In this document: piece after piece, positions 1 through 44,911 of the stretch
How the letters are laid out: every line of letters starts with the position of its first letter
Position numbering within the stretch: position 1 is the stretch's first letter
The notes under the pieces: model-generated
What the model was told of the DNA's origin: nothing
Databases searched by the model: none
The model's input: only the letters and a program-made list of their open reading frames with translations
Assembly: GCA_020831635.1 (NCBI GenBank)
Contig: JAFIGC010000031.1
Span: 1-44,911, forward strand
DNA length: 44,911 nucleotides
Direction of reading: 5' to 3'
DNA from: Verrucomicrobiota bacterium
GTDB taxonomy: Bacteria; Verrucomicrobiota; Kiritimatiellia; SS1-B-03-39; UBA6053
Made by a program: the position numbers and the translations under genes

Positions 1-1
1 C

Positions 2-157
2 CTTTCGCTCCATGATCTTGCACGCCTTCTTTGCAAATATCTCACGGATTCAGGTGTTAAACTTCCTTTCGGTGGTCGTATCAACGATGCTTTTGAAACC
101 AAGGAAAAGGGAAAACAACTGGAACCAAAGTTCTCACGGACACGGTTGATCTGTTGA
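2..157 (+). CDS. possible 3' end of a gene cut by the window edge
   Basis: A reading frame enters from the window edge and runs 51 codons to a TGA at 155-157. The peptide (LSLHDLARLLCKYL..., ending ...FSRTRLIC) looks moderately protein-like, but the +3 frame is open over the same stretch, so the frame choice is uncertain. I do not recognise a family. It converges on the tRNA-Ala gene, whose terminator lies just beyond its stop. Confidence 0.25.
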   Translation, partial: LSLHDLARLLCKYLTDSGVKLPFGGRINDAFETKEKGKQLEPKFSRTRLIC

Positions 158-180
158 GATTCAACCGATACGAATACAGG

Positions 181-216
181 AAAAAAACCCTGCAAGCACA
201 GGGCTTGCAGGGTTTT
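181..216 (-). terminator. rho-independent terminator of the tRNA-Ala gene
   Basis: Read on the minus strand, the arms AACCCTGCAAGC and GCTTGCAGGGTT pair perfectly around a 5-nt loop and are followed by a T run. It begins a few bases after the CCA end of the tRNA, so it ends that transcript. The A-rich left flank would also let it act on plus-strand transcripts arriving from the window edge. Confidence 0.85.
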
Positions 217-221
217 GAAAT

Positions 222-297
222 TGGTGGAGGGTATCGGGATCGAACCGACGACCTTCTGAATGCCATTCAGACGCTCTCCCAGCTGAGCTAACCCCCC
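222..297 (-). tRNA. tRNA-Ala (anticodon GGC)
   Basis: This is a 76-nt cloverleaf on the minus strand with the 3' CCA encoded. The acceptor stem GGGGGGT pairs with ACCCTCC, with one G-U pair. The D arm has TTAGCTCAGCTGGGAGAGC. The anticodon stem TCTGA/TCAGA encloses the loop ATGGCAT, giving anticodon GGC, which reads GCC and GCU alanine codons. The T arm contains GGTTCGATCC. It stands alone with its own promoter (340-369) and terminator (181-216). Confidence 0.97.
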
Positions 298-339
298 AAA
301 TTTGGGTAAAATTGTAGGCAATCTTTCAATTGCTGGGGA

Positions 340-369
340 ACCATACTCTATTTTAGCGGCGGTTGTCAA
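340..369 (-). promoter_or_regulatory. sigma70-type promoter of the tRNA-Ala gene
   Basis: On the minus strand a perfect TTGACA (364-369) and TATGGT (340-345) are separated by 18 bp, about 40 bp before the tRNA. The -35 box overlaps the TGA stop of the upstream lipoprotein gene (366-368). Confidence 0.6.
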
Positions 370-3068
370 TCCGCGAGGTTGAAAAAAGTGATTTTCCGAA
401 AAGCGGGGGGCGTTTCCAGCACCCAGTCGTTGCCTTCGGCGCGAATTTGCACGTCATCCACTTCTCGACCTGCCCGGTTCCGGACTTCCACGCGGTCAAA
501 CTCGGTTATCCCCAGGCGTGGTTGGGGGATGCGGATTCGCCCATCCGGGCTTTCCACCTCGATCATGGCGGGACGACCGGGTTTGGCGCCGCGAAGAAAC
601 AAGGAACCTCTCAGTTCCACGTCGGCAAAGTCATGACGGGCCTCGTGCGCGTCGAGCCAAAAAATATCCCCCGGCTTGTCCATGACCCAAAAGGGCTCCC
701 CTTCGGAGGTCAGGGCATACACCATGAGCAAGTCGTCGTCCCGAACCACAAACCCGGAAGGCGGGAGTTCGAAGGTATGGGTGGCGGCGCGCAGGTGCCA
801 ATGACCGTGCAAATCGCCGTTAACCCATATTTCGGTGCCGCTTTGCAGGCGCATGTAAATTTGCGAACGCACAAAGGCGCCCGTGGCCATGGCTTCTCCG
901 GCTTCCATGAAACGGGTGCCGTCCCAATAGGCCAGCCGGATCACGGGGTCATCCGTAAACATATGATGCAGGGGACGGAGGATGCGTTCGGCACGTTGTC
1001 GCAATCGGGGGCTGGCCACTTCCGGGATCCGACCGCAAGCGCCATAAGCGATCTGGGTGGCGATTTGACGGTGCATCATCACTTCTTCCCGTCTTGATTC
1101 TCCGGGAAGCCGGAAGCCCTCCAGGGGGCCGAGTCCATGCAAGGTGCTGAATGGGAGGATGTTTCGATGGGCAAATTGGGGGAGATAGGGGTGCAATTCG
1201 CCGAAACCGAGCGTGAAATCCGACACGAATCCACTCACAAAACCGGCTTGCAGCCACTCGCCTCCTCCGGGAGCAATCAAGGGTCCTCCGGACTCGGCAA
1301 CGGCTTGCTGTAAGAGAGCGCCCATTTCGGCCCAGGTCTGCGCGTAGGTGCCCGCGCCAAGTACGCGGGCATCAAAATCGGTGAGCACCCAGGGCGGCAC
1401 ATCGGCGCCTTGGTCAAGAAACACGTGGGAGGCTCCGGGAGGCTTCTCACGGAGTTGCGTCTGCAAAAGCGTGAGGGAGGTGTCACTGAAACGCGCGGAC
1501 TTGAGGATATGGTTTCCACGGCCCAGTTCCCGCCAATTGCCCTCGGGATCCCTTGCCAGCAAGTTGTCTCGCCACTCTTGATGGGTGGGATGCAGGGTAA
1601 AGAGGTTCAGTTCGGCGGATTCGGCAATCTCGTCCCGCCACAACAACGACCCGGCCTGGTCGCGATACAAGGCCTCCACCCCGGACGGGGAAGGCAGTAC
1701 TTCGCGGAAATGGGGGGAGACGGTGAGATGGAGCCGTTCCCGGAAGACGTTGCGGGTCCCCTTCCAGCGGGCGGGGTAGGTCATGCGCCCAAAGGATTCC
1801 CGGTCTGGAAAAATTTCACCCGGCTCCCAGGCGCCGGCCATGGAAAACCACCAATCCGGCAATAGGCTGGCAAAGACTTGCTCATCGTTTTGCCGAAGTT
1901 GCACCACAGGCCAGCGGTGCGCTTGATTGACGCGCATGAACGGGGGGAAGATCGGCATGGCCCGCACGTTGTCCCCGCCGCCAAGGCTGCCGAGATTGAG
2001 GGTGTGGAAGGTTTCCCCCAAACTGTGGATCTCAATTTGCAGACTCCGCCCGTGCAGGGAAATCACAAAGCGCAACCCTTGTTCGTACTGCATGTGAAGC
2101 ACATCATTTTCCAACCTGGAGAAACGGTGCTCCGGCACATCCCCGGAGGTTGCCACGTTCAAACCACGCCAAAGATCCGGCCATGGGGTTTCCCCCTGAC
2201 GCACTTTTATTTGAGGAGCCCCGGGGCTTGCGGTCACTTCATACACCCATTCGCCCTCGGCGCCGAGAAACGTGAAGGCATGGGTTTCCACCCCGGTTCT
2301 CGCCACGGAGATTACATGCCGGGTTTCGGGCGGCGCGGGCCGAAAGGTGGCGGGGCGCGGGGGGAAATCGAGCATGACGCTGGAGGGACGCTGTGGCGCA
2401 AAGGCCGGGGCATACCCATGGGGGCGTATGAATTGGATATTGCCGGGAATTCGCGAGAGCGATTCCTGATACATGGTGAACGATTCCAAATAGAGTGTGC
2501 GTGGACGGTCCACATGCGCGGGCAGTTCCCAGTGGAGCGATTCGATCTCAATGGGCCATGGAAAACCGGCTTCACTCCGAAGGTGCAGCATTTGCCATTC
2601 GTTGGCGGGACTGTACGGCAGCGTCCACTCAAGCGGTTTTCCGTTTCTGTCGCGGGCTTGAATCCGTATGGCGTGGTCGTCTCGCAGTCCGGCCTCCCCG
2701 TCGTCCCAAACCCACAGGATGATGGTGTTGAACACGGAAGGTTGCAGCCAAGGCTCGCGGGGCGTGAGGGCCACGGAATGGGGCCCGGCGGATCGGGGGG
2801 AGAATCGAATTTCCCCGGCATAATCCCCCCAAATGGCTTTGGGTTCGTTTTTGAGAAATTCCGTGAGCCCGCTTTCGGAATGAACCGTCCAACCCGCGGT
2901 CATTTGAAAATCCTCCAGAGGCGTCTGGCGATTGGGCAAGCGCAATTCGCGCACCACCGGCGGGGGCGGCGGCTCGGGGTCCCGTCGTCGCCAAAAGCGA
3001 CACCCCCCTGCAAACAACATCAGGGAAATCAATGAAGTTTTGAACAGTGGGAAACGCTTCATCCGCAT
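366..3068 (-). CDS. large outer-surface lipoprotein, possible glycosidase-like protein
   Basis: The protein has 900 residues. The N-terminus is a lipoprotein signal: a basic start, a hydrophobic stretch and the lipobox LFAGGC, with Cys about residue 23. A short Arg stretch and a run of prolines follow, so the mature protein is lipid-anchored with a flexible tether. The rest is Trp/aromatic-rich and looks like beta-sandwich sequence followed by a barrel-like region (HVFLDQGADVPPWVLTDFD and later FGELHPYLPQF), as seen in uncharacterised glycosidase-like proteins. I cannot name a family or catalytic pair. The ATG at 3068 is chosen; a TTG at 3071 is also in frame. The start lies 5 nt after the gtrA-like stop, so translation is probably coupled. 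It is the last gene of the Gre > GtrA > lipoprotein cluster. Confidence 0.75.
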   Translation of the reverse strand: MRMKRFPLFKTSLISLMLFAGGCRFWRRRDPEPPPPPVVRELRLPNRQTPLEDFQMTAGWTVHSESGLTEFLKNEPKAIWGDYAGEIRFSPRSAGPHSVALTPREPWLQPSVFNTIILWVWDDGEAGLRDDHAIRIQARDRNGKPLEWTLPYSPANEWQMLHLRSEAGFPWPIEIESLHWELPAHVDRPRTLYLESFTMYQESLSRIPGNIQFIRPHGYAPAFAPQRPSSVMLDFPPRPATFRPAPPETRHVISVARTGVETHAFTFLGAEGEWVYEVTASPGAPQIKVRQGETPWPDLWRGLNVATSGDVPEHRFSRLENDVLHMQYEQGLRFVISLHGRSLQIEIHSLGETFHTLNLGSLGGGDNVRAMPIFPPFMRVNQAHRWPVVQLRQNDEQVFASLLPDWWFSMAGAWEPGEIFPDRESFGRMTYPARWKGTRNVFRERLHLTVSPHFREVLPSPSGVEALYRDQAGSLLWRDEIAESAELNLFTLHPTHQEWRDNLLARDPEGNWRELGRGNHILKSARFSDTSLTLLQTQLREKPPGASHVFLDQGADVPPWVLTDFDARVLGAGTYAQTWAEMGALLQQAVAESGGPLIAPGGGEWLQAGFVSGFVSDFTLGFGELHPYLPQFAHRNILPFSTLHGLGPLEGFRLPGESRREEVMMHRQIATQIAYGACGRIPEVASPRLRQRAERILRPLHHMFTDDPVIRLAYWDGTRFMEAGEAMATGAFVRSQIYMRLQSGTEIWVNGDLHGHWHLRAATHTFELPPSGFVVRDDDLLMVYALTSEGEPFWVMDKPGDIFWLDAHEARHDFADVELRGSLFLRGAKPGRPAMIEVESPDGRIRIPQPRLGITEFDRVEVRNRAGREVDDVQIRAEGNDWVLETPPAFRKITFFNLAD

Positions 3069-3073
3069 CAATC

Positions 3074-3625
3074 CTATCCCTGAAACACCACGAATTTACG
3101 GAAGACAAAGTTGATGAGAATCGCGGCCACCACGTTTCCGGCCTTGGCGAGATATTCGTTCAGCCCAAAAGTGCCCACGAGAAAGGCGCCGATGGCGGTC
3201 CCCAAAAGAAAGGCCACGAAGGACACCAACAAAAACAAAAACATCTCCATGTGTTTTGGGTGTCGGCCGCCCCGAAACACCCATTTCACATTGAGCACAT
3301 AGGCGACGACGTTGGAAAAAAGGAAACCGATGATGTTACAGCGGACGTAATTGATCACGGACGGGTCGGCGCGCATGATCCGCATCCATTCCACCCATTC
3401 CCCAAAGCCGCCCGAAGGCATTTCCAACGAAGTCGCGCCTGGATCGATCGGAAAGAGAAACAGATTCGAGAGGGTGAAAAAAAAGACGTCGGTAAAAAGG
3501 GCCAAGCCTCCGGCGATGCCGTATTTGAGGAATTGTATGAGGGGGTGGGCATCATGGGACGCGGCCCAAGCCAACCATTGGCGCCACTCGCGAATCGGCG
3601 GGATTTCACGGGGTGCTTCGGTCAT
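3074..3625 (-). CDS. GtrA-family polytopic membrane protein
   Basis: The protein has 183 residues and four hydrophobic segments (for example KYGIAGGLALFTDVFFFTLSN and MFLFLLVSFVAFLLGTAIGAF). The layout, QFLKYGIAGGLALFTDVFFF at the first helix and the C-terminal NFVFRKFVVF, is that of GtrA proteins. Those small inner-membrane proteins are thought to help move lipid-linked sugars across the membrane for polysaccharide or glycan decoration. The frame extends further upstream into the Gre gene, but the ATG at 3625 (MTEAPREIPP) lies just after the Gre stop and has an AAGGGCGG ribosome-site-like sequence, so it is chosen. It is followed by the lipoprotein gene with a 2-5 nt gap. Confidence 0.85.
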   Translation of the reverse strand: MTEAPREIPPIREWRQWLAWAASHDAHPLIQFLKYGIAGGLALFTDVFFFTLSNLFLFPIDPGATSLEMPSGGFGEWVEWMRIMRADPSVINYVRCNIIGFLFSNVVAYVLNVKWVFRGGRHPKHMEMFLFLLVSFVAFLLGTAIGAFLVGTFGLNEYLAKAGNVVAAILINFVFRKFVVFQG

Positions 3626-3650
3626 GATCCGCCCTTGCCCGAACTCAGAA

Positions 3651-5801
3651 TCAGCTTTCCGCGTCCAGCCAAGCCCGGATCGATGGCGCCAAGGGGCCGA
3701 CGGAAACCAGGGTGACCTCGCGGACGCCATGCTCACCGGGAACCTCAACCGTATCGCCCGCCGCATGACCGGCGAGAGCCTTGGCCATGCCGCTGCCCGC
3801 GGAAATGACATTGCGGTCCATGTCGCTGTCCCATTCCCCGAGAATGTGGAATTCGGTTTCCTCCCCTTCTTTGTCGCGAATCACCACCGTGGTGGCGAGA
3901 CCCGCGTTTTCGGTCAGGAATTCGGTGAAATCGGTGGGTTTGACTTCGCGGAGCTGCGCCTCGATCTCGGCCTTGCGGGCCATGAGGAGACGTTGGGTGT
4001 CTTTCGCGGCTTTGTACTCGAAGTTTTCGCGCAGATCCCCATATTCCCGGGCCACCGCGATTTCGCGGCTGTTTTCGGGAATGTCTTTGTTGATGAGTTT
4101 ATCAAGCTGTTTTTGTTTTTCGCGGTAGCTGCGGTGCGAGGAGACCCGCACATTGGGACGCAGGGCGGCGGCCTCTTCCTCGGCTTTGCCGGAGACGATG
4201 TCCTGGAGCGATCCGTCGATTTTGACGATTTGACCGAGCACCGAAGCTTTGTCGAGTTGTTCCCAGGCGGTGCTGTCTTTGACCCCTTGGGTGAAGGCGC
4301 GGCGTTGACGCTCGTCCATGGCTCCAAGAACTTCTTGCAACCAAGACGGTTGACGGAAAATTTCCCGCAATTGGTTTTGCACCCGCAGGCGGTTGCCGGC
4401 GTAATCGCGGTTGAGGACTTTCAGCAAACGGGCCACGAGATCGGGCGTGTTGCCATAGTTCCAGGCGGAAATTTTCTCTTGGTGCTGCGAAAGCCAGTAC
4501 ATGACGTCCACTTCGGCGGTCCAATTGTTCCAGCCGGGACGCAGGGTGCTGCACACTTTGTCTTCATGACCCAATTCGAAGAGCAGTTGGATGGCTTCGT
4601 TGAGGGCGGAATATTCCAGTTCCGGCAACACGCCCAACAAGGCGTCGGCGGTGGCTTCGGGATCCATCTCCGAAAGGGCGTTGAAACATCCTTTGGTCAA
4701 GGCGGCGGACAAGGTGCGCACCACTTCGAGAAGGCCGTCCGGGGTGCGGATTTTCGCGAGGAATTCGGAAAGCCCCACTTCACCGGGTGTCATTTCCAGT
4801 TTCCGGGCCAAAAGCCAAACGCGCACGAGGAAGTCATGATGTTTGCCCTGTCCACCCACGACCACGAAGCGGAGTCGGTCGGCAACGGCTTCACGCGCGT
4901 CATCATTCAATTGAGTGTCCGGTTCGGCGTCGAGCAATTCTTCGATTTCGTTGAGAATGGTTTCCATGTGCCGAAGTTGGGACAGGTGTCGGAACCAAGC
5001 GGCGTCGTAGGTTTTCTCGTTGGCCAACAACTCCATGGGCTCGCTGCGCTTGGAGGGAATGATCACCAAGTTGTCGTCCTTCAACTCCTTGCGGGCTTTG
5101 GCCCAAAAGCTTTTCCACTGGGATTCCGGCAGAATCTCGGGAATCAAAAGGGTTTGCAATTGCCCCACGGGCGTGGGACCGAAACTTTTCAGGGCGATGC
5201 GTACCACTTCCGCCGGACTTTCTTCGATCAGGGCGTTGAGCGAATCGGGATCAATGTGCTTGCGGGCATAGAGGTGGGTGTCGGAAATCAATTCCGTGAC
5301 CTGCGCGGCAAACCCCATCTCCAATTCGTGGCCGGGTTTGTCCGGGAAATCCACCACCAGCCTGTTGTCGTCGTGGCGCACGTCCTTGATAATGCCAAAG
5401 CCAAAGTTTTTCACATACACATAGGCACCGGGGGCCATGTCCGACAAGACGTCCATGCGGCGCAGGGCTTCCTTGACCCGCACCCGGGGGGAGTCGATGC
5501 CGGAAAGTTCAAGATACGCCGTATAGAGCGGATCCCCTTCAAAGGCTTTGGACAATTCCTTGTGGGCGGTTTTTCTCCAATTGCGGTCCCGGGAATACCA
5601 ATCGGCCATCACTTTGTAGAAATCGATCAACTGCCCCAGTTCATTCTTTTCCGCCAGCGTGATCCGGATCAACTTGGCGTGGGAATCCGCGGTTTCGGGG
5701 TCTTCCTGGAAAAGTACGGTGAGCGGCGCAACCAATGGGCTAATATCGGGCGGATTATCTTCCAAACATTTTAACATTTGCACTTCGTCAAATTCGCTCA
5801 T
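3651..5801 (-). CDS. greA: long-form GreA/GreB-type transcript cleavage factor
   Basis: The protein has 716 residues, whereas ordinary GreA/GreB have about 158. The last 170 residues carry the Gre signature: the N-terminal coiled coil (IPENSREIAVAREYGDLREN and KAAKDTQRLLMARKAEIEAQL) and the FKBP-like C-terminal domain (VVIRDKEGEETEFHILGEWD, then SAGSGMAKALAGHAAGDTVEV). The acidic DLREN tip sits where Gre factors hold catalytic acidic residues. The preceding 540 residues are helical, acidic and without a recognised domain. Chlamydial GreA has the same extended size, so this is a known PVC-superphylum architecture. The start is ATG 5801 (MSEFDEVQ), with AAAAGGA upstream; an in-frame ATG at 5813 and a TTG at 5831 are alternatives. 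It leads a cluster with gtrA-like and lipoprotein genes. Confidence 0.9.
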   Translation of the reverse strand: MSEFDEVQMLKCLEDNPPDISPLVAPLTVLFQEDPETADSHAKLIRITLAEKNELGQLIDFYKVMADWYSRDRNWRKTAHKELSKAFEGDPLYTAYLELSGIDSPRVRVKEALRRMDVLSDMAPGAYVYVKNFGFGIIKDVRHDDNRLVVDFPDKPGHELEMGFAAQVTELISDTHLYARKHIDPDSLNALIEESPAEVVRIALKSFGPTPVGQLQTLLIPEILPESQWKSFWAKARKELKDDNLVIIPSKRSEPMELLANEKTYDAAWFRHLSQLRHMETILNEIEELLDAEPDTQLNDDAREAVADRLRFVVVGGQGKHHDFLVRVWLLARKLEMTPGEVGLSEFLAKIRTPDGLLEVVRTLSAALTKGCFNALSEMDPEATADALLGVLPELEYSALNEAIQLLFELGHEDKVCSTLRPGWNNWTAEVDVMYWLSQHQEKISAWNYGNTPDLVARLLKVLNRDYAGNRLRVQNQLREIFRQPSWLQEVLGAMDERQRRAFTQGVKDSTAWEQLDKASVLGQIVKIDGSLQDIVSGKAEEEAAALRPNVRVSSHRSYREKQKQLDKLINKDIPENSREIAVAREYGDLRENFEYKAAKDTQRLLMARKAEIEAQLREVKPTDFTEFLTENAGLATTVVIRDKEGEETEFHILGEWDSDMDRNVISAGSGMAKALAGHAAGDTVEVPGEHGVREVTLVSVGPLAPSIRAWLDAES

Positions 5802-5848
5802 ACGTGTCGTCATCCTTTTCAACAGGGTCAATTTCAGTTAGGTCGTCC

Positions 5849-5878
5849 CTTATTCACCTTTTCAAGTCCGTATGTCAA
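5849..5878 (-). promoter_or_regulatory. candidate promoter of the Gre-led cluster
   Basis: On the minus strand a perfect TTGACA (5873-5878) lies 18 bp from AATAAG (5849-5854, four of six consensus bases). It sits about 50 bp before the chosen Gre start. Confidence 0.4.
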
Positions 5879-6042
5879 GCCAAGGGAAAGATTTTCAGGA
5901 AAAGGCTTCAGGGGTATTCTGGTTTGAGCAGATCATGTTTCTTTGACGGAAGAAATTTCAACCCTGCAAAATCCGCGCCCACACGCGGGTAGAAAAAGGG
6001 AACAACCACCGTGCCGTTAAGGTTGAATCTTTGAACCAGGGT

Positions 6043-6192
6043 TCAAAGTGGGTGCCAAGCGCGTGGGATCTGAAGTCCCCTCGCAAGGGGCGTGTCATCA
6101 ACCACGATGTTTACAGCTTCGGCTCCCGTGTGTTTTAGAAAGGCCAAAGAGATCACCTGATCACGAACACGGCAGAAGTTCCGAACATAAGT
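6043..6192 (-). pseudogene. possible gene remnant in the spacer between PpiD and Gre genes
   Basis: This frame is open from a TAG at 6193-6195 to a TGA at 6043-6045 and gives 49 residues with protein-like composition (for example VISLAFLKHTGAEAVNIVVD and a tail GLQIPRAWHPL). There is no ATG. GTG at 6150 is the only plausible start and has no ribosome site. It looks like the C-terminal end of a longer lost gene. I do not recognise the family. The rest of the 464-bp spacer 5802-6265 holds the Gre promoter candidate and a short CCCCT/AGGGG hairpin, and nothing else that I can see. Confidence 0.3.
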
Positions 6193-6265
6193 CTATCTGA
6201 AAAACCCAACCTTACACAATCATTAAATTTCATTGATTTCGGGTATCAGGGTCATTCCTTCAAAA

Positions 6266-7930
6266 TCAAAGGGCCTGTTCCGGGGAACCCTCGCGCGTTT
6301 TCTTCAAATTGCGCCGCAGGACTTGATCGCGGAAATATTCGATGAATCCCTGCATTTCGATGTTGGCGCCGATCATGGGCGCGGTTTCCTCGATCCAGCG
6401 TTGCCGGTCTTCGGGTTGGGGGGTGCGGGCGTTGACATAAACGAGGGAGAGGGTTTCGAAGCGGGGATCTTCCACGGGGCCGAAGAGGTCGCCGGTGGTG
6501 TATGCGCCCGCTTTTTCGGCCACGTCCATGGGGAACATGGGGCCCGAGGCCTCGGCGTCTTCCAATTGGAAGGGCATGACTTCCTCGGGTTCCAAGCCCA
6601 GGTTGGCGGCGGCTTCGGCAAAGGATACCCCGGCGTCAAGGTGCACCTGCAATTCGGCTTTGAGTTCTTCGGCGTATTTTTCAAGCGCCTGGCGGGTGAG
6701 ATGCGCCTTGGCCTGTTCACGGACCTCTTCGACGACCTCGAAGAGTTCGGGTTCGCGGGCGGGGCGGATCTCGGCCAATTGGAGGATATAGACGTGGTCG
6801 CGTCCGTCCACGGGCTGGCTGGTGCGTCCGATTTCGGATTCGTCGAGATTGAAGGCCGCCTGCGTAAAGCGGTTGGAATTGGGAATGTTTTCCAAGAAAT
6901 CGGTTTTGGCGAAGAAACGGGTGGTTTGGAGGGATAATTCCAGGTCCGCGGCCACGGTTTCGATTTCAGGCGCGGGGCGTCCCCGGCGGGGGGTGAGGCG
7001 GACGGCGAGGGAGAGGGCTTCCTCCTTGGCCCGTTCGCGGGCGCGGCTGCTGCGGTAGGAGTCCATGATTTCCGTTTTGACTTCGTCGAAGGCGCGGGGC
7101 TTCATTTCCCAGGTCATTTCACCGTCCGGGGTTTCGCTTTGCACCGGACGCATGAAGCGGTTGGGGTTGCTGTCGAAAAAGGCGCGGGCGTCCGCTTCGC
7201 TCATGACATCGTCTTCGCGGGTGAAATCACTGACATTGTAGGTGATGTAATGGACTTTGCGTTGTTCGGGCAGGGTGAAATCGGGTCTGTTTTCTTCGAA
7301 ATACGCCTCCACGTCCCCGTCGGTGAGCGAAATCGGTTCGGGCAGCAGGTCTTCGGTCAATTGAATGCGGCTGGTCTCGAACAAATCGGTTTCCATGGCG
7401 GCCCAGCGTTCGGCGTCGAAAGAGGTGTTGACGGCGAAGGTGGTGAGGACGCGTTGCAGATCCTGGACGAGCATTTGTTCGCGGATGTAATTGATTTGGG
7501 CTTCTTCGGTGAGGTTAAAGCTGCGGAAAAAATCGCGGTATTCCATGCGAAGGGCCTCGTCGATGCGGCCTTCGTCGTCGGTCAGTTCCCGGGCATATTC
7601 GCGTTCGGCGGCGCCGCGGGGGACTTGCAGGCCCAGTTTTTGGGCGAATCGAACCATGGCGATGCGCTCGAAAACGGCGTCGTCCAATTGGTCGCGGGGA
7701 ATTTGCCCCTGGAGGTTGATTTCCAGGAGGCGGCGGGCGGTGTCGAATTCCAGGAAAGAGACGGGTTGGCCGTCGATGTGGGCCACGGGGGCGCGCAGCA
7801 TCTGGTTTTGTCCGCCGCCACCCGAGTATTCGGCGGCGCCCATAAAGACGAAGCTGACGACGACAATCCCTAAAAAGACCATCCATAGCAGACGGGATTG
7901 AATTAACTTGTGAAAACGCATGATCATCAT
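6266..7930 (-). CDS. PpiD/SurA-like membrane-anchored periplasmic folding factor
   Basis: The protein has 554 residues. It starts with a short cytoplasmic head (MMIMRFHKLIQSR) and one membrane helix (LLWMVFLGIVVVSFVFMG). A SurA-type N-terminal helical domain follows (VAHIDGQPVSFLEFDTARRLLE, typical of SurA_N/PpiD chaperone domains). The C-terminal half is long, charged and helical. I see no clear parvulin rotamase motif, so it may act only as a chaperone on exported proteins. The frame is open further upstream, but the ATG at 7930 has a strong GGAGG 10 nt ahead. It lies upstream of the Gre cluster but is separated from it by a 460-bp spacer. Confidence 0.8.
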   Translation of the reverse strand: MMIMRFHKLIQSRLLWMVFLGIVVVSFVFMGAAEYSGGGGQNQMLRAPVAHIDGQPVSFLEFDTARRLLEINLQGQIPRDQLDDAVFERIAMVRFAQKLGLQVPRGAAEREYARELTDDEGRIDEALRMEYRDFFRSFNLTEEAQINYIREQMLVQDLQRVLTTFAVNTSFDAERWAAMETDLFETSRIQLTEDLLPEPISLTDGDVEAYFEENRPDFTLPEQRKVHYITYNVSDFTREDDVMSEADARAFFDSNPNRFMRPVQSETPDGEMTWEMKPRAFDEVKTEIMDSYRSSRARERAKEEALSLAVRLTPRRGRPAPEIETVAADLELSLQTTRFFAKTDFLENIPNSNRFTQAAFNLDESEIGRTSQPVDGRDHVYILQLAEIRPAREPELFEVVEEVREQAKAHLTRQALEKYAEELKAELQVHLDAGVSFAEAAANLGLEPEEVMPFQLEDAEASGPMFPMDVAEKAGAYTTGDLFGPVEDPRFETLSLVYVNARTPQPEDRQRWIEETAPMIGANIEMQGFIEYFRDQVLRRNLKKTREGSPEQAL

Positions 7931-7979
7931 GGCGGGGAATCCTCCGAAAAACGTGAAAATAAAAAAAAAAAGGTTCGCA

Positions 7980-8008
7980 ACCCTATCCCCGACAAGCGGC
8001 GTGGTCAA
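7980..8008 (-). promoter_or_regulatory. candidate promoter of the PpiD-like gene
   Basis: On the minus strand TTGACC (8003-8008) and TAGGGT (7980-7985) are 17 bp apart. The 5' leader that follows contains an 11-nt T run and ends with the GGAGG ribosome site. The -10 is poor (three of six). Confidence 0.4.
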
Positions 8009-8127
8009 TACCTGTTTATGCTTTCCCATGCCGATTTTTTTGACAGGAGGGCGTAGAAAGAGGGGAGAGGCCGGGTTCGAGGGAAACGCAATGGTCTTAT
8101 GGGGCAAAGGTGAAGGCCTTACACAAC

Positions 8128-8529
8128 TCACCCCAAAAACCGATCCGATTGTTCGGGGGCGGGGAGGGCGCAGACATCGGACTTTCCAAACCAGCGGTAT
8201 CGGCGTCGGGCCACGAATCGATACAGGCCGCGCCGCAGGGGCGGGGGCAACACACGACCGACGGCCAGCCAGCGGGCGGGGGCTTTGAGGTAGCGGCAGG
8301 ATTGCAGGGCACCCTCAGGTCCGGTTTTGACCTCGCCGTTTTCGATGAGGACCATTTCGCTGAGGTCCGTCTTCAAATCGTGTTTTTTCAACAGGGATTG
8401 GCCAAAGTCCGACTGGAGGGAGGCGAATTTCAGGACGGGGGCCTTTTCATGGCGCAGAAGAAAGCGGACGGAGCGCTGGCAAAGTCCGCATTGTCCGTCG
8501 TACAGCACCAAGGGCTCTTCGGGATTCAT
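8128..8529 (-). CDS. thiol-disulfide oxidoreductase DCC family protein
   Basis: The protein has 133 residues. The N-terminal motif VLYDGQCGLCQRSVRFLL holds the Asp and the two cysteines (CGLC) that define the DCC (DUF393) family, a thioredoxin-like redox fold. The length is normal for the family. It has no signal peptide and is probably cytoplasmic; its substrate is unknown. Its ATG overlaps the stop of the upstream small membrane-protein gene in an ATGA, so the two are translationally coupled. Confidence 0.9.
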   Translation of the reverse strand: MNPEEPLVLYDGQCGLCQRSVRFLLRHEKAPVLKFASLQSDFGQSLLKKHDLKTDLSEMVLIENGEVKTGPEGALQSCRYLKAPARWLAVGRVLPPPLRRGLYRFVARRRYRWFGKSDVCALPAPEQSDRFLG

Positions 8530-8813
8530 TGCGGGGGCTCTTGTGGCTCATGGACGTCCGCTTCGATCAACATTTCTTCCGTCATTTCTTCCAAAAGGCT
8601 TTCCCCGGGGGGTTCCTCCGGTTCCGGGATGGGCGCCGGAACGGGGGTTGGGGTGGCCGTGGGCGAGGGAAGGGGGGTGGGACGGGGCTGCACCGGAGGG
8701 GCGATGATGGTGGTCCGATCCGAAAAACTGCGCTGCAAAATCTCCGCGGAGATCCACAACACGGCGAGCAGGATCACAAAAGGCAGCATTTGTTTGGTAA
8801 TGTCTTTCCACAT
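8526..8813 (-). CDS. small single-pass membrane protein with proline-rich tail
   Basis: The protein has 95 residues: one N-terminal membrane helix (QMLPFVILLAVLWISAEIL), then a Pro/Thr-rich stretch (residues about 39-66) and an acidic end (EEMTEEMLIEADVHEP). No family is recognised. It is the first gene of a two-gene unit with the DCC protein, with an ATGA overlap, which suggests a membrane partner for that redox protein (inference). It diverges from the 45-residue peptide gene on the other strand. Confidence 0.65.
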   Translation of the reverse strand: MWKDITKQMLPFVILLAVLWISAEILQRSFSDRTTIIAPPVQPRPTPLPSPTATPTPVPAPIPEPEEPPGESLLEEMTEEMLIEADVHEPQEPPQ

Positions 8814-8852
8814 AAGTTATGGTGAACATACACAAAAATTTCCGTTTTGCGA

Positions 8853-8990
8853 ATGAGAAAACACATGAAGAAACAGCCGAACGCCCTCAAACGAAAATTT
8901 CTCCTCTTTTTGCTCGTGGTCATCCCGCCCGCTTTGTTGGTGATTGCGGGTTGGTTGTACGCCTATCGTGATTTGGTGTTCTCGCGGTGA
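8853..8990 (+). CDS. 45-residue membrane peptide coupled to the SDR gene
   Basis: The frame encodes a highly basic N-terminus (MRKHMKKQ..., then LKRK), one strong membrane helix (FLLFLLVVIPPALLVIAGW) and a short tail ending in SR. Its TGA (8988-8990) overlaps the GTG start of the next gene in a GTGA, which argues for real, coupled translation. An alternative start is the ATG at 8865, preceded by a weak GAGAA. No family is recognised. Confidence 0.6.
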   Translation: MRKHMKKQPNALKRKFLLFLLVVIPPALLVIAGWLYAYRDLVFSR

Positions 8991-9835
8991 ACGTTCTCAT
9001 TGCGGGCATGGGATATGCCGGTCGTGCCATTGCAGAGGCTTTGGCGCGGGACGGTCACGTGGTTTGGGGCTTGAACCGCTCGGGGACGGATGCGCCGGAT
9101 GGCGTGCATGCCGTGGCCGGGGATGTGCTCCGTCTGGAATCCTTGCGGGTTCTGTCCCCGTTGCCACCCATGGATTTGCTGATTTCCGCGCTCTCGGGGA
9201 CGGGTCACAAAGATCCTGAAATTTATCGGCGCGTGTATGTGGAGGGACCGGCGCGGGTGGCCGATGCCTTGAACTGGTCGGGTTCGCGCCGCATTTGGTT
9301 TTTGGGGAGCACCGGGGTTTATGGCGGGGACGATGGCGAATGGGTGGATGAAGCCACCCCCGCGAACCCGCGTCATCGGGCCGGCGAGGTGCAGTTGGCC
9401 GCCGAGGCGGCCTTGCGTGATGCCGCGGATACGCATTGCGTGTTGCGTTTGAGCGGTTTGTATGGACCCGGACGCACGCGCTTGATTCGCCAGGCCTTGC
9501 GGAAGCGCCCGTACTTCAAACCCGACATTTGGGCCAATCAGATTCACCGCGACGATGTCGCGGGCCTGGTCGCCGCTTTGGTGCGAAAGGAAACGCCGGA
9601 GCCGGAATTGTTGTTGGTCAGTGATGACCGGCCCGCGCTTCGCAGGGAGATTTTCGATTGGGTGCGACGGGAGACGGGGTGTGCGGAGGGCCTTTACGAC
9701 GAAGACCACCCCGCCCGCGCCGGTCGTGACCGGGGTAACAAACGGGTGTCCAACCGGAGATTGCGGGAATTGGGGCTGCCATTGCGGTATCCCGATTATG
9801 CATCCGGGCTGCGGGATTTGCTGCCAATGATTTGA
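8987..9835 (+). CDS. NAD(P)-dependent extended SDR epimerase-like protein (YeeZ-like)
   Basis: The protein has 282 residues. The N-terminal Rossmann motif GMGYAGRAIAEAL binds the dinucleotide. FLGSTGVYGGDDGEWVDEATP is the Ser/Thr and Tyr region seen in extended SDRs related to E. coli YeeZ and nucleoside-diphosphate-sugar epimerases. The usual YxxxK is not evident, so the activity is uncertain. The GTG start at 8987 overlaps the stop of the upstream membrane peptide. The protein has no signal peptide. A long inverted repeat follows it. Confidence 0.85.
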   Translation: MNVLIAGMGYAGRAIAEALARDGHVVWGLNRSGTDAPDGVHAVAGDVLRLESLRVLSPLPPMDLLISALSGTGHKDPEIYRRVYVEGPARVADALNWSGSRRIWFLGSTGVYGGDDGEWVDEATPANPRHRAGEVQLAAEAALRDAADTHCVLRLSGLYGPGRTRLIRQALRKRPYFKPDIWANQIHRDDVAGLVAALVRKETPEPELLLVSDDRPALRREIFDWVRRETGCAEGLYDEDHPARAGRDRGNKRVSNRRLRELGLPLRYPDYASGLRDLLPMI

Positions 9836-9876
9836 TTGCTACACGGGTGTTCAGCCTTTGCCTTCTGAAGGGAATG

Positions 9877-9998
9877 AACCACTGAGAACACTGATTTCCA
9901 CTGATCTTGGGTTGTGGCTTGGGTTTTGGAAAACCCACAATCGCCATCGTGCTGGCCCCATCGTGCTGGTTCAGTGAAAATCAGTGTGTTCAGTGGTT
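9877..9998. repeat. long imperfect inverted repeat between convergent genes
   Basis: The left arm 9877-9905 (AACCACTGAGAACACTGATT...) is nearly the reverse complement of the right arm 9969-9998. Nested inside is TGGGTTTT-GG-AAAACCCA (about 9919-9936). An 11-bp direct repeat, CATCGTGCTGG, occurs at 9945-9955 and 9959-9969. The left-arm sequence recurs in altered form at 23168-23210, so it belongs to a dispersed family. It lies between the SDR stop and the stop of the minus-strand gene. Confidence 0.8.
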
Positions 9999-9999
9999 G

Positions 10000-12162
10000 T
10001 TATTCCACCTGTTTTTCCGACCAGGTGTAGGATCCGTTGTCGTCGATATGGGCTTCAAAGACCCAGCCGCCCGCGCGGATGGTGAGGGCGCCGTCTTTCC
10101 AGCCGGATTCGATGGGGCCGTTGGGGGCACTGGGTTTCCATTGGTCGAAGACCTCGTAATCGCGCAATACGCCGTCGCGTTTGACCACGGGAAGGTCGTT
10201 TTGTCGGTTGAAGGTCATTTCCAGCACTTTCCCGCCGGGTTCGGTGAGAGTGAATGTCTCTCCGTCCACCTGTAGCGGATTGCTTCCGGAGAGGCTGTTT
10301 TTGAAGGCCTCGTAGGTTTGTTTGCCGGCGTCGGAGGTGATCATGGCAAAGCCGGTGAGGTCCGCGCCGTCTTTCGCTTTGGCCATGCGGAGGGTGTCGA
10401 ATTCGCGATTGAGGCGACGATTGCGGGGGTTTTCCCCTTCGGCCCAGTCTTCCAGACCGATGGGAACGAGAGCCAGCCAGGTACTTTCGAGTTTGGCGAA
10501 CCAAATGCCGTTTTCGCTTTCAAATTCCGCGATTTTCGGCACCTGCCAGGAGAAGTCCTTGTTGCCGCGGCTGAGGTAAATCACGAGATTGTGGTGCTGG
10601 CCGATTTGGGAGCCGCCTTCTTTGCGATTGTACTGGAGGCCGGGGGCGGCGAGGACGTAGTCCACGCCGCGGCTTTTGTTTTCGGCCAAAAGCGCGAAGG
10701 GAGACATGTCCCCGTCGCCACCGGGCAACACGGTGCTACCCAGATAATAATGGTTCCCGTAATAGACGGTTTCCCAGTATCCCGGACGTTGATCGTTGTC
10801 GGGCAGAAACACCTGGTACACTGGCTTGGTGGCCAATACTTCCACGGGGCGGTCGAAGTTTTTGTTGGCCAAGTGCCAGACGGCCATGGGAGGACGGTAG
10901 GTGGAGGTGATGGCGTGTACGTCGTCGTAGTGTGGTCGCGGATCCTCGTTCACGGTACCGAACCAAAGGCCCGCCAGGCGGGTGATGTCGGAGCCCCAGA
11001 CCAGGCTGGCGCCGCCGTAATCGCGCTTGGAGGGCGGGGCAAAGCCGTCACGATAAAATTTCCAGGCAAAGGACGCGGTCAACCAGTCCAAGGCCGCCTT
11101 GGCCATGCCCTTGACTTCGGGATCCTCGGCGAAGTCGTAGAGGTTCACAAAGGGGATGGTAGTGTGTCCGATATAGGTTTCGCTGTCCCATTCGCCCATG
11201 CCGACGTTGTAGAGGTCGGTGACGAAGCGGCGGATTTTTTGTTTGTAGAGCAGGCGTACGTCTTCGTTTTCGCTGGCTTCGGCCATGAGATAGACGCTGG
11301 TTTCGCGCATGGCGCGGAGGTTGTCGGTGTTCCGGGCGTCCACCCATCCGCCGCGAATGCCGGGGTCCCATTGGGCGCCGACGGGGCCGCGGCCGATTCC
11401 GGCGGTGGGGTGGGGGTTGGGGTTGGCGACGCGTTCGACTTCTTCGTAGACCTGCCAGCCCCGGTCGGAATAGAAGCGCCACCAGTCTTTCCAAGCTTCG
11501 TAATCGTCGCCGGGAATGTTTCCGGCCATGTCACTTTCGGCGTATGCCAGCAAGGCGGCCTTGGCGGCGGGGTTGGTGGCTTTTTCCGCGAGTTCCTCGG
11601 GGTCCTGGCTGCGCATGGCGGTCAGCAGGCGCACGGCATGGGCGCGGACGGAGGGGTTGGGATCGCGCAGGGCGTGCACCAATTCCATGGTGGGGCGGGG
11701 ATCTTCCCGGGTCCACAATTCCCCGGCCCGCAGAAAGCGCTCGCGGTAGGCCTCGGAAAGCTCGTCGTGGAAGAGAAAGTACTTCCGCATCTGGCCTTTG
11801 ATGGTGAAGCTCCAGTACAGGTCGATGCCAAAGGTGTGTTGTTGTTCGCCGTCCAGCCCTTCCATTTCACGAATGGCGTGTGCCCGGTGTCCGGCGAGGT
11901 AATTGAACATCACGATGGGCAGGGTGCTTTTTTCGTTTTCCAAGGTGTGATTGATCCCGGACGGGGTGGAATAATGTTGGATGGCATGTTGGGCGCGTTC
12001 CAGAAAGTCCGCCTCCATTTCCTCGGTCCAGGGGGTATTGCGCAGGGCCGGGTCTTCGGGTTCCGGGGCGACAATGGCAATTTCCGCGGTTTCCGCCTGG
12101 AGCGAAAAGGGAAAGAGGGCAAAGGGCATTGCCGCAAGCAGGGTGTATGTGAATGATTTCAT
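10000..12162 (-). CDS. secreted alpha/alpha-toroid-like protein, function unknown
   Basis: The protein has 720 residues with a clear signal peptide (MKSFTYTLLAAMPFALFPFSLQA), so it is exported. A HEAT-like helical stretch is visible near residues 165-215 (ALRDPNPSVRAHAVRLLTAM). A helical region (residues about 280-420) resembles the alpha/alpha toroids of polysaccharide lyases and glycoside hydrolases. A beta-rich C-terminal half follows (GYWETVYYGNHYYLGSTVLPGG and NLVIYLSRGNKDFSW). The order toroid then beta sandwich is like heparinase/alginate-lyase proteins, but I see no diagnostic motif. Monocistronic. Confidence 0.7.
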   Translation of the reverse strand: MKSFTYTLLAAMPFALFPFSLQAETAEIAIVAPEPEDPALRNTPWTEEMEADFLERAQHAIQHYSTPSGINHTLENEKSTLPIVMFNYLAGHRAHAIREMEGLDGEQQHTFGIDLYWSFTIKGQMRKYFLFHDELSEAYRERFLRAGELWTREDPRPTMELVHALRDPNPSVRAHAVRLLTAMRSQDPEELAEKATNPAAKAALLAYAESDMAGNIPGDDYEAWKDWWRFYSDRGWQVYEEVERVANPNPHPTAGIGRGPVGAQWDPGIRGGWVDARNTDNLRAMRETSVYLMAEASENEDVRLLYKQKIRRFVTDLYNVGMGEWDSETYIGHTTIPFVNLYDFAEDPEVKGMAKAALDWLTASFAWKFYRDGFAPPSKRDYGGASLVWGSDITRLAGLWFGTVNEDPRPHYDDVHAITSTYRPPMAVWHLANKNFDRPVEVLATKPVYQVFLPDNDQRPGYWETVYYGNHYYLGSTVLPGGDGDMSPFALLAENKSRGVDYVLAAPGLQYNRKEGGSQIGQHHNLVIYLSRGNKDFSWQVPKIAEFESENGIWFAKLESTWLALVPIGLEDWAEGENPRNRRLNREFDTLRMAKAKDGADLTGFAMITSDAGKQTYEAFKNSLSGSNPLQVDGETFTLTEPGGKVLEMTFNRQNDLPVVKRDGVLRDYEVFDQWKPSAPNGPIESGWKDGALTIRAGGWVFEAHIDDNGSYTWSEKQVE

Positions 12163-12200
12163 CTATTGTGACTTGGGTTTGGGGTGAATAAAGTTTTTGA

Positions 12201-12230
12201 ATCGTATCACGGAAACGATGAATACGGCAA
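12201..12230 (-). promoter_or_regulatory. candidate promoter with overlapping palindrome
   Basis: On the minus strand TTGCCG (12225-12230) and TACGAT (12201-12206) are 18 bp apart, upstream of the secreted toroid-like gene. The arms ATCGT and ACGAT flank the -10 and could be part of an operator. Confidence 0.35.
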
Positions 12231-12268
12231 GCTTGAAAACCGGACATCTTCCCCTGATCATGCCCATT

Positions 12269-12326
12269 GCACGGTTTCGCCCCAAAATATCCCCCTTTGC
12301 CTCGCCAATGTGGCGATTGGCGCTCC
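12269..12326 (+). repeat. dispersed repeat, copy A (partner at 30256-30305)
   Basis: The segment contains the hairpin GCCAAT-gtggcg-ATTGGC followed by GCTCC, preceded by CGCCCCAAAATATCCCCC. The reverse complement of 30256-30305 matches it closely along its length, with scattered changes and small indels. It lies in the divergent spacer before rapA. Confidence 0.65.
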
Positions 12327-12411
12327 TTTATCCCTCGAAATCGTCCAAAGGACATGAATCCGGGTCATCTCCGTTCTTTGCAAAGTCGATGGGATTCGCT
12401 ATGGGGACGGC

Positions 12412-14979
12412 ATGGAGAATACACCTGCACCCGGACAACGTTGGATTTCGACCTCCGAACCCGAATTGGGTCTGGGGTTGGTTTTGGAGGCGGACGCCGC
12501 CTGCGTTCGCCTTTTGTTTCCCGCGACCGGCGAAATCCGCAAGTACGCCCTGTCTTCCGCGCCCCTGCAACGGGTGCGTTTCCAGGTGGGAGATGAGGTG
12601 GAAAACCAAGAAGGTCGTTCCTTCCGGGTCGAACGCGTGGATGCGGAAGGGCCACTGTTGGTGTATCACGGTGGCGGGTTTGCGCTCCCGGAACCGGAAT
12701 TGGCCGACCGCCATTTGCAGCAGGGGCCCAAGGAGCGCTTTTTGTCGGGTCAGGCGGATGCTTCCGCCGATTTCGAACGGCGGTGCGCGGTTTGGCAGCG
12801 TCAGCACAAGATGGCCCGCAATCCGGGGTTGGGACTGATGGGCGGGCGCATCGAGTGGATCCCGCATCAAATTGCCATTGCCCACGAAGTGTCCCGCCGG
12901 GTTCTGCCCCGGGTGCTGCTGGCGGACGAGGTGGGGCTGGGCAAAACCATTGAAGCCTGTCTGATTCTCCATCATGCGCTGGTCACGGGTCGGGTGCAGC
13001 GGGCGCTCATTTTGGTGCCCGAAGCCTTGGTGCACCAGTGGTTTGTCGAGCTGCTGCGCCGCTTTCACCTGATGTTTGCCATTTACGACGCCGAGCGATG
13101 TGCGGCCCTTGCAGGCGAAAACCCCTTTCTCGATGAGCAGTGGATCTTGTGCGGCACCGATTTGTTGGCGGATTCTCCGGAATTGGCCAAGGCTGCCGCC
13201 GAGGCCGGATGGGACATGCTGATCGTGGACGAGGCCCATCATCTCGCTTGGACCCCGGAATCCCCCAGCCCCGCTTATCTCGCGGTGGAAGCCTTGGCCC
13301 ATGGGGTCCCCAGCGTACTCCTGCTCACCGCCACCCCGGAACAAATGGGCGAAGAAAGCCACTTCGCCCACTTGCGGCTTTTGGACCCGGACCGATACCC
13401 CGCTTTTGAGTCTTTCCTGGCCGAACAAGCCGAATACACCCAAATCGCGGAAAAAGCCGCCGCCCTGCGCGAAGCCGGGGAGACTGAAGCTCTTCGGGAA
13501 TTGCTCGATCAACACGGTCCCGGGCGGGTCATGTTCCGCAATACCCGCGAACAAATCGCCGGATTTCCCACGCGCATTCCCCATCCGGTTCTTCTTTCCG
13601 ATCAGCCCGATGCCAAAACGGATTGGTTGGCCGTGTTTTTGCAGGAAAACCCCGAAGAAAAAATTCTGCTCATGACCCGCAGCCCCAAACAGGTGCGGTC
13701 CCTCGATATCGCCCTCAGGGCGCGCATGGATGTGGGCACGGTCCTCTTTCACGAAGAGCAAACCCTCTTGGAACGCGACCGCCAGGCGGCTTGGTTCGCC
13801 GATCCGGAGGGCGCGAGGCTCATGATTGCCTCCGACATTGGCGGCGAGGGCCGCAATTTTCAGTTTGTCCGTCATCTGGTGCTTTTCGATCTGCCAGCCG
13901 ACCCCGAACGCATCGAACAACGCATCGGACGCCTCGACCGCATCGGCCAAAAATCCGACATCCACATCCACTTGCCCGTGATCGAAGGCCAACCCGAAGC
14001 CGATTTGTTGCGGTGGTTGCACGAAGGTCTGCAGGTCTTCAGCCGTCCCTTGCAATGCGGCCACCGTTGTCTGGAAATTTTCCGGGACCGGCTGGATCAT
14101 GTGGATGACGCCCTGATCGCGGAAACCCGCGAAACCGTGGAGTGCCTGGAAAGCGAACTGCGGGCCGGACGGCACCGGCTGATCCAATGGAAGCACGAAT
14201 TGGAGGAATCCGTGGACGAAGAGATGGCGGTGTTGCGCGCCTCCGACGACGATCCCGATTTGCTGCCCTTTGCCGAAACCCTCTGGTCCGCCTTTGGCCT
14301 GGAATTCGAAACGCTGCAGGCCGATGACCATTTGCTGAAGGCCGGGAGCTTTTACACGGGGGAATTGCCCGTGCGGGACGAGGGTTTGCGGTTTACGCCC
14401 CGCCGAAGCCGCGCCTTGGAGCGGGAAGACATGGACTTGCTGACCTGGGATCATCCCCTCCTGCGCGACGGCATCGAAGCGCTGCTGAGCAGTCAAGGGG
14501 GAACCTGCGCCTGCGCCCATGCCGAAGGCCTGGAAGGACCGCTATTACAGGTTCTTTTTATTCTCGAATCCATGGCACCGCCCGCTTTGCAGGTGAAACG
14601 TTTTCTGCCACCCACCCCGATTTTGCTCACCCTCGATTCCCGCGGGAAGCCTTGGCGCGAACCCGTGCATATCACCGGCGAAGCGGATGCCGGCGCTTTG
14701 CTCGTCAATCCCGCGTTCCGTAACGATTGGCTGCCCGCCCGCATCGAGGACGCCGAGCGAAAGGCCAATGGCGCCAGCCGACATTTGCGCGTACGCGCCG
14801 CAGAATCGGCGGAAACCTTGCTTTCCGCCGAGCTTCACCGTTTGCGGGAACTCCGAAAAATCAACGACCACGTCCGCGAAGCCGAAATCGACCATTTGGC
14901 CGCACAAATGGAGGCCGTGCGAGAGGCCATCGACCAAGCCCGCCCCCGCCTCGATGCTCTTCGGTTGATCTTGCCATGA
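12412..14979 (+). CDS. rapA: RapA-type SWI/SNF ATPase, RNA polymerase-associated
   Basis: The protein has 855 residues. The N-terminus GQRWISTSEPELGLGLVL followed by RLLFPATGEIRKYA matches the Tudor-like N-terminal domains of E. coli RapA. The Swi2/Snf2 ATPase motifs are complete: DEVGLGKT (172-179), DEAHH (273-277), TATPE (306-310), and the second RecA lobe with GGEGRNFQF and QRIGRLDRIGQ (503-513). RapA releases RNA polymerase from post-termination or stalled complexes using ATP. The length is somewhat below E. coli RapA (about 968), mainly through a shorter C-terminal region. The start is ATG 12412, with GGGGA upstream. Transcribed alone. Confidence 0.93.
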   Translation: MENTPAPGQRWISTSEPELGLGLVLEADAACVRLLFPATGEIRKYALSSAPLQRVRFQVGDEVENQEGRSFRVERVDAEGPLLVYHGGGFALPEPELADRHLQQGPKERFLSGQADASADFERRCAVWQRQHKMARNPGLGLMGGRIEWIPHQIAIAHEVSRRVLPRVLLADEVGLGKTIEACLILHHALVTGRVQRALILVPEALVHQWFVELLRRFHLMFAIYDAERCAALAGENPFLDEQWILCGTDLLADSPELAKAAAEAGWDMLIVDEAHHLAWTPESPSPAYLAVEALAHGVPSVLLLTATPEQMGEESHFAHLRLLDPDRYPAFESFLAEQAEYTQIAEKAAALREAGETEALRELLDQHGPGRVMFRNTREQIAGFPTRIPHPVLLSDQPDAKTDWLAVFLQENPEEKILLMTRSPKQVRSLDIALRARMDVGTVLFHEEQTLLERDRQAAWFADPEGARLMIASDIGGEGRNFQFVRHLVLFDLPADPERIEQRIGRLDRIGQKSDIHIHLPVIEGQPEADLLRWLHEGLQVFSRPLQCGHRCLEIFRDRLDHVDDALIAETRETVECLESELRAGRHRLIQWKHELEESVDEEMAVLRASDDDPDLLPFAETLWSAFGLEFETLQADDHLLKAGSFYTGELPVRDEGLRFTPRRSRALEREDMDLLTWDHPLLRDGIEALLSSQGGTCACAHAEGLEGPLLQVLFILESMAPPALQVKRFLPPTPILLTLDSRGKPWREPVHITGEADAGALLVNPAFRNDWLPARIEDAERKANGASRHLRVRAAESAETLLSAELHRLRELRKINDHVREAEIDHLAAQMEAVREAIDQARPRLDALRLILP

Positions 14980-15070
14980 GGCACTTGAAAGAAGAGAAAC
15001 AAATGTAATTAATGCAATAATGCGAATTAAATTAAAATAATGATTAAGGTATATAAATTCAATTATTACA

Positions 15071-15099
15071 TTGACCCTTCGGCGTGGCCTTGTTATCAA
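15071..15099 (+). promoter_or_regulatory. candidate promoter of the CxxC membrane-protein gene
   Basis: TTGACC (15071-15076) and TATCAA (15094-15099) are 17 bp apart, downstream of a very AT-rich 60-bp stretch that could serve as an UP-like element. The start codon lies about 40 bp further on. Confidence 0.45.
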
Positions 15100-15137
15100 A
15101 TCCCCCTTGAATATTTCTAATACCAAAGGAGGGACCC

Positions 15138-15611
15138 ATGCTTGCCATTTTAAAAAACACCATTTGCCTGCCCATTGACTTGTTGAGGCTGACTCACGAC
15201 GCGTGGAAATTTCTCTTGGAGGGGTATTTTAACAGATTCTTCAATCATTCTCCTGAATATTTGTGCCCTTATTGTTTGGATACCGATTTGGATAGGGAGC
15301 CGCGGATGCTTTGGCGGGTCAAATACCAAAACATCTGGCTTATCCGGTTGCTCGTCCCGAAAATCCGCGGGGAAACCGTACAATTCGTGGTTCCCAAATT
15401 GCGCGGTGAAAACGTTCAATACCAAAAGAAAGCCCAGCGTGTCCCCGTATGGATGGAAGAAAATCCTTTTTTCGTGGTACCCTGGTACACGCCGTTTTTT
15501 GTTCTGATCCTCTCCGCGCTTTGGATTGTCGGCTCGCTGGTTGTCCTCGAGTTTGCGGGCATGTTGCCGGATTCATTCCAAGTCACCCATTACATCGTCT
15601 CGTTGATCTGA
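15138..15611 (+). CDS. uncharacterised membrane protein with a CPYC motif
   Basis: The protein has 157 residues. The start has a textbook AAAGGAGGG ribosome site. Residues about 42-48 hold LCPYCLDTD, a CxxC pair in a thioredoxin-like or small zinc-site setting, in a predicted soluble portion. One strong membrane helix is near the C-terminus (FFVLILSALWIVGSLVVLEFA). A VPKIRGE/VPKLRGE pair is repeated 14 residues apart (residues 73-79 and 85-91), a small internal duplication. No family recognised. Confidence 0.7.
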   Translation: MLAILKNTICLPIDLLRLTHDAWKFLLEGYFNRFFNHSPEYLCPYCLDTDLDREPRMLWRVKYQNIWLIRLLVPKIRGETVQFVVPKLRGENVQYQKKAQRVPVWMEENPFFVVPWYTPFFVLILSALWIVGSLVVLEFAGMLPDSFQVTHYIVSLI

Positions 15612-15656
15612 TTTTCCACACGCATTAAAAAAAATCGGTTTTTCCAAAATTAATGG

Positions 15657-15686
15657 TTGACATTGGGGGTTGGCATCCCTTAACTT
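15657..15686 (+). promoter_or_regulatory. possible promoter of the PEP-CTERM gene
   Basis: A perfect TTGACA (15657-15662) is followed after 18 bp by TAACTT (15681-15686). TAATAT and TATAGT just downstream are better -10 words but badly spaced, so the exact -10 is uncertain. Confidence 0.35.
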
Positions 15687-15731
15687 AATATAGTCTCGTA
15701 TTGTTTTGCAACGACAAACCATAGAGGAAAA

Positions 15732-16406
15732 ATGAAAACATGTAAAATTGCCAGTTTTGCTTTGAGTGCGATGTTCTTCACGGCCGTTTCCACGGCAAGT
15801 ACCTTTGACTTCAATGGCTACGATTTGGGTGATCTGGACGGTCAGCAAGGATGGGCGGCACCTTCAAATGCACAAATCGTGGATGATGCGCCGGGTTTCA
15901 TGATTAAGGCCCTTGAATTGGGGCCCAGCGGGACTTGGTCCGCGAATAGTCTGCCTGTGGGTACAAGCAGTTTTTCCTTCGATTTTGCAATCATGTCAGG
16001 AGCCTCTGCCGGTAACCCCGATGAATTTTTCTTCCGTTACGGTGCAGATGGCTGGAATTCTTTTATCGCCTTCAAACCCCAGGCGGGCATTTTCGAAATC
16101 CGTTCAAATGGTGAATTTTATCAGCCTGGAGGCAATAATCCCGCGATGCCCGCAGGTTTTCAGATCGGTCAAGTTCACAACATTGCCGCGACCTTTAGTG
16201 GCAACACAGTGGAGTTGGAGTTTGACGGTTCTCCTTATCTGACCGCAACCTTTACAAACCCCGTTCAGTTGCCGGAAGGCAATTTTGATATTCGCAGTGC
16301 CAATGTCACCACATATGTCGGCAACGCCATCCCCGAACCCGGGACCGCGCTGCTGTTGCTGGTCAGCGGAGGGCTGTTGCTTCATCTGAAACGGCGCCGC
16401 AGTTAA
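15732..16406 (+). CDS. PEP-CTERM sorted exported protein
   Basis: The protein has 224 residues. It has an N-terminal signal peptide (MKTCKIASFALSAMFFTAVSTAS) and a classical C-terminal sorting signal: IPEPGTA, then a hydrophobic helix, then KRRRS. In the exosortase/PEP-CTERM system this tail is recognised by an exosortase and the protein goes to the envelope or matrix. The body is a beta-rich, jelly-roll-like domain (GNPDEFFFRYGADGWNSFIAF), perhaps carbohydrate-binding. The ribosome site is AGAGGA. No exosortase gene is in the window. A long inverted repeat begins directly at its stop codon. Confidence 0.9.
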   Translation: MKTCKIASFALSAMFFTAVSTASTFDFNGYDLGDLDGQQGWAAPSNAQIVDDAPGFMIKALELGPSGTWSANSLPVGTSSFSFDFAIMSGASAGNPDEFFFRYGADGWNSFIAFKPQAGIFEIRSNGEFYQPGGNNPAMPAGFQIGQVHNIAATFSGNTVELEFDGSPYLTATFTNPVQLPEGNFDIRSANVTTYVGNAIPEPGTALLLLVSGGLLLHLKRRRS

Positions 16407-16565
16407 GGGTCCACGCAAAAATAACTTCACATTTTGACCGCAGATGCATCGTGTCCTGCGGCGTTGCGAAAACACGAAAAATTGCTAATATGCCTTTGTT
16501 TTCGCGCCTTGCAGGTCACGCGCCTCGACACTCAAAATCTGTGAATTTATTTTTGCGTGAACCCT
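16406..16565. repeat. 160-bp full-length inverted repeat (MITE-like)
   Basis: Terminal arms of about 33 bp (16406-16438 and 16532-16565) match in inverted orientation with a few mismatches: AGGGTCCACGCAAAAATAA and, read back, AGGGTTCACGCAAAAATAA. Inside, GCGAAAACA and TGTTTTCGC form a perfect 9-bp pair, and the intervening stretches also align. The whole segment can fold into one long hairpin. It starts on the last base of the PEP-CTERM stop codon. Confidence 0.85.
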
Positions 16566-16590
16566 AAGCGCACCGAAATTCTCCACGACC

Positions 16591-16617
16591 AAAACCCGCC
16601 GAACGGTGGGTTTTTTT
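16591..16617 (+). terminator. rho-independent terminator
   Basis: ACCCGCC-gaac-GGTGGGT (one G-T pair) is followed by seven T, and the left side is A-rich. It ends the PEP-CTERM transcript beyond the inverted-repeat element. Confidence 0.75.
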
Positions 16618-16634
16618 ATGGTCTTTTCCGTAAG

Positions 16635-16658
16635 CCTGAAACCGTGAGATCTTTGCTG
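16635..16658 (+). repeat. 24-bp dispersed repeat, copy 1
   Basis: The segment beginning CCTGAAACCGTGAGATC is identical over 24 bp to 32898-32921. Both copies are in spacers at gene ends. The rest of the 226-bp spacer before the aldo/keto reductase shows no gene. Confidence 0.8.
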
Positions 16659-16847
16659 GGAATCCGCACAATCTCATTTCATCGCTGATGAATCCCGCCT
16701 TTTCCATGCCTGGGGCGGTGCCAAACATATTTCGACCCTGCATTTTGCCCGTTGTTCTGGAAAGGATCTTGCATTTCACATGATCAATCCGAAGGTATCT
16801 CAATCCGTACTATCCACAGCCAAAGCCAAATTTGAATTGGAAATGAA

Positions 16848-17687
16848 ATGACGATACCAAAAACCACAAGCGAACTTTTCACCAAAACCTTTCAATCCGT
16901 AAAGGTACCCGCCTTGGGCTTCGGGACTTTTCAACTGAAGGGGGATATTTGCCGCCAAGCCGTGACCGAGGCGCTCGAAATTGGATACCGCCATGTGGAT
17001 ACGGCCCGAATGTATCAGAATGAAACCGAGGTGGGGCGCGGAATTCTGGAGTCTTCTGTCGACCGGTCCGATATTTTTATCACCAGTAAGATCGGGAGGG
17101 AACATTTGGATGCCGAGGGGGTCCTGCGCGAAGCGCAAAACAGCTTGGCGGAATTGCAAACGGACTATCTGGATCTGTTGCTGATCCATTGGCCAAATCC
17201 GGCGTTTCCTTTGTCCACGACTTTGGAAACCATGCGCAAACTCAAGGAAAAGGGAATGGTCCGCCACCTGGGCGTGAGCAATTTTCCCTCTGCATTGCTG
17301 AAAGAGGCGGTGGAATTGGCTCCCATTTTTTGCAATCAGGTGGAGTATCATCCGTTGCTGGGTCAGGAGGCCCTGCTTGCCGTGGCCGGGGAACATGACC
17401 TCATGTTCACCGCCTATTCGCCGCTGGCGCAAGGCGAGGTGGTCAAGCATCCCGTATTGGAGGCGATCGGCGCCAACCACGGCAAATCCGGCAATCAGGT
17501 GGGCTTGCGCTGGTTACTGGAGCAGCCGCAGGTGGTTGCCATCCCGCGCTCTTCAAAACCGGAGCACATCCGCCAGAATTTCGAGGTTTTTGATTTCGCG
17601 CTCTCGGAAGACGACAAAGAAAAAATCGCCAAACTGCCCAAGGAGTTTCGGCAAATCAATCCGGGCTTTGCCCCGAAGTGGGATTGA
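16848..17687 (+). CDS. dkgB: aldo/keto reductase, DkgB-like
   Basis: The protein has 279 residues with the AKR TIM-barrel signature. The catalytic tetrad is visible: D51 (HVDTARMY), Y56, K81 (ITSKI) and H114 (LLIHWP). The C-terminal end GFAPKWD is close to the PEWD end of E. coli DkgB, a 2,5-diketo-D-gluconate / methylglyoxal reductase using NADPH. The exact substrate cannot be told from sequence. It has no signal peptide and is cytosolic. Transcribed alone. Confidence 0.9.
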   Translation: MTIPKTTSELFTKTFQSVKVPALGFGTFQLKGDICRQAVTEALEIGYRHVDTARMYQNETEVGRGILESSVDRSDIFITSKIGREHLDAEGVLREAQNSLAELQTDYLDLLLIHWPNPAFPLSTTLETMRKLKEKGMVRHLGVSNFPSALLKEAVELAPIFCNQVEYHPLLGQEALLAVAGEHDLMFTAYSPLAQGEVVKHPVLEAIGANHGKSGNQVGLRWLLEQPQVVAIPRSSKPEHIRQNFEVFDFALSEDDKEKIAKLPKEFRQINPGFAPKWD

Positions 17688-17690
17688 GCG

Positions 17691-17807
17691 TCAGTTTTGA
17701 AGGATTTTTTCCACGGCTTCCGGCGCCGTCCAGATGACGCCGCGGGGAGGTTGCATCGGCACATACGAGCAGAAAAGGTTTTTACCATACGCTAACAGAC
17801 ATAGCAT
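17691..17807 (-). pseudogene. 38-codon open frame, probable gene remnant
   Basis: The frame runs from the ATG at 17807 to a TGA at 17691-17693, and ends in a very protein-like stretch (PPRGVIWTAPEAVEKILQN). It overlaps nothing on its strand and lies tail-to-tail against dkgB. It may be a small gene or the last exposed part of a lost one. The ATG sits inside a perfect palindrome (17804-17824). No family is recognised. Confidence 0.3.
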
Positions 17808-17824
17808 ATAGTTATACTATATGC
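17804..17824. promoter_or_regulatory. perfect 9+3+9 palindrome, operator-like
   Basis: Arms GCATATAGT and ACTATATGC are separated by TAT. It is AT-rich and of the right size for a dimeric repressor site. There is no obvious promoter next to it, and it lies between dkgB and the TVP38 operon end. Confidence 0.4.
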
Positions 17825-17865
17825 AAAGACAAACTTCACATGGGGAATGATTCGGGCACAGAGTC

Positions 17866-17896
17866 GTCGCCCCACCGTGGCAAGCACGGAGGCGAC
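17866..17896. terminator. stem-loop beyond the TVP38-family gene
   Basis: GTCGCC and GGCGAC enclose CCGTG-gcaag-CACGG, a strong two-part stem 65 bp after the TVP38 stop. There is no T run, so it may stabilise the mRNA end rather than terminate. Confidence 0.4.
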
Positions 17897-17960
17897 GTAA
17901 CGAATCCGGCAAAGTACGACTTCCTCTGTGAGAGCCCATCACCCATGCTGAGCGCGGAAT

Positions 17961-18635
17961 TCAGCCGCAGTCGGTCTTTTTGTGTTCCAGCATCTTGACC
18001 ATGGAAGGGTGTTTCTTCAGCCAGAATCCGAAGAGCAGGGTGAGGAGAAACGCGGCGGTCAGCAGAATCACCCATTTCAGGTCGATGTCGGTCGCCGCAC
18101 TGCCGATGCCGAGGTGCATCAAACTGAACAGGAGATAGACCGGAGCGCCAACGCCCACATAGATGTGCACCGGCACATCGGTCAGGGCCAGAAGATAGAG
18201 TTTGGCGAAATAGGGTGGACCCGGGACGGCCGCGACGATGGCCGTGAACCAGATATAATGTTTTTCCAGGATGGCGGGGATGGCATGGCCGGACTTTTCC
18301 AGGGAATTTCGTACCGGGTCTCGAAAGGTTCCCTGAGTGACTGCATAGGCCGCAACATTGTGAAAAAGGATTCCCAAACCGGCCACCAGACTCCCCCAGC
18401 CAAAGCCAAAGCGTACCCCGACGAGGATCAGCATAAGTCGGAACGAAAACCCGAAGAGGGGGAGGATCAAAAATGCGGCCAGTATCAAAACGGCCGGCAA
18501 ATCTTCGCTGAATTCGATTAGCGCCTCCACGTCCAGTTTTTCGCGATAGACATACAGGAGCCAACCCCCAACCATCAAACACGGCAGGGCGATGGCAAGG
18601 ATGCGGATTTTGTGTCGTGTAAAGAGAGGATGCAT
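17961..18635 (-). CDS. TVP38/TMEM64 (VTT-domain) membrane protein
   Basis: The protein has 224 residues and about five or six membrane segments. The central region (LILVGVRFGFGWGSLVAGLGILFHN, then a glycine/proline loop VPGPPYFAKLYLLALTDVP) fits the VTT domain shared by TVP38 and DedA proteins, which are implicated in lipid scrambling or transport in the membrane. It is the last gene of a three-gene operon, 24 bp after the glycosyltransferase stop, which suggests a role in handling the lipid-linked product of that enzyme (inference). Confidence 0.8.
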   Translation of the reverse strand: MHPLFTRHKIRILAIALPCLMVGGWLLYVYREKLDVEALIEFSEDLPAVLILAAFLILPLFGFSFRLMLILVGVRFGFGWGSLVAGLGILFHNVAAYAVTQGTFRDPVRNSLEKSGHAIPAILEKHYIWFTAIVAAVPGPPYFAKLYLLALTDVPVHIYVGVGAPVYLLFSLMHLGIGSAATDIDLKWVILLTAAFLLTLLFGFWLKKHPSMVKMLEHKKTDCG

Positions 18636-18659
18636 TATGATTCTGAAGGAATCCCGCGG

Positions 18660-19946
18660 TTAATCCAGCGAAACCTCCGTCTTGCCCTGTTTGTTCAGCG
18701 CGACCCGGATTGCCGCCGATTTCGCCACCATCAGGTCCCATTCGCTTTCGAGTTCCGTCAGGATACGATGCCAGAAATCCGGGACTTCGTTGTCCGCAGG
18801 CGTGTGTTCTGCGGCCATTTTTTGGTAGCAGGAAAGCATCCTTTGGGCACAGACCTTGGTGGCATAGGATTCCACGCCGGGTCGGGCCGCGGTCGAACAA
18901 GTCTCAAAGGTGTTGGTGTCATCGAGCAATTTTTCCAGGGCGGTGGCAAAAGTGTCCGGAGAGGCGTCCGAAGACAATAGAAACCCGTTTTTTTCGTCCA
19001 TGACGATTTCCCGCACCCCGGGACCGTCGAGGGCGACCACGGGGTTGCCGGAGGCCAAGGCTTCTGCCAAGACGATACCCTGGGTTTCCGTCTGGGAGGC
19101 AAATACAAAACAGTCCATGGCCGCATAGGCATCCAGCAGTTCCTGACCGGAGAGTTTTCCCACCGCGAAAATTTGGTTGTCCGTCGCATCCCGTTTCAGA
19201 ATCGACAGCATTTCCGCCTTCGCGTTGCCGTCCCCCACCGCGAGAAAGGCCGCCTTCGGATGTTTCTTGAGATAGCGGGCCACGGCTTCGACCAGATAGG
19301 GTAGGTTTTTTTCTTTGGCCATCCTGCCCACCGTGCCGATCACGGTGGCATCCTTGGGAATGCCCTTCGCCGCGCGAAACGCGTCCCCGTGGTTTCCCGC
19401 AAAGGTGTCGAGATCAATCCCGGTGGGAATGGATTCGATCGGGGTCTCCACGCCACGCTTCTTCAGCAAAGTGGCAATGCTCTCACTGGGGGCCACAATG
19501 AGGTCGCACAAATTGCAGTACTCGGTGGAGAGTTTCACGGCCATGCGTTTCAAGGCCGGGGAATCAAAGGGAACATAATGGGTGTATCGCTCGTACAGCG
19601 TGTGGTGGGTGAACACGATCGGCACTTCCCAACGCCGCGCGATCCGCAGGGCCGCATCCCCCAGCAGAAAAGGGTGATGGCTGTGGACAATGTCGGGCTC
19701 GAAGTCATCCACAAACTGTCCCACCACATTCGGAATGGGAATCCGCACGCTGAAATCGCTGCCGTTGAAGTTTTGTATGGCCGGAACCCGGAGCACATTG
19801 GGGTCCGCCTTTGCATCATCAAATTCGGGGGCGACAATGCGTACTTCGTGTCCAAGGGCCCGAAAAGCGGTCTCCAGAGTGTGCACCGATTGCGCGACTC
19901 CGCCGACATGAGGCAAATAGGTGTTGGTGAAAAACAAGATTTTCAT
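18660..19946 (-). CDS. GT4-family glycosyltransferase
   Basis: The protein has 428 residues with a GT-B fold. The N-terminal glycine-rich loop is FFTNTYLPHVGGVAQSVHTLE. The C-terminal lobe has IGTVGRMAKEKNLPYLVEA and the E-x7-E retaining motif ETQGIVLAE. The resemblance is to GT4 enzymes that glycosylate diacylglycerol or phosphoinositol lipids using nucleotide sugars. It is cytoplasmic and membrane-associated. Its ATG overlaps the upstream glycosidase stop (TCATGA), and a VTT membrane protein follows. Confidence 0.9.
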   Translation of the reverse strand: MKILFFTNTYLPHVGGVAQSVHTLETAFRALGHEVRIVAPEFDDAKADPNVLRVPAIQNFNGSDFSVRIPIPNVVGQFVDDFEPDIVHSHHPFLLGDAALRIARRWEVPIVFTHHTLYERYTHYVPFDSPALKRMAVKLSTEYCNLCDLIVAPSESIATLLKKRGVETPIESIPTGIDLDTFAGNHGDAFRAAKGIPKDATVIGTVGRMAKEKNLPYLVEAVARYLKKHPKAAFLAVGDGNAKAEMLSILKRDATDNQIFAVGKLSGQELLDAYAAMDCFVFASQTETQGIVLAEALASGNPVVALDGPGVREIVMDEKNGFLLSSDASPDTFATALEKLLDDTNTFETCSTAARPGVESYATKVCAQRMLSCYQKMAAEHTPADNEVPDFWHRILTELESEWDLMVAKSAAIRVALNKQGKTEVSLD

Positions 19947-22183
19947 GACGGTTCATCTTTAAGTTGATACACAAGAGGTTTGATTTCGGAAGCGTGAAAT
20001 CCGTTCACGGAAACCTCGATTCGGGGTGGCTTCTCTCTCCATGCGCCTTCGATGACGAGTTCTTTCTCATTCAGCCGCACAGACACCGACCCCCAGGCGG
20101 TCAGGGTGGGACCGAACGAAAGCTCTTGGCCGGACTCCATCCACTCGGGCAGGATTCCGGAGCCGACGACGAGATGATCCGCCTCCTCGCGGATAAAGCA
20201 ATTGCGCATCATCATGATCCATTCCGCCGCCGCCCAGCCGTGTTGACCGTCCCCCATGCACCCGCCCAACGTGGCCGGATGAATTGCCTCCGGCCATTGA
20301 CCCGTCGGCGAGGCCAGTTTGGCCACGCTCCGCATGATGTCCGCAAAACCCGGATCCCCGGCCCGGAGCAGCGTCTGGGCAAGGTCGAGGCTCAAGTAGG
20401 CGTTGATGCCCGAGTGAATCATTTCCTGGAAAAATCCGCCCTTGTGAAAGCAGGTCCCCATGAGAAATTCCGCCGTCCGCATCATCCGGGGATCGCCGGG
20501 CGGATAAAGCTGCAGCGGATAGTCGGCCACCATGGAGCCGATGGCTCCCGCGTCCAGCCGCCTGCCCGGCGCGGCCGGAATCGCCCCCCGCGCCCGCGAC
20601 GCCGGAATGCTGTCCAGACTCGCTTCCAGACTCTCGGCAAATTCCTGGCCGAGGGCATCCGCTTCCTTCGCCGCTTCGTTGTTTTCGCGGCGATGCCAGT
20701 AGTTTGCCATCGCCTTGAGTCCGCCCCAGGCCCAGAAATCATCCCAGTAATAAAAGTCGTTGGGGCCCAGATGTTCGGCGCTGAATCCGGCCGGAAGCAG
20801 ACCCCGGGTGCCCGGCGGGTTGTCCGAAGTCAGTCGCTTCCTGTCCAGCCAATGCACGCCTTTCCGCAAGGCCTTTTCCAGCTTGGCCTCCAGATCGCGT
20901 CCCGTCATTTCCGCGAAGCGGGCCGCGATCCACAGCACTTGGCCGTTGGAATCCCATTCGCCCTTTTGCGAGGAAAAATACCCGGTCATGGTTTGCCTGC
21001 CGGCAAAGGTGGACAGCACCCGTTCGGCCCGGTCCGGCTGATGAAGGGCCAGCAGGGGATGTAGCATGAGACAGGCGTCCCGAAACCAGAAACGCCGGTA
21101 GGTGTAGGGTCCCGGCACCAGATCCTCGGCGGAAAGCAGGAGCAGGGTTTTCACCGCCGCATCGTATAAAAACTGCATGCGTTCGTCGGGAATGCCGAGC
21201 TTGGCGGTTTCCTCCGCTTGGCTCGGCGCGAAATCGGATTTCTTTTTTACGGACAGCTCCTTCACATCCCGTTCCAGCCCCACCGACACCTTCAACTCCC
21301 GCGGCTGACCGCCCTCCAGTCGAAACAACGCCGCCGCCGTGGCCATGCCCACTTCACAGTTCACCTTTGACTGTTCCTTCCCGTTGGCCAGATCCAGATA
21401 AATATCGCCATCGGCATAATGAGCCATGCGGAAACCGTCGGCGGCGGCGTCAAACCGGATGGAGGCCTCGTGATTGACCCGCATTTCCCGCTTGGAGGCA
21501 TCGGCGGCGATTTGGTGGATAAACTGAATGCCTTCGGGATTGTAGGGGCGAACCGCCACCACCAGCCAGCCGTCCTGTTCCGAGACGGCCCGAATCCGGG
21601 TTTGCGCGCTCGGCGCGGAGTCCGCCTCAAACGCCATGCGAGTGGCCAGATCCAGTTCCATGCCCTCAATCCGACATTGGGTGACCACCTCCAAGTCAGG
21701 TTCCAGCCAGAGGGACTGTCGCACCGCGTCGTCTTCCAGTTTGCTGGGTAGGAGTTGACCCGCATCCGAGATCACCCAAAAATCCAATGACCAGCCATCG
21801 TACAGCGGCGTGACCAGCCCCCGCGGATCCACGATGGGATACAGCGCCAGCCCCGGATCGCCCACCGCCGTCCAGTTCCGGTGGGTGAGATTGATGTGAC
21901 TGAATGAGAACGCCCGGGGAACAAACGAAGGGCTTTCCGGATTAAACTGTTGCTCCACCCAATAAGGCCAGACCCAATCCAGGTTATGCTGAATCGCCTT
22001 GGCATTCACCAGGCCCCGGGCGTGAAACACAATGCCCGCGCGCAGCAATTCAAGCGGCTCCGCCACCTCCGAGGGCTGTGCAAACCTGCGGATACGGGCC
22101 ATCAGCATCGCCGGATCCATCACGCCATAGTGACGCGCGGCCCGACTCACAAAAAATTTCCAAGGTAAAAATCGGAACATCAT
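19943..22183 (-). CDS. GH15-like six-hairpin glycosidase
   Basis: The protein has 746 residues and no signal peptide, so it should be cytoplasmic. The N-terminal half is a beta-rich domain. The C-terminal half is an (alpha/alpha)6 barrel with TYRRFWFRDACLMLHPLL, FYYWDDFWAWGG and GQWPEAIHPATLGG, like glucoamylase/trehalase-type enzymes; the acidic residues in WFRD and PEAIHP are plausible catalytic candidates. The substrate is not deducible. The start is ATG 22183, with AAGGAG upstream; ATG 22180 is equally possible (7-nt spacing). It is the first gene of an operon with the GT4 enzyme (4-bp ATGA overlap) and the TVP38 protein. Confidence 0.8.
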   Translation of the reverse strand: MMFRFLPWKFFVSRAARHYGVMDPAMLMARIRRFAQPSEVAEPLELLRAGIVFHARGLVNAKAIQHNLDWVWPYWVEQQFNPESPSFVPRAFSFSHINLTHRNWTAVGDPGLALYPIVDPRGLVTPLYDGWSLDFWVISDAGQLLPSKLEDDAVRQSLWLEPDLEVVTQCRIEGMELDLATRMAFEADSAPSAQTRIRAVSEQDGWLVVAVRPYNPEGIQFIHQIAADASKREMRVNHEASIRFDAAADGFRMAHYADGDIYLDLANGKEQSKVNCEVGMATAAALFRLEGGQPRELKVSVGLERDVKELSVKKKSDFAPSQAEETAKLGIPDERMQFLYDAAVKTLLLLSAEDLVPGPYTYRRFWFRDACLMLHPLLALHQPDRAERVLSTFAGRQTMTGYFSSQKGEWDSNGQVLWIAARFAEMTGRDLEAKLEKALRKGVHWLDRKRLTSDNPPGTRGLLPAGFSAEHLGPNDFYYWDDFWAWGGLKAMANYWHRRENNEAAKEADALGQEFAESLEASLDSIPASRARGAIPAAPGRRLDAGAIGSMVADYPLQLYPPGDPRMMRTAEFLMGTCFHKGGFFQEMIHSGINAYLSLDLAQTLLRAGDPGFADIMRSVAKLASPTGQWPEAIHPATLGGCMGDGQHGWAAAEWIMMMRNCFIREEADHLVVGSGILPEWMESGQELSFGPTLTAWGSVSVRLNEKELVIEGAWREKPPRIEVSVNGFHASEIKPLVYQLKDEPS

Positions 22184-22201
22184 GGTACTCCTTTTCACAA
22201 G

Positions 22202-22230
22202 AGTATAACATGAGTTGCCTTCCATGCCAG
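22202..22230 (-). promoter_or_regulatory. promoter of the GH15-like/GT4/TVP38 operon
   Basis: On the minus strand CTGGCA (22225-22230) and TATACT (22202-22207) are 17 bp apart, about 20 bp before the start codon. It overlaps the start of the divergent antitoxin gene, so an antitoxin bound there could also affect this operon. Confidence 0.5.
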
Positions 22231-22490
22231 CCCCGACCGGGGTTGGATTTTCAAACCAAAAAAAAATTCAATATACGATCAGAGGGGTTTCCGAACAAAC
22301 CGACCGTTTGCTTCGGGAAAAGGCGGCGCTGTACGGTGGCAGCTTGAACGAAACCGCATTGAAATATTTGGATGAAGGTGTGGGATTGAAAGAGGAGCGG
22401 GTCTTTCATGATTTGGATGTTTATGCGGGAACCTGGGTTGCGGACCCCGCCTGTGACGAAGTGTTGGAGAACATGCGCAAAGCCGGGTGA
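22224..22490 (+). CDS. VapB-like antitoxin
   Basis: The protein has 88 residues. The central IQYTIRGVSEQTDRLLREKAALYGGSLNETAL is a ribbon-helix-helix-type DNA-binding region of an Arc/MetJ-like antitoxin. The C-terminal part (RVFHDLDVYAGTWVADPA) resembles the toxin-wrapping tail of VapB proteins. The ATG at 22224 is chosen; a TTG at 22215 is in frame, and neither has a good ribosome site. It overlaps the truncated VapC frame by 4 bp and is divergent from the glycosidase operon. Confidence 0.65.
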   Translation: MPAPTGVGFSNQKKIQYTIRGVSEQTDRLLREKAALYGGSLNETALKYLDEGVGLKEERVFHDLDVYAGTWVADPACDEVLENMRKAG

Positions 22491-22675
22491 GTGTGCTGTG
22501 CATGGATGCCGCGACCTGCTTCCAGTATGCCCGGCTTTTCAAACAGCTGCGTGAGCAGGGAACGCCCATCCCCACCAACGACCTCTGGATCGCCGCGCTG
22601 GTGGAACAGCATACCCTTTTTCTCTACACCAGGGATCACCATTTCCAACATTTGCCCCAGTTGCCTTTGGTGTAG
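22487..22675 (+). pseudogene. N-terminally truncated VapC (PIN-domain) toxin
   Basis: The 62-residue frame matches only the C-terminal half of a VapC: DAATCFQYARLFKQLREQG, then GTPIPTNDLWIAALVEQH and LFLYTRDHHFQHLP, a typical PIN-domain ending with two of its acidic metal-binding positions (NDLW and TRDHHF). The first 70-85 residues, including the initial Asp strand and the first catalytic acids, are absent. The remaining frame opens with a GTG that overlaps the antitoxin stop. It cannot be an active RNase. A deletion between antitoxin and toxin is the simplest explanation. Confidence 0.75.
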
Positions 22676-22690
22676 CTTCCGCCCAAAGGC
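22663..22690. terminator. stem-loop between convergent genes
   Basis: GCCTTTGG and CCAAAGGC (8 bp) enclose a 12-nt loop at the junction of the VapC remnant and the carbinolamine dehydratase gene. It lacks a T run, so termination is only possible. Confidence 0.4.
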
Positions 22691-22692
22691 CC

Positions 22693-23037
22693 TCAATCCG
22701 CTTCGGCGATCAGGCGGTTGACGGCCGCCGCGCAAATGAAGTCGTTTTTGGTGAGGCCGCCCGCCTTGTGGGTGGTAAACGTCACCTTGCAGTTGCCGTA
22801 ACCCACCTCCAGATCCGGGTGGTGGTCTTGGGTGTTGGCGATCCAGGCCACGGCGTTGACAAAGGCCATGGTGCGGTAAAAGTTTTTGAATGAAAATTCC
22901 CGCACGATGCAGTTTCCGTCATCGCCGTGGGCCCAGCCCTCCAGTTCCCGCAGAGCGCCGGAAATTTGTTCCGGGTCCAAAAGACCCTCGCCCTTGGCGC
23001 AGGGTTCGCATTTTCCTTCGAAAATTGAATTCGTCAT
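22693..23037 (-). CDS. phhB: pterin-4a-carbinolamine dehydratase
   Basis: The protein has 114 residues, the usual size. The motif TQDHHPDLEVGYGNCKVTFTTH has the conserved HHP and the strand-loop of the PCD/DCoH active site, followed by GGLTKNDFICAAAVNRL. The enzyme dehydrates 4a-hydroxytetrahydrobiopterin made by aromatic amino-acid hydroxylases; no hydroxylase is in the window. The start is ATG 23037 with AAAGGAG upstream. An extra Cys-containing N-terminus (CEPCAKGEG) is common in the family. A repeat-rich spacer lies upstream. Confidence 0.92.
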   Translation of the reverse strand: MTNSIFEGKCEPCAKGEGLLDPEQISGALRELEGWAHGDDGNCIVREFSFKNFYRTMAFVNAVAWIANTQDHHPDLEVGYGNCKVTFTTHKAGGLTKNDFICAAAVNRLIAEAD

Positions 23038-23167
23038 GATGTGTGCTCCTTTCACGAGTTGCGTTTGAATTTCTGGTGGCGTTCGATGTGAAGCCATGCA
23101 AAACCATACACCCTTGGCCTCAATGAGCAAACCGAAGTTTTTCGTTGGGACATGGCTACGACTAATT

Positions 23168-23270
23168 GAACCACTAAGAACACGGAGGGGCACTGATCTT
23201 GGCTTTTGGTTTGAGTTTTGGGAAAGGAACCACGGATCAACACGGATCAACACGGATTTTCACGGATATT
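23168..23270 (+). repeat. dispersed CACGGAT repeat with a 10-bp tandem
   Basis: 23168-23210 (GAACCACTAAGAACACGG, then CACTGATCTTGG) is a degenerate copy of the left arm of the 9877-9998 element. It is followed by four tandem decamers at 23231-23270, each beginning CACGGAT (CACGGATCAA twice, then CACGGATTTT and CACGGATATT). The spacer 23038-23437 otherwise shows only the 23346 direct repeat. Confidence 0.75.
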
Positions 23271-23345
23271 CATGGGGGAAATTCGACGGCCTTTCGGCCA
23301 AGGGGGCTACCAATTGAAATGGTAAAACCACTTCACGGACCTTCT

Positions 23346-23375
23346 CGGCTTGTCAGCGTAACCCGGAGCTGTTAG
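23346..23375 (+). repeat. direct repeat flanking a small gene, left copy
   Basis: The 30-bp segment starting CGGCTTGTCAGCGTAACC recurs at 23843-23872 with two mismatches. Each copy can form a GGCT...CAGC/GCTG...AGCC-type hairpin. Similarity continues weakly for about 15 bp beyond. Confidence 0.8.
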
Positions 23376-23437
23376 CCTTTGGGAATATTTCAGCTAAACC
23401 CTTTACAACAAAAACCGCGCAGAGGCCATATTCGCAC

Positions 23438-23791
23438 ATGAAAAATCAAAAAATTTGGATCTATTGGACGCTGAAATGCTCGTCCTGCCTGCTCAGTTTC
23501 CTTCCGGCCTATTATTTTGTTTATCATTATCCCGAGATGCCCTATTTCAAAAGTGGGAGCGCGGGAATGGAAAGTTTTGAACGTATCAAACTTTTGTTTT
23601 TCATTTCGCTTTGTTTGGGTCTTCCCGCTTGGATTGGGAGTGTTTTTCTGTCGCCTTGGAGTACGCCCAGAAAATTACTTTCCATCGCCTTCTATATTTT
23701 CTTATTCATCCTACAGTTTGTCCCTCATGTCATCATGATATTTCTCATGATCCTTACTTTTGTTCTGGCTCCTGGCGGGCCTGGTAACTGA
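23438..23791 (+). CDS. small polytopic membrane protein between direct repeats
   Basis: The protein has 117 residues and about three membrane segments (CSSCLLSFLPAYYFVYHY, LLFFISLCLGLPAWIGSVFL, and LLSIAFYIFLFILQFVPHVIMIFLMILTFVL). No family is recognised and no good ribosome site is seen. The base composition is visibly lower in GC than neighbouring core genes. It stands alone between two copies of a 30-bp repeat in the same orientation, so it may have arrived or be movable as a unit (inference). Confidence 0.55.
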   Translation: MKNQKIWIYWTLKCSSCLLSFLPAYYFVYHYPEMPYFKSGSAGMESFERIKLLFFISLCLGLPAWIGSVFLSPWSTPRKLLSIAFYIFLFILQFVPHVIMIFLMILTFVLAPGGPGN

Positions 23792-23842
23792 GCCACACCG
23801 GGTGTCTTGAATTTCGCGATTTAATGGGGCGAATGCGTCTCC

Positions 23843-23872
23843 CGGCTTGTCAGCGTAACCTGGAGCTGGTAG
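23843..23872 (+). repeat. direct repeat flanking a small gene, right copy
   Basis: This is the second copy of the 23346-23375 repeat, differing at two positions (CCTGG for CCCGG and GGTAG for GTTAG). It lies 52 bp after the stop of the membrane-protein gene. The same hairpin is preserved. Confidence 0.8.
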
Positions 23873-24032
23873 GCGAAAGGGAAATCTAAAAAAACGCACC
23901 ATTTACGATAAAAACCTCGATGTCTCAGGTATCACATTCAAAGTTGGCAAATTTTATTTTCCGCATCCGCATCCGCAACCTGCTCTGCGAGGTGACCTCG
24001 TGAACGGGAGAGAACATGGTGGACTGATCCTC

Positions 24033-24107
24033 TATCTCCACATGATTCTCGCGGTCGGCTATCGGGTGCGTTCCCCGCGCGGCACCCAGTTCCGCCAGTG
24101 GGCCACC
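24033..24107 (+). pseudogene. fragment of a RhuM-family gene
   Basis: One frame reads YLHMILAVGYRVRSPRGTQF and then RQWAT, the most conserved stretch of RhuM (virulence RhuM/DOC-associated) proteins. The similarity stops abruptly at 24107, six bases before a long palindromic element, and there is no plausible upstream coding part. About 25 of the usual 300 or more residues remain. It is a relic of another accessory gene. Confidence 0.7.
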
Positions 24108-24112
24108 GTTGA

Positions 24113-24216
24113 GTCGCGTAGCGACTTTTCGACGCATAGCCGTGGGTTTCAACATCTTATCATGCGTTACCGTGGGTTGAAACCCACGGCTATGCGTGGA
24201 GCCGTCGCTACGCGAC
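24113..24216. repeat. REP/BIME-like long inverted repeat
   Basis: Outer arms GTCGCGTAGCGAC (24113-24125) and GTCGCTACGCGAC (24204-24216) are exact complements and each is nearly self-palindromic. Inner arms CGCATAGCCGTGGGTTTCAAC (24133-24153) and its exact complement (24176-24196) match over 21 bp. An inner 20-bp palindrome CCGTGGG...CCCACGG is at 24170-24189. This type of palindrome pair is typical of REP/BIME elements mobilised by RAYT transposases. It lies between the RhuM fragment and the GH78-like gene. Confidence 0.85.
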
Positions 24217-24274
24217 GATTTCCCCAACATACGAGACGCTTTCCCCCACAATTGAAATGCACGGGAGCCACCGC

Positions 24275-26515
24275 ATGAGTGACCACAAATTATTCCGTAT
24301 GCAGACTGAGATCGCCGACATCGCCATCGGCTTGGAGAAGACGCTTCCGCTCTGGTTGCCTGGGGGCCCTGCCGCCGGTCCCTGTCGGGTGTTGTTTCGC
24401 GCCCGCTGGAATGCCGGTGAATTGCCACCGCGGTTTGGCGGGATTTGGGTGTCCGCCAGCCAGCGATTCCGCCTGTGGCTGGACGGTGTGGAGATGGCCC
24501 AAGGTCCCTCCCGCGCCGACCGCGGACAGTGGGGTCTGGTGGCGGTGGACCTTTCCCATGTGAGGGAGGGCGAGCACCTTTTTGCCGTCGAAGTGGTGCA
24601 TTGGGGTCCCTTCGCAGGCAAGGGGCAGGTGGGCGGTCCGCCTTTTTTCTTCTTCGCGGGGCTGGATCTCTCCTGGCGTTGCGCGCCGGATGCGGCCTGG
24701 TCGCCGATGACGGATCCGCCCCGTCACCGCCTGTCCGGCCATCGGGCGGTAGGGGCGGGGGACCGGGTGGAGGCCGCGCGCCATCCCTGGGGATGGAAAG
24801 AACCCGCTTTCGATGATTCGAACTGGGCTCCAGCGGAACCCTTCGGCGAACCCCCGGGAAATCCCTGGGGCAATTATGCCTTTGGCTGTCGTCTCGTCCC
24901 CGAACCGCTCCCCCCCATGGCGCGCGTTCCCCATCCCTGGCGACAGGAGCCCGGCCCCTTTTCCCTCGCCGCCGCTTCCACCGGAGCGTGGCTGTTTGAC
25001 GCGGGCCTCGTGCTCAACGCCTTGCCGACCCTTCTTTGGACTGGAGGGCGTGGGGCCAAGGTGCGGCTGACTTGGTGCGAGGCACCGGTGCGCCCCGACG
25101 GCACCAAGGGCAACCGCGACCACACCGAAGGCATGCTTTTCCCGGGGCAGGAGGATCTGCTCTTGCCCGATGGCGGGGCCGAACGGCGTTGGACCCCGGA
25201 CTGGTTCCGCAGTTTCCGCTATCTGCATGTGGAAGTCGAAACCGGGGAACAGTCCCTGGACGACTTTCGCGTGACTTTGGAGCGGGTGGGGTTTCCGCTG
25301 GATCCCGTGCTTTCCATTCAGGTGGAGGACCCCGCCAAACGCGACTGGCCACGCCTGCGGCAGATCAGCCTCGACACCGCCGCGGCCTGCGCCCACGAAA
25401 CCTTTTTCGATTGTCCGGCCTGGGAACAGGCCCAATTTCCCGGGGATGCCCGAATTCAGGTCCGACATCACTATCTGCTCGCCGGCGATGACCGGCTGGC
25501 CCTCAAGGCCATCCGCGATCTCGCCGCCTCCGTCACCCCCTCCGGTCTCCTGCGCAGTCATGCCCCCAGTTCCTTTGAACAGATCATCGCCACCTACAGC
25601 CTGCAATGGATTGGCATGTTGCAGGATCACCGCGCGTATCGCGGAGACGCCGAAGCGTTGCGTCCCTTTCTGCCGTTTGCGCGCGGCATTCTCGATTATT
25701 TTCTGGATCGACGCCGTGGGGACGGACTGCTCGGATGGATTGGCGAACCGCTTTTCTTCGACTGGGCCAAGGGGTTTGTCGCCGGTTGCGCGCCACAGGA
25801 GCGGGACGGTGGTTCGATTCCCGCCACCGCATTGCTGGCCGAAGCCTGCGGGTGGATGGCCGAGTTGGAGCGGTTTGCCGGACGGTCCGCACTGGTCCCC
25901 GAATGGCGGGCCGAAGCGACGGGGTTGCTCGATGCCCTTCGGGCCTGTCCCCGCGGGGGAGGGGGGCTCCTGCCCGACACCCCCGCCGCGACCTCCTTCA
26001 GCCTGCACGCCCAAGTGCAGGCGGCGCTGGCCGGTTTATGGACCCCCGAAGAAGCGGGCGCGATTCTCGAGCACGCCATGAACGCGCCCGGGGTGATTCA
26101 GCCCGGAACCATGTATTACCGCTCCCATTTGGCCGAAGCCCTGCGGCGCGCCGTACGAGGGGATCTGGTCTGGTCCCTTTATCCCCGCTGGTTTGCCCTG
26201 TTGGAAGGCACTGGCCTGACCACCTGGCCGGAAACCGACAGAGCCTCCCCCCGCAGCGATTGCCACGGATGGGGCGTCATGCCCGACATCGAACTCGTGC
26301 ACACCCTCCTCGGGGTGGCGCCCGACCCCGCCACTGACGGCTGGGCCCGCACCCTGTTCACGCCCTGTCCCGGCGACCTCACCGCCCTGCGGGCCACGAT
26401 TCCACATCCCCGCGGACTGATCCATGTGAACATCCGCAGGGACGGGGAGGGGGACGTGACCGAAATCGATTCTCCGGTGCCCGTAGTGCGCGGACTCAAC
26501 AATTGGTCAGATTAA
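24275..26515 (+). CDS. GH78-like alpha-L-rhamnosidase family protein
   Basis: The protein has 746 residues and no signal peptide, so it is probably cytoplasmic. Beta-rich domains fill residues 1-345 (FRSFRYLHVEVE at 311-322, usual in GH78). They precede an (alpha/alpha)6 barrel starting with FFDCPAWEQAQFPGDARIQ (about 377-395), the GH78 DCP...GD motif, and ending with SDCHGWGVMPDIELVHTLLGV. These enzymes release terminal rhamnose; the exact specificity is not deducible. The start ATG 24275 has GGGAG 7 nt ahead. Its last 18 codons lie in a duplicated attachment-like segment (26449-26469), and its stop overlaps the stop of the converging island gene. Confidence 0.8.
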   Translation: MSDHKLFRMQTEIADIAIGLEKTLPLWLPGGPAAGPCRVLFRARWNAGELPPRFGGIWVSASQRFRLWLDGVEMAQGPSRADRGQWGLVAVDLSHVREGEHLFAVEVVHWGPFAGKGQVGGPPFFFFAGLDLSWRCAPDAAWSPMTDPPRHRLSGHRAVGAGDRVEAARHPWGWKEPAFDDSNWAPAEPFGEPPGNPWGNYAFGCRLVPEPLPPMARVPHPWRQEPGPFSLAAASTGAWLFDAGLVLNALPTLLWTGGRGAKVRLTWCEAPVRPDGTKGNRDHTEGMLFPGQEDLLLPDGGAERRWTPDWFRSFRYLHVEVETGEQSLDDFRVTLERVGFPLDPVLSIQVEDPAKRDWPRLRQISLDTAAACAHETFFDCPAWEQAQFPGDARIQVRHHYLLAGDDRLALKAIRDLAASVTPSGLLRSHAPSSFEQIIATYSLQWIGMLQDHRAYRGDAEALRPFLPFARGILDYFLDRRRGDGLLGWIGEPLFFDWAKGFVAGCAPQERDGGSIPATALLAEACGWMAELERFAGRSALVPEWRAEATGLLDALRACPRGGGGLLPDTPAATSFSLHAQVQAALAGLWTPEEAGAILEHAMNAPGVIQPGTMYYRSHLAEALRRAVRGDLVWSLYPRWFALLEGTGLTTWPETDRASPRSDCHGWGVMPDIELVHTLLGVAPDPATDGWARTLFTPCPGDLTALRATIPHPRGLIHVNIRRDGEGDVTEIDSPVPVVRGLNNWSD
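26449..26469 (+). repeat. left 21-bp direct repeat of the island (attachment-like)
   Basis: GGGGGACGTGACCGAAAT plus three bases is identical to 28363-28383. It encodes GDVTEI near the C-terminus of the GH78-like protein. After the repeat the two copies diverge at DNA level but still encode D(S/A)PVPVV, so both are versions of the same gene end. Confidence 0.85.
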
Positions 26516-28074
26516 GAGTGAATCAAATCGATATGGGACTTCAACTTGCTCGCCACTTCCAGAAATCTTTGATGATGAACGGTCTCGTTGGTTTTGAAAT
26601 AGTAAAAGCCCGGCATTCGAGCCAACATAAATGCCTCAAAAGAGTCTGCGGATAGCTTTTTTTCACCATTTAAAATGATTTCGCCCAGTTTTCGTTCGTT
26701 TGCTGGAAAAAGGTGGGGAATTGACACTTCGACGATCCACAAGGACGGAGGAAGCATCTCGGCAAGAATATTACATAAAGTTGCATCCTCCTGATTCGAT
26801 TCCCAATCTCTTGCTTCGCGAAGATGCTTGATATATCTCTCCTTGGGGATCGCCAGTGATCGCAATACAACTTGTGGCGGTTCATGATGAAGTTTGAGGT
26901 TCAACCTTTGTGCCCAGATATTTGGCGCGGCATCCAAGTATTTCCGGATTGCCATCAAAAATCGAATGGAAACCGCTTCGGCTTCACTACCCCCACTTAG
27001 ATATCCTTCGTGTAAAAGCTCAACTGCATACGCAACCTGTTTGGGTTGAACATATAAGCGGTTGATGCAAAAATTTGGCCCGAAATTGTCATCGTGCCCC
27101 AGGAAGCTTGATGTCCAGGATATGCTGGGGATATAACCCAATGAGCCTCCAATGTTGAAATAAGCAATATCAGCATCAGGGGCCCAAGTGTCTTTGTTAA
27201 AGGTATGGCCATAAAAAGGAATAATATGGTACTCATCACGCGGACCATGAACACTATTCAACTGAAACCCCAAGAGCGCCCCCGCTCCGGATTCAATCCC
27301 TGCGTACAAATATTTTTGGTAAGGAATTTCTTCGCGAAGCTTCGGGCTTTCCTTATAATTGATATCACGGTAAGAAACGCCCAACTCATCAAAAATGAAT
27401 CGGATTTGGTGCGTAGAAAGGCCGTTTGCAGGATGAAATTCTCTTGGGGACGCTTTCTCTGCCAATGCGTTCAAGTGTCGGTAGGAAACATCAGGCACTT
27501 TCAAGTGGCGAGAGAGAAGAGATCTTAAAGCCACTTGTGCACAGGCCTTTGTAGCCCCGTTTTGTTGTGCATACAAAACGCCTTCAATCAAAAACGACCT
27601 ACCTAATACATTCAACCGATAGGTTTTGGGTAAAGGAACGCAGTTGTGAGGGTGGTAGTATTTCCTGAAAACCGCTTCAAATACATGGTGCTGATCAATT
27701 TTCAGGCCGGGGGACCAATCATATTTGATGATGGCATACCCAACCAAATCTCTCGAATCCAGTGACTTCACTTCATCTTGTTTTTGGAACTCCTTCCCCC
27801 AGAAACTCAGGCGAGTCAACAAGGGCATCTCATAATCATGGCTAAGCTTCAGAAAATCTTCGTTTTCTTCTTCAATCAGGCCAGTTGCTGGAATTGATTC
27901 GGCCACCAAGGTTTGGGCACCGGAAGATCTTGCCAACGAAAAACATCGGTGGATTGCATGGGTATCCCCTGTAGTGGATTCCAGAAACTCAAATACCGAA
28001 AACGGAGGCGAAATTTTCGAAATTACACATGACTTACCTGAAGAATCACCCCTTCTGTGCGCCTCCAAGTCCAT
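26512..28074 (-). CDS. uncharacterised C39/papain-like cysteine-peptidase-like protein
   Basis: The protein has 520 residues and no signal peptide or membrane helix. Residues 170-187 (QQNGATKACAQVALRSLL) have the Q-x6-C pattern of C39/papain-type peptidases, with Q170/Q171 for the oxyanion hole and C178 the nucleophile. EYHIIPFYGHTFNKDTWAPD (281-300) supplies candidate H283 or H290 and D295/D300. A conserved-looking SWTSSFLGHDDNFGPNFCINR follows (319-339). I cannot name the family, so the peptidase role is inference. It is visibly AT-richer than its neighbours. It follows the short partner gene with a 3-bp gap, so they are co-translated. Candidate toxin or effector of the island. Confidence 0.7.
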   Translation of the reverse strand: MDLEAHRRGDSSGKSCVISKISPPFSVFEFLESTTGDTHAIHRCFSLARSSGAQTLVAESIPATGLIEEENEDFLKLSHDYEMPLLTRLSFWGKEFQKQDEVKSLDSRDLVGYAIIKYDWSPGLKIDQHHVFEAVFRKYYHPHNCVPLPKTYRLNVLGRSFLIEGVLYAQQNGATKACAQVALRSLLSRHLKVPDVSYRHLNALAEKASPREFHPANGLSTHQIRFIFDELGVSYRDINYKESPKLREEIPYQKYLYAGIESGAGALLGFQLNSVHGPRDEYHIIPFYGHTFNKDTWAPDADIAYFNIGGSLGYIPSISWTSSFLGHDDNFGPNFCINRLYVQPKQVAYAVELLHEGYLSGGSEAEAVSIRFLMAIRKYLDAAPNIWAQRLNLKLHHEPPQVVLRSLAIPKERYIKHLREARDWESNQEDATLCNILAEMLPPSLWIVEVSIPHLFPANERKLGEIILNGEKKLSADSFEAFMLARMPGFYYFKTNETVHHQRFLEVASKLKSHIDLIHS

Positions 28075-28077
28075 TTT

Positions 28078-28266
28078 TTACGCCTTTTTTACGCTCTTAA
28101 ACCGCAGAGTCCCGTTACCTGCATTTTGATGAGCTTTTTCAATTTTGCGAAGAAACCCGCCCACTTCGCGTTTGTGTTTCATTTCAACCGTCACGGTTTT
28201 GGTTTCATTTCCGAATTGTTGTAGCATTTTTTCAGCAATCTTCGGGCTGGAATAGGTCGTTTTCAT
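28078..28266 (-). CDS. short partner protein of the island (antitoxin-like)
   Basis: The protein has 62 residues starting at ATG 28266 (MKTTYSSPKIAEKML). It is basic, with VTVEMKHKREVGGFLRKIEKAH in the middle and a lysine-rich tail (RFKSVKKA). An in-frame TTG at 28347 exists but lies upstream of the predicted promoter. No family is recognised and no good ribosome site is seen. The small-basic-protein then larger-enzyme order, a 3-bp gap and an inverted repeat over the promoter are the layout of a toxin-antitoxin pair (inference). Confidence 0.6.
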   Translation of the reverse strand: MKTTYSSPKIAEKMLQQFGNETKTVTVEMKHKREVGGFLRKIEKAHQNAGNGTLRFKSVKKA

Positions 28267-28275
28267 AGGATAGAC

Positions 28276-28312
28276 ACTAAAAGTTTGGTATTCAAGGCGT
28301 TTTAATTTTAGT
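28276..28312. promoter_or_regulatory. inverted repeat around the island transcription start
   Basis: Perfect 7-bp arms ACTAAAA (28276-28282) and TTTTAGT (28306-28312) flank the predicted start site, with the right arm covering the -10 box. This is a natural place for autoregulation. Confidence 0.4.
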
Positions 28313-28333
28313 CGTGATGATACGGGATTGCAA
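28305..28333 (-). promoter_or_regulatory. promoter of the two-gene island
   Basis: On the minus strand TTGCAA (28328-28333) and TAAAAT (28305-28310, five of six) are 17 bp apart, about 40 bp before the short partner gene. Confidence 0.55.
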
Positions 28334-28362
28334 CCCTTATTCCCCAAATGATTGGGCGGGTC

Positions 28363-28405
28363 GGGGGACGTGACCGAAATCGACGCCCCCGTCCCCGTGG
28401 TTTAG
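28363..28405 (+). pseudogene. displaced original 3' end of the GH78-like gene, with right direct repeat
   Basis: 28363-28383 repeats 26449-26469 exactly over 21 bp. Read in the GH78 frame it gives DVTEIDAPVPVV and a TAG at 28403-28405. The intact gene has DVTEIDSPVPVV followed by RGLNNWSD. The codons differ mainly at silent positions, so this is a homologous but diverged end, not a fresh duplication. The TAG overlaps the leuA stop codon (28402-28404), suggesting that the GH78-like gene originally abutted leuA here. Confidence 0.8.
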
Positions 28406-29967
28406 GGCAGGGGATGCTCTTCGTTGGCGGTTTTGCCGGCGATGTAGCGGTTGATGCAGTTCAGGTAGGCCTTGGCGGCAGCTTCGACGATGTCGGTGCT
28501 GGAGGCCTTCCCGGTCACCAGGCCGTGGTCGTCGAAACGAACCGTCACCGTCACCTCGCCCTGGGCGTCCTTGCCGGTGGTGATGGATTGCAGGGCGAAA
28601 TCCACCAGCGTGCCGGGCACTTGGGTGATGCGGTCGATGGTTTTCAGGGTGGCGTCCACGGGTCCGTCCCCGCAGGCGGCGTCCTCAGAAATGACACCCT
28701 CTTTTTCCAAGCGCACCGTGGCCGTGGGCACGGTGACGTTTCCGGTGGAGACGTGCAGGTAGTTCAACACAAAGGTGCCGGGCGGTTTTTCCATGATGTG
28801 CTGCTGCACGATGGCCACCAGATCATCATCGTAGACCTGTTTCTTTTTGTCGGCCAAATCGATGAAGGCATTGTACGCGCCCTCCAATTTCTCGCCGGTC
28901 AACTTAAAGCCCAGGTCGTGCATGTGTTCGCGGAACGCGTGGCGTCCGGAATGTTTGCCCAACACCAGCTCGGTGCCGCTCAGGATTCCCACGTCCTCGG
29001 GGTTCATGATTTCGTAGGTGGTGCGCTCCTTCAACATGCCGTCCTGATGAATGCCGGACTCATGCGCAAACGCGTTCGCGCCCACGATGGCCTTGTTGCG
29101 CTGCACGTGCAATCCGGTCAACTGGCTCACCAGACGACTGGTCCGGAATATTTCCTTGGTTTCCACCTTGGTGTACAGATCGCCAAACGCATCCTTGCGG
29201 GTGCGCAGCGCCATCACGAACTCCTCCAGCGAGCAGTTGCCCGCGCGTTCGCCGATGCCGTTCATGGTGCATTCCACCCCGCGGGCGCCGTTTCGGACCG
29301 CCTCCAAGGAGTTGGCCACCGCCAGTCCCAAGTCGTTGTGACAGTGCACGTGGATCACGGCCTGGTCGATATTCGGCACGTTTTCCTTCAGATAGCGGAT
29401 GCAGCGTCCGAATTCCTCCGGCACCGCATAGCCCACCGTATCGGGAATGTTCACCGTCGTCGCCCCGGCATCAATCACCGCTTCCACCACCTCGGCCAGA
29501 AAATCCAACTCCGTGCGGGAGGCGTCCTCCGGACTGAACTGCACGTCTTCAACATAGGTCTTGGCCTTTTTGACCCCGGCCACGGCGGCCTTGATGATTT
29601 CCTCTTTGGCCTTGCGCAGTTTGAACTGGCGGTGAATGGCCGAAGTGGCCAAAAAAACGTGGATGCGCCCGCGTTTGCCCGCCGGGGCCACCGCTTCGCC
29701 CGCCGCCTCGATATCCCGGTCCACGCAACGGGCCAGACCCGCGATGCGGGGCCCTTTGATAGTGCGGGCGATTTCCTGGACGGCGGCGAAATCTCCCGGG
29801 GACGCGATGGGAAAGCCCGCTTCGATGATGTCCACGTTCAGGCGGGCCAAGGCGCGGGCCACCTGCAGTTTCTCCTGCAGGCCCATGCTGGCGCCGGGGC
29901 ACTGTTCCCCGTCGCGCAGGGTGGTATCAAAGATCAAAACCTGGTCTTGTTTCTTTTTGCTGCTCAT
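28402..29967 (-). CDS. leuA: 2-isopropylmalate synthase
   Basis: The protein has 521 residues, the normal length. It condenses acetyl-CoA with 2-oxoisovalerate in the first committed step of leucine synthesis. The N-terminal FDTTLRDGEQCPGASM motif, HVHCHNDLG (metal-binding HxH) and GIGERAGNCSLEE are all present. The C-terminal LeuA dimer/regulatory domain (about 390-521) is intact, so leucine feedback inhibition is expected. The start is ATG 29967 (MSSKKKQD); longer in-frame extensions cross the attenuator and are not used. It is preceded by a leucine attenuator and transcribed alone. Confidence 0.97.
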   Translation of the reverse strand: MSSKKKQDQVLIFDTTLRDGEQCPGASMGLQEKLQVARALARLNVDIIEAGFPIASPGDFAAVQEIARTIKGPRIAGLARCVDRDIEAAGEAVAPAGKRGRIHVFLATSAIHRQFKLRKAKEEIIKAAVAGVKKAKTYVEDVQFSPEDASRTELDFLAEVVEAVIDAGATTVNIPDTVGYAVPEEFGRCIRYLKENVPNIDQAVIHVHCHNDLGLAVANSLEAVRNGARGVECTMNGIGERAGNCSLEEFVMALRTRKDAFGDLYTKVETKEIFRTSRLVSQLTGLHVQRNKAIVGANAFAHESGIHQDGMLKERTTYEIMNPEDVGILSGTELVLGKHSGRHAFREHMHDLGFKLTGEKLEGAYNAFIDLADKKKQVYDDDLVAIVQQHIMEKPPGTFVLNYLHVSTGNVTVPTATVRLEKEGVISEDAACGDGPVDATLKTIDRITQVPGTLVDFALQSITTGKDAQGEVTVTVRFDDHGLVTGKASSTDIVEAAAKAYLNCINRYIAGKTANEEHPLP

Positions 29968-30030
29968 GATGTACTCTCTGGATGTTACTTTCTGTTTTGG
30001 GAGGGTCCGCCACGCGCCGGGAAGGGGATA

Positions 30031-30060
30031 CAAAAAACCCGCCGGGCCGCGGCGGGTGTT
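30031..30060 (-). terminator. leucine attenuator terminator
   Basis: On the minus strand CACCCGCCG and CGGCGGGT pair over a CGGCC loop and are followed by six T. It lies between the leader peptide stop and the leuA start, so it terminates transcription before leuA when the leader is translated without stalling. Confidence 0.85.
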
Positions 30061-30085
30061 TTACGAAAATTGGGGTTCAGGTCAA

Positions 30086-30160
30086 TTACACACGCACACG
30101 GGATCGTCCTTCAAGAAGAAGGAGAAGAAGCGCACGTAGGTTGAGGATCTGATGGATCAT
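30086..30160 (-). CDS. leuL: leuA leader peptide
   Basis: The 24-codon frame runs ATG 30160 to TAA 30086-30088. It holds eight leucine codons, six of them consecutive (residues 11-16, CTT/CTC), plus Ile and Val codons. This is the hallmark of a leucine attenuation leader. The ribosome stalls here when charged tRNA-Leu is short, which disrupts the downstream terminator (30031-30060) and lets leuA be transcribed. The ATG falls exactly where the predicted promoter would place +1, so the leader mRNA may be leaderless. Confidence 0.85.
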   Translation of the reverse strand: MIHQILNLRALLLLLLEGRSRVRV

Positions 30161-30166
30161 GGGTTA

Positions 30167-30194
30167 AGTATAAGTGGATGATGGGAGCTGTCAA
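30167..30194 (-). promoter_or_regulatory. leuA promoter
   Basis: On the minus strand TTGACA (30189-30194, perfect) and TATACT (30167-30172, five of six) are 16 bp apart. The hexamer ends six bases before the ATG of the leader peptide. Confidence 0.7.
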
Positions 30195-30232
30195 CCCCGG
30201 ATGTAGACAAAATGATCAAAAAAGGTACTGAA

Positions 30233-30320
30233 CTTTGAGGGCATTTGGGGGGACGGGAGCGCCAATCTCCGCATTGGCAAGGGGCGAAGGGGGCGATTTC
30301 GGGCGGGAATGCCCTCAAAG
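30233..30320. repeat. inverted-repeat element containing dispersed repeat copy B
   Basis: Perfect 13-bp terminal arms CTTTGAGGGCATT (30233-30245) and AATGCCCTCAAAG (30308-30320) enclose a G-rich core. The core's complement (30256-30305) matches the 12269-12326 repeat, including the GCCAAT...ATTGGC-type hairpin. It lies between the MFS gene end and the leuA promoter. Confidence 0.75.
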
Positions 30321-30341
30321 TGCGGGACCCGGAAGGCATGA

Positions 30342-31703
30342 TCACTTTTCCCGTTTCCAGCCGCTGTAGAGTCCCACGGGATAGCGCAGGGCCCGAAACG
30401 GCCAGACCAACATCAGATCCGCAATCCAGGGATCGGAGCGTTTGGGCTTGTCCGGAGCAATGCGCCAGGCCCAGAACGCCATCAGCACCCGCATGACCAG
30501 GCTGAAGAGAAACACCATCTGATACCCGTTGAGGTGCAGGAATCCGGTGGCCACCAATCCCCCTCCGGCAAAGCTCACATACCGTCCCCCGAGAATGGCC
30601 GACAGCCCGCCAAACAAGCCGCAGAAGCCAATCATGGCCGCCACGAACATGGGGCGATGATTTTCAGGGGAAGCCTGGAACATCAGGCCGTTGTGCGCCA
30701 CCCCAAACCCGGCGTTCCACATGCCGTCGAAAAACAGAATCGGCAACAGAATGGGGAAAGCGTTGGCGGGGGTCACCAGCAGAAACGCGGCCGCAATCAG
30801 GGATTTGAAGATGAAACAAATGCGGACCAGAAACACGCAGCCGCGGCGTTGGGCCACCTTTCCCCAACCGCGAGCGGAGAGGGCGGTACCCACCCCCTGC
30901 ACGCACCAGAGCAGGGTCGCCTCCCACACCGTCATGTGCAGCCCCACAAACAAGTAAAAACCCATCAGGGCCGCCGCGCAGGAGGAAATCGCGCTCCAGG
31001 ACCCGAAAAAAGCCACCAGTTTTCGATAACGGGCATCCAGCAACGGTTCGAAAAGAATCCGGATCGGATGCGCGGGCGGCTGGCGGGGAAAGGCCGGTTC
31101 GTGGACCTTGGCAAAGAGGGCGATATCCACCACTCCGGCCAGGACGCTGAAACAGCCCACCGTCACCACCAGCGGCATGAGCGCAAATTGGTCCGACCAA
31201 CTCAGGGACATGATCAGCAAATAGCTCAGCACCCAGGTGGCCGAACTCCAGGTTTGCCGCACGCCCCAGTAGCGATTCAGCATCCGCCGGGGAATCAAAT
31301 CCCCCATCCAGGAATACCACAGGGGCGAAGCCATGTGATTCAGCACGTTGCCGCCGAAAAGAAACGCCAGCATCCAGGCCACCCCGGTCGCATTCCGCAG
31401 CGAGGGAAACAGCGGCGGAATCAGCATTACCGGCAGGTATAACAGCCGACCAAGGATCATGCAGAACATGAACGCCGGTTTGCGGCGGGTCAGCCGACGC
31501 GACAGCAACGCCCCCACGAACTGCATGCTCAGCGCCAGCATCGGAATGCCCGCGTACAGCCCGATTTGCGTCGGAGTCGCCCCCAGATTTTCCAGAAATT
31601 TGGTAATGAGCGGAGAGGAGACCCCGGTGTTGTACACCATGTACAAACAACCGCTCAAGGTAATCAGTCGCAAGGAGTGGTGGAGGTCGCGTGAAGAGGG
31701 CAT
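30342..31703 (-). CDS. MFS transporter
   Basis: The protein has 453 residues with about 12 hydrophobic segments. The MFS character shows in the helix 2-3 loop (FVGALLSRRLTRRKPAFMFCMILGR), with the basic cluster typical of motif A, and in a long central cytoplasmic loop (residues about 205-225). The substrate is unknown. In polysaccharide-degrading relatives, such permeases often take up sugars or oligosaccharides, but nothing here proves it. The ATG at 31703 lacks a clear ribosome site. Monocistronic; a palindrome array lies upstream. Confidence 0.85.
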   Translation of the reverse strand: MPSSRDLHHSLRLITLSGCLYMVYNTGVSSPLITKFLENLGATPTQIGLYAGIPMLALSMQFVGALLSRRLTRRKPAFMFCMILGRLLYLPVMLIPPLFPSLRNATGVAWMLAFLFGGNVLNHMASPLWYSWMGDLIPRRMLNRYWGVRQTWSSATWVLSYLLIMSLSWSDQFALMPLVVTVGCFSVLAGVVDIALFAKVHEPAFPRQPPAHPIRILFEPLLDARYRKLVAFFGSWSAISSCAAALMGFYLFVGLHMTVWEATLLWCVQGVGTALSARGWGKVAQRRGCVFLVRICFIFKSLIAAAFLLVTPANAFPILLPILFFDGMWNAGFGVAHNGLMFQASPENHRPMFVAAMIGFCGLFGGLSAILGGRYVSFAGGGLVATGFLHLNGYQMVFLFSLVMRVLMAFWAWRIAPDKPKRSDPWIADLMLVWPFRALRYPVGLYSGWKREK

Positions 31704-31728
31704 GAGGAGTTAATTTGTGTACCTACCC

Positions 31729-32030
31729 TTTTTCCGAGCCTCGGAAAAGAAATATTTGGGCTTTCCGACAGTCGGAAAAAGAAGCGGTCCGAGTCCCGAC
31801 TTTAGTCGGAAGTCCACGAGCGCCCTTTAGGGTGCGATACGCGTCGGAAGAGGTCGAAACGGCTGAAGAATAGACCTCTGGCTCAGAAATCCCGGACCGT
31901 AAACGGTCCTCTGGACTTCCGACTGAAGTCGGGACTTCGGCGCGACACGCGTCGGAAGAGGTCGAAACGACTCAAGACAAAGAGGACCATAAACGATCCT
32001 CTTGCATTTTACGCTTGAAGTTCAGGCGTA
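31729..32030. repeat. array of CCGAC-type palindromes and direct repeats
   Basis: Successive palindromes: TTTTCCGAG-cc-TCGGAAAA (about 31730), CTTTCCGAC-ag-TCGGAAA (31761), a 25-bp inverted pair at 31793-31816 and 31912-31936 (CCCGACTTTAGTCGGAAGTCC and its near complement), GACCGTAAACGGTC (31895), and ACGCTTGAAGTTCAGGCGT (32011). A 35-bp direct repeat GCGAYACGCGTCGGAAGAGG... occurs at 31834 and 31942. No gene is seen in 31704-32050. Confidence 0.8.
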
Positions 32031-32050
32031 ATCCGAGGATGCTTCTCCTT

Positions 32051-32761
32051 ATGAAACCGAACATACGACTGGTTCCCATGAGTAAAACCGGGCGGGGAAA
32101 AGCGGGAATGACCTGCGGAAAGGTGCTTGGACTCCTCGCCGGAATACTTTTGGTGGCATTTTTGGGGTCGGTAGGGATGTCGATTTATCGTCAATTAAAC
32201 GCCCCCAGGGAGGAACGTGAAATTTCCAGAACTGTTTCGATTGCAAGGGCGATTTTTCAGTTGATCGAACAAGAAAATTTGGAAATTGAATCGGACGGGC
32301 AACTTCATCTCTGGCCCGCTCGGGATCAAGTGCCCTTTCCGGAAACCAGTACCGAATATTTTCGATGGCTCATCGAAAACAACATACTCCATAAAGGTTT
32401 GGTTGATTGGATCGACCTCGGCAATGATGAAGAGAATACCGATCATAAAACCCTGACCGCCGAACAAAACCCATGGTCGGTTGTGGTGGATTTGACGCCC
32501 AAAACCGCCCAACCCCGTGACCCTTTTCTGATCTCCCGCAACCTGAACGAGTCCGCTTTGATCGACTGGCAGGGGGACAAGCGGATGCGACTCGAAAATG
32601 TCGGACGGAGAGGGACGCAAAACACATATGTCACCCCTTTTGATGACAGGCTTTTGGTGGTGGTCACCATGGACGGGGGTGGCTCGGTTCTCTATCGCAG
32701 ATCGTTTTTTTGGCGCGAGTTGAACCCAAATTCACGGACCAATCGTATTTTGAATCCGTAG
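32051..32761 (+). CDS. pilin-like single-pass membrane protein
   Basis: The protein has 236 residues from ATG 32051, with AGGA 12 nt ahead; ATG 32078 (MSKTGRG) is an alternative. A basic N-terminus is followed by one long membrane helix (VLGLLAGILLVAFLGSVGM) that runs into a soluble helical stretch, then an extracytoplasmic beta-rich domain. This is the topology of pseudopilins, but the prepilin GFTLxE cleavage motif is missing, so it is probably only similar in shape. The C-terminal domain (LLVVVTMDGGGSVLYRRSFFW) is unassigned. It is slightly lower in GC than the neighbouring genes. Confidence 0.6.
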   Translation: MKPNIRLVPMSKTGRGKAGMTCGKVLGLLAGILLVAFLGSVGMSIYRQLNAPREEREISRTVSIARAIFQLIEQENLEIESDGQLHLWPARDQVPFPETSTEYFRWLIENNILHKGLVDWIDLGNDEENTDHKTLTAEQNPWSVVVDLTPKTAQPRDPFLISRNLNESALIDWQGDKRMRLENVGRRGTQNTYVTPFDDRLLVVVTMDGGGSVLYRRSFFWRELNPNSRTNRILNP

Positions 32762-32819
32762 GAGGGCATGGAGGGGCGAAATATTATAGCCTGAGGTTTG
32801 GGCCCCCCTCGTCCTCGCC

Positions 32820-32845
32820 TGCGCATGTGCCTAAAGGCACGCGCA
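32820..32845. terminator. stem-loop between convergent genes
   Basis: TGCGC-at-GTGCC and GGCACGCGCA form a 10-bp stem with a 2-nt bulge and a TAAA loop, between the pilin-like gene and the GH28-like gene. No T run. Confidence 0.4.
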
Positions 32846-32860
32846 TGAAGCCGGATTCAT

Positions 32861-32877
32861 GGCCTGTTGATTTATTC
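32861..32877 (+). repeat. 17-bp repeat shared with 44762-44778
   Basis: GGCCTGTTGATTTATTC here and GGCCTGTCGATTTATTC at 44762-44778 differ at one base. Both lie in gene-end spacers. The 32-kb copy is followed by GAATAAA, forming a TTTATTC/GAATAAA hairpin. Confidence 0.55.
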
Positions 32878-32897
32878 CAGCATGAATAAAATTTAAC

Positions 32898-32921
32898 CCT
32901 GAAACCGTGAGATCTTTGCTG
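32898..32921 (+). repeat. 24-bp dispersed repeat, copy 2
   Basis: Identical to 16635-16658 over 24 bp (CCTGAAACCGTGAGATC...), at the 3' end of the GH28-like gene. The flanks differ. It follows the 17-bp repeat by 20 bp. Confidence 0.8.
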
Positions 32922-32948
32922 TGCATGGAATTTTGCACGCTGCCCGGA

Positions 32949-34262
32949 TCAAAACTCCGCATCGACGTTTTCACTTTTGAACAAGCAGACTCGCCCATCT
33001 TGTCCCGTGAGGTGCCAGCGCGCGTCTTTCATTCGCAAATCCCGCACATGCCGCAGGAACAACCCCCAAGAGGGGAGGTGTTTGCCGTTTTTGTTTCCAA
33101 ACATGTTGATCTCAGGGTAGCTTTGGCTGTTTTCTGGGATTTTCTCGAGTATTTGTTCGGCGCGAACCCCGCCCCTGCATTCGATGTCCAAGTCCTCAAA
33201 ACGGAGGTTTTTCACCGGATGACCGGGATAACCGGTGATGCTGGCGCTGTAGGGGCCTGCTTCGCGAATCCTGATTCCACGCACCTCGATGTCCTCGAGA
33301 ATGCCGGGTCCCGCGTTGGGGTCGAATGCACCCTTGAGCCGGGTATGATGCCGGTTGCCGAGTTTGATGAGGAATGGGGCGAGCACGCGGTCAATTCGCA
33401 GGTTTTCCAGGCGAATGCCACGCATGACGGCTCCGTCCACACACTCCAGCGCGAAGCCGCTGTTGGCCGGTCGGCCCTGCGGAAAGCCTGGCATGGGCGC
33501 GGGGACGCGGGAGGGAGAGGTGTGACAATCCCGTACCAGGATGTCCTCAAAACCGCCCACGGATTCGGTGCCGAATTTGATGGGATGGCAGTTGCTCCAC
33601 AGGCGGCAGTCCCGCACTTCGATGCGCTTGCAGGCATGGGGACCGGTGCTTTTGAAGACGAGGGCATCGTCATGGCTGTCGATATCGCAGTCGGTCATCA
33701 ACACGTCCCGGGATCCGTCGATGTCGAGGCCATCGTTGGTAAAATTGCCATGGTTGGAGACGCGAAGGCCTTCGATGCGCACGCCCTCGCAGTCCAAATA
33801 CTGCTGACACCAGCTTCCCGCGTTTTGCAAGGAAAGTCCGGAAACGGCGAGGTTCTTGCAGTTGATGAATTGCAGAAGCAGGGGACGGCGTTCGCCTTCG
33901 GGAATGCCGCTGTCGGGGCAGCCATGCCGACCATCGATCCGGCCCTGTCCCCGAAGCGAGGCCCCGGTGCAATTGTCCGCAAGGATGAGACGGCGGTCAA
34001 AAGCGCGGCGGCTTTGCACGCGGTCGTGCGGAAAGAAGGCGGGATAATCGGCGATATCCAGGCTGCCGAGCAGCACCGCGCCCCGCTCTAAAAAGAGGCA
34101 AACCCGATCCCGCAACATCAGGGTGCCGGTGATCCATTCTCCAGACGGAATCCGCACCTCTCCGCCACCGGCGGCGGCCATGCGGTCAATTTCCTTTTGA
34201 ATCACCGCGGTACACACTGTCCCGCGATGGGCGTGCATCTGGTCGATAAACGTAGGTTTCAT
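32949..34262 (-). CDS. GH28-like (polygalacturonase-family) parallel beta-helix protein
   Basis: The protein has 437 residues and no signal peptide. GH28 landmarks appear in a beta-helix: NFTNDGLDID (173-182), the acid pair in SHDDALVFKS (196-205), and CHPIKFGTES (225-234) at the place of the canonical GHG. There the His is kept but the flanking glycines are not. The usual RIK is LIK (APFLIKLGN). The family hydrolyses uronate-containing or rhamnogalacturonan chains, and the altered motifs point to a divergent specificity. The start is ATG 34262; a longer form from 34307 is less likely. It is divergent from the lyase operon. Confidence 0.8.
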   Translation of the reverse strand: MKPTFIDQMHAHRGTVCTAVIQKEIDRMAAAGGGEVRIPSGEWITGTLMLRDRVCLFLERGAVLLGSLDIADYPAFFPHDRVQSRRAFDRRLILADNCTGASLRGQGRIDGRHGCPDSGIPEGERRPLLLQFINCKNLAVSGLSLQNAGSWCQQYLDCEGVRIEGLRVSNHGNFTNDGLDIDGSRDVLMTDCDIDSHDDALVFKSTGPHACKRIEVRDCRLWSNCHPIKFGTESVGGFEDILVRDCHTSPSRVPAPMPGFPQGRPANSGFALECVDGAVMRGIRLENLRIDRVLAPFLIKLGNRHHTRLKGAFDPNAGPGILEDIEVRGIRIREAGPYSASITGYPGHPVKNLRFEDLDIECRGGVRAEQILEKIPENSQSYPEINMFGNKNGKHLPSWGLFLRHVRDLRMKDARWHLTGQDGRVCLFKSENVDAEF

Positions 34263-34458
34263 CAAGGTTCGTTCGCAAAACTGTAATGAATTGTCAATAA
34301 AAACCATGAACGGGATGTTTGGAGGAGCGTTTGCGATCCTTACCTAAGGCAAGGCGGAACCTGAAGTTTCGCGCATTTTTCCGTCTGAATCCGTGAAACT
34401 GTCCGAATCCATGGTACAGCAATGTCTTTTCTTTTTTGCAATTATGTTGTGTATTTAC

Positions 34459-34476
34459 GTTAGTTGATTGTCTAAC
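34459..34476. promoter_or_regulatory. GTTAG-8-CTAAC inverted repeat upstream of the lyase operon
   Basis: Arms GTTAG and CTAAC lie 23 bp before the lyase-like start codon, with TATATC (34479-34484) just after. It is a possible operator in the 236-bp divergent spacer; I see no convincing -35 and -10 pair there. Confidence 0.3.
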
Positions 34477-34498
34477 CATATATCTTTTGGAGTCGTTT

Positions 34499-37400
34499 AT
34501 GAAAATCATTCACAAGCTTTTTGCCTTTTTCTTTATTCTGCCTTGTGTCTTGCGGTCGGATACGCTGCCGCTTCCCCAGTCGGGCGACATGCTGCAAGTG
34601 ACCTTGGAAGGGCTCTTGTTTCAAAACCCGAATACGCCGGGGCGGACGCTGATGATGGAATTCAACCGTCTGGACGGACATTGGTTCATGGGAGGCGGTC
34701 ATTCGCCTTCTTACAACCGGGGTACGCATCGCGGGGTGATTTCCTTTACAGAGGAAGGCAGCCTGGATTCTTTCCGGATGCAGGTGGATGTGCAGGGAGA
34801 CGCCTGGGTGAGTGGCGGGTTTGTCGATGTGAAGATCTCGTGGAGCACAGAGGACGGTGAAACGTTTACCGGCACCTACGAGGGGAAATCCCTCGGACGG
34901 AAGGTTTCGGGGGTCGCCCGGGGCGAATATTTTTCCCGTCTGGAATCTTTGCCGGGCTTTGAGGCGGCGGCGCGGGGCCAGCATCCGCGCTTGCTGTTGA
35001 CGGATGCGGATTTGCCCGCGCTACGCGAAAAAGCGGAAACCGATTTTGGAAAGGAAGCGTTGGCCCGCTTTGAGGAATCCGCGGTCGGGCTGGGTTTGCT
35101 CTATTTGTTGCGCGAGGATCCGGCCTATGCCGAACGCGCCAAGGAGGCGGTTCAAGTCCATATGGCGGACATGGAGAGCGGGAACAAATCGATTCGCCAC
35201 CGTTTTTGGGGATATCGTTTGGAGCAAATCGCCATCACCTACGATTTGTGTTACCATGCTTGGCCGGAGGAGTTCCGGGTCGAGGTGCAAGACTACATTC
35301 GGGCGCTTGCCCGCCGCATGCATCGTGAAAGAGGGTCGTGGACGGAGTATGTGCAGTGGCATCCGGAGAACGCCTACAACGCCTCCATGATCTATTCCGG
35401 GGTGATCGGGATGTTGGCCATTGCCGACGTGGAAGGCGACGCCCCCAATCCGCCTTCCGCGCCCGAGGTGGAACGTCTCGCTCCGAAGGACTGGACGCTT
35501 GAAATCGACGTACCGCAAGTGGATGTGGAACCGGGTGTTATCCCCGCAAAATTCTGGTATTCCGGGCCCTTGAGCCAAGAGCAGTTCCAAGCGTTCCGCG
35601 AGGCGGGCGGGGACCTGGCCACCCTGGAACTCGACGAAGAGAAAGTGAGAATGATCGAACGGGATCCCGAGGTACGGGGCATCGTTCGGAGCGGATACAC
35701 TGGAAATCATGACGCGCTATGTGTCAACCAAGCCTCCGGCACCGCCTTTGACAGTTGGAACATTTTCGCGACCCGCTGGCAAGTGAAGGAAGCCGGCAAC
35801 TATTATTATCAGAGCAACCACAACGGGGTGGTACCGTATCTGAACGGAGAACGAATCGGCAATTCGGTGCTTCTGAATTTGGAGCCGGGGGAATACACGC
35901 TGGTGCTCGCCGCGCCGCTGGGTCGTCCCAACCCCTGGGCGGGCGTCTTCGTGCGTCCGGTCTTGCGTCCCGTGAGCGACGGGGAAGTCGAGAAATTGCA
36001 GGCCGAAAAAAACGAGAGCTATGCCCAGTCGCTGATTTTTCAACGTCAGGTGAAAGTCGACTGGGAGAAACTCGGGGGCGTGGATCCGGCCACCACCGCT
36101 TTGGTTCGGGACGCCCTGTTCTGGTTCCGCCGCTACGAAGAAACGAAGTTCGGCGCCGCCGGAAGTCAGGTGGGTTCCACCAACAGCATGGCCTTGGAAG
36201 GGCCGGGCCTCATGGCCACCATCTACCGGAATGTCACCGGGCAACCCTTGGGACACCGGAACGGAATCGCCTACTGGCTGCCCCGCAAGCTGATGGTCTT
36301 TTCCTGGACAGCGGAAGGCGGGGAAGTTCATCAGGACTTTTTTGGGGATGCCGGTTTTCACACCAAAGGCTTTCAAGACGAGCGTCCAAACCGTGGTCTG
36401 ATTCTCTCCGCACTTTTCCCGACCATAGCCCCGGAATTTCAGCCCATGGCCTGGTGGTTCTGGCAGGAGGCCGGCAATCCGTTCAAGGCCCATGCTTTGC
36501 CCCAAGCCAACCGCCTGGTGAGCGCGGGGCATCCCGGCACCAGCTACAACAGCATTCCCGTCTATGCCTTCCTGCATGCTCCGTTGGATATGGAGCCGCG
36601 GCACCCGTCCGAGGTGTTGCCCAAGAGTTGGCATGATTCGGTCACCGGCGACTTTATTTTCCGCAATGCCTGGGAAAATGAACAGGATGTGGTTTTGCAA
36701 ATGACCGCCCAGCAGACCTATAACCGCGGGGGGAGCCAGACCTCCGGATCCTTCGCGCTGCGGGGGCTGGGTCACAATTGGACCGCGGATCACGTGGTCA
36801 GCATGACCTCCATGCCGCCGCGCAACGAACACCCGGTGGTGCAAACCGAAAATCCCAATCAGTTCCGCGAGGGGCGGGGACGCGTTCTCGAAGCGCAATC
36901 GTATGCCGATGGCTCGGGGGTGGTGCGCATGGACCTCTCCAAGTCGTATCGGAGCCAATCGGAGCAGGTGGAACACCGAAGAGACGTGCGGGACAACACC
37001 GGAGCGATCTATCCCGGCGTCTTGGTTGATGATGGCGGAAACCTCTCGGCCATCCGAACGATTCTCACCGATTACAGTGGCGCCGCCGGCGTGCCCGCAG
37101 TCGTGATTCTCCTCGATCAGCTTGAAGGCGTCGAAAATCATTTCTGGAGTTGGCCGCTGAGTATTGATATTCAGATGCGGGGCAACTCTCCCGGAACCAC
37201 GACCCCCATCGAACGCGTCGAAATTGAAAAACCCGAACATGTGCACCTCTTCGACAATGGTTTCCACTTGCGGCACGGGGACAAACAGCTCACCACCCGC
37301 TTCATTTCGGATGAGAAACTCGATGTGGGCTTGATCGGCCTTCAAAATCTTCGCCATATCGTCCATTCCAGGTGCCAGCTTCGCACCCGCAATTTGCTGA

Positions 37401-37588
37401 TCGCGGAGGGGACGGACACCTACCTCGCGGTCATCACCCTCGGCGAAGGAGACCCGCCCGAAATCGAAACCGAACGTTCCGGTGATTCCTTGCAAATCAA
37501 AATCGGGGATGCCATGTACCGTTTGGAAAAGGGCCATCTCCGGTTTGAAGGAAAAAACGATGCGGTTCCTTTTCCGCCGCTCCAGTGA
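34499..37588 (+). CDS. secreted heparinase-II/III-like polysaccharide lyase family protein
   Basis: The protein has 1029 residues with a signal peptide (MKIIHKLFAFFFILPCVLRS). After an N-terminal beta domain, LLLTDADLPALREKAE (about 172-188) begins a helical toroid typical of heparinase/alginate-lyase-like enzymes, with YVQWHPENAYNASMIYSG in it. An inserted beta domain follows (about 340-510). The C-terminal beta-sandwich has RNAWENEQDVVLQMTAQQ, as in heparinase II/III superfamilies. The catalytic Tyr/His cannot be fixed from sequence alone. The start has GGAG 7 nt ahead. It is the first gene of an operon with the metallophosphoesterase, sulfatase and PQQ-propeller genes. Confidence 0.75.
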   Translation: MKIIHKLFAFFFILPCVLRSDTLPLPQSGDMLQVTLEGLLFQNPNTPGRTLMMEFNRLDGHWFMGGGHSPSYNRGTHRGVISFTEEGSLDSFRMQVDVQGDAWVSGGFVDVKISWSTEDGETFTGTYEGKSLGRKVSGVARGEYFSRLESLPGFEAAARGQHPRLLLTDADLPALREKAETDFGKEALARFEESAVGLGLLYLLREDPAYAERAKEAVQVHMADMESGNKSIRHRFWGYRLEQIAITYDLCYHAWPEEFRVEVQDYIRALARRMHRERGSWTEYVQWHPENAYNASMIYSGVIGMLAIADVEGDAPNPPSAPEVERLAPKDWTLEIDVPQVDVEPGVIPAKFWYSGPLSQEQFQAFREAGGDLATLELDEEKVRMIERDPEVRGIVRSGYTGNHDALCVNQASGTAFDSWNIFATRWQVKEAGNYYYQSNHNGVVPYLNGERIGNSVLLNLEPGEYTLVLAAPLGRPNPWAGVFVRPVLRPVSDGEVEKLQAEKNESYAQSLIFQRQVKVDWEKLGGVDPATTALVRDALFWFRRYEETKFGAAGSQVGSTNSMALEGPGLMATIYRNVTGQPLGHRNGIAYWLPRKLMVFSWTAEGGEVHQDFFGDAGFHTKGFQDERPNRGLILSALFPTIAPEFQPMAWWFWQEAGNPFKAHALPQANRLVSAGHPGTSYNSIPVYAFLHAPLDMEPRHPSEVLPKSWHDSVTGDFIFRNAWENEQDVVLQMTAQQTYNRGGSQTSGSFALRGLGHNWTADHVVSMTSMPPRNEHPVVQTENPNQFREGRGRVLEAQSYADGSGVVRMDLSKSYRSQSEQVEHRRDVRDNTGAIYPGVLVDDGGNLSAIRTILTDYSGAAGVPAVVILLDQLEGVENHFWSWPLSIDIQMRGNSPGTTTPIERVEIEKPEHVHLFDNGFHLRHGDKQLTTRFISDEKLDVGLIGLQNLRHIVHSRCQLRTRNLLIAEGTDTYLAVITLGEGDPPEIETERSGDSLQIKIGDAMYRLEKGHLRFEGKNDAVPFPPLQ

Positions 37589-37622
37589 GATTGGATCGTT
37601 GACCAACCTTTGTACGAAAACG

Positions 37623-38393
37623 ATGAAACTACTGATTCTTAGCGACCTGCATCTGGTATCCCCTGCCGACCCGCACCTTGGGCAGCACAAACAACGCGCC
37701 CATTTCGCGAAAGCACGGCATCACTTGCCCGCATTGCGGGAGGCCATCGGACGCGAATCGCCCGACTTCCTGATTTCCCTTGGGGATCTGGTCGATTGGT
37801 ACAGCGATGAAAACCGGGATTTCGCGCTGGCGTTTCTTGAATCTCTTCAGCTACCCTGGGCCATGACACCGGGCAATCATGACGGATCCTCTCCCGTTCC
37901 TGGGATTCCGGATCCCGGACTGAGCGGATGGGAGGCGGCCGGCGTGGCAATCCACAACCGAAAACTGGAACTGGACCCTCTTCATGCGTATCTCGTCAAC
38001 AGTCACGACTCCAACGTGCCGCCGGGAACCGAAACCTGGCTGCGCGAGGCCTTGGACCCGGAGGAGGTGAACGCGGTGTTTACCCATGTGCCGCCCGACA
38101 CGCCCGAGACGCGGGCCGCGATTCTCGCCCGGGAGCCGCAACGAAACTTGCGGAAATACGTGCAGAGTCAGGCCCCCGGACTGTTTGAAAACGCAATGGC
38201 GGAAACCGTGGCTTCTGTCTGGAGCGGGCACCTTCATTTCCACGCCACCGCGCGGATCGGGAAAACCCGGTTCAATATCCTGCCGCTCTCCATTCACGCC
38301 CACGGCAAAACCTATCCCGAACAGGGACATTTCCATGTCTTGGACACCCGAACCATGGATACACAACAAATTTACTTCGAACCCACCCCTTGA
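37623..38393 (+). CDS. calcineurin-like metallophosphoesterase
   Basis: The protein has 256 residues. The metal-binding signature is complete: SDLHL (7-11), SLGDLVDW, TPGNHDGS, FTHVPP and WSGHLHFHA. It has no signal peptide, so it should be cytoplasmic. Such enzymes split phosphodiesters or phosphomonoesters; the substrate is unknown. The start is ATG 37623 (MKLLILSDLHL); upstream in-frame extension overlaps the lyase-like gene and is not used. The gaps are 34 bp to the lyase-like gene and 15 bp to the sulfatase, so it is within the operon. Confidence 0.88.
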   Translation: MKLLILSDLHLVSPADPHLGQHKQRAHFAKARHHLPALREAIGRESPDFLISLGDLVDWYSDENRDFALAFLESLQLPWAMTPGNHDGSSPVPGIPDPGLSGWEAAGVAIHNRKLELDPLHAYLVNSHDSNVPPGTETWLREALDPEEVNAVFTHVPPDTPETRAAILAREPQRNLRKYVQSQAPGLFENAMAETVASVWSGHLHFHATARIGKTRFNILPLSIHAHGKTYPEQGHFHVLDTRTMDTQQIYFEPTP

Positions 38394-38408
38394 ATCATTC
38401 CATAATCC

Positions 38409-39845
38409 ATGAACCTACTCTTCTTATTTACCGACGAACAGCGACGCGACACCCTTTCCTACCATGGCAACGACTTCGTGCACATGCCGAACCTCAATGC
38501 CCTGGCGGATCAGGCCTGCGTCTTCGACAATGCCCACTGCACCAACCCGGTTTGCACCCCTTCGCGCGGGTCCCTGATGACCGGCCTCTATCCCCATGCC
38601 CACGGCGCCGTGGGCAACAACATGCCCCTGAATGCCGATGCCCGCTGTCTGCCCGATCTCCTTTCACCCTCGGCGCGGGAGGAAACCCGCATCGAATACA
38701 ACGGGAAATGGCATCTGGGCGACGAACTCTACGCCCAGCACGGCTACGAACGCTTTGTCTCCATCGAAGACATCTACTGGCCCCACTTCAGCGAACGCCG
38801 CAATCCGTCCGACCGCAGCGACTATCATCACTGGCTGCGCGCCAAGGGCTTCACGCTCGGGAATCGGGACAGTTTTTCCCGCGAGTTTGAAGCCCAGTTG
38901 CCGGAGGAATTCTGCAAACCCAAATTCCAAGCCGACCACGCCTGCCGCTTCATCGAGGAAAACAAAGGCCGTCCCTGGATGCTCACCGTGAGCATGTTGG
39001 AGCCCCACATGCCCTTTTTCGGTTGTCGGGACGGACAGTACGACCCGGAAACGGTGCCGATGTTTTCCAATTTCGACCACGTGCCCGGAGAAAATCCCGA
39101 CGAGGGTCCGGTGCCCACACATGTCCTCAAGAGTATTCAACGCTGGCGGGACGAAGGCTATGAACATCACGATTTGAACACCGAGGCGGGCTGGCGGAAA
39201 ATGACCGCGAAGTATCTCGGCCTCTGTTCGCTCATCGACACCCATATGGGCCGCATCCTCGACGCCCTGCGCGAAACCGGTCAGGAAGAAGACACCCTGG
39301 TGGTGTTCACCAGCGACCACGGCGAAATGATGGGCAGCCACCGCTTGCTGGCCAAAAAATTCCTCTACCGTGAATCCAGCGGCATTCCGCTGATGATTCG
39401 TCTGCCCGGACAAAAGAAGGGCGTTCGACTGAACGGTCCCGCCAGCCAGATCGATTTGGTGCCCACCCTGTTGGATTTGCTCGGACACGCGGTACCGGAA
39501 CATCTGCACGGGCGCTCCTTGGCGCCCCGTATGCGGGAGGCGGTCACCACAGGAGAAACGGAGGCGGACCTCGGCGGCGCGCAGTCCGACTGCGTGATCG
39601 TCCAACACGAATTTTCCCGCAGCCTGCTGTCCGACGACGGCTGGCGTTACACCCTGTACACGCAAAGCGGCGAATGGGAACTCTTTGATCTGAACAACGA
39701 CCCCGGGGAAACCCGCAATCTTGCCGACGACCCGAAGCATCTCGACCGCGCCCTCGAACTGCATGAACAAATCCGGCAGTGGCAACAACGCACCGGCGAC
39801 ACCTTGGAACTCCCCGCGCCGAAAACCTGGAAAACGCTCACCTGA
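38409..39845 (+). CDS. type I (formylglycine) sulfatase
   Basis: The protein has 478 residues. The N-terminal FTDEQRRD supplies metal-binding acids, and C49-T-P-S-R53 followed by GSLMTGLYPH is the formylglycine motif, to be oxidised by a maturation enzyme that is not in this window. Further family motifs are GKWHLGDELY and TSDHGEMMGSHRLLAKKF. There is no signal peptide, so it acts in the cytoplasm on imported oligosaccharides, or is exported otherwise. The operon setting with lyase-like and GH28-like genes suggests desulfation of a sulfated polysaccharide. Confidence 0.93.
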   Translation: MNLLFLFTDEQRRDTLSYHGNDFVHMPNLNALADQACVFDNAHCTNPVCTPSRGSLMTGLYPHAHGAVGNNMPLNADARCLPDLLSPSAREETRIEYNGKWHLGDELYAQHGYERFVSIEDIYWPHFSERRNPSDRSDYHHWLRAKGFTLGNRDSFSREFEAQLPEEFCKPKFQADHACRFIEENKGRPWMLTVSMLEPHMPFFGCRDGQYDPETVPMFSNFDHVPGENPDEGPVPTHVLKSIQRWRDEGYEHHDLNTEAGWRKMTAKYLGLCSLIDTHMGRILDALRETGQEEDTLVVFTSDHGEMMGSHRLLAKKFLYRESSGIPLMIRLPGQKKGVRLNGPASQIDLVPTLLDLLGHAVPEHLHGRSLAPRMREAVTTGETEADLGGAQSDCVIVQHEFSRSLLSDDGWRYTLYTQSGEWELFDLNNDPGETRNLADDPKHLDRALELHEQIRQWQQRTGDTLELPAPKTWKTLT

Positions 39846-39862
39846 ACCCCAAAGCCTTCATC

Positions 39863-42292
39863 ATGAAAAAACACATCCTTTTCAATCTTCACGCGAAATC
39901 CCGCCTCCTGGCCGCGGGGTTCCTTTGCCTCTCCTTTGCGCTGAGCCTGAACGCCGCCGACTGGGGGTACCGAACGGCCCACAATTATCATCCGCCGCTT
40001 GAGGACGGCATTCAGCTCACCGGGCACGGGCATTTGGTCCGCACCCTCTGGTCCCACGAAGACGTGCACACCGGCATTTCCAGCTCCAGCGCCGGGAAGG
40101 CCATCAACCTCCTCGCGCAGGGATTTGACCCCACCTATGGCGAAACCTCGGCCGCCGTGGTGGTGGACGGCGTGTATATTCTCTCCTGGTCCGAAGTTAC
40201 CGGAGACGTGTCCGCCCGACCCGAATCCATCACCGACCGTTATCATCGCGGCGAAGAAAATTACGAGGCCCTCAAGGACACCTATTTCCGCATAGACGCC
40301 AACTGGAACACCCTCGCCCTGAACGCGGAAACCGGAGAAAAGCTCTGGAAAGTTTCCCAACCCTCGGCCTCCCTCAATTTTCAAAGCAGCAAGCGAGGCC
40401 ACAACGGACTCGATCCGGTTGCCGGAAACGGCATTTACGTGACCCTCACCATCACCGGACGCGTGTACGCCTACGACATCGCCACCGGGGAGCTGCGCTG
40501 GGAAACGAATTTGGGCGAGTGGCATGAGCGCGCCGAAGCGTATAAAGCCGAGGCCTTGGCCGAGCGCAATTTGCCCGTCACCGACGACGGACCCTTCGGC
40601 AATGTGCGTTCCGGCGCGGCCATGGTGGGCGACAAGGTGATCCTCCCCGATTTGCGCGGCGGCCTGATCGCCGTGCGCGCGGAGGACGGCTCGCAAATCT
40701 GGCACTTGGACGAAGCGGTCATGAACGGACAGGGCAACCCCCGCCTTTGGGAACATGGCGGCAAAACCTACATGATCACCCACACCATTCACCAGCCGCA
40801 CAACCGCGTGCATCTGATTGACCCCGAGGACGCTTCCATTCTCTGGACCCATGAGACCGGCTTTAACCCCGGCAAGCTGCTGATCGGTGAAGACATGGTG
40901 CTCCTCAACCCCGATTCCGACCGCCGCACACCCGCCCTGCTGGCCGCCTATCGCATCACCCTCGACGGCCTCGAACGCCAGTGGCGCTTCCCCGACGATG
41001 ACAGCAACCGCGTGCCCACCGCGCTGGGCGGCAGCCGCTCCTGGGAGCGCAAAGGGGTGATTGCCAACGGATTTTTGTACATGGCCATCGGCCAGCCCAA
41101 CGAAGACCGCCGCACCGCCTCCTTTGATCTCGCCACCGGCGAAGAACTTCACCGCGGCGACTACCGTCCCCCCAACAACAACATCGGGCAACCCTTCGTG
41201 CACGGAGACAAGTTGTATTGGCACATCTCCTCCACCGGCGCACAAAACGCCGGTCTGTACATCTACCAACGACACGGGGACGGCACCATCGAACTTCTCG
41301 ATGAATTCCATTACCGTCCCCTCGGCGTCACCATCAACACCGACTACCTGCATCCCACCGACTACCCGATGTCCAACGGGCGCATTTTCCTGCGCGGCTA
41401 CACCAACATTCTGGCCATTGATTTGCGGGAACCCGCCCATACGCCCGTGGAATTCCTCTTGGAAAATGGCTGGGCCGGTTTTCATCGACCGATGCGCACG
41501 GTGTTGATTCCCAACGAAAACCGGGGCATTGAACTTGCCCGGCTGGAAGTGCCGCCCCGCCGTGAATTGGGCGTGGTGGGCACCACCGCCCGCCGGAACG
41601 ATGTCTGGAGCCGCATCGACTTCGACGAAGAACTCAAAATCGGCGGGGCCTGGGACACGAACGCGACGGTGCACCTCGATATTTTCTCTTGGCCCGCCCA
41701 TATTGTCATGGAGGAAGCCGAAGGCAACGAATGGCGCGGACAATGGACCCGGACCTTTCCCGGCTGGGAGGAAACCCTCACCCGCGAAGGCACCCTGCAC
41801 GAAGTCAGTGAAGGCGGATATCCTTCCCGCGGCTGGCCCACAGGATGGCTCGAACACCAGCCGGTCACCTTCTTCACGGATCTGGAAGAGGGCCAGGAAC
41901 GGGTCTTCCTGCAAATCTTCGGTTCCCTGCCCCGCGTGGCTGGAGACTTTCAAAACATGACCCTCTGCCTCGATCACGACGGCGAGAAAGTCGTCAGCGC
42001 CGTGGCCGGCGGCTTCCGCTACAATCAGTCCTACCACGAAGTCGACGCCTCCGGACTCAAAGTCACGCCCGAAGGCATCACCGGCACCGCCCGCATCATC
42101 CTCAACGGGGACCCGTGGCTACGGGAACCCGACTGGAAAAATGGCGGTTCTTTGATGGGTCTGCTGACCGTGGACGCGCGCTTTGGCGAAGCCAACGACA
42201 AAGGCGTCTACCCCATCACCGGAGACTGGACCCTCGAATGGGGCGTATCCGGTGAACTGACCGGGAAAATTCACGCAAACTTGAATGATTAA
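39863..42292 (+). CDS. exported PQQ-like beta-propeller protein, copy 1
   Basis: The protein has 809 residues. The N-terminus has a basic start and a hydrophobic segment (LLAAGFLCLSFALSLNAADW) consistent with a signal peptide. Repeated blades with TLALNAETGEKLWKVS, AYDIATGELRWETN and LIAVRAEDGSQIWH are the pyrrolo-quinoline-quinone-like propeller repeats also found in BamB. No enzyme motif is visible, so binding or scaffolding is as likely as catalysis. The final 250 residues form an extra beta-rich domain almost identical to that of the next gene. It starts 17 bp after the sulfatase. Confidence 0.85.
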   Translation: MKKHILFNLHAKSRLLAAGFLCLSFALSLNAADWGYRTAHNYHPPLEDGIQLTGHGHLVRTLWSHEDVHTGISSSSAGKAINLLAQGFDPTYGETSAAVVVDGVYILSWSEVTGDVSARPESITDRYHRGEENYEALKDTYFRIDANWNTLALNAETGEKLWKVSQPSASLNFQSSKRGHNGLDPVAGNGIYVTLTITGRVYAYDIATGELRWETNLGEWHERAEAYKAEALAERNLPVTDDGPFGNVRSGAAMVGDKVILPDLRGGLIAVRAEDGSQIWHLDEAVMNGQGNPRLWEHGGKTYMITHTIHQPHNRVHLIDPEDASILWTHETGFNPGKLLIGEDMVLLNPDSDRRTPALLAAYRITLDGLERQWRFPDDDSNRVPTALGGSRSWERKGVIANGFLYMAIGQPNEDRRTASFDLATGEELHRGDYRPPNNNIGQPFVHGDKLYWHISSTGAQNAGLYIYQRHGDGTIELLDEFHYRPLGVTINTDYLHPTDYPMSNGRIFLRGYTNILAIDLREPAHTPVEFLLENGWAGFHRPMRTVLIPNENRGIELARLEVPPRRELGVVGTTARRNDVWSRIDFDEELKIGGAWDTNATVHLDIFSWPAHIVMEEAEGNEWRGQWTRTFPGWEETLTREGTLHEVSEGGYPSRGWPTGWLEHQPVTFFTDLEEGQERVFLQIFGSLPRVAGDFQNMTLCLDHDGEKVVSAVAGGFRYNQSYHEVDASGLKVTPEGITGTARIILNGDPWLREPDWKNGGSLMGLLTVDARFGEANDKGVYPITGDWTLEWGVSGELTGKIHANLND

Positions 42293-42333
42293 TCGATGAG
42301 ACACTCACAATCGTATCCAACAAAGGAAAAGAT

Positions 42334-44748
42334 ATGAAAACCCTACTCCGTACCCGCCAAACCTTGATGAGCCTTGCCGCTTTATCGCTGTCCGCCTCCC
42401 TGCACGCCTCCGACTGGGGATACCGCACCGCCCACAACTATGTGGTCCCGCGGGATGAAAATGTGAAGCTGACCCCGCACGGACATTTGGTCCGTCCGCT
42501 TTGGTCCTACGAAATTCACACCGGCATGAACAGTACCAGCGCCGGCCCCGCACAACATGTTCTGAACCAAGGCTTCGAACCCACCTATGGGGAAACCGCC
42601 GCCGCGGTGGTGGTGGACGGGATCTACATTCTCTCTTGGTCGGAGGCCACCGGAGACGTCTCCGCCCGCCAGGAATCCTTGACCGACCGCTATCACGGCG
42701 GCGATGAAACTTACGCGGCCCTCAAGGACACCTATTATCGCATCGACGCCAACTGGAACACCCTCGCCCTCGACGCCGATACCGGCGAGAAGCTCTGGCA
42801 GGTATCCCAACCCTCCGCTTCCATCAACTTCCAGAGCAGCAAACGCAGTCATAACGGCATTGATCCCGTGGCCGGAAACGGCCTTTACGTCACCCTCACG
42901 GTGACCGGACGGGTGTTTGCCTACGACATCGCCACCGGGGAAACCCGCTGGGAAACCACCATTCCGGGATGGCATGAAACCGCCGAAGCCTTCAAGGCGG
43001 AGGCCCTGGAAAATCGCAACCTTCCCATTGTCGACGACGGCCCCTTCGGCACCCTCCGCCCCGGCGCGGCCATGGTGGGCGAAACCGTGATCATCCCCAA
43101 TCTTCGCGGCGGTCTGATCGCCCTGAACGGCAGCGATGGCTCCGAGCTGTGGACGATTGAGGCGTCCGTCATGAACCGGCAGGGCAATCCGCGCCTCTGG
43201 GAACACGAGGGCAAAACCTACCTGATTACCCACGAAAATGGTGGAGACCGGGCCGTGTTTTTGATCGATCCCGTCAACGGGTCCATCCTGTGGCGTCACG
43301 AAACCGGAAATAATCCGGGGAAACTGATTTTGGGGGACGATTTTGTGATGTTGAATCCGGAACGCGAGGATCCCGGCCTTTTGGCCGCCTATCGGATCTC
43401 TCTGGACGGTCTGGAGCGCCTGTGGCGCTTTCCGAATGTGCGGGAAGGCCGGGCCTACCACAACCATGTCCATTTAAGCGCCAGCCGGGGACCCGAACGC
43501 AAAGGGTTGATCGTAGACGGTCGTTTGTATCTCGCCCTTGGCCATCCCGGTAAACGGCCCGAAACACGGCGGCTGGGGGTCTTTGACATCGAAACCGGCG
43601 AGGAACTCTACCGCAGTGAGTACAACATCACCAACAGTGTCGCCGCGCCGACCAGCTACAATGACAAAATGTATTGGCAAATCACCAACACCAGCGCCGA
43701 AAACGCCGGCTTGTACATTTACCAAAAACACGAGGACGGTTCCATCGAACGGACCGGCGAAGCCCGCTATCGCGCCCTGGGCTCCATGTTGACCACGGAT
43801 TACTCTTACCCGACCGATCGCCCTTTCACGGCGGGACGGACGTTTTTGCGTGGTCGCACGAATATCGTGGCCCTGGATTTGACCGTACCGCCGCCCGGTT
43901 CCGCGGATCTGCAAATGAAAAACGCTTGGTCCGGGTTTCATCGTCCGGTGGAAGGGGTTTTGATTGCCAATGAAAACCGCGAAATCGCGTCCGGACGCAT
44001 CGAAGTTCCTCCGCGCGGTGAATTGGGCGTGGTCGGCACCACCGCGCGGCGCACCGATATCTGGAGCCATATCGAATTTGAGGAAGGCCTCAAAATCGGC
44101 GAGGCCTGGGAAACCACCGCCGAAGTTCACATGAGTATATTCTCCTGGCCGGCCCGTATCGTCATGGAGGAAGCCCAAGGCACCCAATGGCGCGGACAAT
44201 GGACCCGGACCTTTCCCGGCTGGCAGGAAACCCTCACCCGCGAAGGCTCTCTGCATGAAATCAGTGAAGGCGGATATCCCGCCCGCGGCTGGCCCACCGG
44301 ATGGCTCGAACACCAGCCCGTCACCTTTTTCACGGATCTCGAAGAGGGTCAGGAACGGGTCTTCCTTCAAATCTTCGGTTCCCTGCCCCGGGTGGCCGGA
44401 GACTTCCAAAACATGACCCTCTGCCTCGATCACGACGGCGAGAAAGTCGTCAGTGCCGTGGCCGGAGGCTTCCGCTACAACCAGTCCTACCATGAAGTCG
44501 ACGCCTCCGGACTCAAAGTCACGCCCGAAGGCATCACCGGCACCGCCCGCATCATCCTCAACGGCGACCCGTGGCTTCGCGATCCCGACTGGAAAAACGG
44601 CGGTTCTTTGATGGGCCTGCTGACCGTGGACGCCCAGTTCGGTGAAGCCAACGACAAAGGGGTCTACCCCATCACCGGCGAATGGACCCTCGAATGGGGC
44701 GTTTCCGGCGAACTGACCGGGGAAATCAATGCCGTCCTGAGCGAATAA
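42334..44748 (+). CDS. exported PQQ-like beta-propeller protein, copy 2
   Basis: The protein has 804 residues, a tandem paralogue of the preceding gene with the same architecture: signal peptide (LMSLAALSLSASLHAS), propeller repeats (TLALDADTGEKLWQVS, AYDIATGETRWETT, LIALNGSDGSELWT) and a terminal beta-rich domain. The propellers have diverged clearly, but from about GWPTGWLEHQPVTFFTDLEE to the end the two proteins are nearly identical, and so is the DNA. The ribosome site is AAAGGAAAAG. It is the last gene of the operon. Confidence 0.85.
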   Translation: MKTLLRTRQTLMSLAALSLSASLHASDWGYRTAHNYVVPRDENVKLTPHGHLVRPLWSYEIHTGMNSTSAGPAQHVLNQGFEPTYGETAAAVVVDGIYILSWSEATGDVSARQESLTDRYHGGDETYAALKDTYYRIDANWNTLALDADTGEKLWQVSQPSASINFQSSKRSHNGIDPVAGNGLYVTLTVTGRVFAYDIATGETRWETTIPGWHETAEAFKAEALENRNLPIVDDGPFGTLRPGAAMVGETVIIPNLRGGLIALNGSDGSELWTIEASVMNRQGNPRLWEHEGKTYLITHENGGDRAVFLIDPVNGSILWRHETGNNPGKLILGDDFVMLNPEREDPGLLAAYRISLDGLERLWRFPNVREGRAYHNHVHLSASRGPERKGLIVDGRLYLALGHPGKRPETRRLGVFDIETGEELYRSEYNITNSVAAPTSYNDKMYWQITNTSAENAGLYIYQKHEDGSIERTGEARYRALGSMLTTDYSYPTDRPFTAGRTFLRGRTNIVALDLTVPPPGSADLQMKNAWSGFHRPVEGVLIANENREIASGRIEVPPRGELGVVGTTARRTDIWSHIEFEEGLKIGEAWETTAEVHMSIFSWPARIVMEEAQGTQWRGQWTRTFPGWQETLTREGSLHEISEGGYPARGWPTGWLEHQPVTFFTDLEEGQERVFLQIFGSLPRVAGDFQNMTLCLDHDGEKVVSAVAGGFRYNQSYHEVDASGLKVTPEGITGTARIILNGDPWLRDPDWKNGGSLMGLLTVDAQFGEANDKGVYPITGEWTLEWGVSGELTGEINAVLSE

Positions 44749-44911
44749 CAAGCAAATATGAGGCCTGTCGATTTATTCAAAGATGCATGGAGAAACCGCT
44801 TATCTTCGCTTATCTTACGCTAATAAAATACATGTTTGGTTAATTTTAGCGCATATTAGGCTGAAGTTCACAGCGAAAAACGCATAACCCCTTTGTTATT
44901 AGATATATACC
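44749..44911. other. AT-rich spacer at the right window edge
   Basis: No gene is seen. It contains the second copy of the 17-bp repeat (44762-44778) and a tandem CGCTTATCTT (two copies around 44796-44816). No terminator hairpin is clear for the PQQ operon. Confidence 0.5.

Follow-up and report, generated by a model that had tools for sequence, protein, structure and literature searches.

In the attenuators of the enterobacterial leu and trp operons, the leaders have a 5' UTR and a ribosome binding site. Leaderless polycysteine attenuators are reportedly found in mycobacteria, as described by Canestrari et al. in 2020. Attenuation by leader peptides was for a long time known mainly from Proteobacteria and Actinobacteria (PMC2965389); a sequence-only reading of the DNA studied here had called leucine attenuation best known from these two groups. 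In Streptomyces lividans, leaderless leader peptides include leuL1 before leuA, leuL2 before leuS, trpL1, ilvL and others; LeuL1 is without a typical intrinsic terminator, and LeuL2 has a hairpin and a U run downstream (PMC8079986). Actinobacterial leuA carries a LEU element, with no clear terminator (PMC1262725). Leaderless polycysteine leaders of mycobacteria are cited in PMC9031893, and the leader peptide of the ilvBNC attenuator of Corynebacterium glutamicum is described as made with no ribosome binding site (Morbach et al. 2000, as given in PMC4046766). Genes predicted to be leaderless are commonest in Actinobacteria and Deinococcus-Thermus (PMC3160421).

Here we describe a putative leucine attenuator of leuA on a window of 44,911 nt (the whole stretch of DNA analysed) from a member of the Kiritimatiellia. 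Like LeuL1 of S. lividans, it has a short Leu-rich peptide before leuA, reported there and predicted here to be leaderless; unlike LeuL1, it has a terminator with a matching antiterminator arm, and its host belongs to the Kiritimatiellia, not the Actinobacteria. It resembles the mycobacterial polycysteine attenuators in that a short ORF, predicted here to be leaderless, carries a run of the amino acid that is sensed, which in those actinobacterial hosts is cysteine. Like the ilvBNC attenuator, it involves a leader peptide for a branched-chain amino acid, but gene, peptide and phylum differ. Unlike the enterobacterial leu and trp attenuators, the Kiritimatiellia leuA leader matches no Rfam leader family: none scored above its gathering score in the window, the leader region or 12 related loci. 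The sequence-only reading had called a leaderless leader peptide unusual; it is less so than that, for Actinobacteria have documented examples, among them a leucine leader ahead of leuA (PMC8079986). Leaderless leader peptides are thus an already known kind, and what is added here is a leuA case across much of a class for which we found no earlier report.

The leader locus upstream of leuA

The gene under predicted regulation, leuA (28402..29967, minus strand, as are all elements of the locus), encodes 2-isopropylmalate synthase according to NCBIfam equivalogs (NF002086, 777 bits against a cut-off of 532; TIGR00973, 747 bits against 599). Upstream of it lies a leader ORF of 24 codons (30086..30160), MIHQILNLRALLLLLLEGRSRVRV followed by a stop codon, which has counterparts in relatives. 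Its eight Leu residues occupy codons 6, 8 and 11-16, so that codons for the end product of the pathway stand before one of its biosynthetic genes, as in ribosome-mediated attenuators; the run of six, L11-L16 (30113..30130), is the predicted stall site. The leader ATG is the earliest possible ATG, GTG or TTG of its frame because an in-frame TAA lies six bases 5' of it. The promoter consists of a -35 box TTGACA (30189..30194), with TTGAC[AGT] at the equivalent spot in relatives, and a -10 box TATACT (30167..30172), separated by a spacer of 16 nt; only TAACCC (30166-30161) lies between the -10 box and the leader ATG. The sequence-only reading had proposed a leader of 24 codons, eight of them for Leu and six of these consecutive, a TTGACA-16-TATACT promoter ending six bases before the leader ATG and a GC-rich terminator ahead of leuA. 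Leader and promoter are exact in the sequence, and the terminator was found at 30057-30032.

The upstream neighbour is a gene for an MFS transporter (PF07690; 30342-31703, minus strand). An interspersed repeat (30218-30345) fills nearly the whole gap between this gene and the leu promoter; it has 45 other matching places in the same genome at 77-94% identity, some of them close together on contigs C16, C84 and C262, and contains a 22-nt inverted repeat (30224-30245 with 30308-30329, 86% complementary). Elsewhere in the window, a 6S RNA was found at 5999-6181 on the minus strand (RF00013, 71.4 bits).

Recurrence of the layout and the predicted leaderless start

The genome (308 contigs, 96.5% complete) has Kiritimatiellota/Verrucomicrobia MAGs and strains B12222 and B1221 as its closest named relatives. 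We surveyed 288 genomes of one class, inferred to be Kiritimatiellia, of which 190 had a leuA match, giving 110 distinct upstream sequences. In 62 of these, a promoter-like site was followed at a distance of 5-11 nt (6-10 nt in practice) by the start of a short ORF containing Leu, and 55 of the 62 also had a clear terminator; these came from 19 of the 40 sampled families and from two loci lacking a family label. No leader of the leuA type was present in the region fetched from the other 21 families. The sequence-only reading had suggested aligning related leuA upstream regions; with this done, the layout recurs in relatives despite diverged sequence and is found in 10 of 10 loci of the own family.

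Distance and Leu count had been among the grounds on which the 62 leaders were selected, and the distance spread of these leaders is not independent of that choice, so we redid the count ignoring both. Among 87 de-replicated upstream regions, 54 had a strong top promoter, with Leu content playing no part, and 39 of the 54 had their first ATG or GTG 6-10 nt past the -10 box; shuffling the downstream sequence gave a fraction of 0.18, for the wider range of 5-11 nt. The ORFs of these 39 regions were 21% Leu, as against 11% in the other 15.

Since six bases separate the -10 box from the ATG, transcription would usually be expected to begin on the A of the ATG (30160), a prediction that draws on this spacing and on a genome-wide peak of -10-to-ATG distances at 6 nt. 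The distance is 6 nt in the window and 6-10 nt in relatives; the 7-10 nt of other families means that a 5' UTR of 0-4 nt is possible there. It could be that leucine attenuation is real and the leader sits on an ordinary leadered transcript from a promoter farther upstream, in which case the box beside the ATG would be a coincidence or a secondary start, and the several families at 7-10 nt would suit such an arrangement. We consider it unlikely: the juxtaposed box, with 11 of 12 consensus bases, is the sole sigma-70-type promoter match in 29900-30500 (shuffled sequence gave 0.2 on average), the -10-to-start distance is kept across families whose sequences have diverged, and an SD-like motif precedes just 2 of 31 representative leaders, compared with 20 of 31 leuA starts.

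A start at or beside the leader ATG also agrees with the rest of the genome, for which our statements on leaderless promoters derive from pattern searches. The pattern TTGAC N17-19 TANNNT N6-9 ATG was matched 88 times, and its reversed form 9 times. With the distance left free after TTGACA-N15-18-TANNNT, the first ATG peaked at 6 nt (18 of 69 promoters) and fell at 6-9 nt in 34 of 69, with about 1 per position at 10-32 nt; a complete relative (G008) had the same 6-nt peak in few cases (6 of 27). Most ORFs from promoter-juxtaposed ATGs were gene-length and, by eye, included antitoxin-like, ArsR-like and other proteins. Leaderless starts look common in this genome. The leuA leader was the only recognised amino-acid leader among 70 ORFs following promoter-ATG matches, and no leader peptides were seen in the inspected sequence upstream of ilvB, trpE and ilvD. 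The kept distance of 6-10 nt and the genome-wide signature support by computation the earlier prediction that +1 falls on the leader ATG of a leaderless mRNA, and the scarcity of SD-like motifs supports its claim of a leader without a ribosome site.

Promoters of the leaderless type, with the -10 box 6-9 nt before an ATG, often preceded small antitoxin-like ORFs by eye (for example L199-L228 and L249-L288). One ORF, roughly 88 aa long (MLVPKSSYF...GGYFVHVTSRTV), recurred after near-identical promoter-ATG sequences at L210, L215 and sites on contigs C138, C208 and C289. It resembles, we presume, REP-associated transposases; a 70-aa stretch of it had no Pfam match.

Outside the class, some Planctomycetota loci have, by eye, a similar layout: L082 reads TTGACA-17-TATCAT-8-ATG, L068 has its start at 7 nt, L069 at 7 nt from an internal Met and L047 at 6 nt with a weaker -35 box, and the ORF end matches the terminator arm in L082, L068 and L069. 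No convincing leuA leader was present in 17 of the 20 loci examined from other classes of the phylum. In the remaining three, L245-L247 (family f52), a convincing Leu/Ile-rich ORF stands before leuA in a different layout. In these f52 loci, a terminator-like hairpin ends a few nt before the ATG of the Leu/Ile-rich ORF.

Leucine codons, terminator and antiterminator arm

Among 31 representatives, Leu made up a fraction of 0.195 of leader codons in the own frame versus 0.059 and 0.052 in the other frames. Codon choice differed between leader and leuA: all eight Leu codons of the window leader are CTT (5), CTC (2) or CTA (1), whereas leuA, taking the ORF as given, uses CTG and TTG only (39 of 39; Fisher 3e-9 versus the leader). 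Across 25 loci, CTT and CTA accounted for 76 of 167 Leu codons in leaders versus 42 of 964 in leuA, a comparison in which a p-value overstates the independent evidence because the loci are related. The contrast fits selection for leader codons at which ribosomes would easily stall while leuA remains translatable. By eye, a CTTAGC-type motif recurs where the Leu run ends in many of the leaders, from several families (for example L106, L111 and L114); it may be a pause or structure element.

The terminator is ACCCGCCG-CGGCC-CGGCGGGT followed by a T run (30057-30032), with 8 pairs, 7 of them G-C, and clear intrinsic terminators were present in 55-58 of the 62 leaders. Four segments can be assigned. 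Segment 1 (30130..30138) is predicted by the minimum-energy fold to pair with segment 2 in a protector hairpin 1:2. Segment 2 (30087..30099), with the core TGTGCGTGTGTA, is the antiterminator arm over the last codons and the stop, placed by duplex analysis, partner swaps and the fold model. Segment 3 (30050..30062), the terminator 5' arm, is a partner of either segment 2 or segment 4, by duplex analysis, RNAalifold consensus and sequence. Segment 4 (30032..30044) comprises the terminator 3' arm CGGCGGG and the T run, by RNAalifold consensus and sequence. Nine own-family leaders gave an RNAalifold consensus in which the terminator was accompanied by a small CCUUC/GAAGG hairpin spanning the Leu codons; covariation was low.

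At its 3' end, the leader ORF is complementary to the terminator 5' arm, and the sequences used differ between families, as in GCGGTGGG with CCCACCGC, CGGCGGGC with GCCCGCCG and CCCGGC.GGCGT with GCCTGCCGGG. Single-duplex z-scores against mononucleotide shuffles were weak (mean -1.7), and we therefore compared swapped partners. The own 2:3 pairing of the 31 representatives averaged -16.25 kcal/mol versus -13.55 kcal/mol for swapped partners, and none of 5,000 permutations was as low (permutation sd 0.44), in a test that only partly removes kinship among the representatives. The window's own 2:3 duplex is short and mismatched (-9.1 kcal/mol, z -0.4), and its support is comparative. Within the own family, the alignment by eye of L025 revealed a segment 3 that differs (CAAGTCCCGCC) and a segment 2 changed to match (GGCGTGTGCTTG).

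These features bear on a second reading, in which the ORF is the gene of a small Leu-rich membrane protein with its own terminator and has no part in regulating leuA. The window peptide does have a hydrophobic core of six Leu, but over the representatives Leu amounts to 20%, Ile, Val and Phe together to about 14%, and both Arg and Gly occur often; the peptide sequence apart from Leu is not conserved, the ORF end complements a terminator arm, and the Leu codons are the ones that leuA avoids. We regard such a gene as very improbable. Equally remote, in our estimate, is a leuA leader that acts without terminator switching, in the manner of the actinobacterial LEU element, or a T-box or riboswitch. 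Actinobacterial leuA leaders without a typical terminator give the first of these a precedent (PMC1262725, PMC8079986), but the window and most relatives have an intrinsic terminator; as to the T-box or riboswitch, no Rfam family reached its gathering score in the region, and weak matches were at chance level.

For the attenuator reading, we used a simple fold model in which the ribosome masks 13 nt counted from the A site. Segment 3 was sequestered by upstream RNA with a mean of 0.73 when the ribosome stood at the Leu codons versus 0.23 when it stood at the stop codon, and the Leu-stalled value was the higher in 31 of 31 representatives; for the window, the values were 0.73 and 0.03. Because a longer free RNA pairs more by itself, the free part of the RNA was shuffled as a control: sequestration was 0.69 observed versus 0.48 shuffled, and higher in 29 of 31 representatives. 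In this model, a ribosome stalled at Leu would free the antiterminator arm, and a ribosome at the stop codon would cover segment 2.

The proposed switch and its meaning

We think it likely that leuA is controlled here by a ribosome-mediated leucine attenuator, with its leader peptide translated from a leaderless or few-nt-leadered mRNA. RNA polymerase would start at or beside the leader AUG, and a ribosome would load onto the 5' end of the mRNA. With sufficient charged tRNA-Leu, this ribosome would reach the stop codon and mask segment 2, leaving segment 3 to pair with segment 4, and transcription would stop before leuA. When leucine is scarce, the ribosome would stall within the Leu run and leave segment 2 free to pair with segment 3, so that the terminator would be blocked and leuA transcribed. 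Sequence and comparison supply the promoter-ATG juxtaposition, the Leu-rich frame, the terminator, the 2:3 complementarity and the codon contrast of this scheme; its exact start site, ribosome loading, leucine response and read-through are predictions. The leucine attenuation put forward in the sequence-only reading gains computational support from the in-frame-only Leu enrichment, the family-wise match of segments 2 and 3 and the stall/stop geometry.

The data suggest a switch conserved across the class and unreported for the group in the literature searched. In the open-licence literature, which makes for weak evidence, no leaderless transcriptome or start-site study for Verrucomicrobiota was found, and what was found for Kiritimatiellia concerns SD usage. 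It is conceivable, at somewhat less than even chances in our judgement, that leaderless leucine attenuation is old and widely kept in the class, possibly also in some Planctomycetota, and that the hosts use leaderless initiation for many genes.

The locus would represent a class-wide case of leader-peptide attenuation outside Proteobacteria and Actinobacteria, and its terminator-based, probably leaderless design differs from that of the leaderless leuA leader in Actinobacteria, which lacks a terminator. The results further suggest that leaderless initiation is frequent in the group. If the scheme is true, initiating translation at the very 5' end would allow the first ribosome to load the moment the RNA emerges from the polymerase, and such early loading would hold ribosome and polymerase in step during their short race. 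The class may offer many natural variants for studying how a ribosome that loads at the 5' end keeps pace with RNA polymerase.
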